From assembly GCA_029262195.1 (NCBI GenBank), contig JAJCZX010000030.1:372001-436000 (forward strand): a stretch of DNA of 64,000 nucleotides, read 5' to 3'. This stretch comes from Gemmatimonadota bacterium. GTDB taxonomy: Bacteria; Gemmatimonadota; Gemmatimonadetes; Gemmatimonadales; GWC2-71-9. Below, piece after piece: positions 1 through 64,000 of this stretch (positions are counted from its first letter, which is position 1; every line of letters begins with the position of its first letter). The translations under genes and the position numbers were made by a program. The notes under the pieces were generated by a model. That model saw only the letters and a list, made by a program, of their open reading frames with translations, was not told where the DNA came from and searched no databases.

Positions 1-1027
1 TCACCGGGTTCACCTTGGATTTGACCCAGATAAGACCCCAGAAGGGAATCAGAAATACCATGGCGCCGACCATGATCCCAATCGGTCTCCACTCATCCCA
101 CAGGCGAACGAAGAGAAAGCTGGTCTCTTCTGGGAGGTTACCGTACCAAATCACAAGGAACTGGGAGTAGGTCAGGTAGGTCCAGAAGATCGTGAATCCA
201 AACACCAGCTTGCCCAGGTCATGGAAAACCTTTTTAGGCACGATCGATTCAAGCCCTATCTTACCACGCCAGTAGACCATCATGAGGCCCATCATGGCGA
301 GGCCCGTCAGTAACGATCCCATGAAGTAGTACGCACCAAACAGATTGCTTATCCACCACGGGGCAAGAGACATGATCAGGTCAAACGCAATCAAACTCAG
401 GCAATATGCGTAGGCGAGGATAAGAAGTGGTGCAAGCCTCTGCACTTTCTTCGTAAGAGCCGCCTCTTCTCTCTCTGTGCCTTTGTAATCACCGATGATG
501 CGATCGTACACCGAGCCTTTGAAGCCGTCCACCTCGCCGCGCAAACGCAACAGGTCGGGCTTCATGTTGTTGGCTACGAACTTGAACGACAGCCAGAACA
601 GCAGCACTAGGCTAAGAAGATCTCTCCAAAAAACCCAGGAGACCGTCAGCCAGTTGCCACGTGCCGGAGTCGGGTGCTCAATCCAGGGAAACAGGTGATG
701 CCGTCCCAGGAAAATTATCAGGAAGCACAATAGAGATACCGGCAGAAATCCGGTCGCCGCCTCGGCAAACCTTATGATCGAACCGGCCCATTTTCCATTT
801 ACGACAACCTGAACAGCTGAAAAAACAATGCCGCCCATGGACAGTCCTGTAAAAAACAGGAAGTTCACATGGAACGCGCTCCAGGCCCGGCCGGGTTCTT
901 CTCCAAACGCCAGGACCGCAAACAGGCCCATACCGACCACAGCTAGAATGGCGCCAGCCGTCAACAGCCCGCTTGCGGGTGCGTCGGCGCTTTTCTTGTA
1001 GAGGTCGTCGGGCGTGATGGCCGTCAT
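1..1027 (-). CDS. actF: Alternative complex III membrane subunit ActF (partial, runs off left edge)
   Basis: Integral membrane, NrfD-like quinone-interacting subunit of alternative complex III, which passes electrons from menaquinol to cytochrome c or directly to a terminal oxidase. Reading the minus strand from the ATG at 1027 gives 342 codons without a stop. They encode successive hydrophobic segments, a TM pair near the N-terminus, then WYGNLPEE and FWGLIWV close to the edge. The ATG overlaps the actE stop as ATGA (1024-1027), so translation is coupled. The 3' end is missing. Being last in an actABCDE series fixes it as ActF rather than ActC. Genes for the partner oxidase may lie beyond the edge, but this is not visible. 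Confidence 0.9.
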   Translation of the reverse strand, partial: MTAITPDDLYKKSADAPASGLLTAGAILAVVGMGLFAVLAFGEEPGRAWSAFHVNFLFFTGLSMGGIVFSAVQVVVNGKWAGSIIRFAEAATGFLPVSLLCFLIIFLGRHHLFPWIEHPTPARGNWLTVSWVFWRDLLSLVLLFWLSFKFVANNMKPDLLRLRGEVDGFKGSVYDRIIGDYKGTEREEAALTKKVQRLAPLLILAYAYCLSLIAFDLIMSLAPWWISNLFGAYYFMGSLLTGLAMMGLMMVYWRGKIGLESIVPKKVFHDLGKLVFGFTIFWTYLTYSQFLVIWYGNLPEETSFLFVRLWDEWRPIGIMVGAMVFLIPFWGLIWVKSKVNPV

Positions 1028-1572
1028 TGGGCTGCTCCCTGGAGGGCCCGAACGTAGTTAACCACGTGCCACCTATCATCTCCTCGAATTTTGTCTCCGT
1101 GCGCGGGCATCAGGCCGCCTCGGGCACTTTTCACCATCGTGTACAGATACCCGTCGGAGTAGCTCCGGGCGTTGTCGGTGGTGAGCGCGGGTGCCGCACC
1201 GAACATAGCCGCGTTAACCGGTCCGTCTCCCGCGCCCTCCATACCGTGACAAAGAGCGCAGTAAATCTCAAACCGATCCCTCCCTCTTTCGAGCGACTCA
1301 GACGTGCTCGCGACCGGGTTCATCAACGCGTTGATCGCTGGAAGATCGGCCGGGTTGGTCAACGACAACGAGACCTCGGCGCCAGTAATCGGCACAGTGC
1401 CCTCAACAGGCATCAGCGGCATCTCGTAGGGCTTGATCGCAATGGTCTTTCTCATTGTGGAGAACCATGGCACTGCGGCAACTGCGTCGTCAGGACCGGG
1501 CATACGCTGCCAGGAGTCTCGACTACAGCCCATCACTGCCAGGGCTACGATCAAAATGGCCTTAGACTTCAA
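1024..1572 (-). CDS. actE: Alternative complex III monoheme cytochrome c subunit ActE
   Basis: Periplasmic, lipid-anchored cytochrome c of alternative complex III. The protein (182 aa) opens with a lipoprotein signal ending VMGC. It carries one CXXCH haem motif (CALCH), with a downstream methionine in LMPAHG as a candidate axial ligand, the layout of class I cytochromes. The start at 1572 lies inside the last codons of actD (11 nt overlap) and its stop overlaps the actF start. Known family role: electron exit from the complex. Confidence 0.92.
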   Translation of the reverse strand: MKSKAILIVALAVMGCSRDSWQRMPGPDDAVAAVPWFSTMRKTIAIKPYEMPLMPVEGTVPITGAEVSLSLTNPADLPAINALMNPVASTSESLERGRDRFEIYCALCHGMEGAGDGPVNAAMFGAAPALTTDNARSYSDGYLYTMVKSARGGLMPAHGDKIRGDDRWHVVNYVRALQGAAQ

Positions 1573-2068
1573 CTTTCACCTCCGTCGCTCCCTTATCCTT
1601 GAGCATATCTTCGACAGCCGAGCGACGTTCGACGGGACAGGGTACAAAGATACCTATCAAATCGTCACTACACCGCGGGTCGTACCCCGCAGCCCGATAG
1701 TTGCGGATGGCGTGGAAAACCAATCCCGCCACAGTCGAAAGTGCTCCCAGAAGGATCGTCAGCTCAAACATGATGACGATGTACGGGGGAATAGAACCCA
1801 GTGGCTTTCCCCCCACCACAACGGGATAGTCATAAGACATCCACATGGTCATGGCGAACCCGGAGGCTAACCCCGTGAGTCCACCGGCCAACGTCCACCG
1901 TCGCACCGGAGATGAAGTGTGCCCGATGGCCTCCTCAATCTCATGCAACGGGGCGGGTGTATAGACTGTCATGTCTTTGTGCCCCATTTCCTTCAAGGCC
2001 CGAATCGAATCAGCTGCAACGTCCACATGCTCGAAGACGGCCATGATACCACCAGGAGATTTGCTCAT
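1562..2068 (-). CDS. actD: Alternative complex III subunit ActD (DUF3341)
   Basis: Membrane subunit of alternative complex III of unknown exact role (DUF3341 family). About 168 aa with an N-terminal cytoplasmic ferredoxin-like segment (AVFEHVDVAADSIRAL), two transmembrane segments in the middle (WTLAGGLTGLASGFAMTMW and YIVIMFELTILLGAL) and a soluble C-terminus. A longer frame extends upstream, but the ATG at 2068 is preferred. It has GGAGG a few bases upstream (AAGGAGGTCCACCA before ATG) and forms an ATGA overlap with the actC stop. Confidence 0.92.
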   Translation of the reverse strand: MSKSPGGIMAVFEHVDVAADSIRALKEMGHKDMTVYTPAPLHEIEEAIGHTSSPVRRWTLAGGLTGLASGFAMTMWMSYDYPVVVGGKPLGSIPPYIVIMFELTILLGALSTVAGLVFHAIRNYRAAGYDPRCSDDLIGIFVPCPVERRSAVEDMLKDKGATEVKVEV

Positions 2069-3414
2069 TGGTGGACCTCCTTCTTCCGAGGCAGCGGGAT
2101 AATTTCTTTGACCTCTGCGATGGATACCATCGGGAAGTTTTTGGCAAACAGCAGCAACCACATGAAGAACCAGGCAAAACTACCGAGCATGATTCCCCAC
2201 TCGACCCATGTTGGCGTATAATGCCCCATCGCAGCCGGCGAGTATTCGAAGGACAGCGAAACGACGATGATGACAAAACGCTCGAACCACATCCCCAGGT
2301 TCACAAACAGACTCAGAACAAATAGCATCGGGATGCTGCGGCGAAGTTTTTTGTACCACAGCAACCAGGGCAGCGCCCCGTTACAAAGGATCATGGTCCA
2401 GGTTGCCCACCAGTACTCGCCAAAGGCCCTGTTCCAGAAAGACGCGCGTTCAAACGGGTTGCCGCTGTACCACGCGATGAAGTATTCGACAAAGTATGCG
2501 TAACCCACAATCATACCTGTCAACAACAACAGTTTAGACAGGTTTTCGAAGTGATCGACGGTAATGATGTGCTCGATCTTGAAGATCTTCCTCATAGGAA
2601 CAAGCAGCGTGATCACCATCGCGACGCCGGAATAAATAGCTCCGGCGACAAAGTAGGGCGCAAAAATTGTCGCGTGCCAACCCGGCACAATTGACATCGC
2701 AAAGTCCCAGGAAACCACACTGTGCACTGAAAGCACCAACGGTGTCGCCAGTGCTGCCAGGTACAGATATGCTCTGGTGTAGTGACGCCATTGTTGATCG
2801 GTGCCGCGCCAACCCAGAGAGGTGATGGAGTAAAGCTTTTTCCTCCAACCGGTCGCCTTGTCCCTGAATGAAGCGATATCAGGAATCAAACCAACGATCA
2901 GAAACGTGGTACTAACGGTCAGATAGGTACTGATCGCGAACAGATCCCACACCAACGGAGATTTAAAATTAACCCAGAGTTGTCTCTGGTTGGGATACGG
3001 AATCAACCAGTAGGCGTACCATAGACGCCCTACGTGGATCAACGGGAACAGGCCTGCAGTCATCACGGCAAATACAGTCATCGCCTCTGCCGTCCGATAA
3101 ACGGCTGTGCGCCATGCGGACCGGAACAGGAACAGGATTGCCGAAATCAACGTCCCCGAGTGTGCGATACCGACCCAGAAAACAAAGGTCGTGATGTACA
3201 CACCCCAGAAAACAGGCGGCGTATAACCCGCCACGCCGAGTCCCCACCTGATTTGCCATAGCAATGAAAAACCACCGATTGCCAGGCCACACAGGACGAT
3301 CCCCAGGAGGACGTAGTAGCCGCGTCCAGGATTTCCAATTGTGTTGAACACATCGCGTGTTATTGTCGCGTATGTGTTCGGCTCAGTTCTCTCAGTTTGT
3401 ACCGAGGTTGCCAT
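2065..3414 (-). CDS. actC: Alternative complex III membrane subunit ActC (NrfD-like)
   Basis: Polytopic membrane subunit (449 aa) of the NrfD/PsrC family that binds menaquinol and contacts the iron-sulphur subunit ActB. Roughly ten hydrophobic helices are readable, from YYVLLGIVLCGLAIGGFSLL onward to the C-terminal WGIMLGSFAWFFMWLLLF. It starts 7 nt after the actB stop and ends in an ATGA overlap with actD. The length fits the family. The order actB-actC-actD is the standard alternative complex III arrangement. Confidence 0.93.
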   Translation of the reverse strand: MATSVQTERTEPNTYATITRDVFNTIGNPGRGYYVLLGIVLCGLAIGGFSLLWQIRWGLGVAGYTPPVFWGVYITTFVFWVGIAHSGTLISAILFLFRSAWRTAVYRTAEAMTVFAVMTAGLFPLIHVGRLWYAYWLIPYPNQRQLWVNFKSPLVWDLFAISTYLTVSTTFLIVGLIPDIASFRDKATGWRKKLYSITSLGWRGTDQQWRHYTRAYLYLAALATPLVLSVHSVVSWDFAMSIVPGWHATIFAPYFVAGAIYSGVAMVITLLVPMRKIFKIEHIITVDHFENLSKLLLLTGMIVGYAYFVEYFIAWYSGNPFERASFWNRAFGEYWWATWTMILCNGALPWLLWYKKLRRSIPMLFVLSLFVNLGMWFERFVIIVVSLSFEYSPAAMGHYTPTWVEWGIMLGSFAWFFMWLLLFAKNFPMVSIAEVKEIIPLPRKKEVHQ

Positions 3415-3421
3415 TTATCTC

Positions 3422-6400
3422 TCAGGCCTCCGCCCTATTACGGACCTGCTTCAGGTACGTCACTCCCGGCTTGGTGTTGAGCCCGCCGAGTACGTGGTAA
3501 GCCCGCTCATCGTTCGAAAGCTGCGATACGCGGGAGTTAGGATCATTTAAGTCACCGAACACAATTGCATCAGCCGGGCAGGTCTGCTGACAGGCTGTCT
3601 GAATGTCGCCATCGATCAAATCGCGACCATCTGTGCTCGCATCGTGTTGCGCTCCTCTGATCCTCTGGACACAAAATGTGCATTTCTCCATCACACCTTT
3701 GGAGCGAACCGTTACATCCGGATTCAGCTGCCAATTCAACGGCTCCGGGAAGGAGAACACCGGGTCGCCCTGTTTTTGATGATCGAAATAATTGAAGTAG
3801 CGAACTTTATACGGACAGTTGTTGGCGCAGTAACGTGTACCAACACAGCGGTTGTAGATCTGCCCGTTGAGTCCGTCCGGCGTATGGTAAGCGGCAAAGA
3901 CGGGGCACACCGGTTCACACGGGGCATTGGTGCACTGCTGACACATCATCGGTAGCAGGCTGATTTCGTGCGGTTCTCCGTGCTCGCCGCCTTCGAAATA
4001 GCGCTCGATCCGGATCCATGACATCTCCCGCCCGCGTTGAACCTGTTCTTTTCCAACAGTCGGAAGATTGTTCTCTGCATAACAGGCGGTCACACAGGCG
4101 TTACAGCCGGTGCACTTTGCCAGATCAACAGACATGGCCCAGCGAGGATGCTCGCCAGCGTAATTACCCTTGTCGCGGAAGTCATCCCACTGAGCTTCCT
4201 GCCATTCGTCAATGATCTCTTCGATGTGTTCAGGTACCGGGGCAGCATGTTCTGCACCGTGCTCTTCTTCACCGTGGCCATCTATCAGGGCGGCCAACGT
4301 AGTGAACTGGGCTATCCCTCGGCCCATCTGGCGATTCCGACCCATCGTTTGGGCGAGCGTTTCATGCTCACCGCCGCTAAACTCGACTGTAACCGTGTTA
4401 TAGTGCGAGCGTCCTCCAAATCCCGTAGGCCCGTCAGCAAGGAAGTTTGTGGCGTTGGCGGTGCCGTTGGCCGCATACCTTCCGTAGGCTTCGTGTCCCT
4501 GGCCCATCGGCATCGCGACGACACCGTCACGAATACCGGGGTAAACAAAGACCGGAAGTTTGTCGCCTTCCCAGCGATACGTGGAAGAGGAAACGTATAC
4601 GAGATCGCCCGAAACAACGCCGAGTTCTTCGGCTGTGGCAGGACTTACCTCAAGCCAGCTACCCCACGTGATCTTCGAAATCGGATCGGGCAACTCCTGT
4701 AGCCATGGTTTGTTGGCACCGCGCCCGTCACCCATGGTCGGGGAGGGGTAAGCGATAAACGTTAATCCATCTCCTGATGGCACCCAGGTCGAGATCTGTG
4801 CCTGGGCCGCTGAGTTCGCCAACCTCACCTGGGTATCGCCAGCATCCTGGACAACACCGCCATGCTGCAACGAGCTGTTCCAGAACACTTCGAAACCCTG
4901 GCGATCCCTGACAGTGCGCTGAATATTCCGCCACTCGGCCCGGAGATACTCTTTGTAATTCGCCGCTGCAAGCCCGCCGCCGTTGTTGCCAGTGGCAGTC
5001 GCGAGAGTAAGGAGTACGTCTCCGGTCTGTCTCGTATCGAAAACCGTCTGCATTACCGGCTGCTGGAGCAGGTAGCCACCGGAGGCGGGTCGGAAATCAT
5101 TCCATTGCTCCAGAGGGTGATTGTCAGGCAAAACAAGATCGCACTCGTTGGCCGTCTCATCCATGTAACTGCTGAAGCTGACTTTCAACCCGGCATTCGC
5201 CATCGCAGATCCAAAGCCGGACTGATTGTAAACCGGATTGGTTCCGTGTACGAAAAGGACTCCCACGTTGCCGTCGTTCATGGAACCGGCCAGCGCCATC
5301 AGATCGGCATAGGAACCGGCCGCCGCGGGGGCATCCAGTTTGAACTTGACTGTCTCTCCCAGATTGCCGGCAACGTAGTTGAGCAACATTACGGCGATCG
5401 CCGTAGAATCGGCTGCATCGTGTTGAGCGCCCATACCGCCGCCGAGAGCGACGCTGCGATGGGCGGTAAACTCCCTGGCCAATCGCTCAATAACTTCGGC
5501 AGAAACTCCGCTGGCCTGTTCGGCCGCTTCGGGAGTCATACCTTCAATAAGAGGTCTGACTCGGTTCACATCTCGTGGAGTGTTGCCAGTCCCATCGCGA
5601 AGGATCACGTGAGCCATGGCAAGGGCAACGGCGCCTTCACTTCCCGGGTTGGGAGCGATCCACTCGTCAGCCTGAATGGCCGATTGGCCCATTCGCGGAT
5701 CGACGTGGACGTAACGTCCCATCTCTCCGTGATTAAACGAGTGTGCCTCGCTGAAACCGCGGGTATTCTGAACCGGACTAAGGTAAGTCTCGAGGAAATC
5801 GGCACCAAATGAGATTACGAATCGTGCTTCAGAAAAATCGTAGGTCGGCAAGCTATCGATGCCGAACAGCTGTTGGTTGGCCGCTCTGAGGGCCTCGTAG
5901 CCCATCGTTTCATAGACCACGTGGCGCGATGATCCATGAGCCGCCAACCATTCCTTAACCAGTGCATCGAAGGTACCGGCTTCATTGCCAGAGAGAAACG
6001 CGATTCGTTCACCCGCTTCGGCTCCAAGCCTGCCGACTATCTCGCCAACGGCATCTTCCCACGATATTTCCGCGAACTGCCCGTCTGCACCCTTCTTCAT
6101 AGGCGCCGTCACGCGGTCGGGGTTGTAAAGCCCCTGAAGCCCGGCCTGTCCAATTGCGCAGAGTTTACCGGCGTTTACGGCGCTGCCGGGATTACCCTCA
6201 AGCTTGATCGCCCTTCCTTCGCGGACCTTTACGTGCAACCCACAGCCGGCTGAACATTCTCTACAGGTAGTCGCGTAATAAGTAGCTGTCCCCGGAATTT
6301 GGTTTTCGGGTGGGACAAGGTAGGGAATCAGCCTCTCCGCATTTTCACTGGAGCAGCCTGACAACGCAACGGCACCACCACCGGTGGCACCAAGAACTTT

Positions 6401-6433
6401 TAAGAACCCTCTACGGTTCATTCCGTCGGTCAT
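3422..6433 (-). CDS. actB: Alternative complex III molybdopterin-like/iron-sulphur subunit ActB
   Basis: Large periplasmic subunit (1003 aa) made of a molybdopterin-oxidoreductase-like domain (about residues 30-700) fused to a four-cluster ferredoxin domain (about 750-1000). The N-terminus carries a Tat signal (NRRGFLK followed by a hydrophobic stretch ending LSGCSS). An early cysteine set (CRECSAGC, later KLCAIG) resembles an FeS site. The C-terminal part shows the cluster ligands CTGCNACVTAC, CQQCTNAPCEPVC, CVGTRYCANNC and CTFC with CQQTC. In characterised complexes the molybdopterin-like domain holds no molybdenum. It relays electrons from ActC towards the haem subunits. Confidence 0.95.
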   Translation of the reverse strand: MTDGMNRRGFLKVLGATGGGAVALSGCSSENAERLIPYLVPPENQIPGTATYYATTCRECSAGCGLHVKVREGRAIKLEGNPGSAVNAGKLCAIGQAGLQGLYNPDRVTAPMKKGADGQFAEISWEDAVGEIVGRLGAEAGERIAFLSGNEAGTFDALVKEWLAAHGSSRHVVYETMGYEALRAANQQLFGIDSLPTYDFSEARFVISFGADFLETYLSPVQNTRGFSEAHSFNHGEMGRYVHVDPRMGQSAIQADEWIAPNPGSEGAVALAMAHVILRDGTGNTPRDVNRVRPLIEGMTPEAAEQASGVSAEVIERLAREFTAHRSVALGGGMGAQHDAADSTAIAVMLLNYVAGNLGETVKFKLDAPAAAGSYADLMALAGSMNDGNVGVLFVHGTNPVYNQSGFGSAMANAGLKVSFSSYMDETANECDLVLPDNHPLEQWNDFRPASGGYLLQQPVMQTVFDTRQTGDVLLTLATATGNNGGGLAAANYKEYLRAEWRNIQRTVRDRQGFEVFWNSSLQHGGVVQDAGDTQVRLANSAAQAQISTWVPSGDGLTFIAYPSPTMGDGRGANKPWLQELPDPISKITWGSWLEVSPATAEELGVVSGDLVYVSSSTYRWEGDKLPVFVYPGIRDGVVAMPMGQGHEAYGRYAANGTANATNFLADGPTGFGGRSHYNTVTVEFSGGEHETLAQTMGRNRQMGRGIAQFTTLAALIDGHGEEEHGAEHAAPVPEHIEEIIDEWQEAQWDDFRDKGNYAGEHPRWAMSVDLAKCTGCNACVTACYAENNLPTVGKEQVQRGREMSWIRIERYFEGGEHGEPHEISLLPMMCQQCTNAPCEPVCPVFAAYHTPDGLNGQIYNRCVGTRYCANNCPYKVRYFNYFDHQKQGDPVFSFPEPLNWQLNPDVTVRSKGVMEKCTFCVQRIRGAQHDASTDGRDLIDGDIQTACQQTCPADAIVFGDLNDPNSRVSQLSNDERAYHVLGGLNTKPGVTYLKQVRNRAEA

Positions 6434-6447
6434 CTGATGATTCCTAA

Positions 6448-7068
6448 TTAATAGTGGCAGGCTGTGCAGTCAGTCGTTACTTCTCGATCCAGGTGGCAAT
6501 CAAGACACCAACCCATCTTGAGCGGGGCGTACTGATAGACCTGGGGCATTTCTTCAACCGGACCGTGGCAGTCCTGGCACTGCACGTCAGCGTTCACATG
6601 CCTCATGTGCGGAAAACGAACGTAGGAAGGAAGGTTATGAATCCGCACCCACTCGGGCGGCGTGCCCTCAGCGGCGGCAGTCCTCACCTTGTCTACCTCC
6701 GGATTGCCTGTGCCGATCACGAGGTGACACCCCATGCAGGTAGACATGGTGGGCAACCCGGGCTCCTGGCTCACTTCCGCAGCGAAGTGGCAATATTTAC
6801 AACTAATTTCGTATTGTCCGGCGTGGATGTCATGCCGGTAGAATATGGGTTGCCGCGGTCCGGGAAGCCCGAGGGTGTCAACGTCGACAGGTGCTTGGAA
6901 TCCACCAACGGATGGTTGGGAGTCCTGTGCCGAGGCATTGACCGGCGCGGTAATACCGCCCAGAAAAAGTGCCGCGACAGCCAAAACTCCGCCGAACCAA
7001 GGACTGGAAGCACCGTTCACCCTATGAGAATGACTCCGGCTCCATCCAGCAGAAATTGTGATCGCCAC
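6448..7068 (-). CDS. actA: Alternative complex III pentahaem cytochrome c subunit ActA
   Basis: Periplasmic multihaem cytochrome (206 aa) anchored by an N-terminal hydrophobic segment (about residues 25-45, WFGGVLAVAALFLGG). Five CXXCH motifs are visible: CKYCH, CMGCH, CQDCH, CLDCH and CTACH, the expected number for ActA. It starts the actABCDEF block, is followed 14 nt later by actB, and works with ActE as the cytochrome arm of the complex. The upstream gap of about 110 nt contains a near-palindrome (7160-7179), so actA may have its own promoter or be read through from the methyltransferase gene. Confidence 0.94.
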   Translation of the reverse strand: MAITISAGWSRSHSHRVNGASSPWFGGVLAVAALFLGGITAPVNASAQDSQPSVGGFQAPVDVDTLGLPGPRQPIFYRHDIHAGQYEISCKYCHFAAEVSQEPGLPTMSTCMGCHLVIGTGNPEVDKVRTAAAEGTPPEWVRIHNLPSYVRFPHMRHVNADVQCQDCHGPVEEMPQVYQYAPLKMGWCLDCHLDREVTTDCTACHY

Positions 7069-7159
7069 TTAGGAACTCAACTCGTTTTGAATTGTTACGG
7101 GATCGGCTCCTGCGAAAACGTTCGTTTCGCACGCCACGTAAACTATCAGAAAGACACAG

Positions 7160-7179
7160 CAAAACAACCGGTTGCTTTG
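7160..7179 (-). terminator. Near-perfect palindrome between the RNA methyltransferase gene and actA
   Basis: A 20-nt palindrome directly after the methyltransferase stop. On the minus strand it reads as an 8-bp stem (CAAAGCAA with TTGTTTTG, one G-U pair) around CCGG. It could act as a weak terminator or processing site upstream of actA. There is no clean U-tract. Confidence 0.35.
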
Positions 7180-7180
7180 T

Positions 7181-7924
7181 TTACGGTTCTGATTCCTCAA
7201 GCAGGCCTTGTCGTACCAGAAAATGTCTCAATTCCAGAGCCATTCCACGCACCAACCTGGTTTCGCGATGATCCAGGTCTCCTCGGCGAACCAGATCACG
7301 AACTGTCCGCATAATCGCTCGGGGTTTGCGCGATTTGAAGAATTCAATCACTCCAAGGCTTTTCTCAATATCTTCGAAAAGGAGTTCAAGTTCTTCGTGG
7401 GTTGCTGGTACATCCACACGCCTCGGCGGTTTGAAGCTCCTGGGCTGTTCGCGCCCCATGAACAGCTCATACGCCATGATCGTGAAAGCATGGGCCAGAT
7501 TTAAGGAAGTGTGCTCATCGCTTGTGTCGATGGTCACGGCCCGATCACACCGATCTAGCTCTATGTTAGTGAGGCCGTTGTTTTCAGGGCCGAGGACGAT
7601 AGCCACATGGGCGGTCTCAGCTCTTGTGAGGATTTCGTCGGTCGATTCACGAGCTCTCATTACCGAATGCCGCGCAGTACGGTGCCGGGCGGTTAAACCC
7701 ACGACGAAGTGGGTATCGGCAATGGCTTCGTCGAATGTGTCAAAAAGTCGGACGCGCTCAATAACGTCTCCGGTGCCGTGAGCGATCCCTTCGACTCGAT
7801 AGGGATCCCACTCCGCCGGTGCCGCCAGCCTCAGGTCTTTCAATCCGAAGTTTTTCATTGATCGGATCACCAGAGCAATGTTGATGATGTTTTGCGAACG
7901 ATTGAGGACGACTGTGATACTCAA
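7181..7924 (-). CDS. SpoU/TrmJ-family RNA 2'-O-methyltransferase
   Basis: SPOUT-class methyltransferase (247 aa) that probably 2'-O-methylates tRNA, most like TrmJ. It shows the family motifs in order: an N-terminal NIINIALVIRSMKNFG (motif 1 region), LGPENNGLTNIEL (motif 2) and SLNLAHAFTIMAYEL (motif 3), which form the knotted SAM site. The C-terminal 70 residues are helical, as in TrmJ. It sits 31 nt downstream of the FHA-protease gene and upstream of actA, all on the minus strand. Whether it modifies tRNA or rRNA cannot be decided from sequence alone. Confidence 0.85.
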   Translation of the reverse strand: MSITVVLNRSQNIINIALVIRSMKNFGLKDLRLAAPAEWDPYRVEGIAHGTGDVIERVRLFDTFDEAIADTHFVVGLTARHRTARHSVMRARESTDEILTRAETAHVAIVLGPENNGLTNIELDRCDRAVTIDTSDEHTSLNLAHAFTIMAYELFMGREQPRSFKPPRRVDVPATHEELELLFEDIEKSLGVIEFFKSRKPRAIMRTVRDLVRRGDLDHRETRLVRGMALELRHFLVRQGLLEESEP

Positions 7925-7955
7925 GAATGCACCCGGAGACCGCTTGTGTTGGGGG

Positions 7956-10016
7956 TTATGGGATGTTCAGATCGCGCCTGACTCTATCAGGCAGGAAAGG
8001 TATCAATTTGGGAATCGGCACGGCGAAACCCAGCCCGGCAACGTCTTCGAGCCCGGCGTAGTGGATTGCCACAACTTCGCCGTCCCCGTTAAACACCGGA
8101 CTGCCCGAGGATCCGCCAATCGTGAAACCGTCGAATTGAATCCGGTCTCTTTCAACCTTGCTGAAAATCCCCGCGCTCATCGAAGTCTGGATGGTGCCCG
8201 TCTGCCGGTTAACCGCCAGCGCCGAGCCTGCCGGCAGTCCGATCAAAGCTGCCGGTTCGCCCTGTCTTACCCGGGTACCCGTCCAATCCACCGCCGAAAT
8301 TATCGGTCCCGAATAATTGCTAACCCTGAGGATCGCTACGTCAGGACCGTTCTGCGGCGCGACGCGCACGACTTCGGCCCGCATCATCCGGCGGTTGTCG
8401 GCCATGACAATGAACACGGAATCAGCGTCCCGCCGCGAGGGCTGGGCAACGTGACGATTGGTGACGAAATAACCCGAGGCGGTTAACATGAAACCGGACC
8501 CGTCGTACATGGCTCCAGCCTGAAAAGCGGTCACCATTCCAACTGCGCCCTGGTTGGCCTGGGCGATAGCCGCCAGATCCACCCCCTGCACCGCCCGCAT
8601 TCGGCCACTCATTTCCGTGACACGATTTTCGGCACTCGAAATCGCATTGCGAAGACTGTCCAGTTGGGCCTGCGACACTCCACCGCTGTTGCCCGAACTC
8701 AGTTGCGATCTCATCCTGCGCAAATCCATCTCGGCAATCCGGCGCAATGAATCGCCGGTCGCCATTTGCGTGGCCATCGCCTCCTGCGCTCGCGCGAACG
8801 AAGCTTCAAGATCCTGGGTCCTTTGAGCGGCATCTGCTAACTCGGCGCGAAGACTGTCCAGCATCGCCGAAGAAGCCGAACCACCCTGTGCTGCGCCGAT
8901 TTGTCCGCGGATCCGGTTCATTTCCGCGGCGGCGGAGCTAATGGCCGAATCAGCGGATGTCCTCTGAGCTGCAAGTTCGAGTCGCTGCTCATCAATGGCA
9001 TCCTGTTGATCGGCTATGACGTCGGCCACCCGCTTTTCAGCATACCAGGAACCAAAACCCAGCGCCACAGCCACTACAGTGACAATCCCAATGACCAGCA
9101 TTTTGGATCGGTCGGTACTGCGGCGTTCAGCATCTGCAACCAACCCTTTGATATACTGAGTCGCGCCCTGCCCTCCAAAACTCCTTCTGGCAGCAGACTT
9201 CTCGGGGGCTGCCGACGGTACGGGAATAGCTGGCGGAACGGGCGGCGGTCCCCGCTTCTCAACAGGTGGAGTGACGGCAGGGAGGTCAAGCTTTAACAAC
9301 CTCAAGTGAGGGCCGCCTTCGCCCAGAGTAACGATATCCCCCTCTTTCAACTCATTCTCGCCCTGCATTAACAACCCGTTGAGGAGTGTTCCATTGCGGC
9401 TCTTGGCGTCGAAAACAACACATTTGCCACCTGGCTTAAGAACAATTTCGGCATGTACGCGGGATACAGAGGTGTCCGTGCTCTCGACGGGGCGTAAATC
9501 ACACTCTTTTCCGCGTCCAAGTCTGATCTTGGCGCCGGAAATCGAGTATCGTTTTCCGGTCCGAAGTTCTTCGAACTCTCCTGATAGCTCCAGCGGTTTT
9601 GGCGGTGGCGACTTTGCGGGAACCTCGGCGGAGATACCGTCCATTTTCATGGTTGCATCGTCGTCGGGTACCGCGGCCGATTCGAGCATTGTTACGGCTG
9701 GTGTGTTCGCCCCTGATTCGACCCGCATACTCGGTCCGTCCTGGCCCAATTTTATTGTCTCACCGTGCGACAACCGGACCGGCAAATTGGGGCTGAGCCG
9801 ATTCGAATCGACAAAGGTACCGTTGCTGCTTCCTGTGTCTTCGATCCACCACGCGCCGTCGGTGAACAGGAGACGGGCGTGACGGGTCGACACGACATTA
9901 GCGTTGGGGCCTTCGATAACGATGTCAAAATTGGGATCTCTACCAACCAGAATCTCGCTGGAATCGAAATCCAATGTCCTGTCAGTGTCACCGACCCAGA
10001 TGCGAAGTTTTGCCAT
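7956..10016 (-). CDS. Membrane protein with two FHA domains and a trypsin-like protease domain
   Basis: About 686 aa from the ATG at 10016 (an upstream ATG at 10043 adds nine residues). Two forkhead-associated domains lie at about residues 1-100 (VGRDPNFDI, STRHARL, SSNGTF) and 145-240 (LGRGKECDL, SRVHAEI, SRNGTLLNG). A proline-rich linker follows, then one transmembrane helix (about 306-325) and a coiled coil (about 325-480). The C-terminal serine protease domain has His522 (TNRHVA), Asp559 (PDVAIL) and Ser637 (GGSSGSPV). The topology implies cytosolic phosphothreonine readers linked to a periplasmic protease. It is transcribed divergently, across about 100 nt, from a Ser/Thr kinase that could supply the phosphopeptide ligand. 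Confidence 0.88.
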   Translation of the reverse strand: MAKLRIWVGDTDRTLDFDSSEILVGRDPNFDIVIEGPNANVVSTRHARLLFTDGAWWIEDTGSSNGTFVDSNRLSPNLPVRLSHGETIKLGQDGPSMRVESGANTPAVTMLESAAVPDDDATMKMDGISAEVPAKSPPPKPLELSGEFEELRTGKRYSISGAKIRLGRGKECDLRPVESTDTSVSRVHAEIVLKPGGKCVVFDAKSRNGTLLNGLLMQGENELKEGDIVTLGEGGPHLRLLKLDLPAVTPPVEKRGPPPVPPAIPVPSAAPEKSAARRSFGGQGATQYIKGLVADAERRSTDRSKMLVIGIVTVVAVALGFGSWYAEKRVADVIADQQDAIDEQRLELAAQRTSADSAISSAAAEMNRIRGQIGAAQGGSASSAMLDSLRAELADAAQRTQDLEASFARAQEAMATQMATGDSLRRIAEMDLRRMRSQLSSGNSGGVSQAQLDSLRNAISSAENRVTEMSGRMRAVQGVDLAAIAQANQGAVGMVTAFQAGAMYDGSGFMLTASGYFVTNRHVAQPSRRDADSVFIVMADNRRMMRAEVVRVAPQNGPDVAILRVSNYSGPIISAVDWTGTRVRQGEPAALIGLPAGSALAVNRQTGTIQTSMSAGIFSKVERDRIQFDGFTIGGSSGSPVFNGDGEVVAIHYAGLEDVAGLGFAVPIPKLIPFLPDRVRRDLNIP

Positions 10017-10116
10017 TGCGAAAAAAGTAGCACAAAAAGCCAAAGTGGAGAACGCCAGCCGACCGAATAGTGATTATCTTGCCAAAACTCATCTAATAGA
10101 AGGAAAGACAACACCG

Positions 10117-11871
10117 GTGACCGAAACTCCGCGCGCCTCCGAGCCCGTAACCAACGTAGCGCAGTATTTTAAAAGAGCCGAAGAGCTTTTCAGAGAGAAG
10201 TTCGAGATCGAAAGACTTGTGACGGCTACAGCAAACCGCATCCTTTTTTCGGGGCGAGACCGGCTCCTGCTTCGCCGTGTCGCTCTTCGCGTCCATTTGC
10301 AACCTGACACCAGGAGTCGCGCCTGGTTCGAAGCTGAGTTGCGCCTAAAATCCCGATTGGACCACCCCTCGCTCAGAACTGTTTACTCCGCAGGTTATGC
10401 TGACGATTGGGCCTACATAACCAGTCAGTGGGTGGAGGGCGAGAGCCTGGCCGACTCCATGCAAAGAGGCCCCCGTACAATCCCAACTGTCTTGCGCATG
10501 GCCCGCGATCTCTCGGAGGCAATGGAGTACGCACATTCGGAAAATGCCATAATCCGGCGAATCATCCCAACCACTGTGATGTTGGACCGACAGCATCGCG
10601 CGGTAATCACCGATCTCCGGTTCGCGAATGAAGTCCTTGATGTGGCGGGTGAAGAGAACCCCGAGGCCGAACCGTTCCTTGCCCCGGAAGTACGAGGCAA
10701 TAAACGGGGAGATCCCAGCTGCGATATCTACGCAATCGGGGCGATTCTTTATTTCGCCACAACCGGGGCACCGCCAAACCTGGACCCGGACAAGATCACA
10801 CCTCCCAGCGGTCTGCGACCTTCATGCCCGGCGTTCCTGGACAGGGTGATAATGCGAGCGCTCAGCCGAGGGAGGGAAAGACGATACCTCACGGGAGCCG
10901 AATTAGTCGCCGAGATCGCACAGGGGGTTGGTGCATTCGACTTCCATGGTCCCGAAGCTCCAGACGCTTCAGCTCCGGAAAACAAGGATCAGTGGGAGAA
11001 GCGGCTACGACGAGCTCTCGGCGACGACTATGAGCTTCTGGACGAGCTCGGATCGGGCGGATTTGGTCGGGTGTACCGGGTACGAGACCTGCGCCTGGAG
11101 AGAGAAGTTGCCCTTAAGGTCCTTCACCCGCATCTGGCTGCAGAACCGGATGTCGCGGAACGGTTTCAAAAAGAGGCCCAGGTAGCCGCGAGGCTCCACC
11201 ACCCGCACATAGTGAGCATCTTCGATATCAACCAGCGATTTGGGTTCACGTGGTACACGATGGTTTACGTTCGCGGATTGAACCTCAGCAATCTGGTTCG
11301 CATTTCCGGGCCCCAGCCAGCCGACCTGGTCATCAAATTTCTTGAACAGGCACTCGGTGCCCTTCAGGTGGCCCACGATGCCAAGGTGGTACACCGGGAC
11401 CTCAAACCGGAGAATATTTTAATTTCTGACGTCGACGGCAGCATCCAGATTGCCGATTTCGGGTTAGCGTTGGCGCTGCAGGGCTCCGACGGCAACTACG
11501 GTGGCGCCACCTCGCGTTCTGGAACCCCTGAGTTCGCCGCTCCCGAACAACTACTCGACGAGCGAGTCGACGCTCGTACCGATTTGTACTCTCTCGCCCT
11601 GGTTGCAGTCTTTTCGCTGCTCGGCCGCCCTCCCTTCACAGGCCCAACTCCACAAGCCATACTGGCCAAACAAATTGTCTGCGACCTTCCAGACGTCTCC
11701 AAGGAACGAACAGATGTCCCGACTTCCCTGGTGAAGGTGTTAAACTGCGCGGCGGCTCGCGACCCGGACGATCGCTTCCGCACTGCGTTGGAATTCCGGA
11801 ACGCGCTTCAACAAGTACACAAAAAACAGGAATGGCCGATCCCCTGGTTCAGGAGGCTTTTCCAGAGATGA
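10117..11871 (+). CDS. Tandem pseudokinase-kinase (Ser/Thr protein kinase)
   Basis: 584 aa from a GTG at 10117, chosen because AGAAGGA sits 9-15 nt upstream. The longer frame would run into the divergent FHA-protease gene. Residues about 34-270 have a kinase fold but no catalytic residues: the HRD position reads IIRR (145-148) and DFG reads DLR (166-168). Residues about 305-570 form an intact kinase with GSGGFG loop, VALK Lys334, HRDLKPEN (426-433) and DFG (447-449). No transmembrane segment is seen. The stop overlaps the next start as ATGA. Inference: the N-terminal pseudokinase regulates the C-terminal kinase, and the divergent FHA protein is a candidate substrate or reader. Confidence 0.9.
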   Translation: MTETPRASEPVTNVAQYFKRAEELFREKFEIERLVTATANRILFSGRDRLLLRRVALRVHLQPDTRSRAWFEAELRLKSRLDHPSLRTVYSAGYADDWAYITSQWVEGESLADSMQRGPRTIPTVLRMARDLSEAMEYAHSENAIIRRIIPTTVMLDRQHRAVITDLRFANEVLDVAGEENPEAEPFLAPEVRGNKRGDPSCDIYAIGAILYFATTGAPPNLDPDKITPPSGLRPSCPAFLDRVIMRALSRGRERRYLTGAELVAEIAQGVGAFDFHGPEAPDASAPENKDQWEKRLRRALGDDYELLDELGSGGFGRVYRVRDLRLEREVALKVLHPHLAAEPDVAERFQKEAQVAARLHHPHIVSIFDINQRFGFTWYTMVYVRGLNLSNLVRISGPQPADLVIKFLEQALGALQVAHDAKVVHRDLKPENILISDVDGSIQIADFGLALALQGSDGNYGGATSRSGTPEFAAPEQLLDERVDARTDLYSLALVAVFSLLGRPPFTGPTPQAILAKQIVCDLPDVSKERTDVPTSLVKVLNCAAARDPDDRFRTALEFRNALQQVHKKQEWPIPWFRRLFQR

Positions 11872-12683
11872 AACTTGCCCTGGTTCAGCAGGCATGCAGT
11901 ATCGACCGCGCTGCCAATCTCGAGTTGGCTCTAACCAATATTTCGACGGCGGGACGGGCTGGAGCCGACGTGGTTGTTTTCGCGGAACTGGCCGTCGACC
12001 TGTTTTTTCCGCAGCACGCCCACCCGACCAATCACCTTCCGGCTGAACCGATTCCCGGACCCACTAGCGACCGGATCGCGGCGGCGGCGGCGAAGAACAA
12101 TGTTGTCGTGGTTTTCAACATGTACGAGGAAAGCGGCGGCCGGTTTTTCGATAGTTCACCGGTGTTCGATTCAGACGGTTCATTACTTGGAGTAACCCGC
12201 ATGGTCCATATTACGGACTATGCGTGTTTTCACGAAACCGCCTATTACGCTCCAGGAAATACCGGGGCCCCCGTATATGACACAACCGCCGGAAAGATCG
12301 GCGTGGCAATTTGTTACGACCGCCACTACCCGGAGTATATGCGAGCCCTTGGAGTTGCAGGTGCCGAGCTAGTGGTAATCCCTCAGGCGGGTGCGATTGG
12401 AGAATGGCCGGCGGACGTGTATGAAGCAGAAGTTCAGGCGGCGGCTTTTCAAAACGGGTACTTCGCGGCCCTGTGCAATCGTACGGGAGAAGAGGAGAAA
12501 CTGACGTTCGCGGGGGAGTCGTTTGTCGTTGATCCCTCCGGGGTCGTGCGCTGCCGGGCCGAAAAGCAAAAAGACCAAATTCTCATGCAGGAAATTGATC
12601 TTTCTGAATGCAAAGAGTCTGCGGCCCGCCAACTCTTTTGGCGCGACCGCAGACCCGAACTATACCGCGACTGGCTTGGCTGA
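11868..12683 (+). CDS. Carbon-nitrogen hydrolase (nitrilase superfamily), catalytic Lys position changed
   Basis: 271 aa from the ATG at 11868, which overlaps the kinase stop (ATGA) and has AGGAGG at 11851-11856. It resembles N-carbamoylputrescine amidase and beta-ureidopropionase-type amidases. The nucleophile Cys149 (VAICYDRHYPE) and Glu40 (VFAELAVD) are present. The segment equivalent to YRKxH reads TRMVHI, so Met112 replaces the expected lysine of the Glu-Lys-Cys triad. Its 3' end overlaps the converging RND gene by 24 nt. The substrate is unknown, and activity is uncertain given the substitution. Confidence 0.83.
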   Translation: MKLALVQQACSIDRAANLELALTNISTAGRAGADVVVFAELAVDLFFPQHAHPTNHLPAEPIPGPTSDRIAAAAAKNNVVVVFNMYEESGGRFFDSSPVFDSDGSLLGVTRMVHITDYACFHETAYYAPGNTGAPVYDTTAGKIGVAICYDRHYPEYMRALGVAGAELVVIPQAGAIGEWPADVYEAEVQAAAFQNGYFAALCNRTGEEEKLTFAGESFVVDPSGVVRCRAEKQKDQILMQEIDLSECKESAARQLFWRDRRPELYRDWLG

Positions 12684-15600
12684 GTCCTCGTAATCAGACC
12701 CATGCACCTCACCGACCACTGAGTCATTCTCCACATCGGTGACCCCGAGGAAAACTCTCCTGGCGTACTGATCGAAGTCGTCAAACAACGAGTACAGAAC
12801 CGGCACCAGGATGAGCGTCAAAAACGTCGCAAAGGTCAAACCCGCAATGACCGCGATGGCCATCGGGCCCCACCAGGCCGCCTGCACTCCGCCCCAGTAG
12901 AACTCCGGGTTCAAATTGGTGAACAAACCGAAGAAATCGAAATTCAACCCGATTGCCAACGGAACCAATCCGAGCACCGTCGTAATTGCCGTGAGAATAA
13001 CCGGTCGGAAGCGGGTCACACCTGCCTGTATCAACGCCTCATGGCGGTTGTGCCCGTCACGGCGCCTGAGGACGTCGATGTAATCGATCAGCACAATGGC
13101 ATTGTTCACTACAATACCGGCGAGGCTGATCACTCCGATACCGGTCATGATAATCCCGAAAGGCATGCGGAAAACGACCAGGCCGAGCAACACACCGACG
13201 GTGGACAAAAACACTGAAGTCATGATGATCAGCGGTTTGGTTACCGAGTCAAACTGCGAAATCAGGATGAACGCGATGAGAATCAATGCTCCAATGAACG
13301 CACTCAGCAGGAACGCTTGCGACTCGGCCTGATCTTCCTGCTGCCCGGCAAACCTCATCTGGTAACCGGGAGGTAGGCTTTCATCAAAGTCGCTCAGTTC
13401 TGCCACCACTTCCGCGAGCACCGCATTCGAGTTGAACCCTGCACGGACATCCGACGAAACCGTAACCACTCGATCCAGATTTCTCCTGTTTATCCCGCCG
13501 AATCCCTCCCCTACATACCAGCTTGCAACCGATGAAAGCGGCACCTGCACGTCGCCTTCGCCGAATGCTGTGAGCCTATCCAGGGCGCTAAGGTTTGAAC
13601 GCCACTCTTCCGCCAGGCGGACGGTGATGTCGTATTCCTCTTCGCCATCCCTGAATTCGGATGCTTCGGTCCCGTTTATGGCGTTACGAATCATCATACC
13701 GACGTCGCGGGTGTTGAGCCCGTAAAGTCCGGCTCTTTCGCGATCCACCTCAACGACCAACTCTGGCCTGCCTGCGGCAAGGTCGCTCTCCAGGCCATCC
13801 AATCGAGCGAAAACAGGCGACCGTTCGAGACGTTGTACCAGTTGGTTGCCTAGTTCTTTGAGGTGGTCAACGTTTTCACCGGTTATCTCTATGGTAATGG
13901 GCAGTCCACTGCTCGGACCGTCCTGCGGCTTTTCGACAGAGATATCAGCGCCGGCGATTGACGCCGACATGGTGCCGCGCATGTTCTCCAGCGTCGCGAA
14001 GGCATCGTTGATACGATCCTCGAAGTCGACGAAATTCACAGCCACCGTGGCAACGTGAGTTCCCTGGCCCCCTCCGCCAAAACCGCCCGAGATACTCTGG
14101 CCAACGGTGGACACCACCGATTTGAAATCCTCTCGCCCTTCGATGTCAACAAGAAGTTCTTCAACTCGCCGCACAATAGAATCAGTTTGCTCGACGCGGG
14201 TGCCATTGGGGCCATCTACCTGTACGTACACGGTCTGAGGGGGAATGTCTTCCGGGAAATACTCCATGCCCGCGTTGAACGCGCCGAAGATCCCGATCGT
14301 CATGATGAGTGTGAATATGCTACCTGCAACAACTATCAGCCGATGCCCCAGCGCCCATTGCAGTGTGGACTTGTAACCTCGAAGAATGCCCGGCAGCGAC
14401 ACGGTCATGAAACGGTGCCCAAGAGGGTGGAGTACGAAATGATGGATCGAATAGACCGCGACTCCGGCGCCGACCAAAAGCACCGTTGTCATCACGCTCT
14501 GGCTGAATCCGATCGACACAGCTAAGGCTAGCACACCGATCATCAAGCCTTTAGAAGCTCTGGTAAGCCCGGCTCCCTCGAACTCCTCTGTCTCAAGAAA
14601 AAGAGAACAAAGTGTCGGAGTTATTACCAGCGCGACAAAAAGCGAAGACGACAGGGTGATTATCAGAGTAATTGGCAAAAAACTCATGAACTCCCCCACC
14701 ATCCCCGGCCAGAATGTCATCGGGAAGAAGGCGGCAAGAGTGGTCGCCGTGGAGGCAATGATAGGCCATGCCACCTCTGCGGTAGCGTACTTTGCAGCAC
14801 TTACCCTGTCGTAGCCGTACTCGCGAAAGCGATAGATGTTTTCGACCACCACGATTCCGTTGTCGACAAGCATACCCAGCGCGAGGATGAGGCTGAACAA
14901 AACGACCATGTTCATCGAGAAACCAATCAAGCTCATCACGGTGAAGCTCAACAACATACTCAGTGGAATGGCGACACCAACAAATGATGCTGTTCTAACT
15001 CCAAGAAAAAAGAGCAAGACACCCACCACCAATATGAGGCCTGAGATGATGTTATTTTCGAGGTTGCTAACCATCCCGCGGATATCGTTCGATTGATCGG
15101 ACGTAATTTCTACTTCGGTCCCCGGAGGGAAGTTGGACTCCAACTCGGCGATGGCCACACGCACCGCTTCCGCCGTTTCGATGATGTTTTCACCCGAACG
15201 CTTGCGAACCGAAAGCGTGACAACTGGATTGCCGTTCAGCCGGGCGAAACTGTCCCGCTCCTTGAACCCAAAATCCACCTCCGCCACGTCACGCACATAA
15301 ATCGGACGTCCACGGCGCGTGACCACAATGATGTCGGCTAACGGATGCGTCTCCTGGAATTCCCCTGGCACCCTTACCAGGTACTTGGTATTTCCAACAT
15401 CGATTGACCCACCCGGGACGGTTACGTTCTCTGCGCGAATCGCATCGATAACGTCGTTGAACGAAAGACCGTAGAACTGGAGTTTCGCCAGGTCCACGTC
15501 GACGAACACTTCCCGCTCCAAACCACCTGCCAGATTCACCTCCAGCACTGACGGAAGCAACTCCAGCTCATCCTGTAAATCTTCTGCGACCTCTCTCAAC

Positions 15601-16088
15601 CTGACCTGATCGTAGGGACCCGCCACGTTGACCTGCATAATCGGAAAATCAGCGAGGTTGATTTCGAATATCTGTGGTTCTTCCGCTGCCGCGGGGAGTT
15701 CGGGTTTAGCCAGATCGACTTTTTCCCGCACCAACTGCAAGGCTTCCGTTATGTCTAGATCCGCGGCGAACTCTACGTTGATCGAAGAGTACCCCTCGAT
15801 CGAGTTAGACGTGATGTCCTCAACATCAGTTATCCCGTTTAGCTCCTCCTCTAACGGACGCGTCACAAGGGTTTCAATGTCCCCCGGAGCGACCCCGGCA
15901 TACACTGTGTTCACTATGATATTTGGGACAGTGATTTCTGGATTCGCCTCTTTCGGGATCGTGATGTATGATCGCAGGCCGACGAAGATCAACACGACCA
16001 TCAGAACGAGTACACTCGTCGGATGATCAATGGCGAAGGAAGTGAGTTTGAATTCTTTGTAACTGCCGTGATCTCTGTCCTTCAACAT
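12660..16088 (-). CDS. RND efflux pump inner-membrane transporter (AcrB/HAE1-like)
   Basis: 1142 aa, the usual length for AcrB/MexB-type proton-driven exporters. The N-terminal TM1 (SVLVLMVVLIFVGL) is followed by the periplasmic porter domain. TM2-6 follow, with the conserved ALGMLVDNGIVVVENIYRF segment, whose aspartate belongs to the proton relay. The second half repeats this arrangement and ends with SLAGIVVNNAIVLIDYIDVLR and a GPMAIAVIAGLTFATFLTL helix. It overlaps the membrane-fusion protein gene by one base (TAATG) and works with the MFP and TolC encoded just upstream. The substrate is not predictable. Confidence 0.93.
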   Translation of the reverse strand: MLKDRDHGSYKEFKLTSFAIDHPTSVLVLMVVLIFVGLRSYITIPKEANPEITVPNIIVNTVYAGVAPGDIETLVTRPLEEELNGITDVEDITSNSIEGYSSINVEFAADLDITEALQLVREKVDLAKPELPAAAEEPQIFEINLADFPIMQVNVAGPYDQVRLREVAEDLQDELELLPSVLEVNLAGGLEREVFVDVDLAKLQFYGLSFNDVIDAIRAENVTVPGGSIDVGNTKYLVRVPGEFQETHPLADIIVVTRRGRPIYVRDVAEVDFGFKERDSFARLNGNPVVTLSVRKRSGENIIETAEAVRVAIAELESNFPPGTEVEITSDQSNDIRGMVSNLENNIISGLILVVGVLLFFLGVRTASFVGVAIPLSMLLSFTVMSLIGFSMNMVVLFSLILALGMLVDNGIVVVENIYRFREYGYDRVSAAKYATAEVAWPIIASTATTLAAFFPMTFWPGMVGEFMSFLPITLIITLSSSLFVALVITPTLCSLFLETEEFEGAGLTRASKGLMIGVLALAVSIGFSQSVMTTVLLVGAGVAVYSIHHFVLHPLGHRFMTVSLPGILRGYKSTLQWALGHRLIVVAGSIFTLIMTIGIFGAFNAGMEYFPEDIPPQTVYVQVDGPNGTRVEQTDSIVRRVEELLVDIEGREDFKSVVSTVGQSISGGFGGGGQGTHVATVAVNFVDFEDRINDAFATLENMRGTMSASIAGADISVEKPQDGPSSGLPITIEITGENVDHLKELGNQLVQRLERSPVFARLDGLESDLAAGRPELVVEVDRERAGLYGLNTRDVGMMIRNAINGTEASEFRDGEEEYDITVRLAEEWRSNLSALDRLTAFGEGDVQVPLSSVASWYVGEGFGGINRRNLDRVVTVSSDVRAGFNSNAVLAEVVAELSDFDESLPPGYQMRFAGQQEDQAESQAFLLSAFIGALILIAFILISQFDSVTKPLIIMTSVFLSTVGVLLGLVVFRMPFGIIMTGIGVISLAGIVVNNAIVLIDYIDVLRRRDGHNRHEALIQAGVTRFRPVILTAITTVLGLVPLAIGLNFDFFGLFTNLNPEFYWGGVQAAWWGPMAIAVIAGLTFATFLTLILVPVLYSLFDDFDQYARRVFLGVTDVENDSVVGEVHGSDYEDSAKPVAV

Positions 16089-17218
16089 TATTCGCTCTCC
16101 TGTGCCGACATTTCCCGCCTGACGATATTTATCCGGCTGCCGTCATCTACCAGTTGCGCACCCAGAGTTACCAGCACGTCTCCAGCTTCAAGCCCCTCCA
16201 CAATGACGACGCGGTTGTCATAACTATCCCCCAGCACCACCGGCTGCGCCCGCGAAAAAGCGCGGCCGTTCCTTTCTTCTACGACGAAGACTTTGTAGCC
16301 AGTGGCCGTACGGATAACGACTTCCTGGGGCACCGTGACGACATCGGTGAGGTTTTGCCTGGTAACCTGAATGTCGGCCACCATGTGAGGCTTGATGACC
16401 CCACCGGGATTGTCCATCAGGACTTCTATCGGAAAAGTACGATTCGACTCGTTCACCGAGACGCCAACGTAGTTGATCTGGCCGGTGAATACGCGACCCG
16501 GGAGAATTTCGAAACTGACCCTCGCCTCGTTCCCCACCCGGACGAATGGGGCGTAGCGCTCGGGTACACCAGCAGCAACCTTCACCCGCGATGCCGAAAC
16601 TATGCGAACAACCGGAGAACCAACGGTCGCCATCTCCCCAAGTTCAACAAACTGTTCGTCGAAGATCCCGCTTACCGGCGCGTAAATCCTTGTTCCTTCC
16701 AGGCGAGTTTCCAGTTGTAGCACTCTCGCAGCAGCGATATCCGCCTGATATTTGGCCTGGAGATAGGCTATCTCGCTGCCGAGGGAATCTTCTTCCCACA
16801 GTTGCCGCTGCCGCTCGAACTGTTCTCGGGCCAGGCTGGACGAAGCCTGAGTCTCGTCCATTAACGCCAGCAGAGCGGAATTATCGAGGCGAATAATCGT
16901 GTCACCGGCGTTTACATACGATCCTTTTGGAACCGCAACTTCTCGAACTGCCCCGGTCTCCTCAGCCGATACCACGACATCGTACAGCGCTTCGGTTTGT
17001 CCCATGACCTTGACGAAATCAGTGAAGTCCCCCAAACCGACTTCGAGTACTTCGACGTTGATAACGCGAACTTCAGCCTGCCCAACCGACCCTGCGTCCG
17101 ACCGGGGTTCATCCTGCGCTTCGGTATTTTCTCCGCCGCAACCGACAAAAGATCCGACGAGAAACAACATCAGGGGAGCGGCTTTTTTATTGAATGGAGT
17201 TTTCACTTTATTTGCCAT
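16088..17218 (-). CDS. RND efflux membrane-fusion (periplasmic adaptor) lipoprotein
   Basis: About 376 aa adaptor that links the RND transporter to TolC. It has a lipoprotein-type signal (LMLFLVGSFVGCGG), a lipoyl/barrel-sandwich region split by a short alpha-hairpin (LAREQFERQRQLWEEDSLGS), then beta-barrel and membrane-proximal domains (ITRQ-like VTRQNLTDVVTVP). The ATG at 17218 keeps the frame but has no good ribosome site. A better GGAGGAG plus ATG (17238) just after the tolC stop is out of frame by one base through a run of seven A. That points to slippage, a homopolymer error, or use of the weaker start. Confidence 0.88.
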   Translation of the reverse strand: MANKVKTPFNKKAAPLMLFLVGSFVGCGGENTEAQDEPRSDAGSVGQAEVRVINVEVLEVGLGDFTDFVKVMGQTEALYDVVVSAEETGAVREVAVPKGSYVNAGDTIIRLDNSALLALMDETQASSSLAREQFERQRQLWEEDSLGSEIAYLQAKYQADIAAARVLQLETRLEGTRIYAPVSGIFDEQFVELGEMATVGSPVVRIVSASRVKVAAGVPERYAPFVRVGNEARVSFEILPGRVFTGQINYVGVSVNESNRTFPIEVLMDNPGGVIKPHMVADIQVTRQNLTDVVTVPQEVVIRTATGYKVFVVEERNGRAFSRAQPVVLGDSYDNRVVIVEGLEAGDVLVTLGAQLVDDGSRINIVRREMSAQESE

Positions 17219-17240
17219 TTTTTTGTTTGGTTTTTCATCG

Positions 17241-18686
17241 TTACTCCTCCATGCGCCCCGGCAGCTCACCGGGCAGATGGGGAACAAGTCCTACGGCGGA
17301 TTCCAGCCGTGATCTGGCCTGCAAGAAATCAAAAACCGCCTGCGCAAGGTTGAATTCGGACTGTCTCAGAGCTTCCTCCGAGTCAGATACCTGCAACTGG
17401 CTGCCGACGCCTGCACCGTACTCCGCTGTGGCTATCTCGAAACCGCGGGTTGCCTGCTCAACGGCCCGTTTTTGGCTTCGAACCCTGAGAGTGGTTTCTT
17501 CAAGGTTCTCAAGTTGAGTTTGCACATCATTGGCTACCTCCCGTTCAAGCTGGTCCAACTGGGCTTCGTTCTGGCGCACGGTGGCACGCATCTGTTGGAT
17601 TTTCGATTCTCTTACGAAGCCGTTGAAAATCGGAACCTCAACCCGGATTCCGGTAGCGGCGGAGGTAGTGCTCTGCCCACCGAAGAAATCCGGCGATCCG
17701 TTTTGTTGCGAAGTGATGTTGTAATTCCCGAAGAGCGACACGGTGGGGAAGTAATTCGATTTTTCCGCACGAACCCGAGTCTCCTGAAGTGTGACATTGA
17801 TCCGTTGCCGTACAACATCGCTCCGATTGCGAAGTGCTACCTCGTACAGTGAGGAAAAGGAAAGATCCATATCGAGGGACAGCCCCACCGCAGCCAGAAG
17901 AGCCCTATTCTCAAGCGAATTCTGGGAAGGATCGTCAACGGAAAGCCCCTGGAGGCTTCCTTCCAGAATGATCTCCTCTGAAGGTTCCTTGCCTAACTCC
18001 ACTGCCAGGGCTCGTCGTGCCGCATCGATGGCATTTTCCGATCGCCGCAACTCGGGTTCGACGTTCGACAGCTCCACCTCAATCCGCAAGACGTCGTATG
18101 AACTCACCAGGCCCGCGCGATTGCGACTTCGAGTATCTTCAAGAGTAGCAGTTAGCCGATTGACACTTTCCTGCGTCAACCGCAGTCGTTCCGCGGCTAA
18201 CAAAGCATTCAGGTAGGCGGTTCTAACCTGACCGACTACGCGCTGGCTGGTGCCCCGCACCCCCTCCCGTTGAAACGCACGGAAGCGGTCAGCGGCACCC
18301 AACCCGATAAAAACGTTCATTTCGAAAAGCGGCTGCGAGGCATTGAGGCCCGCCGTCCACTGGTTGTCAGAACCGAAACGTACGGGAATTACGTCCTCAG
18401 GTGATGCCGTCGGGTCAAAGATGATAGCCGGCAAAAAACCCTGTTGGACACGAAGGTTCCTCTGATAAGACGCGTTTGCGTTCAGGTCAGGCAGTGCGCC
18501 ACCCCAGGCTTCTCTTACCTGTTGATCGGCAACGGACAATTCCTGCTCGGCAGCTTCGATGACAGAACTGTTCGCCAGCGAGAACCCAATCGCACGTTCA
18601 AGAGACATCGCTTCCTGAGCGCTGGCATCGGGAGCCATAAAAAGTACGGCTGCCAGCCAGGTCATGGATGTGAATTTATAGATCAT
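17241..18686 (-). CDS. TolC-family outer-membrane efflux channel
   Basis: 481 aa outer-membrane efflux protein with a Sec signal (MTWLAAVLFMAPDASAQEA) and two homologous OEP repeats rich in helical heptads (AEQELSVADQQVREAWG and later NEAQLDQLEREVANDVQTQLE). The typical ending AVFDFLQARSRLESAVG is present. It starts 5 nt after the tetR stop and is followed by the MFP and RND genes, giving a complete tripartite pump in one operon. Confidence 0.92.
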   Translation of the reverse strand: MIYKFTSMTWLAAVLFMAPDASAQEAMSLERAIGFSLANSSVIEAAEQELSVADQQVREAWGGALPDLNANASYQRNLRVQQGFLPAIIFDPTASPEDVIPVRFGSDNQWTAGLNASQPLFEMNVFIGLGAADRFRAFQREGVRGTSQRVVGQVRTAYLNALLAAERLRLTQESVNRLTATLEDTRSRNRAGLVSSYDVLRIEVELSNVEPELRRSENAIDAARRALAVELGKEPSEEIILEGSLQGLSVDDPSQNSLENRALLAAVGLSLDMDLSFSSLYEVALRNRSDVVRQRINVTLQETRVRAEKSNYFPTVSLFGNYNITSQQNGSPDFFGGQSTTSAATGIRVEVPIFNGFVRESKIQQMRATVRQNEAQLDQLEREVANDVQTQLENLEETTLRVRSQKRAVEQATRGFEIATAEYGAGVGSQLQVSDSEEALRQSEFNLAQAVFDFLQARSRLESAVGLVPHLPGELPGRMEE

Positions 18687-18691
18687 TTATA

Positions 18692-19369
18692 TCAACTCGA
18701 ATTTTTCAATTGTCGGATTAAAGTCGACTTCGCCTCCTCGCCGTTTCCACACTCCCTCAACGCCCCTTCAATGAACGGAGCGAAAGCATGGAATAGATCG
18801 ACCGGGGAAGACGGGACATCGCTGTGGTTGTGCTCGCAAGCACTCTCGTATTTGCAGGCCAGGGCCAGGGTCACCAATCCGTGCACGCAGGTCCACAGAA
18901 AGAGCGCCGCCAGGTCCGGGTCTACCTCGCGGATGTCGCCGGATTCAATGGCCGCCTCAATTGTCTTGCGCAGCATATGGTATCCGCCATGGCCCGGGAT
19001 TTCGTCGATATGCCGCGGCGTGGACGCCTGCAAATTAAAAATCACCCTGAAATGAGCCGAGTTTTCGACAGCAAAGGAAATATAGGCCTCTCCCATTGAC
19101 TTAATCTGTTCCATGCTACCGGCAGGACTATTCTCCAACCGTGCGCGCATGTGGGCTCCAAAGCGACGGTACCCGCTCTCTACGACCTCTTCAACCAGAG
19201 CCTGTTTGTTTTCGAAATGGTGGTAAATGGCCGTGGCAGTTATGCCAACCCTCTCGGCCACCGAACGCATCGAAAGTTTTTCCATGCCACCTTCCGCTAG
19301 AATGTCCCTGGCAACGTCCACGATCTTCGCGGACACCTCGGAAACATTCTCTCGTGCAGACTCTGTCAC
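18692..19369 (-). CDS. TetR-family regulator of the efflux operon
   Basis: 225 aa from a GTG at 19369 with AGGAG 9 nt upstream. The N-terminal helix-turn-helix covers about residues 15-60 (SMRSVAERVGITATAIYHHFENKQALVEEVV), the rest being a ligand-binding domain of the TetR_C type. As first gene of tetR-tolC-MFP-RND it should repress itself and the pump. The long inverted repeat at 19417-19459, about 48 nt upstream of the start, is the natural operator candidate. Confidence 0.9.
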   Translation of the reverse strand: MTESARENVSEVSAKIVDVARDILAEGGMEKLSMRSVAERVGITATAIYHHFENKQALVEEVVESGYRRFGAHMRARLENSPAGSMEQIKSMGEAYISFAVENSAHFRVIFNLQASTPRHIDEIPGHGGYHMLRKTIEAAIESGDIREVDPDLAALFLWTCVHGLVTLALACKYESACEHNHSDVPSSPVDLFHAFAPFIEGALRECGNGEEAKSTLIRQLKNSS

Positions 19370-19416
19370 AGACTAAACTCCTTTAAATACAGCCACTTAG
19401 CTAAAACAAGAAACAG

Positions 19417-19459
19417 CTTAACAGCGTTAGGTTAACGACGTTAAGTTAACACTGTTAAC
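19417..19459. promoter_or_regulatory. Large inverted repeat, probable TetR operator
   Basis: Two 21-nt arms (19417-19437 and 19439-19459) around one central base, matching at 17 of 21 positions. Each arm contains TTAACAG and TTAACG, so the whole site holds several GTTAAC-type half-sites. It lies just upstream of the tetR start, and no other gene in the 167-nt gap needs it except the divergent hydrolase at 19537. Two stacked TetR dimers could bind it. Confidence 0.75.
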
Positions 19460-19536
19460 CCGCATTACGAAGTTGGTTCCGAAGAGTTTCAACGTGTTTC
19501 GACCGGGGGTGCGCGGGAAAACAGTTATGATGATAT

Positions 19537-20352
19537 ATGCCTGCACCCGCGCCGCCCGATCTCCCTGGAGATCCTTCTCCGGTAGTCTTGTTGCTACCGG
19601 GGATGACGCTCAATCGCACTGTTTTTCCTGCATTCAAGCAGACGACGATCTGCCCGGACTTCAACTCATTCGATCAACGGGTTTACAATCAGGTTGAAGC
19701 TGGCCAGGGCATGCTGGCGTTCATAGAGCGCCTCGACGAGTGGTTGCGACAGCAAGAGGCCTGGGAAAATCCGAACAGATATGTGGTATCCCACTCGTTT
19801 GGTGGCATGCTGGCCCTGGCCTGGTTGGCCCACCACCGCTGCGCTCAGAGAATCAAAGGTCTAGTCTTGATTAGCACCTCTGCGGGCCCGATGTATGAGA
19901 CCGTGCGTCCCCAAATATTTAAGATGGGTCAAATCCGGGCGAGAATGTCGATCAGCCGCCTGGTCAATTTCTGGTCGAAGCCGCGAATATTGAAAATCCA
20001 AAAACAACTTTTGGGCGGTAGGGAAACCAAATCTGTGGATTTCCGGGCCATTCACCGACCTACCGACTTCCGCGTGGGACTGGCCGGTTGGAAAAATACC
20101 GACTGGCAGGCGATCAGATCTTACCGACTTGCCATGCAGGGGTTCGATATTCGAGACCAACTGAGCCGACTGAGCGTTCCGACCATAGTGTTACATGGAA
20201 CAAACGACTCAGTTTTTCCGACATCGGTAGGTAAATCGTTGGCTGAATCACTCCCTGAGGCATCATTGGAGTTGGTCGTTGGGGCAGAACACGTGCTACC
20301 CCTCACTCACCCGAACGTCGTTGTAGAGGCCGTTAACCGCCTGCTGTTTTAG
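19537..20352 (+). CDS. Alpha/beta-fold hydrolase
   Basis: 271 aa single-domain hydrolase without a signal peptide. It shows the oxyanion region VVLLLPGMTLN, the nucleophile elbow SHSFGG (a GxSxG variant with the first Gly replaced by Ser), the acid in LHGTNDSVFP and the base in GAEHVLPLTHP. It resembles small carboxylesterases/thioesterases; the substrate is unknown. Its 3' end overlaps the converging small gene by 20 nt. It is divergent from tetR, so the inverted repeat at 19417-19459 might also control it. There is no clear Shine-Dalgarno, so the start is uncertain. Confidence 0.82.
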   Translation: MPAPAPPDLPGDPSPVVLLLPGMTLNRTVFPAFKQTTICPDFNSFDQRVYNQVEAGQGMLAFIERLDEWLRQQEAWENPNRYVVSHSFGGMLALAWLAHHRCAQRIKGLVLISTSAGPMYETVRPQIFKMGQIRARMSISRLVNFWSKPRILKIQKQLLGGRETKSVDFRAIHRPTDFRVGLAGWKNTDWQAIRSYRLAMQGFDIRDQLSRLSVPTIVLHGTNDSVFPTSVGKSLAESLPEASLELVVGAEHVLPLTHPNVVVEAVNRLLF

Positions 20353-20710
20353 CGGCCTTTTTAGCCTGGGCTTCAACGTCCGCGACCCTCACGCCCTTCA
20401 TCCCTCTCTCCAGTGCCCCCATGAGGGTACCGGTATGTTCTCTGAGGTTTCTGGCTTTGGTTGCAGGAGTACCCCCTCGCCGTGCCAGCATCACGATCTG
20501 ATTGGCAGAGTCAGCCATCGTACCGAACCCGTTCATCATCAAGGCCCGCTGAAGATAAGTTGCAGTCCGAATGATGTTCATCATGAATTGGTCCTGTCCG
20601 GACCGGGCACCGGCGTATTGCTCGGTGAGGGCGCGGATTCGTTCGACCTTGCGCTGGGAATCCTCCAGCATCTCCAACTTCATGGTCGCCTTCGCACCAA
20701 GCTTGGCCAT
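20333..20710 (-). CDS. Small helical protein of unknown function
   Basis: 125 aa, rich in Ala, Met, Arg and Lys and predicted mostly helical, with no signal peptide or membrane segment. GAGG precedes the ATG by a few bases, which supports a real gene. The protein is basic at both ends (MAKLGAKATMK and AQAKKAAKTAGG). No family is recognised. It stands alone between two plus-strand genes and overlaps the hydrolase 3' end. Confidence 0.6.
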   Translation of the reverse strand: MAKLGAKATMKLEMLEDSQRKVERIRALTEQYAGARSGQDQFMMNIIRTATYLQRALMMNGFGTMADSANQIVMLARRGGTPATKARNLREHTGTLMGALERGMKGVRVADVEAQAKKAAKTAGG

Positions 20711-20928
20711 CGTACCTCTTTTGTGGGGGTACCTTTAAAGATAGCGAACATGAGCCCGATAAGGGTTTCGGCTTTAGATTGTCTGCAAAGCGTCCAGGTT
20801 AACGGCTACCCCAACTGCTGATTATCGCCTAACTTGGTTTGGCTGGAATCAAACGAATTCCGCTGATTCAGCGATCATGTTGGTCGCCGACCCAAAACAA
20901 ACGCATTCACTCCGACGAATTTCAAACG

Positions 20929-22587
20929 ATGATGAAGAAAGTAACCATCCTTTTGCTCGCCGCAGCCCTGCCCCTTTCCGCTCAGGAACAGGCTGACCTG
21001 GTCGTCACCAATGCAAAGGTCTACACAGTGGACCAGAACAGACCGGTTGCAGAAGCATTCGCTATCAAGGATGGTCGTTTCCAGTTCGTTGGGAGCAACA
21101 GGGGGGCGCTCGCCCTCTCGGGCAATGATACAGAGATCATCGATCTCGACGGCCAGACCGTGATACCTGGAATGATCGACGCGCACGGCCATCTCACCGG
21201 CCTGGGAAACACGTTGAGGAACCTGATACTCACCGGCACCACTTCATTTGAAGACGTAGTTGATATAGTTGCAAACCGAGTGGCAGAGGTTGAAGATGGG
21301 GAGTGGATCACTGGACGTGGTTGGGACCAAAACGATTGGGCCGATCAGAGTTTTCCCACCAACGCAGCGTTGAACCGTACCGCTCCTCGTAACCCGGTGA
21401 TCCTCCGACGAGTTGACGGCCATGCCGCCGTTGCCAACGCCGCGGCTCTTGATGCGGCAGGTATGACCGCTGCGACACCTGACCCCGATGGAGGAAGAAT
21501 CGTAAAGGATTCTAATGGCAACCCTACGGGAGTCCTCATCGACGCGGCTGCTGATAGCGTTCTTGCGCGGATTCCTGAATGGTCTGACCGGGAACACCGG
21601 GAAGCCGTGCTCGCCGCAATTTCGCATTTAAACGCCTGGGGACTGACGGGGGTCCACGATGCCGGAGTCGGACTTGATTCAATTGCAGTCTACGAAGAAC
21701 TGGCTCAGGCCGGGCGTTTTAACCTGCGGGTTTATGCGATGGTGTCGAGTGCGCCTGAAGGGGTGGATGGCGCCCTGCGCCGCGGACCACAAGCCGGGTT
21801 GTACGATGGGCGCGTCTGGATAAAGGCATTCAAGATCTCTTCGGACGGAGCCCTCGGTAGTCGAGGGGCTGCAATGTTGGAAGACTACACTGATGACCCC
21901 GGTAACCGGGGATTGATCACGTTTGAACGAGAAAAAATTTTCGATATCGCCTCCCGCTCCCTCCAACGAGGTTTTCAGGTAAACGTCCATGCCATCGGGG
22001 ATCGGGCCAACCGCACGACCCTCGATGTATTCGAAGCTGCCCTCGCCGCCAATCCTGTGGCGGACCACAGGTTTCGGATCGAGCACGCTCAGATCCTCAG
22101 TTACCATGATATACCCAAATTTGCAGACCTCGATGTAATCCCGTCCATGCAGGGCAGCCACCAGACAAGCGACATGTACTGGGCAGCGGACAGGGTCGGT
22201 AGTTCTCGGATCCTCGGCGCATATGCCTGGCGTTCGCTCCTCAACACAGGCGTAGTAATTCCCAACGGATCTGATTTCCCGGTCGAATCAGCCAACCCGT
22301 TGATTTCTTTTCACTCTTTTGTCTCCAGGCATGACGTCGACCGTTGGCCCGCTGGAGGTTGGTTCGCTGGACAGCGCACCACGCGCGAAGAAGCTTTGAA
22401 GAGTGTTACCCTCTGGCCTGCGTACGCCGGTTTCATGGAGAACGACGTTGGCTCAATCTCGGCGGGCAAGTACGCTGATTTCGTCGTTCTGGATCGCGAT
22501 CTCATGACCGTTGACGAGCACGAAATCCTCTCAACCACAGTACTTCAAACCTTCTTGGGCGGAACCCTGGTATACGAAAGGGATTAA
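20929..22587 (+). CDS. Exported amidohydrolase (YtcJ-like, amidohydrolase family 3)
   Basis: About 552 aa from the ATG at 20929 (20932 also possible). The upstream part of the frame is unlike a protein, and a signal peptide (KKVTILLLAAALPLSAQ) begins here. Metal ligands of the amidohydrolase barrel are visible: the DAHGH motif after GMI, VDGHA, INVHAIGD with RIEHAQ, and GSDFP near the end. The C-terminal small beta domain ends with GKYADFVVLDRD. Family members hydrolyse amide or ring bonds of diverse, mostly unknown substrates. Secretion suggests a periplasmic or extracellular scavenging role. Confidence 0.88.
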   Translation: MMKKVTILLLAAALPLSAQEQADLVVTNAKVYTVDQNRPVAEAFAIKDGRFQFVGSNRGALALSGNDTEIIDLDGQTVIPGMIDAHGHLTGLGNTLRNLILTGTTSFEDVVDIVANRVAEVEDGEWITGRGWDQNDWADQSFPTNAALNRTAPRNPVILRRVDGHAAVANAAALDAAGMTAATPDPDGGRIVKDSNGNPTGVLIDAAADSVLARIPEWSDREHREAVLAAISHLNAWGLTGVHDAGVGLDSIAVYEELAQAGRFNLRVYAMVSSAPEGVDGALRRGPQAGLYDGRVWIKAFKISSDGALGSRGAAMLEDYTDDPGNRGLITFEREKIFDIASRSLQRGFQVNVHAIGDRANRTTLDVFEAALAANPVADHRFRIEHAQILSYHDIPKFADLDVIPSMQGSHQTSDMYWAADRVGSSRILGAYAWRSLLNTGVVIPNGSDFPVESANPLISFHSFVSRHDVDRWPAGGWFAGQRTTREEALKSVTLWPAYAGFMENDVGSISAGKYADFVVLDRDLMTVDEHEILSTTVLQTFLGGTLVYERD

Positions 22588-22608
22588 ACTGTGCCACCGT
22601 GCCACCCA

Positions 22609-23796
22609 TCACGTTGCCTCAGCGACGACCGGACCGGGCGTAACCCGAAAGGCTAGCAACGCCACAACGCCGACCACCGCTGCAGAGATGAAGAACGGCA
22701 CGGTCATTCCCAGGCTTTGATAAGCGGCAGTGGCCCATATCGGAGCGAACACCCTGGCAAATCCTCCAAAGGTTTGCTGAACACCCAGAACCTGTCCCAG
22801 TTCTTGTTCGGGCGCCTTGTGGCTCACCAGTGCTGACACAGATGGAAACAGGCAAGCGGTCCCTATTGGCACCAGAGGCATGGCCAGCGCCAACCCCCAG
22901 ATAGTCTCGGCCCAGGGCATGAGGAAGAGACCTGCGGCGAGCGAGATGGCTCCCATTCGCATGACTACAGTTTCTCCGAAGCGGTCCACCAATTTTCCAA
23001 GAATGACAGCCCGCATCACCACCGACATCACTCCGATGTACAGGAAAAAATATCCGATCGATCCCTCGGTGATATCGAAGCGATGGAATAAATACAGGGA
23101 CATGATCGCTGTCATCGACATAAAGCCCAACATCCCTACAGTGTAAATCCAGATGAGTTCAGGCACCTCATTCCAGGGTCGACGAACGATCTCCCATGCC
23201 GTTTCTGCGATGCCCCGTCGGGCCACGGGGTTTTCCTTCTCTTCTGCAGTAGGCTCTTTCCTGGACTCAGGCAACCAACGCCACGCGAAGGCAACGTTTA
23301 AAAGACAAAGCGACGCCGCAATGAAACCGGGAGCTGCCACGCCGAGTTTGTAGGCAAGCGAACCGATGACCGGCCCTATCATCACACCGGTGCTGGTGGC
23401 GGCGGAAAGCCAACCGAGCGCCTTCGCTCGGTCTTTCGCCGGAATAGTATCACCCAGATACGCCTGGGCTACTCCTGTGGTCCCACCACCGACGCCCTGA
23501 ACGATCCTGGACAGGAACAAAAGCCACACATTAGTGGCAATGGCAAAAACCACAAAAGCTGCAGCCGAGGCAAACAGCCCCACCAGTAAAGCCGGTCGCC
23601 GACCAACCCTGTCCGAAAAACGCCCCCACAGGGGAGCTGCAGCGAGTTGAGCGACCGAAAACGATGCAATCATCATTCCGATCACCCACGGATCGGCTCC
23701 GAGCCTTTCGGCGTACAACGGGAGGAGAGGGAAGATGATCGCAAAGCCAAGCATGTCTACAAACACCGTGGCCATCAATATCGAAATACTTCTCAC
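22609..23796 (-). CDS. MFS transporter (drug:H+ antiporter type)
   Basis: About 395 aa, 12 predicted transmembrane helices, starting at a GTG at 23796 that overlaps the stop of the ABC permease gene as GTGA. A longer frame from 23835 would overlap 43 nt and begins with charged residues unlike an MFS N-terminus. Signature motif A is present between TM2 and TM3 (GRFSDRVGRRPALLVG), followed by SRIVQGVGGG and ATSTGVMIGPVIG in TM4-5, typical of TetA/multidrug 12-TM members. It is the last gene of the iron-type ABC operon, so it may export a related metabolite. Confidence 0.87.
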   Translation of the reverse strand: MRSISILMATVFVDMLGFAIIFPLLPLYAERLGADPWVIGMMIASFSVAQLAAAPLWGRFSDRVGRRPALLVGLFASAAAFVVFAIATNVWLLFLSRIVQGVGGGTTGVAQAYLGDTIPAKDRAKALGWLSAATSTGVMIGPVIGSLAYKLGVAAPGFIAASLCLLNVAFAWRWLPESRKEPTAEEKENPVARRGIAETAWEIVRRPWNEVPELIWIYTVGMLGFMSMTAIMSLYLFHRFDITEGSIGYFFLYIGVMSVVMRAVILGKLVDRFGETVVMRMGAISLAAGLFLMPWAETIWGLALAMPLVPIGTACLFPSVSALVSHKAPEQELGQVLGVQQTFGGFARVFAPIWATAAYQSLGMTVPFFISAAVVGVVALLAFRVTPGPVVAEAT

Positions 23797-25427
23797 CGTT
23801 TGGTTCCGATCGCCATGGCTGCAGCGGAGACACACATCAAGATCACTCCATAGGCTGCGGCGATCCCTACGTCATTTTGTCGCAGCACCGAAAGGATTTC
23901 GATGGAGACCGGTCGAGTTTCAAACGTGTACAGAACGATTGAAGTAACGAAATCACCAACGGCCGTCGCGAACGCCAGTGCTCCACCAGCCAGCAGCGCC
24001 GGCCTGAGCAATGGCAACGTAATCGACTTCAGCGTGCGCCATCGTGTTGCACCGAGGGATCCGGCCGCCTCGTCGAGTGAGTGGTCCAACTGGCGAAATC
24101 CGGCGACGACAGAACCCGCGGCAACCGGAATATTTCTGATGACATAAGCAAGCGGCAAAATAACCACAGTCCCGACCAACACCCATCGTCCCATAAGCGG
24201 CGCGTTGACCGAAAACAGGGTTGCGACGGCAATGGCGAGGACAGTTCCGGGGACCGCCCACGGCACGCTCAACAACGATTCGATGGTGGAACGCAAAACC
24301 ACTTTTTTTTGCACGATTGCGCGGCCTGCCCAAACGGCGATGCTGAGCACCAAAACAGTGCTGACCGTCGCCATCCACAGGGAGTTAAAGAGTGGCCTAA
24401 AACGCTCCGCCTCCCGGGCCAGCGAGAGGTAGTTGGTGAGGGAGTAAACAGGCGGGAACAGTTCAGTCGTCCACGTGCCACGCGGAACGAACGAAACAGT
24501 GATAAGAGTCAGGTGCGGAAGAAGTAAGAAGATAGCCAACGCCCAACCAGCAGCGGCTGCACCCCATTTTATCAAAGGTTGATTGATCACTATTGGAGCC
24601 CGTGAAGTACCCTTGCCGACTGCTACGACGGAGCGTTCACCACGCGCCCTCCTGAACACGAACAACCCAAAAAGCGCCACGATCGCCAGAGCAGAGGTTT
24701 CGACCATCGCAGCGGAAAGATTGCCATTGAGTTTCGATGCAAAAATCTGCGTCGTCATAACCCGAAAGCCACCGCCGAACAGATAAGGCGCCGAGAACGA
24801 ACCGAGCGAAGTCATGAAAACTAGCAAAGCTGCAGACGTAAGTTGAGGGCGCAGCAGGGGGAGAATTACTCTCCGCAGGGTGCAGACTCCTTTGCACCCG
24901 AGGGCGTGTGCAGCTTCTACCATCGACCCGTCTACCTTGGCAAGCCCGGCCCTGGTAAACAGATAGAAATAAACGCTCATCGAATAGGCGTGGACCAGAA
25001 GAATAGCTCCGGCGCCTCTGAGCTTCCACGGAGCCTCGGAGAGCCCAAAGGTCGAGACCATTACTCTCGGAATGAACCCGCTTTCTCCGTACAGGAACAG
25101 AAACGCTATGACACCCACCAAAGGTGGGAGCACAGCTGGCAACGCCACCAACGCGCCCAGTGTCTTTCTCCCGGGGAAGTCCAGCAGCTCAAAGATAAAT
25201 GCGAGCGGCACACCAATCATTGCGCTCAGCACCACACTTGCTGCGGATATCCAGAGAGAATTCCAGAGGGCTGTCCATTCCGTGGAGTCGGCGGCGAATC
25301 TGGATAGGTGTCCCAGCGTCCAACCTGCCGGCTCACGGAAGCTCTCGGCTCCGACCATTACGATCGGGTAGACAACCAACCAGGAAAGGGCGACTACAAG
25401 GAGAATGCCTCGTTCGCGTTTATTCAT
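23793..25427 (-). CDS. ABC transporter permease, fused double permease (FbpB/ThiP type)
   Basis: About 544 aa with two homologous permease halves in one chain, as in FbpB, ThiP and 2-aminoethylphosphonate importers. Each half has an EAA-type loop: EAAHALGCKGVCTLRRVILP in the first and EAAGSLGATRWRTLKSITLP in the second. The ATG at 25427 overlaps the ATPase stop by eight bases, and the stop overlaps the MFS start. It forms the membrane channel with the ATPase and binding protein encoded upstream. Confidence 0.9.
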   Translation of the reverse strand: MNKRERGILLVVALSWLVVYPIVMVGAESFREPAGWTLGHLSRFAADSTEWTALWNSLWISAASVVLSAMIGVPLAFIFELLDFPGRKTLGALVALPAVLPPLVGVIAFLFLYGESGFIPRVMVSTFGLSEAPWKLRGAGAILLVHAYSMSVYFYLFTRAGLAKVDGSMVEAAHALGCKGVCTLRRVILPLLRPQLTSAALLVFMTSLGSFSAPYLFGGGFRVMTTQIFASKLNGNLSAAMVETSALAIVALFGLFVFRRARGERSVVAVGKGTSRAPIVINQPLIKWGAAAAGWALAIFLLLPHLTLITVSFVPRGTWTTELFPPVYSLTNYLSLAREAERFRPLFNSLWMATVSTVLVLSIAVWAGRAIVQKKVVLRSTIESLLSVPWAVPGTVLAIAVATLFSVNAPLMGRWVLVGTVVILPLAYVIRNIPVAAGSVVAGFRQLDHSLDEAAGSLGATRWRTLKSITLPLLRPALLAGGALAFATAVGDFVTSIVLYTFETRPVSIEILSVLRQNDVGIAAAYGVILMCVSAAAMAIGTKR

Positions 25428-26454
25428 CCGATTGCGGAAACGCGTGGACAGCATCAACTTCCAGGCGGACAGTGTCGCCTGCACCGGCCGCGTGCACGGA
25501 TGCTTCCACTTCGATCGGTCCGGCCCCGGTCTCCACGGAAAAAAAAGCTCTAGCTCCTGAGTAGCGGACGTGCCGTACCGTACCGCCCAACCCCGCTCCG
25601 TCGGTGAAACGAATCGATTCAGGCCTCACCATCAAATTCACGTTCTCGCCAACGGTGAGGGCGCCTGAAGTCCGTACTTTCCAGGAGACGTCATCGTTGA
25701 TTCGAGCGACGTCACCCTCCAGGAGAGTTCCTTTGATCACACTGCCCCTCCCCACGAATGTGGCAACGAACAGGGAGGCAGGTTTCTCGTACAATTCCGG
25801 CGCCGGGCCAACCTGCTCAAGGCGGCCGTTCCTCAACACCGCCACCTGGTCGCCAAGTGCGAAGGCTTCTTCCTGTTCGTGCGTTACAAAGACACTGGTG
25901 ATTCCAATCTCTTTGAGTGAATCCCGAAGCTCGGTGCGTGTCGACTCCCGAAGGGTCGGGTCGAGATTCGAGAGCGGCTCGTCGAGAAGCAACACACGCG
26001 GCTGAGGCGCCAGCGCTCTCGCTACGGCAACACGTTGCTGTTGCCCCCCGGAAAGGGCAGTGACCGGTCTTCCCGCCAACTCCCCCATGTGAACCTGTTC
26101 AAGAACCGCTCGCACCCTCGTATCACGATCGGTCTTGTTCAAATCGGCCAGGCCGAAGCCTACGTTTTCAGCTACGGTCATATGAGGAAACAGAGCGTAA
26201 TGCTGGAAAACCATTCCAACTTTGCGTTCGGCCGGAGGACGTCGACTTAAGTCATCCCCTTCAACCACAACCCGACCAGAGTCGGGAAACTCAAAACCGG
26301 CCAACAACCTTAGCGTCGTCGTCTTTCCACTACCGCTCGGTCCCAGCAACGCCAGCAAGTCGCCCTGCTCTACATCCAGAGAAAGAGCATCTACCGCGAG
26401 ATGTTCGTCAAACTTTTTGGTAAGCGATTCAAGAGAGAGAAAGGGGTTCGACAT
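25420..26454 (-). CDS. ABC transporter ATPase (FbpC/PotA type) with TOBE domain
   Basis: 344 aa. Walker A GPSGSGKTT (about 39-47), Q-loop VFQHYALFPHMTV, signature LSGGQQQR, Walker B VLLLDEP and the H-loop histidine in VFVTHEQ are all intact. A C-terminal TOBE regulatory domain of about 100 residues follows. It starts 3 nt after the binding-protein stop. The subfamily handles Fe(III), sulphate, thiamine, polyamines or phosphonates. Confidence 0.92.
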   Translation of the reverse strand: MSNPFLSLESLTKKFDEHLAVDALSLDVEQGDLLALLGPSGSGKTTTLRLLAGFEFPDSGRVVVEGDDLSRRPPAERKVGMVFQHYALFPHMTVAENVGFGLADLNKTDRDTRVRAVLEQVHMGELAGRPVTALSGGQQQRVAVARALAPQPRVLLLDEPLSNLDPTLRESTRTELRDSLKEIGITSVFVTHEQEEAFALGDQVAVLRNGRLEQVGPAPELYEKPASLFVATFVGRGSVIKGTLLEGDVARINDDVSWKVRTSGALTVGENVNLMVRPESIRFTDGAGLGGTVRHVRYSGARAFFSVETGAGPIEVEASVHAAGAGDTVRLEVDAVHAFPQSDE

Positions 26455-26457
26455 GGT

Positions 26458-27486
26458 TTATGGTGCACCCTGGCCTCGGACGTTACGATCCCAGTAGTGC
26501 ATCCAATCCGGGCCGTTTTCGGCAAGATCGTCCCAGTCCATCTCAGCTACAACCATTCGTTCCCTGACGTCGCGCACCCAGTCGGCAAGTGAATCAAGCG
26601 GGAGATCCGTGCGCGTGGGAAGGCGAAAGACGAGGTTAGCTGCCATAAGCTGTGCATCAACCGATCCCACCCACTCAATGAACCGTTTACCCAGCTCTTG
26701 CTGATCGGAACCTCGAACAAGTGCAATCGCATCTTCGATAACCGGAGTACCGCTGGTCGGGAGTACATAACCGAGCGGGTCGCCAGCGTTTGCGTCAACG
26801 AGCACGTCAGGAAGCGCCCACAAGGTGAGGATCCCATCCTGACGCACCATTTTCTCATGGAGCATCGTCGGATTGAGGACGTACTCTCTGGTCTGAGCAT
26901 CCAGGGCGCGAAGCCAATCGAAACCCGCGGCCGTATCGCCGGTCTCCCTGATACTCTTTTGGATCACCATGCCAAAAATCGAACGCATTGTTCCCGAGGC
27001 TATCGGGTCTCTTATCACTACCTTCCCGGCCCATTTCGGGTCCAAAATCTCATCCCAGTCCTGGGGGACGGTATCCGCTCCAAGCGCGGTAGTATTGTAC
27101 TCTATAATCGCCGGAGTTTCGTAAGCCGCGAAGTAGTGATCGCCCGGCCCCTGCGCTCTGGCGGGAATAAACTCGGCCCAGGAGGGGCGGAAAGGCTCAA
27201 GCAGTGAATCTTTCACGGCCCGCGCGAGGATGTAGGACGGCCCTCCAAACCAGACATCCGCCTGGGGGTTCACCTTTTCCGAACGGACCCGATCGAGAAC
27301 GTCCTGTGACCCCATATCAAGCCATCTCACATCGACTTCGGGATTCAGTTCCTCGAAAATCGCTTCTGCCCGCACGAGCATCTCGCGACCATGAGTGGAA
27401 TAGACCACCAGCGGAGTTCGCCCGTCTCCACATCCTAACGCCGGGGCCACAAGACCTGCGACCATTAACAAGTTCAGTTTTTTCAT
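26458..27486 (-). CDS. ABC transporter substrate-binding lipoprotein (FbpA/phosphonate-like)
   Basis: About 342 aa from the ATG at 27486, since the upstream frame reads back into the PIG-L gene. It has a lipoprotein signal (GLVAPALGCGDG) and a type II periplasmic-binding fold (VVYSTHGREM, ADVWFGGPS, WAGKVVIRDPIASG). The paired tyrosines that bind iron in FbpA are not seen, so iron is not a safe guess; phosphonate, sugar-phosphate or another anion is possible. It is lipid-anchored and delivers substrate to the fused permease. Confidence 0.87.
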   Translation of the reverse strand: MKKLNLLMVAGLVAPALGCGDGRTPLVVYSTHGREMLVRAEAIFEELNPEVDVRWLDMGSQDVLDRVRSEKVNPQADVWFGGPSYILARAVKDSLLEPFRPSWAEFIPARAQGPGDHYFAAYETPAIIEYNTTALGADTVPQDWDEILDPKWAGKVVIRDPIASGTMRSIFGMVIQKSIRETGDTAAGFDWLRALDAQTREYVLNPTMLHEKMVRQDGILTLWALPDVLVDANAGDPLGYVLPTSGTPVIEDAIALVRGSDQQELGKRFIEWVGSVDAQLMAANLVFRLPTRTDLPLDSLADWVRDVRERMVVAEMDWDDLAENGPDWMHYWDRNVRGQGAP

Positions 27487-27529
27487 TTTCAAATCACACG
27501 AGTAGCCGGTAACGGCTCCGATCCCACGT

Positions 27530-30031
27530 CTACGGGATCGCGCCAGCATCCAATCCGACAAGGTTTAAGAAAAGCCGAAACGCACCGGGGACACCTGCAG
27601 GAAGTGCCCTGAAGAAACTGATTCCGGTGTAGAGGTAGGTACCTTCGCCGTACTCCGCCACCAACAATCCGCCTTCGAGCGACGGGCCATCGGGGTCGGA
27701 CATACGTAACAACGGTCGATATTCGTCAGCCCATTCATGGGCAAAATAGAGCCCTCGTTCCTGCGGCCAACCGTCCCAGTCAGCATCTTCGATCGAATTG
27801 GGGAATCTGAAAGCCGGGCTCGCAGGGTCAATCAACTCCACCGGAGCGTTCTCGTTGGTGATCCGATCGTGAGGCCTTGAAATCGTCAGCTCATAGGGCG
27901 CGAATCCTCCGTCTACAAACTGGTACTGCTGATATTGCACTATCAGGCGACCCCCTGCCCTGGCAAACTCGAGCAACCTCGCGTTGGCCCTTGCAAGGAC
28001 ATCATTCGTTTCATAGGCACGGCTACCAATTACGATGACTTCGAACTGAGACAGGTCGCCAGCTTCCAGTTGCTCATCCGTAAGAACAGTCACATGCATA
28101 CCGATCTCGGTGAGCGCCTCAGGCACTCGATCGGCTGCGCCGCGAACGTATCCTACGTTTACACCTTCCGGCATTCTCAACTCAGTCGCCCGAATCATCG
28201 TCTGGGCCCGGGCAACGATTCTCGCCGGGCGGATATGTGAGTATTCGATGACTGTGACCCCGGCGCCGTAATCGGCCCTGTCAGTTACCGCCACCGCTTC
28301 AATGAGAAAATCACCTTCGGCCGTGGGCGCATCAATTTCGAGGACAAAGGTCTCGCTGTCACCGGCATTCTCAAATTCAAACCGGCGAGCCGGGGCGACT
28401 CTCTGGCCGCGGGACCGTAATTCAAGATTACCCGCCACCGCAGAAGAATCATTGTTCACCAGCGTCACAGTGAACACCGGGCCTCCGCTGCGTCCCAGTG
28501 GCCACAGCGACATCGGTCGATCCATTTTGATGTCTATCCGGGGCACAACTTCCAATTCTCTACGGATTTCGCCTATGGCTTGATCGCGATATCTGTAGCT
28601 GACCTCCCGCGTGGCGCTCGCTGTGGTGCCGAGCACTTCAAGCTGGACATGGGCACTTACGAGGGGCGGTTGGCGTGGAGTACCTCGGAGAAGGGGCCTG
28701 ACATTGGACCAATCATAGAGGAAACCGTCACGGGGATCCTCAAGGAAGTAGGCCTGGGAAATCGGGGCATCTGGCGGCACCGTCAAATCAAAAAGTATCT
28801 CGACCTGTTCCCCGGGCGCCACCGAGTCAGTAGATATCTCGCGCCGGACATAGGTCCAGCCTTCGAGCATGTCAAACCCGACACTCGACACCGTTACAGG
28901 AAACTGCCCATCATTGAAGACGGTAAGAGCAACCTCGAAAGCAGTTCCGGGCACCAACGACTCCCTGGACGACGTGGCGTCAACAACTACACGAGCCGCC
29001 GTTAGGAACGCTGACTCCAACAGATTCCCTCTGTAGCGATCTGTGCCGTCAGCCTGTGCTCGTTCGACGGCCAGGGCAAGGGCCGGCACGGCATCGGAGA
29101 CTCCGGCCGGTCCCACCGAGCGGCGTAAAGAATCGGCAAAGGCGGCTAACCAATCCGAGTTCTTGAGAACTCCGGCGAACATATCACCTTGATCGGGCTC
29201 CTCACCTTTCGAATCGAGGAACAACAATCCGGTGCGGCGCGGCCCCGCCTGTTGGAGCCTGCCCATGTCCTGAGACCGGTGTTGGCTGCGTCCATCCATC
29301 GCGATTTGATGATACGACTTGCCTGTAATAGGATCCGTAGTGCCCGATGAAAGCACAACCGAAGCGTTGTCCACCCGTGATCGGGTAGCAAAAAACATGG
29401 TCGTAGGCTGCCAGGGATCAAGCCCTTCCTCTGTAGCCAGTTCCGGAAAAACGGAATCGGATCCAGCGTTTTCATAAGCCCGCCGGGCAATGACCGCGGA
29501 CGCCTGGTGTTGGCCGTGACCATCCCTCGGCGTGCCGGAGAAAACGGCCACTACGATGTCAGGTTTGAACCTACGAATAACACGCACAGCATCCTTGAGC
29601 AGGGAATCCGGATGCCAGAAGGAAAAAGTCTCATCCAGTGATCGGGTGAAACCGAAGTCATAGGCCCGACTAAAGAACTGTTCGGCTCCATCCACCGAGC
29701 GGGCCGCCACAAGCTCCTCGGTCCGCAGCAACCCCAGGGCATCGCCCAGTTCCTGTCCGATGAGGTTTTGTCCCCCCTCACCTCTGGTCAGCGAGAGATA
29801 AGCTGTCCGAGCGCCAACGCCCCTGGCCGAATAAGCCAGAAAATCGGAATCTTCGTCGTCCGGATGGGCCCCAACCATTAGGACCCTGCGGTTTTCGGAC
29901 AATTGGAGCAGCAGCCTGTCGAACTGGACCATACCACCTGAGGTGGGCGGCGCCAGCTGGGCTTGCAGTGTATTGGCCCCCAGGAACAGACCGACCGCTA
30001 ATGTTTTAAGCAGCCTGTCGCGCAACAACAA
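27530..30031 (-). CDS. Secreted large PIG-L (LmbE-like) deacetylase
   Basis: 833 aa with a Sec signal (KTLAVGLFLGANTLQAQ). The PIG-L domain at about residues 45-260 carries the zinc/catalytic motif AHPDDE (55-60), LTRGEGGQN, and a later histidine in DGHGQHQASA. The family removes N-acetyl groups from GlcNAc-type sugars. About 550 further residues look like beta-sandwich modules (NEW3-like, FEVALTVFNDGQFPVTV), then a flavodoxin/glutamine-amidotransferase-like end (VIVIGSRAYETND, GGRLIVQYQQYQF). It overlaps the upstream PRTase-like gene by 26 nt and precedes the ABC importer. That is consistent with, but does not prove, cutting an extracellular amino sugar before uptake. Confidence 0.87.
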   Translation of the reverse strand: MLLRDRLLKTLAVGLFLGANTLQAQLAPPTSGGMVQFDRLLLQLSENRRVLMVGAHPDDEDSDFLAYSARGVGARTAYLSLTRGEGGQNLIGQELGDALGLLRTEELVAARSVDGAEQFFSRAYDFGFTRSLDETFSFWHPDSLLKDAVRVIRRFKPDIVVAVFSGTPRDGHGQHQASAVIARRAYENAGSDSVFPELATEEGLDPWQPTTMFFATRSRVDNASVVLSSGTTDPITGKSYHQIAMDGRSQHRSQDMGRLQQAGPRRTGLLFLDSKGEEPDQGDMFAGVLKNSDWLAAFADSLRRSVGPAGVSDAVPALALAVERAQADGTDRYRGNLLESAFLTAARVVVDATSSRESLVPGTAFEVALTVFNDGQFPVTVSSVGFDMLEGWTYVRREISTDSVAPGEQVEILFDLTVPPDAPISQAYFLEDPRDGFLYDWSNVRPLLRGTPRQPPLVSAHVQLEVLGTTASATREVSYRYRDQAIGEIRRELEVVPRIDIKMDRPMSLWPLGRSGGPVFTVTLVNNDSSAVAGNLELRSRGQRVAPARRFEFENAGDSETFVLEIDAPTAEGDFLIEAVAVTDRADYGAGVTVIEYSHIRPARIVARAQTMIRATELRMPEGVNVGYVRGAADRVPEALTEIGMHVTVLTDEQLEAGDLSQFEVIVIGSRAYETNDVLARANARLLEFARAGGRLIVQYQQYQFVDGGFAPYELTISRPHDRITNENAPVELIDPASPAFRFPNSIEDADWDGWPQERGLYFAHEWADEYRPLLRMSDPDGPSLEGGLLVAEYGEGTYLYTGISFFRALPAGVPGAFRLFLNLVGLDAGAIP

Positions 30032-30659
30032 TGCTCTTTAATCTTTCGGCGGAAGGGTCATTAGCATCTCCAAAGGGCAAAGCGTGCCCTTTGGCGTCCA
30101 TCAGTATCGACGGACATACGAATTCTATTCGCCTGGCCCGAATTCGTTCCTGAACACTTTGAGTACTCACGGCTGCCGCAGCCCAGATCCGCAGGGCTCC
30201 AAGTTCTTTAGCGGCAATTGCAGCGGCGAGAAGCTTCCAGGGGCTCGTGACGTGCCCGTCAACCACTACCACGTTCATGCCCTCAAGCGACTTGATGGCC
30301 CGTTGACCACGGAAAAGTACCCTTTCGGACTTAATTACCCGCCGAGCACGGTCGACAGCCTCTTGAAGGGCATCGATTTGAGAAAAACCCGGCTCAAACC
30401 TCTGGTCAATGATCGCGTCCCCATCTTCGGCCATTGCGCCGACTATTTCGGTCTTATCCATTCTCACGTGGGCCCCAACAATTACGTCAAACCGACAGCC
30501 CATGGCCTGAGAAGCGCTCGCGGCAATTTCGACTCCGCTGGGAGTTATCCCAAGCAAAATAGAGGGCGAAGGGATTCGCTGGTAGAGCTGCCTACCCAGC
30601 ATAGCCCCTGCCCCGGAGCGAGATGGATACAATGCGTTTTGCTGAGGTGCTTCGGTCAT
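30006..30659 (-). CDS. Phosphoribosyltransferase-like protein with degenerate PRPP loop
   Basis: 217 aa. The fold resembles the type I PRTase proteins found near erythromycin-esterase and hydrolase genes: SILLGITPSGVEIAASAS early on, then VVVVDGHVTSPWKLLAAA at the position of the PRPP loop. The second acidic residue of that loop is Gly, so transferase activity is doubtful. It overlaps the PIG-L start by 26 nt and appears to be the first gene of the operon down to the MFS transporter. Confidence 0.65.
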   Translation of the reverse strand: MTEAPQQNALYPSRSGAGAMLGRQLYQRIPSPSILLGITPSGVEIAASASQAMGCRFDVIVGAHVRMDKTEIVGAMAEDGDAIIDQRFEPGFSQIDALQEAVDRARRVIKSERVLFRGQRAIKSLEGMNVVVVDGHVTSPWKLLAAAIAAKELGALRIWAAAAVSTQSVQERIRARRIEFVCPSILMDAKGHALPFGDANDPSAERLKSIVVARQAA

Positions 30660-30961
30660 CTATTCCTTTTATGTAATTGTACAGCGATAAAAAGACAGAC
30701 CTGGTTCCGGCACGCTAATACCGAGGAGCAAAATCTAGTCGTTTGCGCAAATCATACCAGTACCACGCTTTGGAGGGTCTTCGATCAATTTCGGGCTAAT
30801 CCTTAAGATCCCCTCAAATCGATGTCTGGAGGTAGCCTTTGCCCGAGCGCAGAACTAATTTTCACCGTCAATTGTTACGGATCCAGAAGCTCTGGTGCAT
30901 CCGAAAAATACTGTGTCGAATTCAAAGGCCTATTTTCTGGCCCCAAATATAGTTGGTGAAA
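30660..30961. other. Intergenic region between divergent genes
   Basis: 302 nt, AT-richer than its flanks, between the divergent PRTase-like and acyl-CoA dehydrogenase genes. It should hold the promoters of both. No open frame with coding character and no strong hairpin was seen. Confidence 0.5.
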
Positions 30962-32839
30962 ATGACGACCATAAAATCTGAGCCGGCAACCGCCCCTCAA
31001 AAAGGTGCCAACGTTTCTGAAGAGCAGGCCCGCCAGGTAGCCGAGGCCGCCAGAGAAACTGAATGGACCTCACCCAGTTTCGTCAGAGAATTGTTCAACG
31101 GGAAACTCAAACTTGACCTGATCCACCCATATCCCACCGTTGATCCCGATGAACACCGGCGGGCGGATGAATTCCTGGCCAAGCTGGAAGCATTCCTGAA
31201 AGCCGAAGTAGATCCGATTGCTATCGACGCAAACCGGAAGATCCCCCAGAACGTCATAGACGGCCTCAAGAAACTCGGCTGTTTCGGACTGAAGATTCCT
31301 ACCGAGTACGGTGGACTCGGTTTAAAACAGACCAGTTACAACAGAGCTATAGCCCTGGCCGGGAGCTATGAATCTTCCATCGGCGTTCTCCTCTCTGCCC
31401 ATCAGTCGATCGGCGTCCCCCAACCGCTGAAGATGTTCGGGACGGAAGCACAAAAGCGAAAGTACCTGCCGCGGTTCGCAGCCGGAGAAATCAGCGCTTT
31501 CGCATTGACCGAAGACGGCGTTGGCAGCGACCCGGCCCGGATGGAAACCACCGCCACTCTTACCGATGACGGAGAAGCGTACATCCTCAACGGCCAAAAG
31601 CTCTGGTGCACCAATGGTACGATCGCCGATGTAATGGTGGTTATGGCCAAGACCGATGAGCGGAAAATCACGGCTTTCATTGTTGAGTGCCAATGGGAAG
31701 GCGTAGAAGTTGTGCACCGTTGCGATTTCATGGGTTTGAAAGGAATCGAAAACGGAGTACTGAAATTCACTAACGTCAGAGTCCCGAAAGAGAATCTTCT
31801 CTGGGGAGAAGGCAAAGGTCTCAAGCTGGCTCTTATTACGCTCAACACTGGCCGCCTGACCATTCCGGCATCTGCGGCTGCCGCCGGGAAGATGTGCACT
31901 ACGATTTGCCGCAAATTTGCTGGCGAACGAGTGCAGTGGGGACGCCCCGTAGGGCAACACGACGCGATTGCGCAAATGATTGGGAACATGGCCTCGTTGA
32001 CCTTCGCCATGGAGGCCCAATCGGAATTGGCCGCGCTTATGTCGGACATGGGAACTTTCGACATCAGGCTCGAAGCGGCCATGGCCAAGATGTGGAATTC
32101 AGAGCGCGGTTGGGAAATCATCGACGACACAATGCAAATCCGCAGCGGCCGCGGTTATGAGACCGAACAGAGCCTGAAGGATCGGGGAGAACGGCCCGAT
32201 CCGGTCGAACGTTTGATGAGGGATTTCCGAATCAACCTGATCTTCGAGGGCTCAAGCGAAATAATGCGCTTGTTCATCGCCCGGGAGGTTGTCGACGACC
32301 ACCTGAAAATCGCAGGCGCTATCGCCGACCCGAAAGCCTCGTTCGGCGCAAAGATCCCAGCATTCTTCAAAGCTGGACTCCACTACGCCTTCTGGTATCC
32401 AGCCAAATGGTTGGGTTGGAGCGCCTGGCCCAAATACAGTGAGTTCGGACCACTCGCCAAACACATGCGTTACGTCGACAGGACGTCGCGTCGGCTGGCC
32501 AGAGTGTTGTTCCACGCAATCGTGAGGTTTGGACCGGGATTGGAAAAACGCCAATCGGTACTCTTCAGGATGATCGACATAGGCTCCGAGCTTTTTGCTC
32601 AGGCGGCCACTTGCTCAAGGGCGCACATGCTTCACACCAGTGCTGACCCCGAGCAGCGTGCCAAAGGCGCCGGCGCCCGCGACCTGGCAGACGTCTTCTG
32701 CCTGAGATCACGTCGTAGAATTGAGAACCGGTTCAAATCGATTTTCCGCAACGACGACGTGAAGACGTATGCGACAGCCCAGCGAGTGCTGACAGATGAG
32801 TTCCGCTGGTTAGAAGAAGGAACGTCGATTACGGAATAA
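30962..32839 (+). CDS. VLCAD-like acyl-CoA dehydrogenase
   Basis: 625 aa from the ATG at 30962. FAD enzyme that makes the trans-2 double bond in beta-oxidation. Visible family signatures are the substrate/FAD region AFALTEDGVGSDPA, LNGQKLWCTNG, and the catalytic glutamate Glu429 in IFEGSSEIMRLF, the position used by very-long-chain enzymes. A C-terminal extension of about 180 residues, also seen in VLCAD/ACAD9, follows and ends in helical RVLTDEFRWLEEG. It is monocistronic, with a terminator-like hairpin about 30 nt downstream. Confidence 0.92.
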   Translation: MTTIKSEPATAPQKGANVSEEQARQVAEAARETEWTSPSFVRELFNGKLKLDLIHPYPTVDPDEHRRADEFLAKLEAFLKAEVDPIAIDANRKIPQNVIDGLKKLGCFGLKIPTEYGGLGLKQTSYNRAIALAGSYESSIGVLLSAHQSIGVPQPLKMFGTEAQKRKYLPRFAAGEISAFALTEDGVGSDPARMETTATLTDDGEAYILNGQKLWCTNGTIADVMVVMAKTDERKITAFIVECQWEGVEVVHRCDFMGLKGIENGVLKFTNVRVPKENLLWGEGKGLKLALITLNTGRLTIPASAAAAGKMCTTICRKFAGERVQWGRPVGQHDAIAQMIGNMASLTFAMEAQSELAALMSDMGTFDIRLEAAMAKMWNSERGWEIIDDTMQIRSGRGYETEQSLKDRGERPDPVERLMRDFRINLIFEGSSEIMRLFIAREVVDDHLKIAGAIADPKASFGAKIPAFFKAGLHYAFWYPAKWLGWSAWPKYSEFGPLAKHMRYVDRTSRRLARVLFHAIVRFGPGLEKRQSVLFRMIDIGSELFAQAATCSRAHMLHTSADPEQRAKGAGARDLADVFCLRSRRRIENRFKSIFRNDDVKTYATAQRVLTDEFRWLEEGTSITE

Positions 32840-32868
32840 GTCAGAGGTCAGAGGTCACGAGCTAGAAG

Positions 32869-32908
32869 AAAAGGGGGAGCCCGCACAAGGCCTCCCCTTT
32901 CTCGTTTC
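32869..32908 (+). terminator. Probable intrinsic terminator of the acyl-CoA dehydrogenase gene
   Basis: Stem AAAGGGGGAG-CC against GGCCTCCCCTTT with one bulge, followed by CTCGTTT. Placed 29 nt after the stop. Confidence 0.65.
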
Positions 32909-32920
32909 CCGAACCAACTA

Positions 32921-32960
32921 CTCCCTGCTCCCTGCTCCCTGCTCCCTGCTCCCTGCTCCC
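32921..32960. repeat. Heptanucleotide microsatellite (CTCCCTG)5
   Basis: Five perfect copies of CTCCCTG plus a partial sixth, in the gap between two converging genes and ending 4 nt before the aminotransferase stop. Copy number is likely to vary between strains. Confidence 0.95.
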
Positions 32961-32963
32961 TTA

Positions 32964-34256
32964 TTATAACCCGTTCGCCAGCACATCCTCCATCGATTCG
33001 ATAAAAGTGTCGACGCCTTGCAGGGTCGTGTAGACATTTGGCGTTACTCGGATGCCGGTGCTGTCGGGGTGCCCTATCGGGGTAAGGACGATTCTCCGCG
33101 TCCGCCAGAGATGGTTGACTATGTCGCCGGGGGGAATGCCCTCGATGTTTACGTTCGCCAGACCGCAGGATTGCGCGGGGTCGAAACTGGTCCGTAGAGT
33201 GACTCTATCTCTACCTTCGAAATGACGCATCCAGCGATCTCGCAAGAATCTCAGGCGCGCTGCTTTTCTCTCTCCGCCGATTCCTTGATGGAACGTCAGT
33301 GCTTCCGAAATGGCGTTGTGATTGGCAGCCGGATGGGTTCCGATTTCTTCAAATTTTCGAATGTCGTCCCGCTGCGCGTCGGTGGCCGCCATCAACGGCC
33401 AGAGATCGCCAATTTTTTCACGCCTCACATACAGGAACCCCGTACCAATCGGAGCCAGCAGCCACTTGTGCAGCGACGTGCCGTAATAGTCGCACTCCAG
33501 ATCGGCCAACGTAAACGGGAAATGCGCAAAGGCGTGGGCCCCGTCGACGATGGTCTGGATACCTCTGGCCCGAGCCATCTGGCAAATTCTTTTGACGGGA
33601 AAAATCTGCCCGGTGAGGTTGGTGATATGACAAACATGTATCACTTTCGTACGCGGCGTGACCGCATTTTCGAACATCTCGTACAGATAGTCCGACGAGG
33701 GAGGCGGAGTGGGGAAAGACACTTTGTTAACTACGATCCCTTCCCGTCTCACGCGTTGATCCCAGGTGGTGAGCATTCGACCGTAGTCCTGATCTGTGGT
33801 AAGGACCTCGTCACCGGGTTCGAGGTCAATCCCCATCTGCGCGATTTCCAATGCCTCGCTGGCGTTGCGTGTGATCGCAAGCTCTTCAGGGTCGCAACCG
33901 AATTCACCTGCCAAACTGTGGCGAACGCTTTCGATCTTCGGCTCAAGAATCCGCCACATGTTTACAACCGGCCCCTGGTTTGAATAGTCTAGATATCGCA
34001 CCATGGCGTCGTGGACCACCTTGGGACTCGGGCTGACACCGCCGTTGTTCAGGTTGATCATGCTGCGGTCAACCATGAAGGCCTGCTGAATCTCGAACCA
34101 GTAATCTTCGTCCTGAGCAACTTCGGCCGCGGTTTTATGGCTTACTCCCGCTGCGGCAGCAAGTGCCCGCTCGATACCGTCGTTGCGGAGGGAAGGAATT
34201 GATGTGACGCCTGCAGCGCCCATCATTGAACGGAGAAAATCGCGGCGAGTGCTCAC
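32964..34256 (-). CDS. Class V aminotransferase (isopenicillin-N epimerase-like) with Tat-like signal
   Basis: 430 aa PLP enzyme. Lys264 in SLHKW is the Schiff-base lysine, Asp238 in VDGAHA binds the pyridine nitrogen, and RNASEAL (130-136) matches the phosphate-binding region. The closest known type is CefD/isopenicillin-N epimerase-like proteins, which include cysteine desulphurase relatives. The first residues (STRRDFLRSMMGAAG) form a twin-arginine motif, suggesting export of the folded, cofactor-loaded protein; the hydrophobic core is short. The natural substrate is unknown. Confidence 0.88.
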   Translation of the reverse strand: MSTRRDFLRSMMGAAGVTSIPSLRNDGIERALAAAAGVSHKTAAEVAQDEDYWFEIQQAFMVDRSMINLNNGGVSPSPKVVHDAMVRYLDYSNQGPVVNMWRILEPKIESVRHSLAGEFGCDPEELAITRNASEALEIAQMGIDLEPGDEVLTTDQDYGRMLTTWDQRVRREGIVVNKVSFPTPPPSSDYLYEMFENAVTPRTKVIHVCHITNLTGQIFPVKRICQMARARGIQTIVDGAHAFAHFPFTLADLECDYYGTSLHKWLLAPIGTGFLYVRREKIGDLWPLMAATDAQRDDIRKFEEIGTHPAANHNAISEALTFHQGIGGERKAARLRFLRDRWMRHFEGRDRVTLRTSFDPAQSCGLANVNIEGIPPGDIVNHLWRTRRIVLTPIGHPDSTGIRVTPNVYTTLQGVDTFIESMEDVLANGL

Positions 34257-34649
34257 ATCTACCTCTTATCGGGGGACAAGGATTAGACTTGATCCCCAAA
34301 TTGGGCTCTCCGGACTGGGAATGTCAAACGAAGGGCACTACACTGATCAAAAATCGGGGACCGCGCGAGTCCCGTTCTTGTGTCAAGAGCAGATGGATGT
34401 GGAAGTGCCTTGAATTGTAGTGGCTGAAAGCCAGATGAAAACGGTACGGCGCGATAACAAAAAAAGGTGCGAGCGGAACGAGAGCGCGATTCGCGTTGGC
34501 GATGAGCCTTGAGCTCAACCCATTCACAAGGACTGCGGCAAAAATTAGCGCCGTAGGTAATCTAAGTCTGTGCTATTCCTGTGCGATCCTCAGGCGCTCG
34601 GCATCGGAGTGGAAGAACACACGAGGCTACAGTTTTTCGTTGCATGGAA
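34257..34649. other. Intergenic region between aminotransferase and toxin genes
   Basis: 393 nt without a convincing gene. The only feature seen is the minus-strand terminator at 34345-34374. The left 90 nt should contain the aminotransferase promoter. Confidence 0.5.
34345..34374 (-). terminator. Intrinsic terminator downstream of the toxin-antitoxin operon
   Basis: On the minus strand, CGGGAC pairs with GTCCCCG across a short loop and is followed by ATTTTTG. It lies about 275 nt beyond the toxin stop, so it ends that transcript and shields the aminotransferase gene. Confidence 0.6.
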
Positions 34650-34913
34650 TCATCTGCGATAGACATCCCTGCGATGCCCGATCTTCAAAACAATGACGAC
34701 AAGTCGGCGTTCTGACACGCTGTAGATGACTCGATAAACCCCCACTCTGATTCGAAAAACATCCTCAAGCCCCACCAACTTGCGGGAGCCGGGCGGGTGA
34801 GGATCATCACCCAGAGCCACCATGGCTTTTGCTACCCTAGTCCGGTCCTTCCCTTGCATTCTCTGAAGCTGTTTTTCGGCCGTCCTACTGATTTCGACCT
34901 TAAGCCGTGCCAT
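34650..34913 (-). CDS. RelE/ParE-family toxin
   Basis: 87 aa, the usual size for RelE-type toxins. Family features are the N-terminal VEISRTAEKQLQRM helix, the central LVGLEDVFRIRVGVYRVIYSV beta segment with its conserved arginines, and the ending VLKIGHRRDVYRR. RelE proteins cut mRNA on the ribosome, while ParE relatives act on gyrase; the KxGHRxxVY ending fits RelE-type mRNA interferases. It overlaps the antitoxin gene by 14 nt. Confidence 0.9.
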   Translation of the reverse strand: MARLKVEISRTAEKQLQRMQGKDRTRVAKAMVALGDDPHPPGSRKLVGLEDVFRIRVGVYRVIYSVSERRLVVIVLKIGHRRDVYRR

Positions 34914-35124
34914 CTATTCCCAGTGAATTCAAAACATCGGCAAGCGGCCTTTTGGGTTCGTGGCGAATCGACTGGAGATCTTCCACGTCTTCGAGTTCCT
35001 CAAGTCGATCGAGAATCGCTTCCTGAATGAAGTGGTTCATGACTATTCCGCGAGAGCGGCACACTTCGTCGAGTACTGCCTTTATCCGCGCATCGATGCG
35101 TGCACTAATTTGTACATTGGCCAT
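34900..35124 (-). CDS. Ribbon-helix-helix antitoxin
   Basis: 74 aa partner of the RelE-like toxin. The N-terminus (VQISARIDARIKAVLDEVC) is a ribbon-helix-helix DNA-binding domain. The acidic C-terminus (LEELEDVEDLQS) should wrap and neutralise the toxin. GAGGG lies 8 nt before the ATG. The dyad at 35163-35182 upstream is a plausible autoregulatory operator. Confidence 0.88.
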   Translation of the reverse strand: MANVQISARIDARIKAVLDEVCRSRGIVMNHFIQEAILDRLEELEDVEDLQSIRHEPKRPLADVLNSLGIDGTA

Positions 35125-35162
35125 GGGATCGCCCTCAAGGGTATTATTTCATATTAATTGAC

Positions 35163-35182
35163 ATCGTTTAATATAAAACGAT
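35163..35182. promoter_or_regulatory. Dyad upstream of the toxin-antitoxin operon, probable operator
   Basis: Perfect 7-bp arms ATCGTTT and AAACGAT separated by six A/T bases, centred about 48 nt upstream of the antitoxin ATG in an AT-rich stretch. The position and symmetry suit binding by an RHH antitoxin dimer. Confidence 0.65.
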
Positions 35183-35340
35183 ACCATAGCTAATCGGAAC
35201 CCGGCAAAGCTGCCCCCTTTTAAGTCGGGACGCCCGGCACCGGAACCACCCGGCTCGAATGCCCCGAGCAACGCAACGCAGATTGTCAAACTCGCACCCC
35301 TACATTATTCGTCAGCAATCCCCCCGGATGTGGAGATGCT

Positions 35341-35378
35341 AAGTGGCACGAAACTCACCAACAGAACTCAAAAACATG
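35341..35378 (+). repeat. Imperfect direct repeat, left copy, flanking the kinase-permease fusion
   Basis: 38 nt beginning AAGTGGCACGAAACTCAC and ending CATG. It matches 39432-39467 with two single-base gaps and a few substitutions, in the same orientation. The two copies bracket the gene at 35458-39102. Sequence outside the repeat is unrelated. The rest of the 35183-35457 gap shows nothing else recognisable. Confidence 0.6.
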
Positions 35379-35457
35379 AGAATGCCCTGTTGGATTCTCG
35401 GATAAACACAAACCGCCAGGCGAAACATAAAACCCCGGACTGCCGCTAAGGCCCTTC

Positions 35458-38400
35458 TTAGTCAGAACTAAGGGCCACAATCGGATCCGAACGCGCTGCG
35501 CGAAAGGCCGGAAGAAAAGTCGAGAAAATTCCCGTAACGAGCAAAACTGCAACGACGCCAACGGTGACAGACCAATCAAGGGCATCAACTTTGAAAAGCA
35601 GATCTTCCAGCCGCGTGGCCACAAAAGCACCCAAAAGCAATCCGAGAAGCAAACCCGCCCCGGTAAGGCCCACTCCTTCACGAAGGAGTAATGCGGCCTG
35701 ATCAGCAGTGCGAGCCCCCAGGGCTGATCGTACAGCGAGTTCCCTGCGGCGGCGAGACACTCGATAACTCAACACACTGTATAGTCCCACCCCCGCTACG
35801 GCCAGCGCGAGTACGCCGAATAGGCTGAAGATGGTCGAACCCATTCGCCACGATCTCGTACGTGAATCAAGAAGATCATCAAAATTCTTCACAATTACAT
35901 ATTGACCGGCCGGGAGTGCCGGCTCAATAGCCGCTCTTAACATACCCCCGACAGCAGCCTCCATCTTGCCAGAGGTTTTCACAAGAATTGCAGGGGGGAA
36001 TCGCAAACTCACAGGACCCTGAACTCTATCGGGGCGTTGCACCGCTGGCACATAAACGAGCAGTGTAGGTTCGCCGCTGACGTTGGCCTGTCTCGTGTCT
36101 TCAACAACGCCAACAATCTCAGTGCATCCTCGATCACCGACCTCAATACATTGCCCAATGGCACCATTTTCACCCCATACCAGGCGCTCAAAACGCTCGC
36201 TCACCAGGGCAACTGGAGCGCCCGAGGCGTTATCGGAATCCACGAACAAACGGCCGCTCACGGCATCCAGTCCCGCGGCTCGGAAAAAACCAGCGTCGAC
36301 GGGATTCACGTAAACGCTCTCGGTCAATGCATCGAACTCCTCGCTTCTCCCGGGCACCTCCAGCGTCGCAGTAAACAAAGAATAGAACGGGACCAGTACA
36401 CTCAGGCCCGCAGCCGTTACACCGTTGACGTTCCTGGCTCGTTCGACGGCGTCTACGTAAGGTTGAACGGAAAAGTCACTATCAGAATCCTCCAAGTCAT
36501 TTGACGAAAAATCGACCCGTACGTCTGTAACGATCTGGGCGACGAGCAGCCCTTTGGTATCAAATCCCAGGTCGACTGCGGCAACCTGCCTGGAGCTCTT
36601 GATGAAAAGGCCAGCCCCGATAAGAAGTACTGCCGAAAACCCGACCTGCACGACGACGAGAAGCGACTGGAAGCCGAACCCTCTGTATCCCAAATTCGCT
36701 GTACCAACTTTGAGAGCTGTAAGGACATCGTAGCGACTCGCCAACCAGGCGGGCGCAATCGAAGATATCAAGCCTGATAAAATGGCGACCAAGAACATGA
36801 AAGCGATCACTGGCCCGGCCAAAACACCGGCAGTGTTCGAGAGCCCGGGCAACAGATAGGTGTAAAGAGCATTGCCCGCTACAAATGCGGCCCCAAGCGC
36901 CAATATCGCACCCAAGAGACCCAGGGCTATCCCTTCCCCCATCAATTGGAGAACTAATCGCTTTCGAGACACCCCCAGCGCCAGCCTCACCCCTATTTCC
37001 CTGCGTCTTGACTCAGCCCGAGACAGGAGAAGACTTGCAACGTTCGAACACGCGATGAGTAATACGGCAAGGGCCACCCCCGCCAGCCATAACGTTACAG
37101 ATGCCTCATCGCTCCTTCGCGGCCCTCGCGCCGCGATCAATGAGCTCAACATTATCTTTGCCGTCGCAGGCTCGTACCAGGATAAATCGGCCCGCGCAGC
37201 GCGATGCCGGGCGGTCGCGGCATCGGTGACGGCGACAATATTAGAACCTGGGCTTAGCCGCAAAATGCCCGACGAAAAATATGCGCCACGACTCGAACGC
37301 CAACCAGGAGGGTAAAGACCATCTCCCGCAACGTCCAACGGCAACCAAACGTCAACCCTGGCAATATCAACGCCGCGGAAACCCGGCGGCGTAACCCCCA
37401 CAACACGGTAGTTCCTTTCGGCCAACCGTATCGTCTGCCCGAGCACGGACGTGTCCGCACCGAACTGCCTTTTCCAGAACCCGTCACTAATCACTGCTAC
37501 GGGGTCAGCCACCTCGGCACCACCGAGGCTCCCAAAAAGATTGCCCAGACCGGGGATGGTACCGAGTAACGGAAAAAAATCTTTGCTTACCAATTGCGTA
37601 TTCACGATCTGGCCGGTGTTCCCCATAGCAAACCGTTGTGCGCCAGTGTATACCGCAGCAGCGACCACACCGTCCAAGCCGTCAAAATCTCGGACGTCCG
37701 CGTGGTTAACCCCTGTCACTCGTCGGTTTGTCCCAAATTCGCGCTCAACAAAAATACGTTTTACGCCGTCGGGATTTACGATATGAGGTGGAGGAGATAG
37801 GAAAATCTGGCCGAGTGCCCCGAACATTACTCCGTTGAGTCCGACACCGAGACTTAAAGTGAGAGCCACTCCCACGGCGAACCCGGGGTTACGGCTGATG
37901 CCGCGGAACGAGTCTCGTGCGTTCTGGCGCAAGAGGTCGTACAAGTAAGAGGCTTTCGAAGTCAAAGAGACGAGGTCAACATTCATAGCTCTAAGTCGCT
38001 TTGTGAAGGGAGATGGTTCAGTCGGAGGCGCGGAATGGGCAAGAGGATCGACACGGAGCGCATGCCGAAGCGCAGTTAAGAATTTGCTTATCGACAAATG
38101 GCGCCTGCCTGGATTCGCATCCAAGGCGCGTTCAATTGCCCGTTCAAATCCTACCGGTAGGTCAGGGCGAAAGCTCCGAAGAGATACTGGTCGCTCAAGA
38201 AACTTCTTTTTGATCAGACGCTGCGTTGTGTCCGCCTCAACGGGAGGCCTCCCGGCAAGCATTTCGAATACAACACAGGCAAGACTGTATTGATCGCCGC
38301 GGTGGTCAGCACTGGAGTCACCGACCGATTGCTCCGGACTAGAGTATAGCGGCGTACCACACCCCGATGTTTCATCGGCGGCGAGATGCAAACGGCGGGA

Positions 38401-39102
38401 ATTAAGAGCCAATCCGAAATCGGTGAGCACCGCTACTCCCCGGTGGATAAGAATATTTTCAGGCTTAATATCCCGATGGACCACGCCCTTCTCATGAGCT
38501 AATTCCAACGCGGAAGTAACTTGCGAAAGCACGGACATCAAGCGTTCGATGGTCATCGAACCACGAGTCTCCAGCCAGTCCCGGAGCGATCCACCCTCCA
38601 CCAGTGGCGTGACGCAATAAGCGAACAAGTCGGTAGAGCCCGAGTCCAAAACCGGAAGAATGTGAGGATGCTGAAGACTTGCCATCGTGCGGGTTTCTTT
38701 GGCGAAAAGTCGAGTGGCATCCGAACCCCCGGTAGCGTTGACTATCTTGATCGCCACTTGTCTGCCGTACTTCAAATCCCTCGCGGCATAAACCGTTCCC
38801 GAAGCACCTTCACCAACAACCTTATCGATTGAGTACCGGCCCGACAGGTTTTTCCTGATCTCTTCTTCAAAAAACGGGGAGGAGCGATCCTGTTCGATTT
38901 CAAACAGCTCGTCAAAGGTCAGTCCGAGTCCTTGAAGAAGTTTCTCCCGGGTAAGTGGAGACGGAAATGGGACCTTTCCATTGATGAGATCAGAGAAATG
39001 TCCCTTGGCCAACCCAAACCGCAACGCCCAATGATTCTGGCTAAGGTTTGACCGAACCACTCGGTCGCGGAGAGCGGGGAGGCGAAGGCGGGCTCTATTC
39101 AT
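35458..39102 (-). CDS. HTH - Ser/Thr kinase - ADOP/MacB-type ABC permease fusion
   Basis: 1214 aa in one frame. Residues 1-65 look like an XRE helix-turn-helix (SQNHWALRFGLAKGHFSDLI, LLQGLGLTFDELF). Residues 88-350 are an intact kinase: GEGASGTV, Lys119 in VAIK, HRDIKPEN (209-216), DFG (228-230). From about 400 on comes a duplicated permease with MacB-like periplasmic domains and FtsX-type helices (FAVGVALTLSLGVGLNGVMF; LWLAGVALAVLLIACSNVASLLL with SRRREIGVRLALGVSRKRL; ending with RRRRELAVRSALGAR). That is the ADOP layout, with HTH-kinase in place of its usual prefix domain. No ATPase partner gene is adjacent. Inference: a membrane complex that senses a signal and phosphorylates cytosolic targets or DNA-bound partners. 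Confidence 0.88.
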   Translation of the reverse strand: MNRARLRLPALRDRVVRSNLSQNHWALRFGLAKGHFSDLINGKVPFPSPLTREKLLQGLGLTFDELFEIEQDRSSPFFEEEIRKNLSGRYSIDKVVGEGASGTVYAARDLKYGRQVAIKIVNATGGSDATRLFAKETRTMASLQHPHILPVLDSGSTDLFAYCVTPLVEGGSLRDWLETRGSMTIERLMSVLSQVTSALELAHEKGVVHRDIKPENILIHRGVAVLTDFGLALNSRRLHLAADETSGCGTPLYSSPEQSVGDSSADHRGDQYSLACVVFEMLAGRPPVEADTTQRLIKKKFLERPVSLRSFRPDLPVGFERAIERALDANPGRRHLSISKFLTALRHALRVDPLAHSAPPTEPSPFTKRLRAMNVDLVSLTSKASYLYDLLRQNARDSFRGISRNPGFAVGVALTLSLGVGLNGVMFGALGQIFLSPPPHIVNPDGVKRIFVEREFGTNRRVTGVNHADVRDFDGLDGVVAAAVYTGAQRFAMGNTGQIVNTQLVSKDFFPLLGTIPGLGNLFGSLGGAEVADPVAVISDGFWKRQFGADTSVLGQTIRLAERNYRVVGVTPPGFRGVDIARVDVWLPLDVAGDGLYPPGWRSSRGAYFSSGILRLSPGSNIVAVTDAATARHRAARADLSWYEPATAKIMLSSLIAARGPRRSDEASVTLWLAGVALAVLLIACSNVASLLLSRAESRRREIGVRLALGVSRKRLVLQLMGEGIALGLLGAILALGAAFVAGNALYTYLLPGLSNTAGVLAGPVIAFMFLVAILSGLISSIAPAWLASRYDVLTALKVGTANLGYRGFGFQSLLVVVQVGFSAVLLIGAGLFIKSSRQVAAVDLGFDTKGLLVAQIVTDVRVDFSSNDLEDSDSDFSVQPYVDAVERARNVNGVTAAGLSVLVPFYSLFTATLEVPGRSEEFDALTESVYVNPVDAGFFRAAGLDAVSGRLFVDSDNASGAPVALVSERFERLVWGENGAIGQCIEVGDRGCTEIVGVVEDTRQANVSGEPTLLVYVPAVQRPDRVQGPVSLRFPPAILVKTSGKMEAAVGGMLRAAIEPALPAGQYVIVKNFDDLLDSRTRSWRMGSTIFSLFGVLALAVAGVGLYSVLSYRVSRRRRELAVRSALGARTADQAALLLREGVGLTGAGLLLGLLLGAFVATRLEDLLFKVDALDWSVTVGVVAVLLVTGIFSTFLPAFRAARSDPIVALSSD

Positions 39103-39524
39103 GATCTGGAACCTATTACAGAATCGGCGCGCTGATGTTGCAAAGCTAGGCTAAAAAGCGTTCGTCCACGTTCGTCAGTTGCATTAAGTTGTTGGGAGTC
39201 AACGATTTGAGCTCTCGGCTGGAGACCGGAAACGAAGAATCCACAATCCCGCGCTGTCGGACTTATTTCGTCCGCTGACTGCAGAGAATGTTAATTCTTT
39301 GCTACCGACTCTTAGGACATAGGCACCTGAACCCCATTCTTAGATCACAAACAGTGGGATACGACAAAACGTAGCATTAACGCGGTGTTCTGGGCATTGG
39401 CGTCGTATCTCGAAAGGGCCTTTTAAGCCTCAAGTAGCACGAAACTCACAACATAACTCACAGCATGTTCCTCGTTTCGGCTCCGGAGCATAGTTGTTTC
39501 CTGGGCCAATTCTGGACCGCGAAA
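39103..39524. other. Intergenic region upstream of the kinase-permease fusion
   Basis: 422 nt without a convincing gene. It contains the right copy of the imperfect direct repeat (39432-39467) and a short tandem GTTCGTC motif near 39160-39178. The promoter of the fusion gene should lie in its left part. Confidence 0.5.
39432..39467 (+). repeat. Imperfect direct repeat, right copy
   Basis: 36 nt beginning AAGTAGCACGAAACTCAC, same orientation as 35341-35378. It lies about 60 nt beyond the stop of the large NTPase gene. Confidence 0.6.
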
Positions 39525-42500
39525 TTATCCGACACCGAGCAACGCCAAACGCGGCCGCCAATAAAGCTGGGCCGAGCCGAGCTCCTCTCGACTCAAGGAC
39601 CGAACCGTGACCCCGTTCCACACTTTCACCCTGGAAGCATCACGGACCCCTTTGTCGGGGTCGAAGTCTTCCGGTAGACCATCTCGTACCAATTCCCAGC
39701 CGTCCTGGACATTCATATTCAGGGCCACCAACTCCTCGCTCGACGGCAACGTCCATCGCGGGGGCCTCCATGCTCGGTCAACTATCGTGCTCCATGTGAT
39801 TGGTTCCTGCGGCATGGTAGGCAATGCGAAACCGTTCTTTTCGTCAAGAACCCACACTACGCCCTGAGTGTCATAGCGAAATCCATGAAATCGGCCATAC
39901 CAAGTTAAGATCTCCTGAGGGAAAAAGTGTAAACCTTCCCTCATTCTGGAGACCCTACTAAGCCATATATCAAGTTGGTCGCTAAGTTCACTCGGTCTCT
40001 CAGGCCACGCACGATGTAAGTTTGAGCGCAGGCATACCGCGCCAAATAGGTCCAAGTCGTCGTTGACGATGTTGTCGACTATGTGGGACGCGAATTTGAT
40101 TGAATCACTCGCTGAGTGGCGCTCACACCAGCGTGACCAACGCAAGGCGCAACGCTCCACACCTAATCCCGACGCAACCGTTTTCATCCATTTCCACAAA
40201 GTTTCAGTACCGTCGGGGCCCCAGCCCTCGGTTGACGCAAGGAGAACGTCCCAGGCAGCGATTCCGTGTCCCTTCCCCCATCGGAAAAATTCCTCACTGT
40301 TACGTAGTCGAACGCAGTGAACCGCTACAGCAACGTCCTGGGTGCGTCCGCTAGTTTGTACGTCATCCGCCAGTCGATTTCGCAGTTGTTCGCTGTGATC
40401 ATATAGTCTGTTGATCGGCTCTGCGAAGGCTAGTGTCACGTCGGGGCTCACTTTGGTGGCAACGGTGCAAAGGTTCTGCGCGATGGACCAAGCGGACTCT
40501 TCGTGACCAGATAGTTGCGAAAGGGCGGTGGGGGTCAAGAGGGAGCTGATGGTTTTCGCAAGTCGTGTAGTGGGCATATCTGCGCTACTGATTAGCCAAG
40601 ATATGAGGCTCGCATCTAGGGCGGAGTCCAAAATATTAACGGACCCAGCATCACCTAGGGCATCAATCATCTCCAGAATCGTACCAGATTCTTGGCTCTT
40701 TAATCTTCGGGAATCGAGCACATTGTAGAAGTACACAGCGGCCGTACCGTCCGCCACAAATGCATCCTGCCATTCATAGGCTCCCGACAATCCACCCAAC
40801 CGCCGCATAATGCGCGTCGCCCCACACGCCCGGAGGAGTTGATCACACTGACCAAGCGACAACAGACCGCCTAACCACCCCATGACTGTCGGTGCGTCGA
40901 GAGTGCTTTGCGTCTCAAAACGTCCTTTCCATGACAGAATGCCAAGCCACTCTACAAGTTGCTCTACGGTGATATCGGTGACAGCCTCAAGGGCCTTCTT
41001 CAACTCGTCGATGGTGGCTCCGTTTTCTACCAGGCCGCGCATTCGCTCAAGTTGGGTCGCTGCATCTCCGACAGATGACTTGAAGTCGAGAGGCAACGTG
41101 TCCTGCACGGCGTTGACGTGCCGGCGAACAGCCCCAAGAATTAGATCGCCCTGCGTGGATTCGAGGTTTCTATTGTTGTGGTAGATTGCGCTAAGCAAGT
41201 AAGACGAAAATTCGTCTTGTTTCCCCAACCAACTCCCAACGAACAGATTATCGATCTCGTGTGCGTCCGCATCATCGAACCAACATCGAAGTAAGGCACG
41301 GGCTTCGCTGGGCGTCCACAGTGCGCGATTGACTCGTTGATCCAAAGGCCCCAGTGGCATGTCGGTCAAACTCCGGCCGACCAATACGTAACGGAATCCA
41401 GAGGGAGGATCAGCCTGAAGAAATGATCGCACAACGCTGCGAGCATCTCGACGGGAGGTCAAGTCGTCAAACAGAAATACACATTTTGAAGGTGAGTCTT
41501 TCGCATGGGTTCTGAACGCATCAGCGAATGCGTCCAGCGCAAGGGGGGGGTTCTTGAATCGTAGCGGACATATGTGCTTAAGGAACTCGTCGTCGAACTG
41601 ACCAACCTGTGAGTCCGTGCCGGATTCGAACGTTCGTATAAGCACGTCTAAAGCTGGCCCAGCGACCTCAACCACCACTCGTCCCTGTTCAGCAAGATAC
41701 TCCGCGATGGTGGTTGCGAATTGTGTTTTTCCTGAGCCTGGCGGACCATCAACGGCAACCACCGTGCCCGAGGGATCTCTGGAATTTGTTTCAAAAATGT
41801 CATTTGGTATCCGCTGTCGGAGGATCTCACGTATCGGTTCGAATCGGGCAGCTAATTGTGGGAGCGGGCGCCGTTCGCTCTCAGCTTGGGCTGCAAAGAA
41901 ATAGCCCGATGCAAGCAGGCGGGAGGCTTTGTTTCGATTGAGAGTGTAAATGGCCCCCGCGGGGGCGTGTTCGGGTGGGTCCGTAATTTCGCCGACAGCC
42001 CCCGAAACGCCGGTAGAGGCACGAGTTCTCTCACTATTCTTAACGTCGTCGGAGAGAAATACTTCAAGAACTACACGGGCCCCAGGCGCACGACTACGTA
42101 CGGCTTCGAATGATTGACGCATAGCGTGGTCGAGGTCACCCCGATTACGGATTACCGCGTGCGGAGCGGTGATCCAAAACACCGGCATATGGTCCTGAAA
42201 CTGATTCAATAAGGAAAGCAACTTCCAACGGACATCTAGCCCCCCCTCGCTCGTGTCGCGCCACAGCCGTTGGAGAGACTCTTGGATACGTTCAGGGATA
42301 TCACCGGGTGCTAGATCAAGAAAAACAGTCGGGGCTCCGTCCTTGACCAGTTGCGGGCAGGCGTTGCGTCGCAAATCCATCGGGAGCACCGTTTTTTCTC
42401 CAAAGCTCCTGTCGGCGCGTCGTGAGTTCGACGGGGCCGAAAATTCCGAAGTTAGTTCAGTTCGTGCTAGAAGAGCTTCGCTTCGGAGACGCTCTTTTCC

Positions 42501-42665
42501 GTGTTTTCCGAGCTTCCCTTCTGCAAGGGATTTGAGCAGCACACCGACACCCGCACGGACCTCGCTGTGCCGTTCTAGCCAAATCTCGAGCAGCCATCGA
42601 GCGAGGAAGCCAGCAACGGCAAGGGCCACACCATACAGACCGAGCGGTGACGACAGCGAGGTCAA
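39525..42665 (-). CDS. Membrane-anchored large P-loop NTPase (STAND-like), unknown function
   Basis: 1046 aa from a TTG at 42665 that has GGAGG 6 nt upstream, a convincing non-ATG start. One transmembrane helix lies near the N-terminus (about residues 9-30). Residues 110-210 form an unassigned alpha/beta domain (TVFLDLAPGD, HMPVFWITAPH, ARVVLEVFLSDD). The NTPase core has Walker A GPPGSGKT (307-314), Walker B KCVFLFDD (394-401) and a sensor-like strand RYVLVGRS. A long, mostly helical region follows to about 900. The last 80 residues (PRWTLPSSEELVAL ... RPRLALLGVG) faintly resemble DUF1566 or formylglycine-enzyme-like ends. It lies 368 nt downstream of the larger STAND gene on the same strand. 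No specific family is recognised. Confidence 0.7.
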   Translation of the reverse strand: MTSLSSPLGLYGVALAVAGFLARWLLEIWLERHSEVRAGVGVLLKSLAEGKLGKHGKERLRSEALLARTELTSEFSAPSNSRRADRSFGEKTVLPMDLRRNACPQLVKDGAPTVFLDLAPGDIPERIQESLQRLWRDTSEGGLDVRWKLLSLLNQFQDHMPVFWITAPHAVIRNRGDLDHAMRQSFEAVRSRAPGARVVLEVFLSDDVKNSERTRASTGVSGAVGEITDPPEHAPAGAIYTLNRNKASRLLASGYFFAAQAESERRPLPQLAARFEPIREILRQRIPNDIFETNSRDPSGTVVAVDGPPGSGKTQFATTIAEYLAEQGRVVVEVAGPALDVLIRTFESGTDSQVGQFDDEFLKHICPLRFKNPPLALDAFADAFRTHAKDSPSKCVFLFDDLTSRRDARSVVRSFLQADPPSGFRYVLVGRSLTDMPLGPLDQRVNRALWTPSEARALLRCWFDDADAHEIDNLFVGSWLGKQDEFSSYLLSAIYHNNRNLESTQGDLILGAVRRHVNAVQDTLPLDFKSSVGDAATQLERMRGLVENGATIDELKKALEAVTDITVEQLVEWLGILSWKGRFETQSTLDAPTVMGWLGGLLSLGQCDQLLRACGATRIMRRLGGLSGAYEWQDAFVADGTAAVYFYNVLDSRRLKSQESGTILEMIDALGDAGSVNILDSALDASLISWLISSADMPTTRLAKTISSLLTPTALSQLSGHEESAWSIAQNLCTVATKVSPDVTLAFAEPINRLYDHSEQLRNRLADDVQTSGRTQDVAVAVHCVRLRNSEEFFRWGKGHGIAAWDVLLASTEGWGPDGTETLWKWMKTVASGLGVERCALRWSRWCERHSASDSIKFASHIVDNIVNDDLDLFGAVCLRSNLHRAWPERPSELSDQLDIWLSRVSRMREGLHFFPQEILTWYGRFHGFRYDTQGVVWVLDEKNGFALPTMPQEPITWSTIVDRAWRPPRWTLPSSEELVALNMNVQDGWELVRDGLPEDFDPDKGVRDASRVKVWNGVTVRSLSREELGSAQLYWRPRLALLGVG

Positions 42666-43033
42666 CGGGACCTCCGGTTATGGTTGATCACGTCGTAGCC
42701 GCGCAGGCCACCAAACTTCATCTTGACCCGCTTCTAGGCGAAAGGTTCATGGTTCGCTTTTGGTTCCAATTGGTACCAACTTCACGGTGACAATATTGCT
42801 TATGAAATAACGCGATCGCAAATCGGTTGCAAGCAATTCTCGGAGATCGATGTCACTCTCGCGGTGGCATTGGCGTTGGTGCATTACTCGAAGCTGAGCA
42901 CGGGGCGGGCCGACGTGTCGAGACCCAAACCTCTCCATACTCCGACAAAATCCGAATCAGGCTCCCGAGCGGATTCCAAAACTCCACAGCCCTCAGTCCA
43001 AATCCATCTAAACCTGGGCCGACCCAATCATCA
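42666..43033. other. Gap between the two large NTPase genes
   Basis: 368 nt with no convincing gene. It holds a 20-nt near-palindrome at 42760-42779 (TTGGTTCCAA with TTGGTACCAA, 18 of 20 symmetrical positions) about 95 nt upstream of the TTG start of the membrane NTPase, a possible operator. Confidence 0.45.
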
Positions 43034-46000
43034 CTAGATCTGAATCGGCTGGTATCGAACTCGCTGTCCAGCGTGTACCATGTGCATGTCGACACCGTAC
43101 TTCGTAAGCGCGGTTTTCGCTTTTTCCTGCTCCAGCGAATCCATCTGCGAAATACTTATTATCTTTTGGGATTCGATTTGATTCCACGACCATCCCATCT
43201 TGATTCCGGATTCGCCGCTTACCCACCATCTTTCTTTGATGGGGCTTGAACCGGAGCTTCCAACACCAGCCACAACGACCCAACAATGGGCATCCTTGTC
43301 GTCTGAAAATTCTTTCCACTTTTCCCTATAGTACTCATCCCAAGGGGGAGGTCCCACATCCTTCAGGTGCTTCTGCCAGCTGGTGAGTATCCTAACCTCG
43401 CAATTCGTTACACCTCGAACGAGACGTAGAAGAGCGAGATCTTCAGCCGTAAAATACGGATCGTGAATAAGCAATCGGTCACGGCAGTTGGGCAGCCAAT
43501 TCACAATGAATTCTTCAGCTTCCCTACGGGAATTGGCCCCGAGCACCACACTCGATCTTAGCCCGTTCGACAATTTGTCTAAGGCTTCCCGATCGGCAAT
43601 TCCAGTCGAAGCGCCTCGGCGGCTGACAGCCCTCTCAACGAGCTCTGCGACGTTCAAAACAGCTGCGCACAACGGCACTAGGTGAGCACTCGCTGTGTCG
43701 CTCTGCTTGTACTTGGCTACAATACTTTCTATGGCGAACGAATAAACCGGATGGGCCTCGGTCAAATCTACACCCTTGCACCGTGCCAAGATCGGCAAAA
43801 CCCCGGCCGTATTGATCGCCCCAGCCCTCCCTTCGATCAGGCTGCCCGTGAGGTTTCCAGCAGCGTCCGCCAAGTACTCAAAATCGGTTGGCGCCGCAGG
43901 TGCCGCTTGGGTGGCCTTAAGCCATTTTTTCCCTTGCTCGACGGATGCCTTCCTTTTCTCTGACGCACGTATGGGGTCATCGTCAGTATCAGAAGCCATC
44001 TTCCTCGCAAGCCCCGGATCGATCTCATACGCGAGGTTCACCGCCCGTTCCCTGGCATTCTTAGCCGACCAATAATCCAGTCCTCTGCTTAGGTGTAAGG
44101 CCTTCTCTACGTATTTAGACGCTCGAGTTTTCTTGTACTTGGAAAGGAAATCAGCAATGTCAAGCAATCTCTCCGTCTTGTCGCTTTCGACGGAAATTGC
44201 CTCAACCAATCCATCGATTTCGTCGAACAGCTCTAGGTCACCTGCACACTTGAACATCTGTGCGAGTTGCGTCAACACGAATGCCCGGTCAGCCAAATTC
44301 GGGATATCGCGCCCGCGATCAAGAAGATCAGACGGAATCGAGCCAAGGTGTTGTGAACGAATCGTCTTCAACCAGCCTTCGCAAAGTACGAGATACCCCT
44401 CGTGTTTAATGAAGTCAGGGTTTGGCAGCTTAGCTTGGATGATTTTGCGAAGCGATGACTCTATTCGCTCCTTTTGCGTCGAATTCAGTTCAGATTTGCG
44501 ACCGCCAATGTTGCGACCAACCGAAGCTACTAGGTTGTACAGCTGGCTGTCCTCATAAGTGTAATCGGCGAGATCAACCATCTCGAGTGCCCAATCGTAA
44601 CTCTGTGGGCGAGCTCTCTTGAGATCTACCTCCGAAGCATATGGCAGTGGTGCATTCGTCGTAATGAAATGATGGATACGCGCGATCGCCGATTCCCGTG
44701 CGGGGTATTCCAGTTCTTCAATGCAGTCACGGGCTATTCCACGATGCCACCGAAACAAGGCGGGTGCCGCGATTATCAGGCATCTCTGATAAGTTGCGGA
44801 GTCCAATTCCTTCAAACCGTCGAGAAGAGGGTGGAGCCGATTCTGGACATAAACATTTCCTTTATCCGGATTGACTCCTCCCTGGAGCCTAGTAGACAAA
44901 TCAGTCCAGAGACCGACCTGATCTACCAAGGAGACCGCAGGGTTTTCGATGAGCGCTATCAACCGTTCCTCAAGGACACCATCCCAAACATTCGTGCGCA
45001 TCATGCCAACCGCTGCCGCCACTGCAAGGTCCGCCGAGATGCGGATTGTGCGCGGACCCATTCCCCCCGCTGGAGATTGAGTCTTGAACTGGGCTACCTC
45101 CATCAAAAAGGCTTCCCCGAACCGCCTGTCGCCTTCGCATAACGCACTTACGGCAGCGAACCCAAAATCAAGTTTCGACCAAGGATTGACGATCGCGGCC
45201 CATTCGGCTTTCGCTTTTTCCACGTGGGGAAGGAATTTTTCCGATATTGGGGCATCGTACACCCGCAGCACATAACTTACGAACTGCGCTCGAGCCAACG
45301 ACCGATGTTCCAGGGCCACAATGATTTCGACCAAATGAGCCATTCGGCCCAGTTGGGAGGATTTGTCGAGTTGGTTCGTGTCCTCATATACCAAACGATC
45401 GACAGCAGTGGCGATGGCGCTCGATTTCACCGCTCGATCCCGAATCGAATCAATTGCTTCGAAGATTACCGACCACGACACGCGGGCCCATTTCTGATCT
45501 AGGTGGATTTCAATGATCTCATGGACCAACTCATCGCGCCGATCACGGGTGTTAGCCTGTTGTGCAATCTCGACGGAAAGTTCCGGTGACACTTCTGCTA
45601 AAGCGTTGATGATCGGCTTAAGAACTCGGACGTGATCAAATGTTGCGGCAAGCACATCAGTCAAACATCCCCGAAGTTCGGTTTCTACCTCGGATAAACT
45701 AACCCCCAACGGTTCGTCAGGTTTTTGACACCGCGATTTGACTTCGCGTTGGAGGGCAGCGAGGCCGGCAAGCGCCGCCGCCCGATGATTGGCGACCACA
45801 GAGCTTTCGAACACCTCAAGATATGCGGCTATGACACGGTTGTTAGCAACATCTTCATCGACACCGAATTCGGCCTTAGCCAAGAGGTATTCGAGCCGCA
45901 TCACATCTTGCATCGGTCCTATATCCCGAATCGACTCTCTTACCGCGTCAAATCGGGCCACATAATCAAGAATCGCGGTTTTGGGAAGATTGGGTAAGCA

Positions 46001-47941
46001 TAGCGCAAAGTCACAGTAGTCATCGGCGTTAGGCGTGTATTCGTTTGATCTAACAGCATATTCAAGCGCCTCGTTCAGTACCTTCGTACAGTCGAGATGG
46101 CTTTGGTTCGCTCGAAGCCAGTTCCGAAATACATAAATCGCATCTCGAGAGGAGCCAAGGCTGTCTATCCGATCAGCAATTCCACTGGCTGTGTCGTCCC
46201 GAAAGGACAGAGCAATAGCGGGCAAAAGGGATCTCAGCCGCGGACTAGTGATCTGTTCATGAAAGATGGAAGATCCCGTCTCGTTGTTCCCGAAAAAATC
46301 GGCTTGCAAACTCAGACCGATCAAAACCCTATCGAGGCCGGAGTCCCCTCGCTCTCGTTGTTTCTCCACCAGCTTGAGCGCGAGTCGTTCGTCGATACGG
46401 ATTAGGTCGTGGGCTAGATTGCGAAACTTAGTTCGATGAAGGGGGCGGGTGTGTTTGGCAAGTAGCTCAGCGATTTCGTCGACCAATTCGGTTGGTAGCG
46501 GGGCAGACTTCGCCACGGCGACGCCGTAGGCGGCAAGCATCTCAATCCTATCTTCGAGGCGACGAACGGATCTGGCTACCGCCAGGCTCTGATCTGGTTG
46601 TCCAATATCCACAAGCGCCTGGATTTCCGCGCGATCCGTTTTCGTATACCCAAGTTCGTTAAAGGCTGAAACAGTAATAGCGAACCTAGACACTTCTTCA
46701 ATTCTATGGCTGCGTTCCGCCGCCTCAAAACCGACTGTCGCGACCGAAACAACCGATTCCAGCGAAGGGGCATCTCGAACTATTTCGCTCAATTGCTCGT
46801 CTCTGAGGAACTCCAAAACGCCTTCATAGTCGCCAGTTTCATAGAACAAACGTGGTATCGCTGATAATTCTTCCGCGTTTTCGGCAGTCAGTTTGAACGT
46901 CACGTATTTCTGAAGAACTTCGTCGTAGATATCGTTAAGTTCTTCCTTGCCAAACCGCCGGAAAGCTTCATTCACGAAACTCACCGGTTCAGCATTGTCC
47001 GTTCCCCCAACAATAAACCAATGAGTTCGGACCCATTCGCGGACTTGCTTTTCGTTCCCGGCGAGACAAGTTGCAAGCTCCGCAATAGAGAGACGCTGTC
47101 CAAGGGAAACGCAGCAAAGAAATTCCCGGAATTCAGGGGCGGAAATTTCGGGCACGTTCCACGCCAATCGGATCAAATGAAGAAGCTCGCGTGGCGGCGC
47201 ATCCAAAACCTCGTCAACAGAGTGGTCCTCGTCGAGAAGTTGTGAAATAATAGCGAGGTGCCCAGGAAGGCCTCCACAGTGTTCGTAAATTCTTTCGCTA
47301 TCCTCCTTGCTCAGCTCTATATGATGAGTCAAAAACTCGCGTGTCTGAGGCAGGTTAAACGGTGTCAAACTTTGGATCCGAAACTTGCTAAGCGACGTCA
47401 CTTCAAGAACCTCATCCGTCGGGCCCTGCGTGATTATCACGCCAGTGTGCCTCGAAGGGGGAGGGAGAAGGCCAATTATCTGTTGAACAACATGCTTTTC
47501 ACTTTGCACCACGTGCTCAAGCCCGTCGATAATGAAAAAGAATTTTGACCCCTCCCTAATTGACCGTTGCCCTGCCTCGTTATAGAGGCGTTGCAGAAAG
47601 ACCTGGTCTACCACGGCCGGGCCGGGGGAAGGTTTGTCTGGAAATAACAAATACTGCATCTGGCAGGCGATGTCGTATAGGACCATCTCAGGCGACCGCC
47701 CCAAACGACTTTCCCCCGAGACGAACGCGCCGATGGTGGTTGCCGGGTGCCTAGCAGCGAATTGCATTAGGACTTCAGTCTTTCCGGACTGCGGCGCGCC
47801 CTCAAGAATTACAAAATTTTGCCTCGTCAGGAGCTGCTCAAGAGTGAGCAGTATGCTCTCTCGAGAAACGGGATTCTCTATCGCCAGGGGTTTGCTGGAA
47901 CATTTCGCGAGCGGGGTAATCGATTTGGCCAGAGTCATCAC
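43034..47941 (-). CDS. STAND-like NTPase with long helical repeats and C-terminal PLD-like domain
   Basis: 1635 aa from a GTG at 47941, preferred because GGAGG sits 8 nt upstream (ATG at 47938 or 47956 are alternatives). An N-terminal NTPase has Walker A GAPQSGKT (about 48-55), Walker B FFIIDGLEHV (Asp139), a sensor strand GVIITQG and a CGGLPGHLAIIS motif like the GxP of STAND/AP-ATPases. About 1100 residues of helical, TPR- or ARM-like repeats follow. The last 160 residues look like a phospholipase-D-type fold (LLIHDPYFTAEDLALLR, CEVRILTSW, RWWVSGESGIKMGWSWNQ), but the catalytic HxK is replaced by KER. The architecture recalls bacterial NLR-type defence proteins with the effector at the C-terminus. 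G+C looks lower than in flanking tkt. Confidence 0.75.
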   Translation of the reverse strand: MMTLAKSITPLAKCSSKPLAIENPVSRESILLTLEQLLTRQNFVILEGAPQSGKTEVLMQFAARHPATTIGAFVSGESRLGRSPEMVLYDIACQMQYLLFPDKPSPGPAVVDQVFLQRLYNEAGQRSIREGSKFFFIIDGLEHVVQSEKHVVQQIIGLLPPPSRHTGVIITQGPTDEVLEVTSLSKFRIQSLTPFNLPQTREFLTHHIELSKEDSERIYEHCGGLPGHLAIISQLLDEDHSVDEVLDAPPRELLHLIRLAWNVPEISAPEFREFLCCVSLGQRLSIAELATCLAGNEKQVREWVRTHWFIVGGTDNAEPVSFVNEAFRRFGKEELNDIYDEVLQKYVTFKLTAENAEELSAIPRLFYETGDYEGVLEFLRDEQLSEIVRDAPSLESVVSVATVGFEAAERSHRIEEVSRFAITVSAFNELGYTKTDRAEIQALVDIGQPDQSLAVARSVRRLEDRIEMLAAYGVAVAKSAPLPTELVDEIAELLAKHTRPLHRTKFRNLAHDLIRIDERLALKLVEKQRERGDSGLDRVLIGLSLQADFFGNNETGSSIFHEQITSPRLRSLLPAIALSFRDDTASGIADRIDSLGSSRDAIYVFRNWLRANQSHLDCTKVLNEALEYAVRSNEYTPNADDYCDFALCLPNLPKTAILDYVARFDAVRESIRDIGPMQDVMRLEYLLAKAEFGVDEDVANNRVIAAYLEVFESSVVANHRAAALAGLAALQREVKSRCQKPDEPLGVSLSEVETELRGCLTDVLAATFDHVRVLKPIINALAEVSPELSVEIAQQANTRDRRDELVHEIIEIHLDQKWARVSWSVIFEAIDSIRDRAVKSSAIATAVDRLVYEDTNQLDKSSQLGRMAHLVEIIVALEHRSLARAQFVSYVLRVYDAPISEKFLPHVEKAKAEWAAIVNPWSKLDFGFAAVSALCEGDRRFGEAFLMEVAQFKTQSPAGGMGPRTIRISADLAVAAAVGMMRTNVWDGVLEERLIALIENPAVSLVDQVGLWTDLSTRLQGGVNPDKGNVYVQNRLHPLLDGLKELDSATYQRCLIIAAPALFRWHRGIARDCIEELEYPARESAIARIHHFITTNAPLPYASEVDLKRARPQSYDWALEMVDLADYTYEDSQLYNLVASVGRNIGGRKSELNSTQKERIESSLRKIIQAKLPNPDFIKHEGYLVLCEGWLKTIRSQHLGSIPSDLLDRGRDIPNLADRAFVLTQLAQMFKCAGDLELFDEIDGLVEAISVESDKTERLLDIADFLSKYKKTRASKYVEKALHLSRGLDYWSAKNARERAVNLAYEIDPGLARKMASDTDDDPIRASEKRKASVEQGKKWLKATQAAPAAPTDFEYLADAAGNLTGSLIEGRAGAINTAGVLPILARCKGVDLTEAHPVYSFAIESIVAKYKQSDTASAHLVPLCAAVLNVAELVERAVSRRGASTGIADREALDKLSNGLRSSVVLGANSRREAEEFIVNWLPNCRDRLLIHDPYFTAEDLALLRLVRGVTNCEVRILTSWQKHLKDVGPPPWDEYYREKWKEFSDDKDAHCWVVVAGVGSSGSSPIKERWWVSGESGIKMGWSWNQIESQKIISISQMDSLEQEKAKTALTKYGVDMHMVHAGQRVRYQPIQI

Positions 47942-48404
47942 GATACACACCTCCATTTAGTTTCCCATGCATGGCTGGCACCCGAATGCAAACAACGCAA
48001 GCGGACGTACAGTGTCAAACCATTAACATATGGCCGGACAAAAGCGACGGGTCATCCTCGTTGGGCTGGAAATGGTTAACGGGGCTCCGCTCCAACTCAA
48101 TATCGTTTTTCTTCTTGCTCCTGAGAACCAAGAAGCATTCCAATCCCTGAAAAAACACTGGCAAATCCGGTCCCAAACTATCAAGGTGGTCAACCGGCCC
48201 AACGGGTCCAACCGTCAAAACCGTGCGGTCGGTTTTTGTTCGACGAATGGCTGAGACGGGCATATGGCGTGGCTGAAATCGAACCACAACGGGCTGGCCT
48301 CTGGCATCCGATCCGCAGGAATAGGATTCGACCCGATGCCGCGAAAGGAGTGAGCGGCGAGGACTGAATCCCATTCAGGAGTCAAGGCAACCTTCTATCC
48401 GATT
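47942..48404. other. Intergenic region between transketolase and STAND genes
   Basis: 463 nt. A 119-codon minus-strand frame (48015-48374) has no recognisable domain or ribosome site and is not called a gene. A small perfect hairpin (CTGAAT, CCC, ATTCAG at 48364-48378) follows the tkt stop by about 27 nt but lacks a U-tract. The left end should carry the promoter of the STAND gene. Confidence 0.45.
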
Positions 48405-50423
48405 CTACCCCATCAATTGCTTCGCCGCAGTAACAACCGTCGATGCGGTTATCCCATACTCTTTGTAAAGGCGATCTGCGGGGGCGGAGGCGCCGAACCT
48501 TTCAAATCCCACCACTCGACCATTGTCTCCGACAATCCTGTACCACGGCATGGGGTGAGCCGCTTCAACCGCAACCCGAGGAATTCCAGCAGGCAAAACG
48601 CCGTCTCGGTAACCAGCGTCCTGGTCAGCGAACAACTCCATCGAAGGCATGCTCACAACCCGCGCGTCGGTACCTGAAGAAGCCAACTCGTCCGCAGCAT
48701 CAAGAGCGATTTCGACCTCCGAACCTGAGGCGATCAGAATCACATCAGGTGTCCCCTCTGTGTCACGCAGAGTGTATCCGCCTCTGCTGACGCCCTCAGC
48801 CGGAGCCAGATCCGATCTGTCCAGAAACCGGACTTTCTGCCTGGTCAACGCCAGAACAGACGGTCCCCTAGTGTTTTCCAGCGCGACTTTCCAAGCTTGA
48901 GAAGTCTCGGTCGAATCGGCAGGTCGTAATACGGTCATGCCTGGAATGAGTCTCAGAGCGGCGAGATGCTCAACTGGCTGGTGAGTCGGTCCATCTTCAC
49001 CGAGTCCTATTGAGTCGTGGGTAAGGACGTACACGACCTTCTGACCCATCAAAGCCGCCAGTCTCATTGAACCGCGCATGTAATCAGAAAAGACCAAAAA
49101 CGTTCCGCCGTACGGAATGAAACCGCCATGGAGTGCCAATCCGTTCATCACACCACCCATGCCATGCTCACGGATCCCGAAGTAGAGATTTCTACCCGTG
49201 CGATCATCGGTGCCGAATGCAGTTTCTCCCTTGATGTCAGTCAGATTGGATCCGGTCAAATCGGCCGAGCCACCAAACATCTCAGGCAAACTGGCCGCGA
49301 TAGCGTTGATTACTTTGCCGGACGCCGCGCGTGTGGCCATGGTGCCGTTTTCGGCATTGAAGTCGGGAAGAGAATCAGCCCAATTGTCGGGAAGGCGACC
49401 ATCCATGCGGCGTTGGAATTCGTCCGCAACTTCAGAGTTGCTCGACGAATACGCGTCCCATCGCTCTCCGTACTCAGCTTCGAGGCTCGCACCTCGATCC
49501 AGGCATTTTCGCCATTGCGCCAACGCTTCATCGGGAACGACAAAGTCTCCCTCGTATTCCCAGCCGAGTTTTTCTTTCGTCAGAACAATTTCATCAGCGC
49601 CCAGCGGAGCGCCGTGCGCACCCGCAGTGTCCTGCTTGTTGGGACTGCCGTATCCGATGTGTGTGGTAACGACGACCAGAGTCGGTTTCTCCGTCTCGTT
49701 TTTCGCTACGACGATGGCTTGATCAATCGCGTCAAGGTCATTGCCATCGTCCACTGTGAGAACGTGCCAGCCGTAGGATTCGAATCGTCCCGTAACATCG
49801 TCGGTGCAGGACAGGTTGGTCGAGCCGTCGATAGTGATGCTGTTGTTGTCGAAGAAACCTATGAGTTTGCCAAGCCTGAGGTGACCAGCCAACGACGCGG
49901 CCTCGTGGGAAATGCCCTCCATGAGATCCCCGTCACCCGCCACAAAATAGGTATGGTGGTCCACAACACGATGCTCACGGGTGTTGAATTCGGCAGCGAG
50001 TTTCGCCTCAGCGATTGCCATCCCAACCGCGTTGGATAACCCCTGTCCCAGTGGGCCGGTCGTCGTCTCTACGCCCGATGTGTGCCCGACTTCAGGATGG
50101 CCCGGCGTTTTGCTGCCCCATTGCCGGAAATCCTTGATGTCCTCGAGGGTGAGTTCATAGCCGGACAGATGGAGGAGAGAATAAAGCAACATCGAAGCGT
50201 GACCACCGGACAACACGAACCTGTCCCGATCCACCCAACCGGGGTTTGCCGGATTATGCCGCAGGTGCCGAGTCCACAGAACGTAGGCCAACGGTGCCAG
50301 GCCCATGGGGGCGCCGGGGTGTCCCGAATTGGCTTTCTGGATGGCGTCAATTGAGAGGGTGCGGATCGTATTGACGCAGAGAGTATCAGCGTCAGTGCCA
50401 GGGAACCGAACTGTGTCAGGCAT
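48405..50423 (-). CDS. tkt: Transketolase
   Basis: About 672 aa from the ATG at 50423, where homology begins ([34 protein letters not shown] in pieces); the 13 upstream codons look unrelated. Thiamine-diphosphate enzyme that moves two-carbon units between sugar phosphates in the pentose phosphate pathway. TPP site GDGDLMEG and [24 protein letters not shown], and the second-domain [17 protein letters not shown] are all present and intact. It is divergent from aconitase and lies at the edge of the accessory block. Confidence 0.96.
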
Positions 50424-50574
50424 TGTTTTTGGTCTACTATTTTGTGCTGGAGAGTCCCGCAAAGTCTGCGGCGCGGCCTATTCAAGATAGCGAGGCGCCT
50501 TGTAATTACGACCCCTCTTCGACAACGGAGAACCGCCCTGTGGCGGGCCACAGTACACCAATTAACTTTGACTG

Positions 50575-53271
50575 ATGAATAATCCACTCAACTCCCGCGC
50601 CAGTCTCTCCCTCGCCGAAGGCGATGTGACCATTTTCCGACTCAAAGCCCTCGCCGAACAGGGCCTCGTCGAACTCGATAAACTGCCGTTTTCCATACGA
50701 GTCCTGCTGGAAAACGTGTTGCGCCACGCTGGTACCGGCACGGTAACCGACGATGATGTCCGCAACGTAGCAGCGTGGACACCCAGCCCCGATGGCAGTA
50801 AAGAAGTGCCCTACATGCCAGCGCGGGTCATTCTACAGGACTTTACTGGAGTGCCAGCCGTTGTGGATTTGGCCGCGTTGAGAGATGCCATCGTTTCGCT
50901 CGGTGGTAGCCCTGACAAGATCAACCCTCTCGTCCCCACCGACCTCGTCATAGACCACTCCGTACAGGTCGACCGAGCTGGAAACGCGGAGGCTTTCGGA
51001 TACAACGTTCAACGCGAGATGGAGCGAAATAAAGAGCGCTATTCCCTGTTGAAGTGGGCGCAACAGGCCTTTGACAACTTCCAGGTCGTGCCTCCAGGCA
51101 CCGGTATCGTCCATCAAGTAAACCTTGAGCGCCTGGCCGATGTAGTCAGAATCGATACCAGCTCTGGTGAACCGATTGCATTTCCGGACACCTTAGTCGG
51201 GACTGATTCGCACACTACAATGATCAATGGACTTGGAGTTATGGGATGGGGAGTCGGCGGAATTGAAGCCGAGGCGGTGATGCTGGGCCAACCCTACTTC
51301 ATGAAGCTGCCCGAGGTCGTCGGGATGAATCTCACCGGCAAGTTACCCGAAGGTGTAACTGCGACCGACCTCGTTCTCACCGTGGTGCAGATGCTGAGAG
51401 AACATGGTGTTGTCGGAAAATTTGTCGAATTCCATGGATCTGGTCTGGCTTCATTGACCCTCGCTGACAGGGCTACCCTGGCCAACATGGCGCCGGAATA
51501 CGGTGCCACAATGGGTTTCTTCCCGGTCGACGCGCAGACTCTCACATACCTGGAGCGTACCGGTCGCCAGGGCGTGGTCGAACGCGTGGAGAAGTACTGC
51601 AAAGAACAGGGCCTCTTCCACACTCAAGACTCGCCCGTGCCGGATTACAGTTCGACCGTCGAATTGGACATGTCGACTCTGGTCCCATCGCTATCAGGAC
51701 CCAAGCGGCCCCAGGACAGAGTTTCCCTCAGCGACCTTCACAGATCCTTTGACGCTGTAGTGCCGTCGCTCATCCCCAGTAATTCAGATAGAGATCCCAA
51801 GGCCGAAGGACCAGTCGTCAAAGTTGAATTGGATGGCGAGACCTTCGACCTGAAAGATGGCTCCATCGTAATCGCCGCGATCACAAGTTGTACGAACACC
51901 TCTAACCCGACCGTGATGGTTGGTGCCGGACTCGTTGCCCGCAACGCCGTCGCAAAAGGCCTAACGTGCCAACCATGGGTTAAGACCAGTCTCGCGCCCG
52001 GGTCACGCGTGGTAACCCGATACCTCGAGCAAGCCGGCGTTATGAGTGATCTGGACACACTCGGCTTTAACGTCGTGGGCTATGGCTGTACCACCTGTAT
52101 TGGTAACAGTGGCCCCCTGCCCGACCCAATCAACAACGCTATCACAGACAATGACCTCGTTGTCGCAGCGGTGTTGTCGGGCAATCGCAATTTCGAGGCG
52201 AGGATTCACGCCAACATCCGTGCCAACTATTTGGCCTCACCGATGTTGGTGGTCGCCTACGCGCTTGCCGGTCGAGTGGACATCGATCTTTCAACCGAGC
52301 CTCTGGGAACCGACTCTGATGGTAACCCGGTGTTTCTGAAAGACATCTGGCCCTCTGCTGTAGAGTTGAGCGACACGGTGAACTCTTCTTTGACACCTGA
52401 GATGTTCACCAGCGAGTACGCCACAGTTTTCGAAGGCGACGACACCTGGAAAGCGCTTGAAGTGCCTGAGGGTGACGCAGGCAGATTCCGCTGGGACCCC
52501 GACTCCACCTACGTGGCGGAACCTCCCTTCTTCCAGAACCTGGAAATGGAACCCGGTGAACTTACTGACATTGAAGGTGCCACCGTTCTCGCCTGGTTGG
52601 GAGACAGCACCACCACAGATCATATCTCACCGGCTGGCGCCATACCCAAGAACGGGCCCGCAGGAAAATGGTTGATCGAAAAGGGCGTGGAGCCGAAAGA
52701 CTACAACACCTTCGGATCACGACGGGGACACCACGACGTTATGATGAGAGGGACGTTCGGCAACGTCAGGATCAAGAACCGCCTGGCCGATGGTAAAGAG
52801 GGCAACTGGACGCGCCACATCCCCTCCGGCGAAATCGTGAGCATCTTCGATGCCTCGATGCGCTACCAGAGCGATAACACGCCGTTAGTTGTGCTGGCTG
52901 GCACAGAGTACGGAACCGGAAGTTCAAGGGACTGGGCAGCCAAGGGTACCACGCTACTGGGTGTGAAAGCTGTCTTCGCCGCTTCCTACGAGCGTATCCA
53001 CCGGGGCAACCTGATCGGAATGGGAGTGCTTCCGCTGGAGTTCCTCGATGGAGAAAACGCTGACACTCTGGGATTCGACGGAACGGAGAAGTTTTCAATC
53101 TCCGGGATTGCCGATGGCCTCGAACCGGGGTGCCAGTTAACTGCCAGAGCCAGCGGTCCGAACGGAGACAAGGAGTTCAAGGTTCTCGCACGGTTGGATA
53201 CTGCAATTGAGATCGAGTATTACCGGCACGGTGGAATCTTGCAGTATGTGTTGAGGGATCTGGTTTCGTAA
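50575..53271 (+). CDS. acnA: Aconitate hydratase (AcnA/IRP1 type)
   Basis: 898 aa, full length for the AcnA/IRP1 class that isomerises citrate and isocitrate in the TCA cycle. The [4Fe-4S] ligands are Cys439 (SCTNTSNP), Cys505 and Cys508 (YGCTTCIGNSG). The C-terminal swivel domain has GTEYGTGSSRDWAAKGT. No obvious Shine-Dalgarno precedes the ATG. The stop is followed after 3 nt by a G-rich periodic array and then a multi-hairpin repeat. Confidence 0.97.
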   Translation: MNNPLNSRASLSLAEGDVTIFRLKALAEQGLVELDKLPFSIRVLLENVLRHAGTGTVTDDDVRNVAAWTPSPDGSKEVPYMPARVILQDFTGVPAVVDLAALRDAIVSLGGSPDKINPLVPTDLVIDHSVQVDRAGNAEAFGYNVQREMERNKERYSLLKWAQQAFDNFQVVPPGTGIVHQVNLERLADVVRIDTSSGEPIAFPDTLVGTDSHTTMINGLGVMGWGVGGIEAEAVMLGQPYFMKLPEVVGMNLTGKLPEGVTATDLVLTVVQMLREHGVVGKFVEFHGSGLASLTLADRATLANMAPEYGATMGFFPVDAQTLTYLERTGRQGVVERVEKYCKEQGLFHTQDSPVPDYSSTVELDMSTLVPSLSGPKRPQDRVSLSDLHRSFDAVVPSLIPSNSDRDPKAEGPVVKVELDGETFDLKDGSIVIAAITSCTNTSNPTVMVGAGLVARNAVAKGLTCQPWVKTSLAPGSRVVTRYLEQAGVMSDLDTLGFNVVGYGCTTCIGNSGPLPDPINNAITDNDLVVAAVLSGNRNFEARIHANIRANYLASPMLVVAYALAGRVDIDLSTEPLGTDSDGNPVFLKDIWPSAVELSDTVNSSLTPEMFTSEYATVFEGDDTWKALEVPEGDAGRFRWDPDSTYVAEPPFFQNLEMEPGELTDIEGATVLAWLGDSTTTDHISPAGAIPKNGPAGKWLIEKGVEPKDYNTFGSRRGHHDVMMRGTFGNVRIKNRLADGKEGNWTRHIPSGEIVSIFDASMRYQSDNTPLVVLAGTEYGTGSSRDWAAKGTTLLGVKAVFAASYERIHRGNLIGMGVLPLEFLDGENADTLGFDGTEKFSISGIADGLEPGCQLTARASGPNGDKEFKVLARLDTAIEIEYYRHGGILQYVLRDLVS

Positions 53272-53273
53272 GA

Positions 53274-53350
53274 AGGGCGGGGACAAAAGGCGGGTGAATA
53301 AGAGGGCGGATAAAAAGGGCGTTAAACTGGGCGGCTAATAGGGTCGGTTG
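53274..53350 (+). repeat. GGGCGG periodic array, copy 1
   Basis: Six GGGCGG-like cores (two shortened or altered) at about 53275, 53288, 53304, 53317, 53329 and 53341, spaced 12-16 nt by A-rich linkers. It begins right after the acnA stop and is followed 31 nt later by the hairpin element, the same arrangement as after the ADOP gene. Confidence 0.8.
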
Positions 53351-53381
53351 GAATATCCGGCAGCCTTTGTGATAGGTAGGA

Positions 53382-53481
53382 AGCCCCTGCAAGGGGCTAC
53401 TCGGCGGTGGCGACCGAGGTCGCCGGAAAAATCGCTCACGCCGCTCTCAGCGGCAATTGCCGAGTGGCGACTCTCAGTCGC
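53382..53481 (+). repeat. Multi-hairpin repeat element, copy 1 (complete)
   Basis: In order: hairpin AGCCCC-TGCAA-GGGGCT (53382-53398); closing stem ACTCGGC (53399-53405) with GCCGAGT (53459-53465), enclosing GGCGACC-GA-GGTCGCC (53409-53424) and GCCGCT-CTC-AGCGGC (53440-53454); then GCGACT-CTC-AGTCGC (53467-53481). The closing stem with two inner hairpins forms a three-way junction. Two related copies occur at 53772 and 57149. The rest of the 680-nt acnA-padR gap shows no gene. Confidence 0.85.
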
Positions 53482-53771
53482 ATTCTACACTAAACACCCA
53501 TCGCCAGTTTGGCCCTCCGTGGGATCGAATCGAATCCCGGAAACCCTGCGGATCTGTCCCGATTTTTCGCGCCCCGTGAGGCTTTAGTTCCCGCCGTCAA
53601 GCAGTCGCTCCCAGTTGATCACAACCCTCACCAAGTCGGCGTTTGGGTTATGCTAGTTAGTTGGGAAAAACGGAGGACAAAACGGCGGTTGTGGCAAGCG
53701 CGTTAGGAAGGAGGCACGCTCGGCGGAGTCGTGGATAATCTCATTGACGATCAATTTACGTGTTCAGGAGA

Positions 53772-53858
53772 CGCCCCTACTCGGCAATGGCGACCCATCG
53801 CCGGAAAAGATCTCGCGCCGCTCACAACGGCGAATGCCGAGTAGAGACTCTCAATCGC
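53772..53858 (+). repeat. Multi-hairpin repeat element, copy 2
   Basis: Closing stem ACTCGGC (53779-53785) with GCCGAGT (53836-53842) is conserved. It encloses GGCGA-CCCA-TCGCC and CGCCG-CTCACAA-CGGCG. Loops and some stem bases differ from copy 1 while pairing is kept. The first hairpin is reduced to GCCCCT and the last is degenerate. A G-rich stretch at 53661-53732 may be an eroded array. Confidence 0.8.
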
Positions 53859-53896
53859 ATCTTCCCACCAATAGTCATGGTCCAGCAACCGGAACA

Positions 53897-53925
53897 TTGA
53901 CATGTCGACATGGTAATATTTTAAT
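53897..53925 (+). promoter_or_regulatory. Promoter of padR-ADOP
   Basis: TTGACA (53897-53902), 17-nt spacer, TTTAAT (53920-53925; one mismatch to TATAAT). The predicted transcript would have a leader of about 20 nt before the padR ATG at 53953, without a Shine-Dalgarno. Confidence 0.65.
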
Positions 53926-53946
53926 CCGATATATTTTAACCCGACA
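53901..53946. promoter_or_regulatory. Candidate PadR operator elements
   Basis: A perfect 12-bp palindrome CATGTCGACATG (53901-53912), containing the ATGT/ACAT halves common in PadR boxes, lies in the promoter spacer. Next to it are two tandem 15-nt copies (53917-53931, 53932-53946) of TATTTTAAYCCGAYA, one over the -10 region. PadR binding at either would block transcription. Confidence 0.6.
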
Positions 53947-53952
53947 TTTTAT

Positions 53953-54309
53953 ATGAGCTATTCGAACCGATCGACCACCAAGCCTCTGACAGGCACCGTT
54001 TTCTACGTCCTCCTCGCCCTGGCCGAGACGCCAAAGTACGGACTCGGAATAGTTCAGGAAGTAGAACGACAAACAGGGGGCGAAGTTAAGCTCGGCCCCG
54101 GCACGCTTTACAACATCATCAAGAAGATGTTGGAGACAGGTTTGATCGAAGAGGTGTCCGCTGAACACCGGCCGATGGATGACGACCCCCGGCGCAGGTA
54201 CTACGGAATCACCGAAGATGGACGGTTTGCGTTCGAATCAGAGGCCTCTCGATTGGCATCGCTTGTCAGCGCCGCCAAATCAGTCGGTGCGTTAAAGGCC
54301 CGGCCATGA
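53953..54309 (+). CDS. PadR-family transcriptional regulator
   Basis: 118 aa with the PadR winged-helix domain: TGTVFYVLLALAETPKYGLG, EVKLGPGTLYNIIKKMLETGLIEE, and RRYYGITEDGRFAFESEASRL. The C-terminal dimerisation helix is short, as in the subgroup that accompanies ADOP permeases. The stop overlaps the permease start as ATGA, so the two are coupled. It probably represses its own operon. Confidence 0.92.
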   Translation: MSYSNRSTTKPLTGTVFYVLLALAETPKYGLGIVQEVERQTGGEVKLGPGTLYNIIKKMLETGLIEEVSAEHRPMDDDPRRRYYGITEDGRFAFESEASRLASLVSAAKSVGALKARP

Positions 54310-57050
54310 ACATTCGAAACCTCCGTTTTTCTCGCGCCCTGTTGGGACTCTACCCGGCAAGTTTCAGATCAGAGTTCGGCACAGAATGGATGCAGGTTAT
54401 TGAGTGGCGGGCCGAGCAGTACAGTCGGCAGTCTTTCGGGCTTCTCAAGTTCGCCGCCGTTATTGCCAGAGACGCCATCATATCACTGCCAATTGCACAC
54501 GCACGCACGTTTTTCGGCAGCAAGAAACAAAGCTCGCAATCGGCGAATCCTGCGGGAACCACCGGGGGAGGAGACCAACCACCTCAACGTAGCAGCGGAG
54601 GAAGAAGGCTGGAGTCGTTGCTCGCCGACATCAAGTTTTCGGTACGGGGATTGGTCAGGACACCGGTTTTCACAGTAGCGGCAGTCATGTCTCTGGCACT
54701 GGGAATAGGCGGCAACACCGCCATTTTCAGCGTAGTCAACGCTGTCCTACTCAAGCCCCTACCCTACCATGAGCCAGAGAACCTGGCCATCATCTGGAAC
54801 GAATTCCCACAGGCTGGTTTATCCCGCCTCCCAATGTCGGGGGTGGAAATCGCCGCGCTCCGGGAACGCGATGATGTGTTCGAGGACGTTGGTGGAGTCT
54901 GGGCAACCAGCCGAACAGTCCTCTCAGAGGACCGGTCCTCCCAGGCGTCTACCGGTCTGGTAACCATCAATTTTTTCTCCGTCCTGGGAGTAGGGTTGAA
55001 TCTCGGAAGCGGTTTTTCGAGCGAGCCGCAGTCCGGGACGGGAAGACAGGTGATCATCAGCCACGAATTCTGGAGTCAACACTACGGAACCGATCCCCGT
55101 GTACTGGGCCAATTGCTTAACATCGGTGGCCGGGAGCACCAGGTCGTTGGAGTCCTTCCCGCGGGACTGAAGTTCTTCTTTCCCACCGATGCCGGGATAC
55201 CGGAGCGGCTTGAACTCTACACGCCCCTGCCCACCGACCTGACAGTGCTACCTGTGGCCCAACATTTCCTCAGAGTCGTTGCGCGCCTGAACCCGGGACG
55301 TACGGTTGCCCAGGCCCAGGAAGCGGCAATCCGTGCCTCTGAGGAAGTCAAACAAGCCTACACAGAGCTGGCGGATACCGGGGATCGATTCACGGTTGTT
55401 CCACTGAAAGCCGATTCGGTTAGAGCCATCAGACCGGTCCTACTCGTGCTGTTGGCTGCCGTCAGTCTTGTGTTGCTGCTGGCAGCGGTCAACGTTGCAA
55501 GCCTTGTGCTGGCAAGATCATCCACCCGTCGGTCTGAATTTGCCGTCCGCGCCTGCATCGGTGCCAGTAGGAAACGATTACTTCAACAGCTCTTAACTGA
55601 GAGCGCACTCCTGGGAATCATCGGGAGTGTAACCGGAATCAGCCTCGGTACTCTGGCAGTCAACACGCTGTGGACGGCCCGACCACCCGGCCTTTCGCGA
55701 ATCGACGAGATCGGTCTCGATCCCACAGTCCTTACTTTCTCGGTGCTGGCCACCCTACTGGCTACCGTGTTGTTCGGGCTGGCTCCATTGTCGCAACTCC
55801 GACACGCTTCACCCGCAGGGGCCTTGAGATCCCACGGATCGATGGACAGGCGCGCTCAGAATCTCCGCCGGGCCATGATCGTTTCAGAGATCGGATTGGC
55901 TCTCGTTCTTCTCATCGGCGCAGGCCTGCTCGGGAAAACTCTCGCCGGGCTGCAGCAGGCGCAGGTCGGATTTGACCCTGACAACAAACTCACTCTCAAG
56001 ATCCCCCTGTCGTCGAGCCGTTTCCCCACGGCAGAACAGAAAACTGACCTGTCGCGGCAGATCTCTCAGACCCTGAGCGGCCTGCCCGGAGTGCTGTCCG
56101 TGGGCGCCAGCTCGCACGTTCCATTCATTGGCTGGGCAAACTGGGGTGACATAGCGGCGCCCGAGGGAACCGATGAAGCCAATCGTTCCGCATTCCAGTT
56201 CGACCATCGATCGATTACGCCGGGTTACCTGGAAACAATCGGAGCAAGCCTGATTGACGGACGGTTTTTCAGTGAAGTTGATCTCGAAGGAACAGAACCG
56301 GTAGTAATCATTGACGAAACCCTTGCCCGCAGAGCCTTCGGCACCGACAATCCGATTGGGAAGCGAATCCAGGCAACCCGATACGCTGGGGCGGGAGAAT
56401 TCGAACCAACGTGGGCCATCGTTGTCGGGGTCGTTGGGGACATTAGAGATCGATCGCCTGAAGTACCCTCCGGCGGTCAGATTTTTTGGCCATTCTCCCA
56501 GAGCGCTCGATGGGAATTGACTTATGTGGTCCATACGGCAGGCAACCCGACCGCAATTGTCAGCGCAGCGAGAGACGCGGTGCAACAAATACCGGGCGAG
56601 CTGGCTCCATCAGATTTCGTTCCAATCCGCGATTACCTGGATGCAACCACCGCGGGAGCACGGTTTACGACATTGTTAGCAACGCTTTTCTCAACCATGG
56701 CACTGATTCTTGCGATGCTCGGCCTTTACGGTGTTATCAATTATACGACAACCCAACGAGCTCGCGAATTTGGCCTTCGCATCGCATTGGGAGCAAGGAG
56801 TGTGGACATTCTCCGCGATGTGCTGGGCGATGGACTCAAGACGACAGCAGCCGGAATCGCCCTAGGCATCGGCATAGCGCTCGTTTCGATGCGGTTCATA
56901 GCATCGCTCCTGTTTGGAGTGAGCCCGACGGATATATCAACGTTCATGGCTGTCTCAGCAGTGTTCCTCCTGGTCTCTCTCGGTGCCAGCTACATTCCGG
57001 CCCGCAAAGCAATCCGGATCGACCCGCGTGAGGTGTTGAAGGCAGAGTGA
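54306..57050 (+). CDS. ADOP-family duplicated ABC permease (MacB/FtsX-like)
   Basis: 914 aa. An N-terminal permease-prefix domain (LLGLYPASFRSEFGTEWMQV) and linker precede two MacB-like halves, each with a first TM (VFTVAAVMSLALGIGGNTAIF), a periplasmic domain and FtsX helices (VLLVLLAAVSLVLLLAAVNV with SSTRRSEFAVRACIGASRKRL; later FSTMALILAMLGLYGVINYTT with RAREFGLRIALGAR). No ATPase gene adjoins it, normal for orphan ADOP permeases. Next to PadR it probably acts in envelope stress or mechanotransmission. A G-rich array begins about 4 nt after its stop. Confidence 0.93.
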   Translation: MNIRNLRFSRALLGLYPASFRSEFGTEWMQVIEWRAEQYSRQSFGLLKFAAVIARDAIISLPIAHARTFFGSKKQSSQSANPAGTTGGGDQPPQRSSGGRRLESLLADIKFSVRGLVRTPVFTVAAVMSLALGIGGNTAIFSVVNAVLLKPLPYHEPENLAIIWNEFPQAGLSRLPMSGVEIAALRERDDVFEDVGGVWATSRTVLSEDRSSQASTGLVTINFFSVLGVGLNLGSGFSSEPQSGTGRQVIISHEFWSQHYGTDPRVLGQLLNIGGREHQVVGVLPAGLKFFFPTDAGIPERLELYTPLPTDLTVLPVAQHFLRVVARLNPGRTVAQAQEAAIRASEEVKQAYTELADTGDRFTVVPLKADSVRAIRPVLLVLLAAVSLVLLLAAVNVASLVLARSSTRRSEFAVRACIGASRKRLLQQLLTESALLGIIGSVTGISLGTLAVNTLWTARPPGLSRIDEIGLDPTVLTFSVLATLLATVLFGLAPLSQLRHASPAGALRSHGSMDRRAQNLRRAMIVSEIGLALVLLIGAGLLGKTLAGLQQAQVGFDPDNKLTLKIPLSSSRFPTAEQKTDLSRQISQTLSGLPGVLSVGASSHVPFIGWANWGDIAAPEGTDEANRSAFQFDHRSITPGYLETIGASLIDGRFFSEVDLEGTEPVVIIDETLARRAFGTDNPIGKRIQATRYAGAGEFEPTWAIVVGVVGDIRDRSPEVPSGGQIFWPFSQSARWELTYVVHTAGNPTAIVSAARDAVQQIPGELAPSDFVPIRDYLDATTAGARFTTLLATLFSTMALILAMLGLYGVINYTTTQRAREFGLRIALGARSVDILRDVLGDGLKTTAAGIALGIGIALVSMRFIASLLFGVSPTDISTFMAVSAVFLLVSLGASYIPARKAIRIDPREVLKAE

Positions 57051-57052
57051 TC

Positions 57053-57118
57053 GAGGGCGGGTGAGAAAGGCGGTTTGGAGGCGGGTAAAAAGGGCGGATG
57101 CAATTGGGCGGTGGAAAA
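57053..57118 (+). repeat. GGGCGG periodic array, copy 2
   Basis: Five GGCGG cores at about 57055, 57068, 57079, 57092 and 57106, spaced 11-14 nt, beginning right after the ADOP stop. A hairpin element follows 30 nt later, as after acnA. Confidence 0.8.
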
Positions 57119-57148
57119 ATCTTGTGAGCAATCGAATGCGTCGTCTAG

Positions 57149-57212
57149 CGAGGTCGCCGGAAAATCAATACGCCGCTCTCAGCGGCGATTGCCGAGTAGC
57201 GACTTCAGTCGC
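57149..57212 (+). repeat. Multi-hairpin repeat element, copy 3 (5'-truncated)
   Basis: Starts at CGAGGTCGCCGG, so it lacks the first hairpin and the left arm of the closing stem. It keeps GCCGCT-CTC-AGCGGC (57172-57186), GCCGAGT (57191-57197) and GCGACT-TC-AGTCGC (57199-57212). Same orientation as the other copies. Confidence 0.8.
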
Positions 57213-57254
57213 AACCTACACCCATACCGCCGCATCCTACACCAGCATCGACCA

Positions 57255-58037
57255 CTATCGGAGAATCAACGAGAGACACGTCGGCCCTGCTTCGGCCTTC
57301 GCAAACTCTGATAGATCCAGAGCCGCAACTCTGAACCCCAGGGATTCCAACCGGGCAATGGTCGTGGGCGCGTCGTTGTGCATAATGACGTGCTCCCCAA
57401 ATACCAGCATGTTCGCGGCCGATGGTTCATCCGTCGGCGTTTCAAACACCCTGGCTTCCGCCGGAAGGGCTCTCCGGTCAATGCCGAAGGGGTTTACCAG
57501 GAAGCCCACTTCGTTGAGGTATGTGCATGCCGTCTTCAGATGCAGCACTCCAGTCACCGGCACCCGGGCAACAGATCGTTGCTCCCCGAACAACCCTTTG
57601 ATTGCTTCGAATGCAGCGTCGTTGGTGCGGCTGGATTGTCCAACCAGAATATGCTCCGGAGTGACGATTATATCACCGCCGTCCATACGAGCCAGGGCGG
57701 GAAGTTGGACAATTTTCTTGAAACGGCCGAGCGCTTCGACTACAACAGCCTGCTCCTGCTGGCGGGCATCGGAGCCCATGGGCGCAACAATCGCGCAATC
57801 GTCAATGGCTACGGCAGTATCTTCGACAAAGGCGCCATCGGGATGGTCTTCGTCATTCGGCAGGACCGTAACTTCGAAGGAAAGAGATCGCAACGCATCC
57901 ACGTATTGTTGGTGCTGAATGCGCGCCCTGTCGGAATCGATTGAAGTTCGATCAACGTGCGTGAGCTGGCAATCGGCCAGTCCACTCCCCACCTCTCTCA
58001 CAAGTGCGTCCGGAACGGAGCCTCCCCTGCCTGCCAC
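57255..58037 (-). CDS. N(G),N(G)-dimethylarginine dimethylaminohydrolase-like protein
   Basis: 260 aa, guanidino-modifying enzyme fold. Catalytic residues can be placed: Glu72-Asp73 in FVEDTAV, DGGD (119-122), His166 in LHLKT, and the nucleophile Cys254 in GPTCLSLI. The pattern LTHVDRTSID near the start and PTCLSL at the end are those of DDAH, which turns methylated arginines into citrulline and dimethylamine. The start is taken at the GTG 2 nt after the lipoprotein stop. Its role in a bacterium of this type is unknown; arginine-analogue use is an inference. Confidence 0.87.
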   Translation of the reverse strand: MAGRGGSVPDALVREVGSGLADCQLTHVDRTSIDSDRARIQHQQYVDALRSLSFEVTVLPNDEDHPDGAFVEDTAVAIDDCAIVAPMGSDARQQEQAVVVEALGRFKKIVQLPALARMDGGDIIVTPEHILVGQSSRTNDAAFEAIKGLFGEQRSVARVPVTGVLHLKTACTYLNEVGFLVNPFGIDRRALPAEARVFETPTDEPSAANMLVFGEHVIMHNDAPTTIARLESLGFRVAALDLSEFAKAEAGPTCLSLILR

Positions 58038-58039
58038 CC

Positions 58040-58852
58040 TCAGGGTATCAAAAGGGTGGTTGATCGAACTCTCCCCGAGGGCTCATGGTAGCTCGCGCGA
58101 ACCCACCCGCCCGACTGAAGCCTCAACCCTCCTCGGACTCCACTGTCATCTAGCGAAATCGGGATAGACCCGCTCATGGCCCACGGCGGACAGGGTGGTA
58201 CTTCCCGAACGATGCTACCACCATGTACGCATCCCGGTCGTTTGGTATTGCGAAACGCACCGTTGTCAAACATTTCCGAAGCAGCCGCGCGACCGAACCT
58301 CTTAACGATCCAGGCGTCCAACCGTTCAACTGCCACTCTATGGTTCTCACTGCCGATCGGTACTTTAAAGCGGTAAGTCCCTCCGGGAATTGCCTCAAAC
58401 ACCTGAGCATGAACTAACTCACTCGAAATCAACTGTTCAATCTCTTCAATAGTTTTTTCGTCGAGAGTTTGAGATACATTGATGAGTAGCTCGGTACAGG
58501 AGAACCAATCGAAGTTGTGAGGAAAGTCTTCTTCATTACGCTGCAGTTCCAGGCAAAAAGTTGGTTCCAGCACCAACTCACGTCTTTCGCCCGCTTCCGT
58601 TTGCAGCTCGATCGCTGACGGGATCCAGCCTGTTTGAGCAAAAGAGTCCGCTGCCTCTATAACAACCGAGAACAGGCCTTGGCCATCAGTCCGTGGATCC
58701 AGCAACCTTACCTGCGGGTCACCCATCATTTCGAATTGTTGCGGCGGGTTGGGCACAAGACTGGATGATGACTCAGGGCCATTAGGAGACCCGCAACCAA
58801 CAAAGAGCGCCGTCGCAACAAACGCCATGGACGCAAACGATTCCTTCATCAC
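58040..58852 (-). CDS. Lipoprotein of unknown function
   Basis: 270 aa with a lipoprotein signal (AFVATALFVGC, then a Ser/Pro-rich linker). The mature part has four or five cysteines, possibly disulphide-bonded, and a helical segment DEKTIEEIEQLIS. No family is recognised. It is co-transcribed with the DDAH gene (2 nt gap). Confidence 0.65.
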   Translation of the reverse strand: MMKESFASMAFVATALFVGCGSPNGPESSSSLVPNPPQQFEMMGDPQVRLLDPRTDGQGLFSVVIEAADSFAQTGWIPSAIELQTEAGERRELVLEPTFCLELQRNEEDFPHNFDWFSCTELLINVSQTLDEKTIEEIEQLISSELVHAQVFEAIPGGTYRFKVPIGSENHRVAVERLDAWIVKRFGRAAASEMFDNGAFRNTKRPGCVHGGSIVREVPPCPPWAMSGSIPISLDDSGVRGGLRLQSGGWVRASYHEPSGRVRSTTLLIP

Positions 58853-58927
58853 ACAATGTCCCCTTTCACTTCCCGACCCTCCAACCTCAAAATTAGCCCT
58901 CTAACTTCTAACTTCCAACCTCTAACT

Positions 58928-59179
58928 TCACGGTTTTATCAAATCCTCGCCAACCCCAAGACTCTTCTTGCTCTGCCTGGGCCGGAGAGCCGGATAACCC
59001 CGCGACCCGCAATGGGGGCATTTTTCGGCGTTCAAATCAATGCCCTTGTGACAAATACTACACTCGGGAGAGTCTGGATCCGACAAAACGTCGCGGGCTT
59101 CGGGTAACTCGGTTCCGCAGCTACACCGAATTGCGACTGCGTCTAGTTCTTTCCCGCATTGGGGACAGGCTCGGGCCAT
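58928..59179 (-). CDS. Small double zinc-ribbon protein
   Basis: 83 aa from the ATG at 59179, chosen because GGAG lies 10 nt upstream. A longer frame from a TTG at 59314 would add 45 residues without recognisable domains. Four cysteine pairs (CPQC, CSC, CSIC, CPHC) form two zinc ribbons. Such proteins bind nucleic acid or serve as protein adaptors; nothing more specific can be said. It is divergent from the radical SAM gene. Confidence 0.65.
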   Translation of the reverse strand: MARACPQCGKELDAVAIRCSCGTELPEARDVLSDPDSPECSICHKGIDLNAEKCPHCGSRGYPALRPRQSKKSLGVGEDLIKP

Positions 59180-59339
59180 TGAAACAAAACTCCAAGATAG
59201 ACTGTTTATACTTGCCTGAACGGCATCGTCTACGTAGTTTCGCTCCTCAAGCTTTGCTGCGCAACTCTTGACGATTTCTTGACGCGCGGCCACCAGATTC
59301 TCAATCCCAATCAACGAATACCCGGTTTTTGGAGACTAG

Positions 59340-60341
59340 ATGAACGTATCGAAGTCGATGGTCAGGAAGATGGCAGTACGCGGGGCAGTCAACATGGTCC
59401 GCAAGCGTCCCCTGACCCTGTCCTTCGAAATAACTCACGCCTGCACCGCCAATTGCTGGCATTGTAATTGGGGCGGCGGAGTAAAAGAGACTCGCCTGGA
59501 CGCGGCAGGTTACCGCAAGATTTACGACACGATGAAAGCTCCGGTCGTGAACATTTCCGGCGGCGAACCGATGTCCCGCCGCGATCTACCAGACATCATC
59601 AGAGCGCTGAAGGACCCCTCGGGGATACCCTGGCTAGTGGTGGTGAGCAACGCATCCCTTCTATCCACAAAGAAGTTTCTGTCGCTAAAAGAGGCCGGGA
59701 TGCACCAGCTCTCTTTGTCAATCGACTTCCCGGACAAACGCCATGACGAGTTTCGGAGGATCCCGGGTCTTTTCGAACGCATGGACAGAGTGATCCCAGA
59801 ATGTGTCGCAATCGGGGACGAAGATGACCTCAATTTGAATTGTTGCATCACCGCCTGGAACTACAAAGACCTCCCGGAAATCGTGCAAGTCGCTAAGCGG
59901 TGGGGCGTGAAGATCAACTTCTCCGTCTACTCAAAGCTCCGAAACGACGAGGAGAGCGGTCTCCTTGATGGAGACAAAAACCGGGCCGAGTTGAAGCGAG
60001 TCTTCGAAGAAGTCATCGAGATGAAGCGCGCCGGCATGCCGGTCTACACCGCCGAAGATACTATGTGGAAATTCCACGATTTCCTGGCTGGTGCCCGCAC
60101 GCCCGGATGCATGGCCGGAGACAGATTCCTGGTGGTCAACCCGGACGGTCGGCTGACCCCGTGCGCGATGGTCATGGCTTACCATGATACGCAAAAGGAC
60201 ATGTTGGAAAACTTCACACCCAACAACACCTGCGAAGAGTGCTACATCTCAACGCGTGCTGCGGCGGAAAAAGGTCCCAAAGAACTGATTGCTAGCAACC
60301 TCGCGGACTTCAAGAAAATATTGCCGTGGAATAAGAACTAG
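59340..60341 (+). CDS. Radical SAM protein with SPASM-like C-terminus
   Basis: 333 aa; GGAG sits 5 nt before the ATG. The radical SAM cluster motif is Cys35, Cys39, Cys42 (CTANCWHC), with SGGEP (73-77) for SAM binding. Four further cysteines (257, 275, 298, 301; CMAG, TPCAM, CEEC) suggest an auxiliary FeS site as in SPASM/Twitch enzymes. The closest general type is peptide- or cofactor-modifying enzymes of the MoaA/PqqE group. No precursor peptide or partner gene is visible nearby, so the substrate is open. Confidence 0.88.
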   Translation: MNVSKSMVRKMAVRGAVNMVRKRPLTLSFEITHACTANCWHCNWGGGVKETRLDAAGYRKIYDTMKAPVVNISGGEPMSRRDLPDIIRALKDPSGIPWLVVVSNASLLSTKKFLSLKEAGMHQLSLSIDFPDKRHDEFRRIPGLFERMDRVIPECVAIGDEDDLNLNCCITAWNYKDLPEIVQVAKRWGVKINFSVYSKLRNDEESGLLDGDKNRAELKRVFEEVIEMKRAGMPVYTAEDTMWKFHDFLAGARTPGCMAGDRFLVVNPDGRLTPCAMVMAYHDTQKDMLENFTPNNTCEECYISTRAAAEKGPKELIASNLADFKKILPWNKN

Positions 60342-60352
60342 AACGAGAAAAA

Positions 60353-60380
60353 TCCCGGGAGCACCGAAGTTCTCCCGGGA
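60353..60380 (-). terminator. Intrinsic terminator of the pnt operon
   Basis: Perfect 9-bp stem TCCCGGGAG/CTCCCGGGA with a 10-nt loop. Read on the minus strand it is followed by TTTTTC. It lies 33 nt after the pntB stop and may also stop the converging radical SAM transcript. Confidence 0.85.
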
Positions 60381-60412
60381 CCATAACTCCCCTCAACCCC
60401 TCACCCCTCCTC

Positions 60413-61807
60413 TTACAACTGTTTTATCTCTTCCACGAGCTTAACAACGCTGTCCTTCGCCGAACCAAACAGCATCGACGTGTTCTGCGCATAGAACAGC
60501 GGGTTATCGACACCAGCAAAGCCGGGGTTCATACTCCGTTTCATGACAATGACGTGGTGCGCTTTGTCCACATCCAGAATCGGCATGCCGTACAGAGGAT
60601 TGTTGGCATCATCCCTGGCACCGGGGTTAACAACATCGTTGGCACCAATCACCAGCGCGACATCTGCACGCGGGAACGCAGGGTTAATCTCGTCCATGTC
60701 CTTTAGCTGCGGATAAGGCACGTTAGCCTCGGCGAGCAACACATTCATGTGCCCGGGCATTCGACCGGCTACTGGATGGATCCCGTACTTCACTTCTCCA
60801 CCATTGCCTTCAATCAACTCTGCCATCTCCCGTACATCGTGCTGAGCCTGGGCAACTGCGAGCCCGTAACCCGGGACAATAATGACACTTCTTGCGTAAG
60901 CCAGCATCATCGCAGCGTCTTCGACCGTTACTTCTGAGACAGTAAGGTCACCGGCATCCCCGCCCCCGGCACCGATGGTACCGGTAGGAGACGCGCCAAA
61001 GGCACCGAACAACACGTTGGCAAGCGAACGGTTCATCGCTTTGCACATGATGTTGGTGAGAATGATCCCGGAAGCACCAACCAGGGCACCGGAAATAATC
61101 AAACCGTGGTTGTTAATAACAAATCCTGTCATCGCCGCGGCGATACCGGAATAAGAATTAAGCAGTGAAATCACCACCGGCATATCGGCGCCACCGATCG
61201 GTATCACAGTGAGGATACCCAGCAGCAAACTGATCCCGACAACGACATAGAACGCCCAGATCGGCGCCGAACCCGCGACAATCCAACCCGCCATCCCTAC
61301 CAGAGTTAGCAATAGCAGGGCGTTGAGGAATTTCTGCAGCGGATACGTAACCGCTTTACCTGTGACGATTTCCTGAAGCTTACCGAACGCGATAACGCTA
61401 CCTGAGAAAGTCAGGGCACCGATCAAGACCGACAATTGGATCGAGATCCCAACGTCAATCAAAGGAGTCTCGCCCGCATTGAACAATCGCAGGTATTCAG
61501 CAGACGCGACCAGGGCCGACGCACCACCACCGAAGCCGTTGAGCAACGCTACCATCTGAGGCATCGAGGTCATCGGGACGGTCTTGGCGAGGAACAAACC
61601 GATTCCCGAGCCAACGATCACACCAGCAATAACCATCGGCCAGCTTACGATTCCACCGAATCCGAGCGTGGTTACAATGGCAATGAGCATGCCGGTTGCG
61701 GCCATGCGATTGCCCCGCACCGCCGTCGCAGGGGAAGAGAGTTTTTTCAACCCCGAAATGAACAGGGTGGCTGCCAGAAGATAAAAAAGCTTATCTAGAG
61801 CTTCCAT
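60413..61807 (-). CDS. pntB: NAD(P) transhydrogenase subunit beta
   Basis: 464 aa. About nine transmembrane helices (domain II) are followed by the NADP(H)-binding domain III from about residue 290 (SVIIVPGYGLAVAQAQH, GIHPVAGRMPGHMNVLLAEA, VIGANDVVNPGARDD, KRSMNPGFAGVDNPLF). It couples hydride transfer between NADH and NADP+ to proton flow. The ATG overlaps the pntA2 stop by one base (TAATG). Confidence 0.96.
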   Translation of the reverse strand: MEALDKLFYLLAATLFISGLKKLSSPATAVRGNRMAATGMLIAIVTTLGFGGIVSWPMVIAGVIVGSGIGLFLAKTVPMTSMPQMVALLNGFGGGASALVASAEYLRLFNAGETPLIDVGISIQLSVLIGALTFSGSVIAFGKLQEIVTGKAVTYPLQKFLNALLLLTLVGMAGWIVAGSAPIWAFYVVVGISLLLGILTVIPIGGADMPVVISLLNSYSGIAAAMTGFVINNHGLIISGALVGASGIILTNIMCKAMNRSLANVLFGAFGASPTGTIGAGGGDAGDLTVSEVTVEDAAMMLAYARSVIIVPGYGLAVAQAQHDVREMAELIEGNGGEVKYGIHPVAGRMPGHMNVLLAEANVPYPQLKDMDEINPAFPRADVALVIGANDVVNPGARDDANNPLYGMPILDVDKAHHVIVMKRSMNPGFAGVDNPLFYAQNTSMLFGSAKDSVVKLVEEIKQL

Positions 61808-62103
61808 TAGGATTCATCCTCCGACTTACGCTTGAACATGCCGAGCATGCGACCGGTGACCATGAACCCTCCGACAACGTTGATCATCGCGAACACGATT
61901 GCCACGAATCCCAACCAGGATGCGACACCCCCGTCACCGGTATTAAAGACCAATAGCGCACCGATGATCGCAATACCGGAGATCGCGTTGGATCCCGACA
62001 TCAACGGCGTGTGCAGCGTCGGTGGAACCTTGGTGATTACCTCGAACCCGATAAACATCGCGAGCACGAAGATCACGAGCAGAACAACAAGTCCCTCAAG
62101 CAT
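61807..62103 (-). CDS. pntA2: NAD(P) transhydrogenase alpha subunit, membrane part
   Basis: 98 aa with three transmembrane helices (LVVLLVIFVLAMFIGFEV, NAISGIAIIGALLVF, LGFVAIVFAMINVVGGF). It corresponds to the membrane end of a full-length PntA, encoded separately as in many bacteria. It overlaps pntA1 by eight bases (ATGCTTGA). Confidence 0.94.
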   Translation of the reverse strand: MLEGLVVLLVIFVLAMFIGFEVITKVPPTLHTPLMSGSNAISGIAIIGALLVFNTGDGGVASWLGFVAIVFAMINVVGGFMVTGRMLGMFKRKSEDES

Positions 62104-63235
62104 TGGTTGACCCCTCCAGAGCTTTCAGAGTCGCGGCCTGCACCACTTTACCGTCGTGGGTAATACAGGTGCCACTCGTAATCTCGTCGTCAAAATCGAG
62201 TTTCAGATTGCCTTCCTCGACCAGATGACTGATCAGTGTCATCAAGTTCTTGGCAAACATCTGGCTTGCGTGGATCGGCGTGGATGCCGGGAGATTCACC
62301 GGGCCGATAATCGTGACCCCTTTGTGAACAACCGTCTTACCAGCCTCAGTCAACTCACAGTTGCCGCCCATTTCCGCCGCGAGATCGATAATCACGGCAC
62401 CCGCGGGCATGTCCTCAACAGCGGCTTTAGTTATGAGCAACGGAGCGGGGCGTCCCGGGATCAAAGCGGTCGTGATAATAATGTCAGTTTTTTTGGCGTG
62501 CTCGTGAATCAGGTCAAGGTCACGCTTCTGCTTGTCCTCGGACTGTTCTTTGGCATAGCCCCCGGCATCTTCGTCTCCACTGGCTTCGGGCGCGATGAAT
62601 TTTGCGCCCAGTGACTCGACCTGCTCTTTTACAACGGGTCTTACGTCGAAGGCTTCGACAACCGCTCCAAGCCGCCGCGCGGTGGCGATGGCCTGCAACC
62701 CGGCAACCCCAGCACCCAGAACCAGAGTCTTTGAGGGAGCGAGAGTGCCGGCGGCTGTAACCAGCATCGGGAAAAATTTCCCGGACTCCATAGCAGCCAT
62801 GAGAACAGCCTTGTAACCTGCCACAGTACTCATCGAAGACAACACGTCCATCGACTGAGCTCTGGTGATGCGGGGAAGCTGGTCGAGGCTGAATGAAGTG
62901 ATCCCCGCGTCAGCCAGTTTCTTGGCGACTTCAGGATTAACCAGCGGCCACATCAAAGCTATCAACGCCGAACCTTTTTTGGCCAACGCAATTTCTTCGT
63001 CTGTTGGCTTATTGATCTTTACGACCAGATCCGCGTTGCCCCAGAGATCCTTGGCAGAACCAACTATCTCGGCGCCGGCGGCCTCAAAATCTGAATCTTC
63101 AAACTTGGCGGCGGCTCCAGCACCTGCTTCGACAGCCACTGAAAAGCCCGATCCCGTCAGCCGTTTTACGACATCCGGAACCAGTGCGAGCCTGCTCTCA
63201 CCTTCCAATATTTCCTTTGGAACAGCGATTTTCAC
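62096..63235 (-). CDS. pntA1: NAD(P) transhydrogenase alpha subunit, NAD(H)-binding part
   Basis: About 379 aa from a GTG at 63235, with AGGAG 5 nt upstream; a frame from 63322 has no comparable site. Alanine-dehydrogenase-like domain I: KIAVPKEILEGESR, VLGAGVAGLQAIATARRLGA for NAD(H), and a mobile loop around AGGYAKE. First gene of the pnt operon, which feeds NADPH pools using the proton gradient. Confidence 0.95.
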   Translation of the reverse strand: MKIAVPKEILEGESRLALVPDVVKRLTGSGFSVAVEAGAGAAAKFEDSDFEAAGAEIVGSAKDLWGNADLVVKINKPTDEEIALAKKGSALIALMWPLVNPEVAKKLADAGITSFSLDQLPRITRAQSMDVLSSMSTVAGYKAVLMAAMESGKFFPMLVTAAGTLAPSKTLVLGAGVAGLQAIATARRLGAVVEAFDVRPVVKEQVESLGAKFIAPEASGDEDAGGYAKEQSEDKQKRDLDLIHEHAKKTDIIITTALIPGRPAPLLITKAAVEDMPAGAVIIDLAAEMGGNCELTEAGKTVVHKGVTIIGPVNLPASTPIHASQMFAKNLMTLISHLVEEGNLKLDFDDEITSGTCITHDGKVVQAATLKALEGSTNA

Positions 63236-63385
63236 TGTAACTCCTCTTGAATTAGCCCACGGATGGTACCATACTTCGCGCCGCTCGTCTACCCGGGATT
63301 TTGACGTCCGCTTGACTACCATCCGTCATGTTTTGACGCGACGAGAAGAATACCCGCGCAGACATTAAATTTTTGTGAGACGAGA

Positions 63386-64000
63386 GTGACCGCAGTGTTT
63401 GGATTTCTGGTGAAAAAGTACGGCGACAAGAAATGGGATATCTTCTTGCGCATATCTGGCCTGGCTGCCCTCGGCGGGATCCCGCTGGCCATCTACTTCC
63501 CGGCCACGATCCCCCTGGTGTGGTTGGCTCTCGTCGCAATTCCGGCCAATAGTCCGCTATCACCTATCATCCCCACGGCCTTCGAGCCGATGCTGATGAT
63601 CGCCGCCAAGTACGCCTCGCCCATCACCACCGCGGTTGTTGCAACCACTGCCTACATGTTCACCGAGTTCGTGAATTGGCACATCTACAAATGGGCCCTG
63701 AATTGGGACAAACTCAAATCCGTCTCAGAGTCAAAGTGGGTCAAATGGGCGATGACCAACTTCGCGAAGGCACCGTTCCTGGTCACAATATTCTTCGCTT
63801 TCACCCCCATGCCCTTCTGGGCCGTACGGGGCGTTGCAATCCTGCAGGGATACGGGGTGCGACCGTTCATGACCGCTACAGCTTTAGGGCGATTCCCGCG
63901 CCTCTTTATCTACGCGTGGTTCGGTGAAGTTCTGCTGGTGCCAACACCGATCCTCGTCGGGATTATTGTCGGCGGGGCCGTAATCGTGATTTCCGCCAAA
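63386..64000 (+). CDS. VTT/DedA-like membrane protein (partial, runs off right edge)
   Basis: 205 codons from a GTG at 63386 without a stop. Several hydrophobic segments occur (GGIPLAIYFPATIPLVWLALV; PITTAVVATTAYMFTEFV; APFLVTIFFAFTPMPFW; VPTPILVGIIVGGAVIVI). The run TPMPFWAVRGVAILQGYGV and GRFPRLFIYAW resembles the re-entrant region of DedA/VTT proteins (lipid scramblase-like). The start is uncertain (GTG at 63395 also possible). Divergent from the pnt operon. Confidence 0.65.
   Translation, partial: MTAVFGFLVKKYGDKKWDIFLRISGLAALGGIPLAIYFPATIPLVWLALVAIPANSPLSPIIPTAFEPMLMIAAKYASPITTAVVATTAYMFTEFVNWHIYKWALNWDKLKSVSESKWVKWAMTNFAKAPFLVTIFFAFTPMPFWAVRGVAILQGYGVRPFMTATALGRFPRLFIYAWFGEVLLVPTPILVGIIVGGAVIVISAK

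Follow-up and report, generated by a model that had tools for sequence, protein, structure and literature searches.

A single gene in the 64,000-nucleotide window of a Gemmatimonadota genome analysed here encodes a helix-turn-helix (HTH) head, a Ser/Thr kinase and a duplicated ADOP-type permease. Judged from sequence, this architecture recurs in two phyla, its HTH and kinase have been swapped as a unit between permeases, its genes share an upstream repeat, and it lacks both the prefix domain and the PadR partner found with ordinary ADOPs. Because the genes of this small family have one matching sequence upstream, the protein is likely to be a switch in the membrane that monitors the cell surface and regulates genes, its own among them. 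More specifically, we lean towards a membrane receptor-regulator in which a permease sensor would act through the kinase on the fused DNA-binding head at a shared operator.

The open reading frame is uninterrupted from an ATG at 39102 to a stop at 35458 (1214 amino acids; Table 1), and Pfam recognises in the full protein a kinase (Pkinase, residues 90-303, E 9e-45), two MacB_PCD stretches and two FtsX stretches. The NCBIfam model for ADOP, TIGR03434, aligns residues 391-1213 to positions 1-802 of its 803, as a full-length internally duplicated permease. The score of 569 bits does not reach the curated cut-off of 622.3, and we therefore name this half 'ADOP-type'; at least four fused paralogues score above the cut-off (871, 808, 771 and 765 bits; 67 of 116 candidates scored). 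Pfam finds no HTH in the full-length protein, but the first 69 residues alone match HTH_31 at E 0.005 (17.5 bits, below the gathering cut-off of 27). With an E limit of 1, all 11 family members compared match HTH_31 (best 4e-7) and seven of the 11 match HTH_19 (best 1e-8). AlphaFold2 predicts a confident five-helix HTH fold (10-residue blocks over residues 1-70 at pLDDT 88-95), which Foldseek matches to the DNA complexes of SinR (3zkc, probability 1.00, E 0.015) and 434 repressor (2or1, probability 1.00, E 0.056). A profile of the HTH family retrieves 19 PDB sequences up to E 1, led by a designed DNA binder (8tac, 7e-4), AcrIIA15 (8e-4) and the prophage protein 3b7h (0.002), with XRE regulators ranking below the last. 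The predicted models place the DNA-binding domain and the transmembrane helices in a single chain, the full-length model being of moderate confidence (pLDDT 75, pTM 0.57). The intact frame, Pfam, TIGR03434 and the HTH fold together bear out the initial annotation, which had read HTH, kinase and ADOP permease in one polypeptide.

Table 1. Features of the gene and its upstream region, in window positions
Feature	Residues	Position	Strand	Remarks
HTH-kinase-ADOP-type permease gene	1-1214	35458..39102	(-)	1214 aa, whole gene
Cro/C1 (XRE-type) HTH	1-70	38893..39102	(-)	helices 8-17, 22-29, 33-40, 49-59, 63-66
Ser48 codon, candidate phosphosite	48	38959..38961	(-)	directly ahead of HTH helix 4
PknB-like Ser/Thr kinase	84-350	38053..38853	(-)	
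Kinase motifs				G-loop 96-104, K119, E136, HRD 209-211, DFG 228-230, SPEQ 255-258
Variable juxtamembrane linker	351-390	37933..38052	(-)	mean identity 15%; low pLDDT
ADOP-type duplicated permease	391-1214	35461..37932	(-)	8 long membrane-type helices in predicted model
First periplasmic MacB-type core domain	437-660	37123..37794	(-)	family mean identity 27%
Second periplasmic core domain	about 852-1072	35887..36549	(-)	mean identity 25% over 861-1085
Candidate operator CGAACGTGGACGAACGCTTT, direct repeat		39155..39174	(-)	second half starts 62 bp before start codon
Sigma70-like promoter TTGCAA-17-TGTAAT		39115..39143	(-)	just downstream of operator; weak, spacing not constant across family

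Altogether, we found 25 distinct HTH-kinase sequences in Gemmatimonadota and Acidobacteriota, 22 of them with a permease in the available sequence. Seven HTH-kinase-ADOP genes lie in this genome, the seventh read whole. Among 298 genomes of the phylum to which the window belongs, each scored for at most 20 candidates, at least 8 have strong matches to the HTH-kinase family. A kinase-less HTH-ADOP form was found at least 24 times, with at least 15 copies in one genome. It should be noted that these counts are lower bounds, as the genome searches scored the best candidates per genome (4, 20 or 15 by search) and the public contigs were scanned by exact short peptides. An assembly artefact or chance fusion might be suspected in a draft of 42 contigs, yet we give it next to no credence, since the identical domain order is present in seven genes here and in other MAGs of the two phyla, including the chromosome records CP070666 and CP070792. 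A misassembly at 37950-38100, the kinase-permease junction that the initial annotation had flagged, is likewise ruled out by the seven copies in one genome and the 25 sequences overall. That annotation had also allowed for an architecture that was widespread and already characterised; the family is instead rare, and no published description of it was found in the open-access literature. It is a recurrent family of two phyla rather than a one-off, which goes beyond what had been expected, as do the kinase-less form and the interchangeability of the permease half.

Conservation is distributed unevenly along these proteins. Mean pairwise identity among the 22 HTH-kinase-ADOP proteins is 58% for the HTH, 54% for the kinase and 27% and 25% for the periplasmic domains; among the seven paralogues of this genome the values are 53%, 51%, 23% and 21% (L119 excluded from the comparison). 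This pattern suggests a conserved output, HTH and kinase, and a variable input, the periplasmic domains. A single origin of the whole protein is rejected for the permease half. In a 108-row ADOP tree, from which L092 and the short L119 and L147 are absent, 11 changes are required to account for the permeases from 21 HTH-kinase proteins, at least five of these changes being forced by starred branches, and grouping 20 of the 21 together is rejected (dlnL 647, p-AU 2e-68) against 20 of 62 ordinary ADOPs chosen as outsiders after the tree was seen, the long-branched L007 being excluded. The kinases do group: in a tree of 55 (truncated L102 excluded), 24 HTH-linked kinases and one free kinase fall together (SH-aLRT 94, not starred), and 23 HTH-linked kinases form a starred group (95) that includes neither the window copy nor the free kinase. 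The window permease scores 448 and 446 bits with the ordinary ADOPs L037 and L006 and 445 bits with L031, the most similar fused protein from another genome; with the fused paralogue L002 it scores 251 bits, no closer than ADOPs at large. We conclude that the HTH and kinase are, on present alignments and trees, a swapped cassette carried by different, distantly related ADOP permeases. Not every member has been reshuffled, since kinase and permease distances correlate (0.46). The window copy, L031 and L032 fall in one starred eight-row set with five ordinary ADOPs and may share an older fusion.

The fused kinase carries a Gly loop, VAIK Lys, alpha-C Glu, HxDxKPxN, DFG and an APE-like motif, and so qualifies as a eukaryotic-type Ser/Thr kinase; the earlier description of it as active-looking agrees with the presence of all catalytic motifs. 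All 22 aligned members retain the VAIK Lys, HxD Asp and DFG. Foldseek matches the fold to PknB (6i2p, 33% identity). The PASTA-kinase model NF033483 matches the kinase part only (227 bits, cut-off 450 not reached), and PASTA repeats are absent from the Pfam matches of the window protein. Membrane Ser/Thr kinases of the PknB/Stk1 type likewise join a cytosolic kinase of this fold to an external sensor; the fusions differ in having a duplicated permease as sensor, an HTH in front, HCD for HRD in most members and no PASTA repeats found.

Ordinary ADOPs differ from the fusions in their regulatory partners. This 4.2-Mb genome has 92 near-complete ADOP matches, 85 ordinary and seven fused (six short or partial matches excluded). 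A PadR regulator gene lies upstream of 66 of the 85 ordinary genes and of none of the seven fusions (p 8e-5); with a home-made PadR profile, none was found upstream of the 46 HTH fusions overall that have more than 500 bp of upstream sequence. All 66 PadR-paired ADOPs have long frames, with an N-terminal extension, whereas 16 of the 19 unpaired ones have short frames (counted stop to stop). The closest ordinary ADOP within this genome, L006, has permease prefix domain 1 (NF038403, 44 bits, cut-off 30), and no prefix-domain model occurs among the best 25 of 28 families that the window protein matches at E up to 1, in keeping with the earlier view that this domain is replaced by HTH and kinase. 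Ordinary ADOPs with an N-terminal extension, in some a prefix domain, and a PadR neighbour share with the fusions the permease type, a cytosolic N-terminal socket and a transcription-regulator partner, but use a separate PadR protein where the fusions have an XRE-type HTH, with or without a kinase, in cis, no PadR and another upstream motif.

The ADOP half could instead be a working transporter of the MacB/LolCDE kind, served by an unknown ATPase encoded elsewhere and regulated directly by the kinase. Its FtsX/MacB fold would suit this role, as would its best Foldseek match, the permease YbbP of an ABC system (E. coli YbbAP, 9ge6). However, no ABC ATPase match (PF00005) lies within 9 kb of any of the seven fusion genes, and the HTH and operator would be left unexplained; we regard a transporter as improbable. 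The ADOP family is described as having no ABC ATPase partner in cis, a feature with which the window fusion agrees. By eye, no neighbour genes are conserved beside the seven fusion genes. Two neighbouring NTPases were compared with PADLOC, the first giving weak matches and the second none.

A direct repeat, CGAAC-N5-CGAACACTTT, is shared by the upstream regions of HTH-kinase genes in both phyla. By a leave-one-out matrix, which still includes close relatives, 24 of 25 such upstreams score above the 99th percentile of shuffled sequences, with a median of 26.6 bits, while L005 has only a degenerate site. Only one of 58 ordinary-ADOP upstreams passes (median -8.0, maximum 10.2 bits; p 6e-13 against the HTH-kinase set). 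Of the kinase-less HTH-ADOP genes, 10 of 24 pass (median 2.8 bits, p 2e-7) and 14 lack a strong site. On the other strand the medians are -6.0 and -8.4. The weak frame L081 (231 aa) was excluded from these counts, motif discovery used four restarts for shuffles against 12 for the real run, and repeat-to-start-codon distances are accurate to about two codons. No inverted-repeat operator is common to the family upstreams, and a sigma70-like promoter at a fixed distance from the repeat is convincing in L001 and L003 only, being irregular in others. The initial annotation had spoken of DNA or operator binding; as a candidate operator precedes nearly every HTH-kinase gene, this guess becomes a sequence-supported hypothesis, the binding itself being a step that we infer.

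A scan at up to one mismatch found 25 sites across the 16 genomes that have the HTH and three across 15 genomes that do not. By coordinates, 14 of the 25 precede HTH-kinase genes and nine precede neither kind of fusion. In this genome such sites lie before the receptor genes themselves, except a fifth inside an ORF. At two mismatches there are 16 further sites: one is the operator of L007, one (window 33912) is inside an aminotransferase ORF, 13 are inside ORFs of at least 80 aa and one is ahead of an M61 peptidase gene. Twelve other M61 loci lack the site, although for several the longest ORF taken is not clearly the M61 gene. Two acidobacterial genomes have the candidate operator before DUF4932 lipoprotein genes; 13 of 14 other genomes gave no DUF4932 match, and G219 gave one weak match. 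Targets beyond autoregulation therefore appear to be few and not shared across genomes. These data bear on a different reading, to which we assign a minor but real chance, in which the HTH only autoregulates and the kinase is the working output, phosphorylating other proteins when the permease senses a ligand, so that two functions are loosely linked. The receptor-gene sites of this genome and the invariant kinase motifs would fit it, but the kinase-less form is common, with 24 examples found, and has no recognised cytosolic output domain other than its HTH; the operator also precedes a few non-receptor genes.

The HTH of RodZ is a protein interaction domain, and the repeat could belong to another factor. 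If the HTH here were of the RodZ kind and did not bind DNA, the repeat might be a promoter element or an unrelated regulator's site that travelled with the cassette. Promoter DNA could indeed move along in cassette swapping, and a 71-bp promoter block is common to the M61 gene and the receptor gene L060 (local score 83; maximum of 25 in 300 shuffles of the pair). Yet, the repeat apart, the seven paralogue upstreams can hardly be aligned (local scores of 15-32 over 21 pairs) while the repeat persists across two phyla, a degenerate repeat also precedes kinase-less HTH genes, and in two genomes the site is retained before DUF4932 genes whose upstreams give a best local alignment of only 27 bp around it. 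We consider this reading rather unlikely.

In the receptor-regulator that we favour, the ADOP-type permease, which lacks a nearby ABC ATPase gene, would form the sensor together with the periplasmic MacB-type domains. Changes in the permease would be relayed by the cytosolic N-terminus to the kinase, and the kinase would set the activity of the fused XRE-type head, probably by phosphorylating its own HTH. The best candidate site is Ser48, invariant in 25 of 25 kinase-linked HTHs and variable in kinase-less ones (Ser in 10 of 24; relatedness uncorrected). The head would bind the repeat upstream of its own gene, its paralogues and a few other genes, so that one operator would serve paralogous receptors with different sensors. 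Four further elements of this scheme are inferred: that the kinase is active, what it phosphorylates, which way the genes are regulated and which signal is sensed. The transmembrane, one-component-like switch first suggested for the protein is still the best reading of it.

The permease of Bce systems also belongs to the FtsX superfamily. BceAB-BceRS likewise places a permease in a sensing complex with a kinase, but there an ABC ATPase takes part and the histidine kinase is a separate protein, where the fusions have no nearby ATPase gene and a Ser/Thr kinase in cis (PMC10314905, available part). Transmembrane transcription regulators (TTRs) such as ToxR, CadC and BcrR combine, with the same one-component logic, a DNA-binding head and a membrane sensor in one chain, and hybrid TTRs also bear kinase domains (PMC10269533, available part). 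The common additions given in that part of the TTR census are the two-component domains HisKA, HATPase_c and response regulator, with no Ser/Thr kinase named, and the word 'permease' is absent from its main text (PMC10269533). The window protein differs in fusing a PknB-type kinase and a whole duplicated permease.

ADOP genes make up an unusual share of some genomes and, to our knowledge, have no assigned function. In the fusions, an ADOP permease is joined to a DNA-binding head that has a defined candidate operator, and the correlation of PadR with frame length links ordinary ADOPs to transcription too; the long-open question of ADOP function therefore becomes directly testable. We tentatively speculate, with more doubt than conviction, that the very large ADOP family as a whole comprises permease-shaped receptors of transcription circuits, not transporters. 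Their cytosolic N-terminus would be a socket that takes either an extension working with a separate PadR protein or a fused XRE-type head, the latter optionally with a kinase relay, and head swaps would rewire receptors to a common operator. The fusions would also be a Ser/Thr-kinase analogue of one-component membrane regulators.

Within the family, the window copy is the odd one out. It has HRD where the other 21 of 22 members have HCD, its HTH has Ala32 and Val44 where Ser (24 of 25) and His (23 of 25) prevail, and it forms a long branch in the kinase tree, for which reasons it could be drifting.

The initial annotation had proposed that an HTH, a kinase and an ADOP permease are joined in one polypeptide; this is borne out by the unbroken ORF at 35458-39102 on the minus strand (see the table). 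By Foldseek, its kinase groups with PknB, its permease with E. coli YbbAP and its HTH with SinR-DNA, CylR2 and the 434 repressor, the last with E-values of only 0.005-0.06 because the domain is small. Seven HTH-kinase-ADOP genes are present in the window's own genome (G000; 4.21 Mb, 42 contigs, 92.6% complete), and relatives occur in two phyla.

Features of the window gene and an example of an ordinary ADOP with its PadR match
Feature	Location	Strand	Remark
Cro/C1-type HTH	window gene, residues 1-70	minus
PknB-like kinase	window gene, residues 84-350	minus	every catalytic motif present
Variable linker	window gene, residues 351-390	minus
Duplicated FtsX/MacB permease, ADOP type	window gene, residues 391-1214	minus
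Ordinary ADOP of G000	window 54306-57050
PadR match of this ADOP	window 54007-54237

We know of no function for ADOPs, which are orphan permeases. In the window's phylum, the HTH profile matches in at least 9 of 298 genomes, with at least 16 strong matches spread over 8 genomes; 15 of the 16 have frames of 1176-1397 aa, and the remaining frame has 444 aa, the corresponding public record (L091) showing a run of N behind the kinase. One further, weak match lies in a 231-aa frame. In the Acidobacteria, at least 10 of 396 genomes match (6 strongly, 4 weakly and in short frames), and among 84,980 species scanned there were at least 19 loci, all in MAGs labelled Gemmatimonadota (or subgroups) or Acidobacteriota. 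The 50 distinct HTH sequences comprise 25 with a kinase, 24 with an ADOP and no kinase, and one weak match. In the kinase-less form, represented by at least 15 copies in the acidobacterial genome G313 (L145-L159) and by L104 and L107, the HTH is followed directly by the ADOP. HTH-less kinase-ADOP proteins also exist (L056, L057 and L070); their kinases fall outside the HTH-linked kinase group, and kinases therefore probably joined ADOPs in more than one event.

The HTH-kinase-ADOP set combines a constant output with variable sensors, which is the pattern of a receptor family. Among 22 full-length members, mean identity is 58% in the HTH and 54% in the kinase, and falls to 27% and 25% in the periplasmic domains and 15% in the linker. 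When 108 ADOP domains are placed on a tree, permeases from 21 HTH-kinase proteins fall at scattered positions among ordinary ADOPs (11 changes, at least 5 of them forced by starred branches), and the AU test rejected a single clade for 20 of these permeases. The HTH and kinase behave as a cassette swapped between permeases. The window gene's permease is about equally close to the ordinary ADOPs L037 and L006 and to L031, a fused relative from another genome, and is distant from the fused paralogue L002. The HTH-linked kinases form one group that includes L180, a free-standing kinase of G000 with an HCD motif (SH-aLRT 94, not starred). HTH distances follow those of the kinases (Spearman 0.50) more closely than those of the permeases (0.27); kinase and permease distances correlate at 0.46, which argues that part of the permeases travelled along with their cassette. 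The L180 kinase (314 aa; L180:1139-2083, contig C31) adjoins a gene whose start resembles an ion channel by eye.

A Gibbs search of the 200 bp upstream of the seven G000 paralogues found one motif (score 96, versus 73-75 in 8 shuffled sets), the direct repeat CGAAC-N5-CGAACACTTT. The repeat is present in both phyla. In 22 of 25 genes its half-sites are spaced by one helical turn, and in the other three the gap is 7-8; the second half lies ~60-115 bp ahead of the start codon in 23 genes, and ~175 and ~190 bp ahead in the other two. Scored by leave-one-out, all but one of the 25 HTH-kinase upstreams (24 of 25) exceed the 99th percentile of shuffles, versus 1 of the 58 ordinary-ADOP upstreams scored (from 62, the others being too short), where the maximum is 10.2 bits even with 800 bp scanned. 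In kinase-less HTH-ADOP genes the repeat is weaker, for example TGAAC-N5-CGAGCACTTT in L145, and 10 of 24 exceed the threshold; several of the G313 genes bear this weaker form. The repeat goes with the HTH and not with the permease, and we infer that the HTH recognises it as a shared operator. In RodZ, an HTH serves as a protein interaction domain.

Across 31 genomes, 28 sites with at most one mismatch were found, 25 in the 16 HTH-bearing genomes and 3 in the 15 without the HTH, versus 6 in all for a backwards-pattern control. By coordinates, 14 of the 25 precede HTH-kinase genes, 2 precede DUF4932 genes and 9 lie elsewhere (8 of these were looked at individually). The DUF4932 sites are exact copies before orthologous lipoprotein genes of two acidobacterial genomes (L200:3210, L201:5496; proteins 54% identical), and this gene is a candidate target. 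G000 itself has four such sites before HTH-kinase genes and one within an ORF; at two mismatches it has 21 sites, versus 7 in the control. One two-mismatch site lies upstream of an M61 peptidase gene (L213:1429, G000:C6:27928), within 71 bp of homology that it shares with the promoter of the receptor gene L060.

G000 has 92 near-complete ADOP matches, 85 ordinary and 7 fused. A same-strand PadR match no more than 900 bp upstream is seen for 66 of the 85 (pairing 66 of 78 PadR matches) and for none of the seven fusions (Fisher 8e-5); the 46 HTH fusions overall with >500 bp upstream have no upstream PadR either. This argues that ordinary ADOPs have a neighbouring regulator acting in trans and that the HTH fusions carry theirs within the chain. 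All 66 PadR-paired ADOPs have frames of at least 877 aa, versus 807-856 aa in 16 of 19 unpaired ones (p 1e-14), a split that we take to mean that the long frames have an N-terminal extension and the short ones lack it. The three long unpaired ADOPs (C14:208196, a partial match; C36:46729; C24:85133) have, by coordinates, a PadR match nearby in a geometry missed by the pairing rule. The ordinary ADOP L006 has permease prefix domain 1 as its extension. Four others were scanned: two match prefix domain 1 or 2 below the cut-off and two match neither.

Ser48, immediately before HTH helix 4, is found in 25 of 25 kinase-linked HTHs versus 10 of 24 kinase-less ones (Fisher 3e-6, which ignores relatedness), the remainder having Gly, Glu, Ala, Thr and others. 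It is the best candidate for a site that the neighbouring kinase would phosphorylate. The catalytic loop reads HCD in place of HRD in 21 of 22 full-length members, HRD occurring in the window gene only.

BceB is an FtsX-family protein. Our searches of the open-access literature turned up no description of the HTH-kinase-ADOP architecture; transmembrane transcription regulators (PMC10269533) come nearest in logic, the Bce module (PMC10314905) is the nearest precedent for a kinase driven by a permease, and PMC4489315 is a software paper.

Two big NTPase-like proteins adjoin the window gene on the minus strand; that at 39525-42665 matches AAA_16 just under the cut-off and has weak PADLOC matches, and PADLOC gives no match for that at 43034-47956. 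Elsewhere in the window, 9904-11871 on the plus strand encodes a tandem kinase protein with two Pkinase stretches (Pfam), the first of which lacks HRD by eye and is pseudokinase-like.
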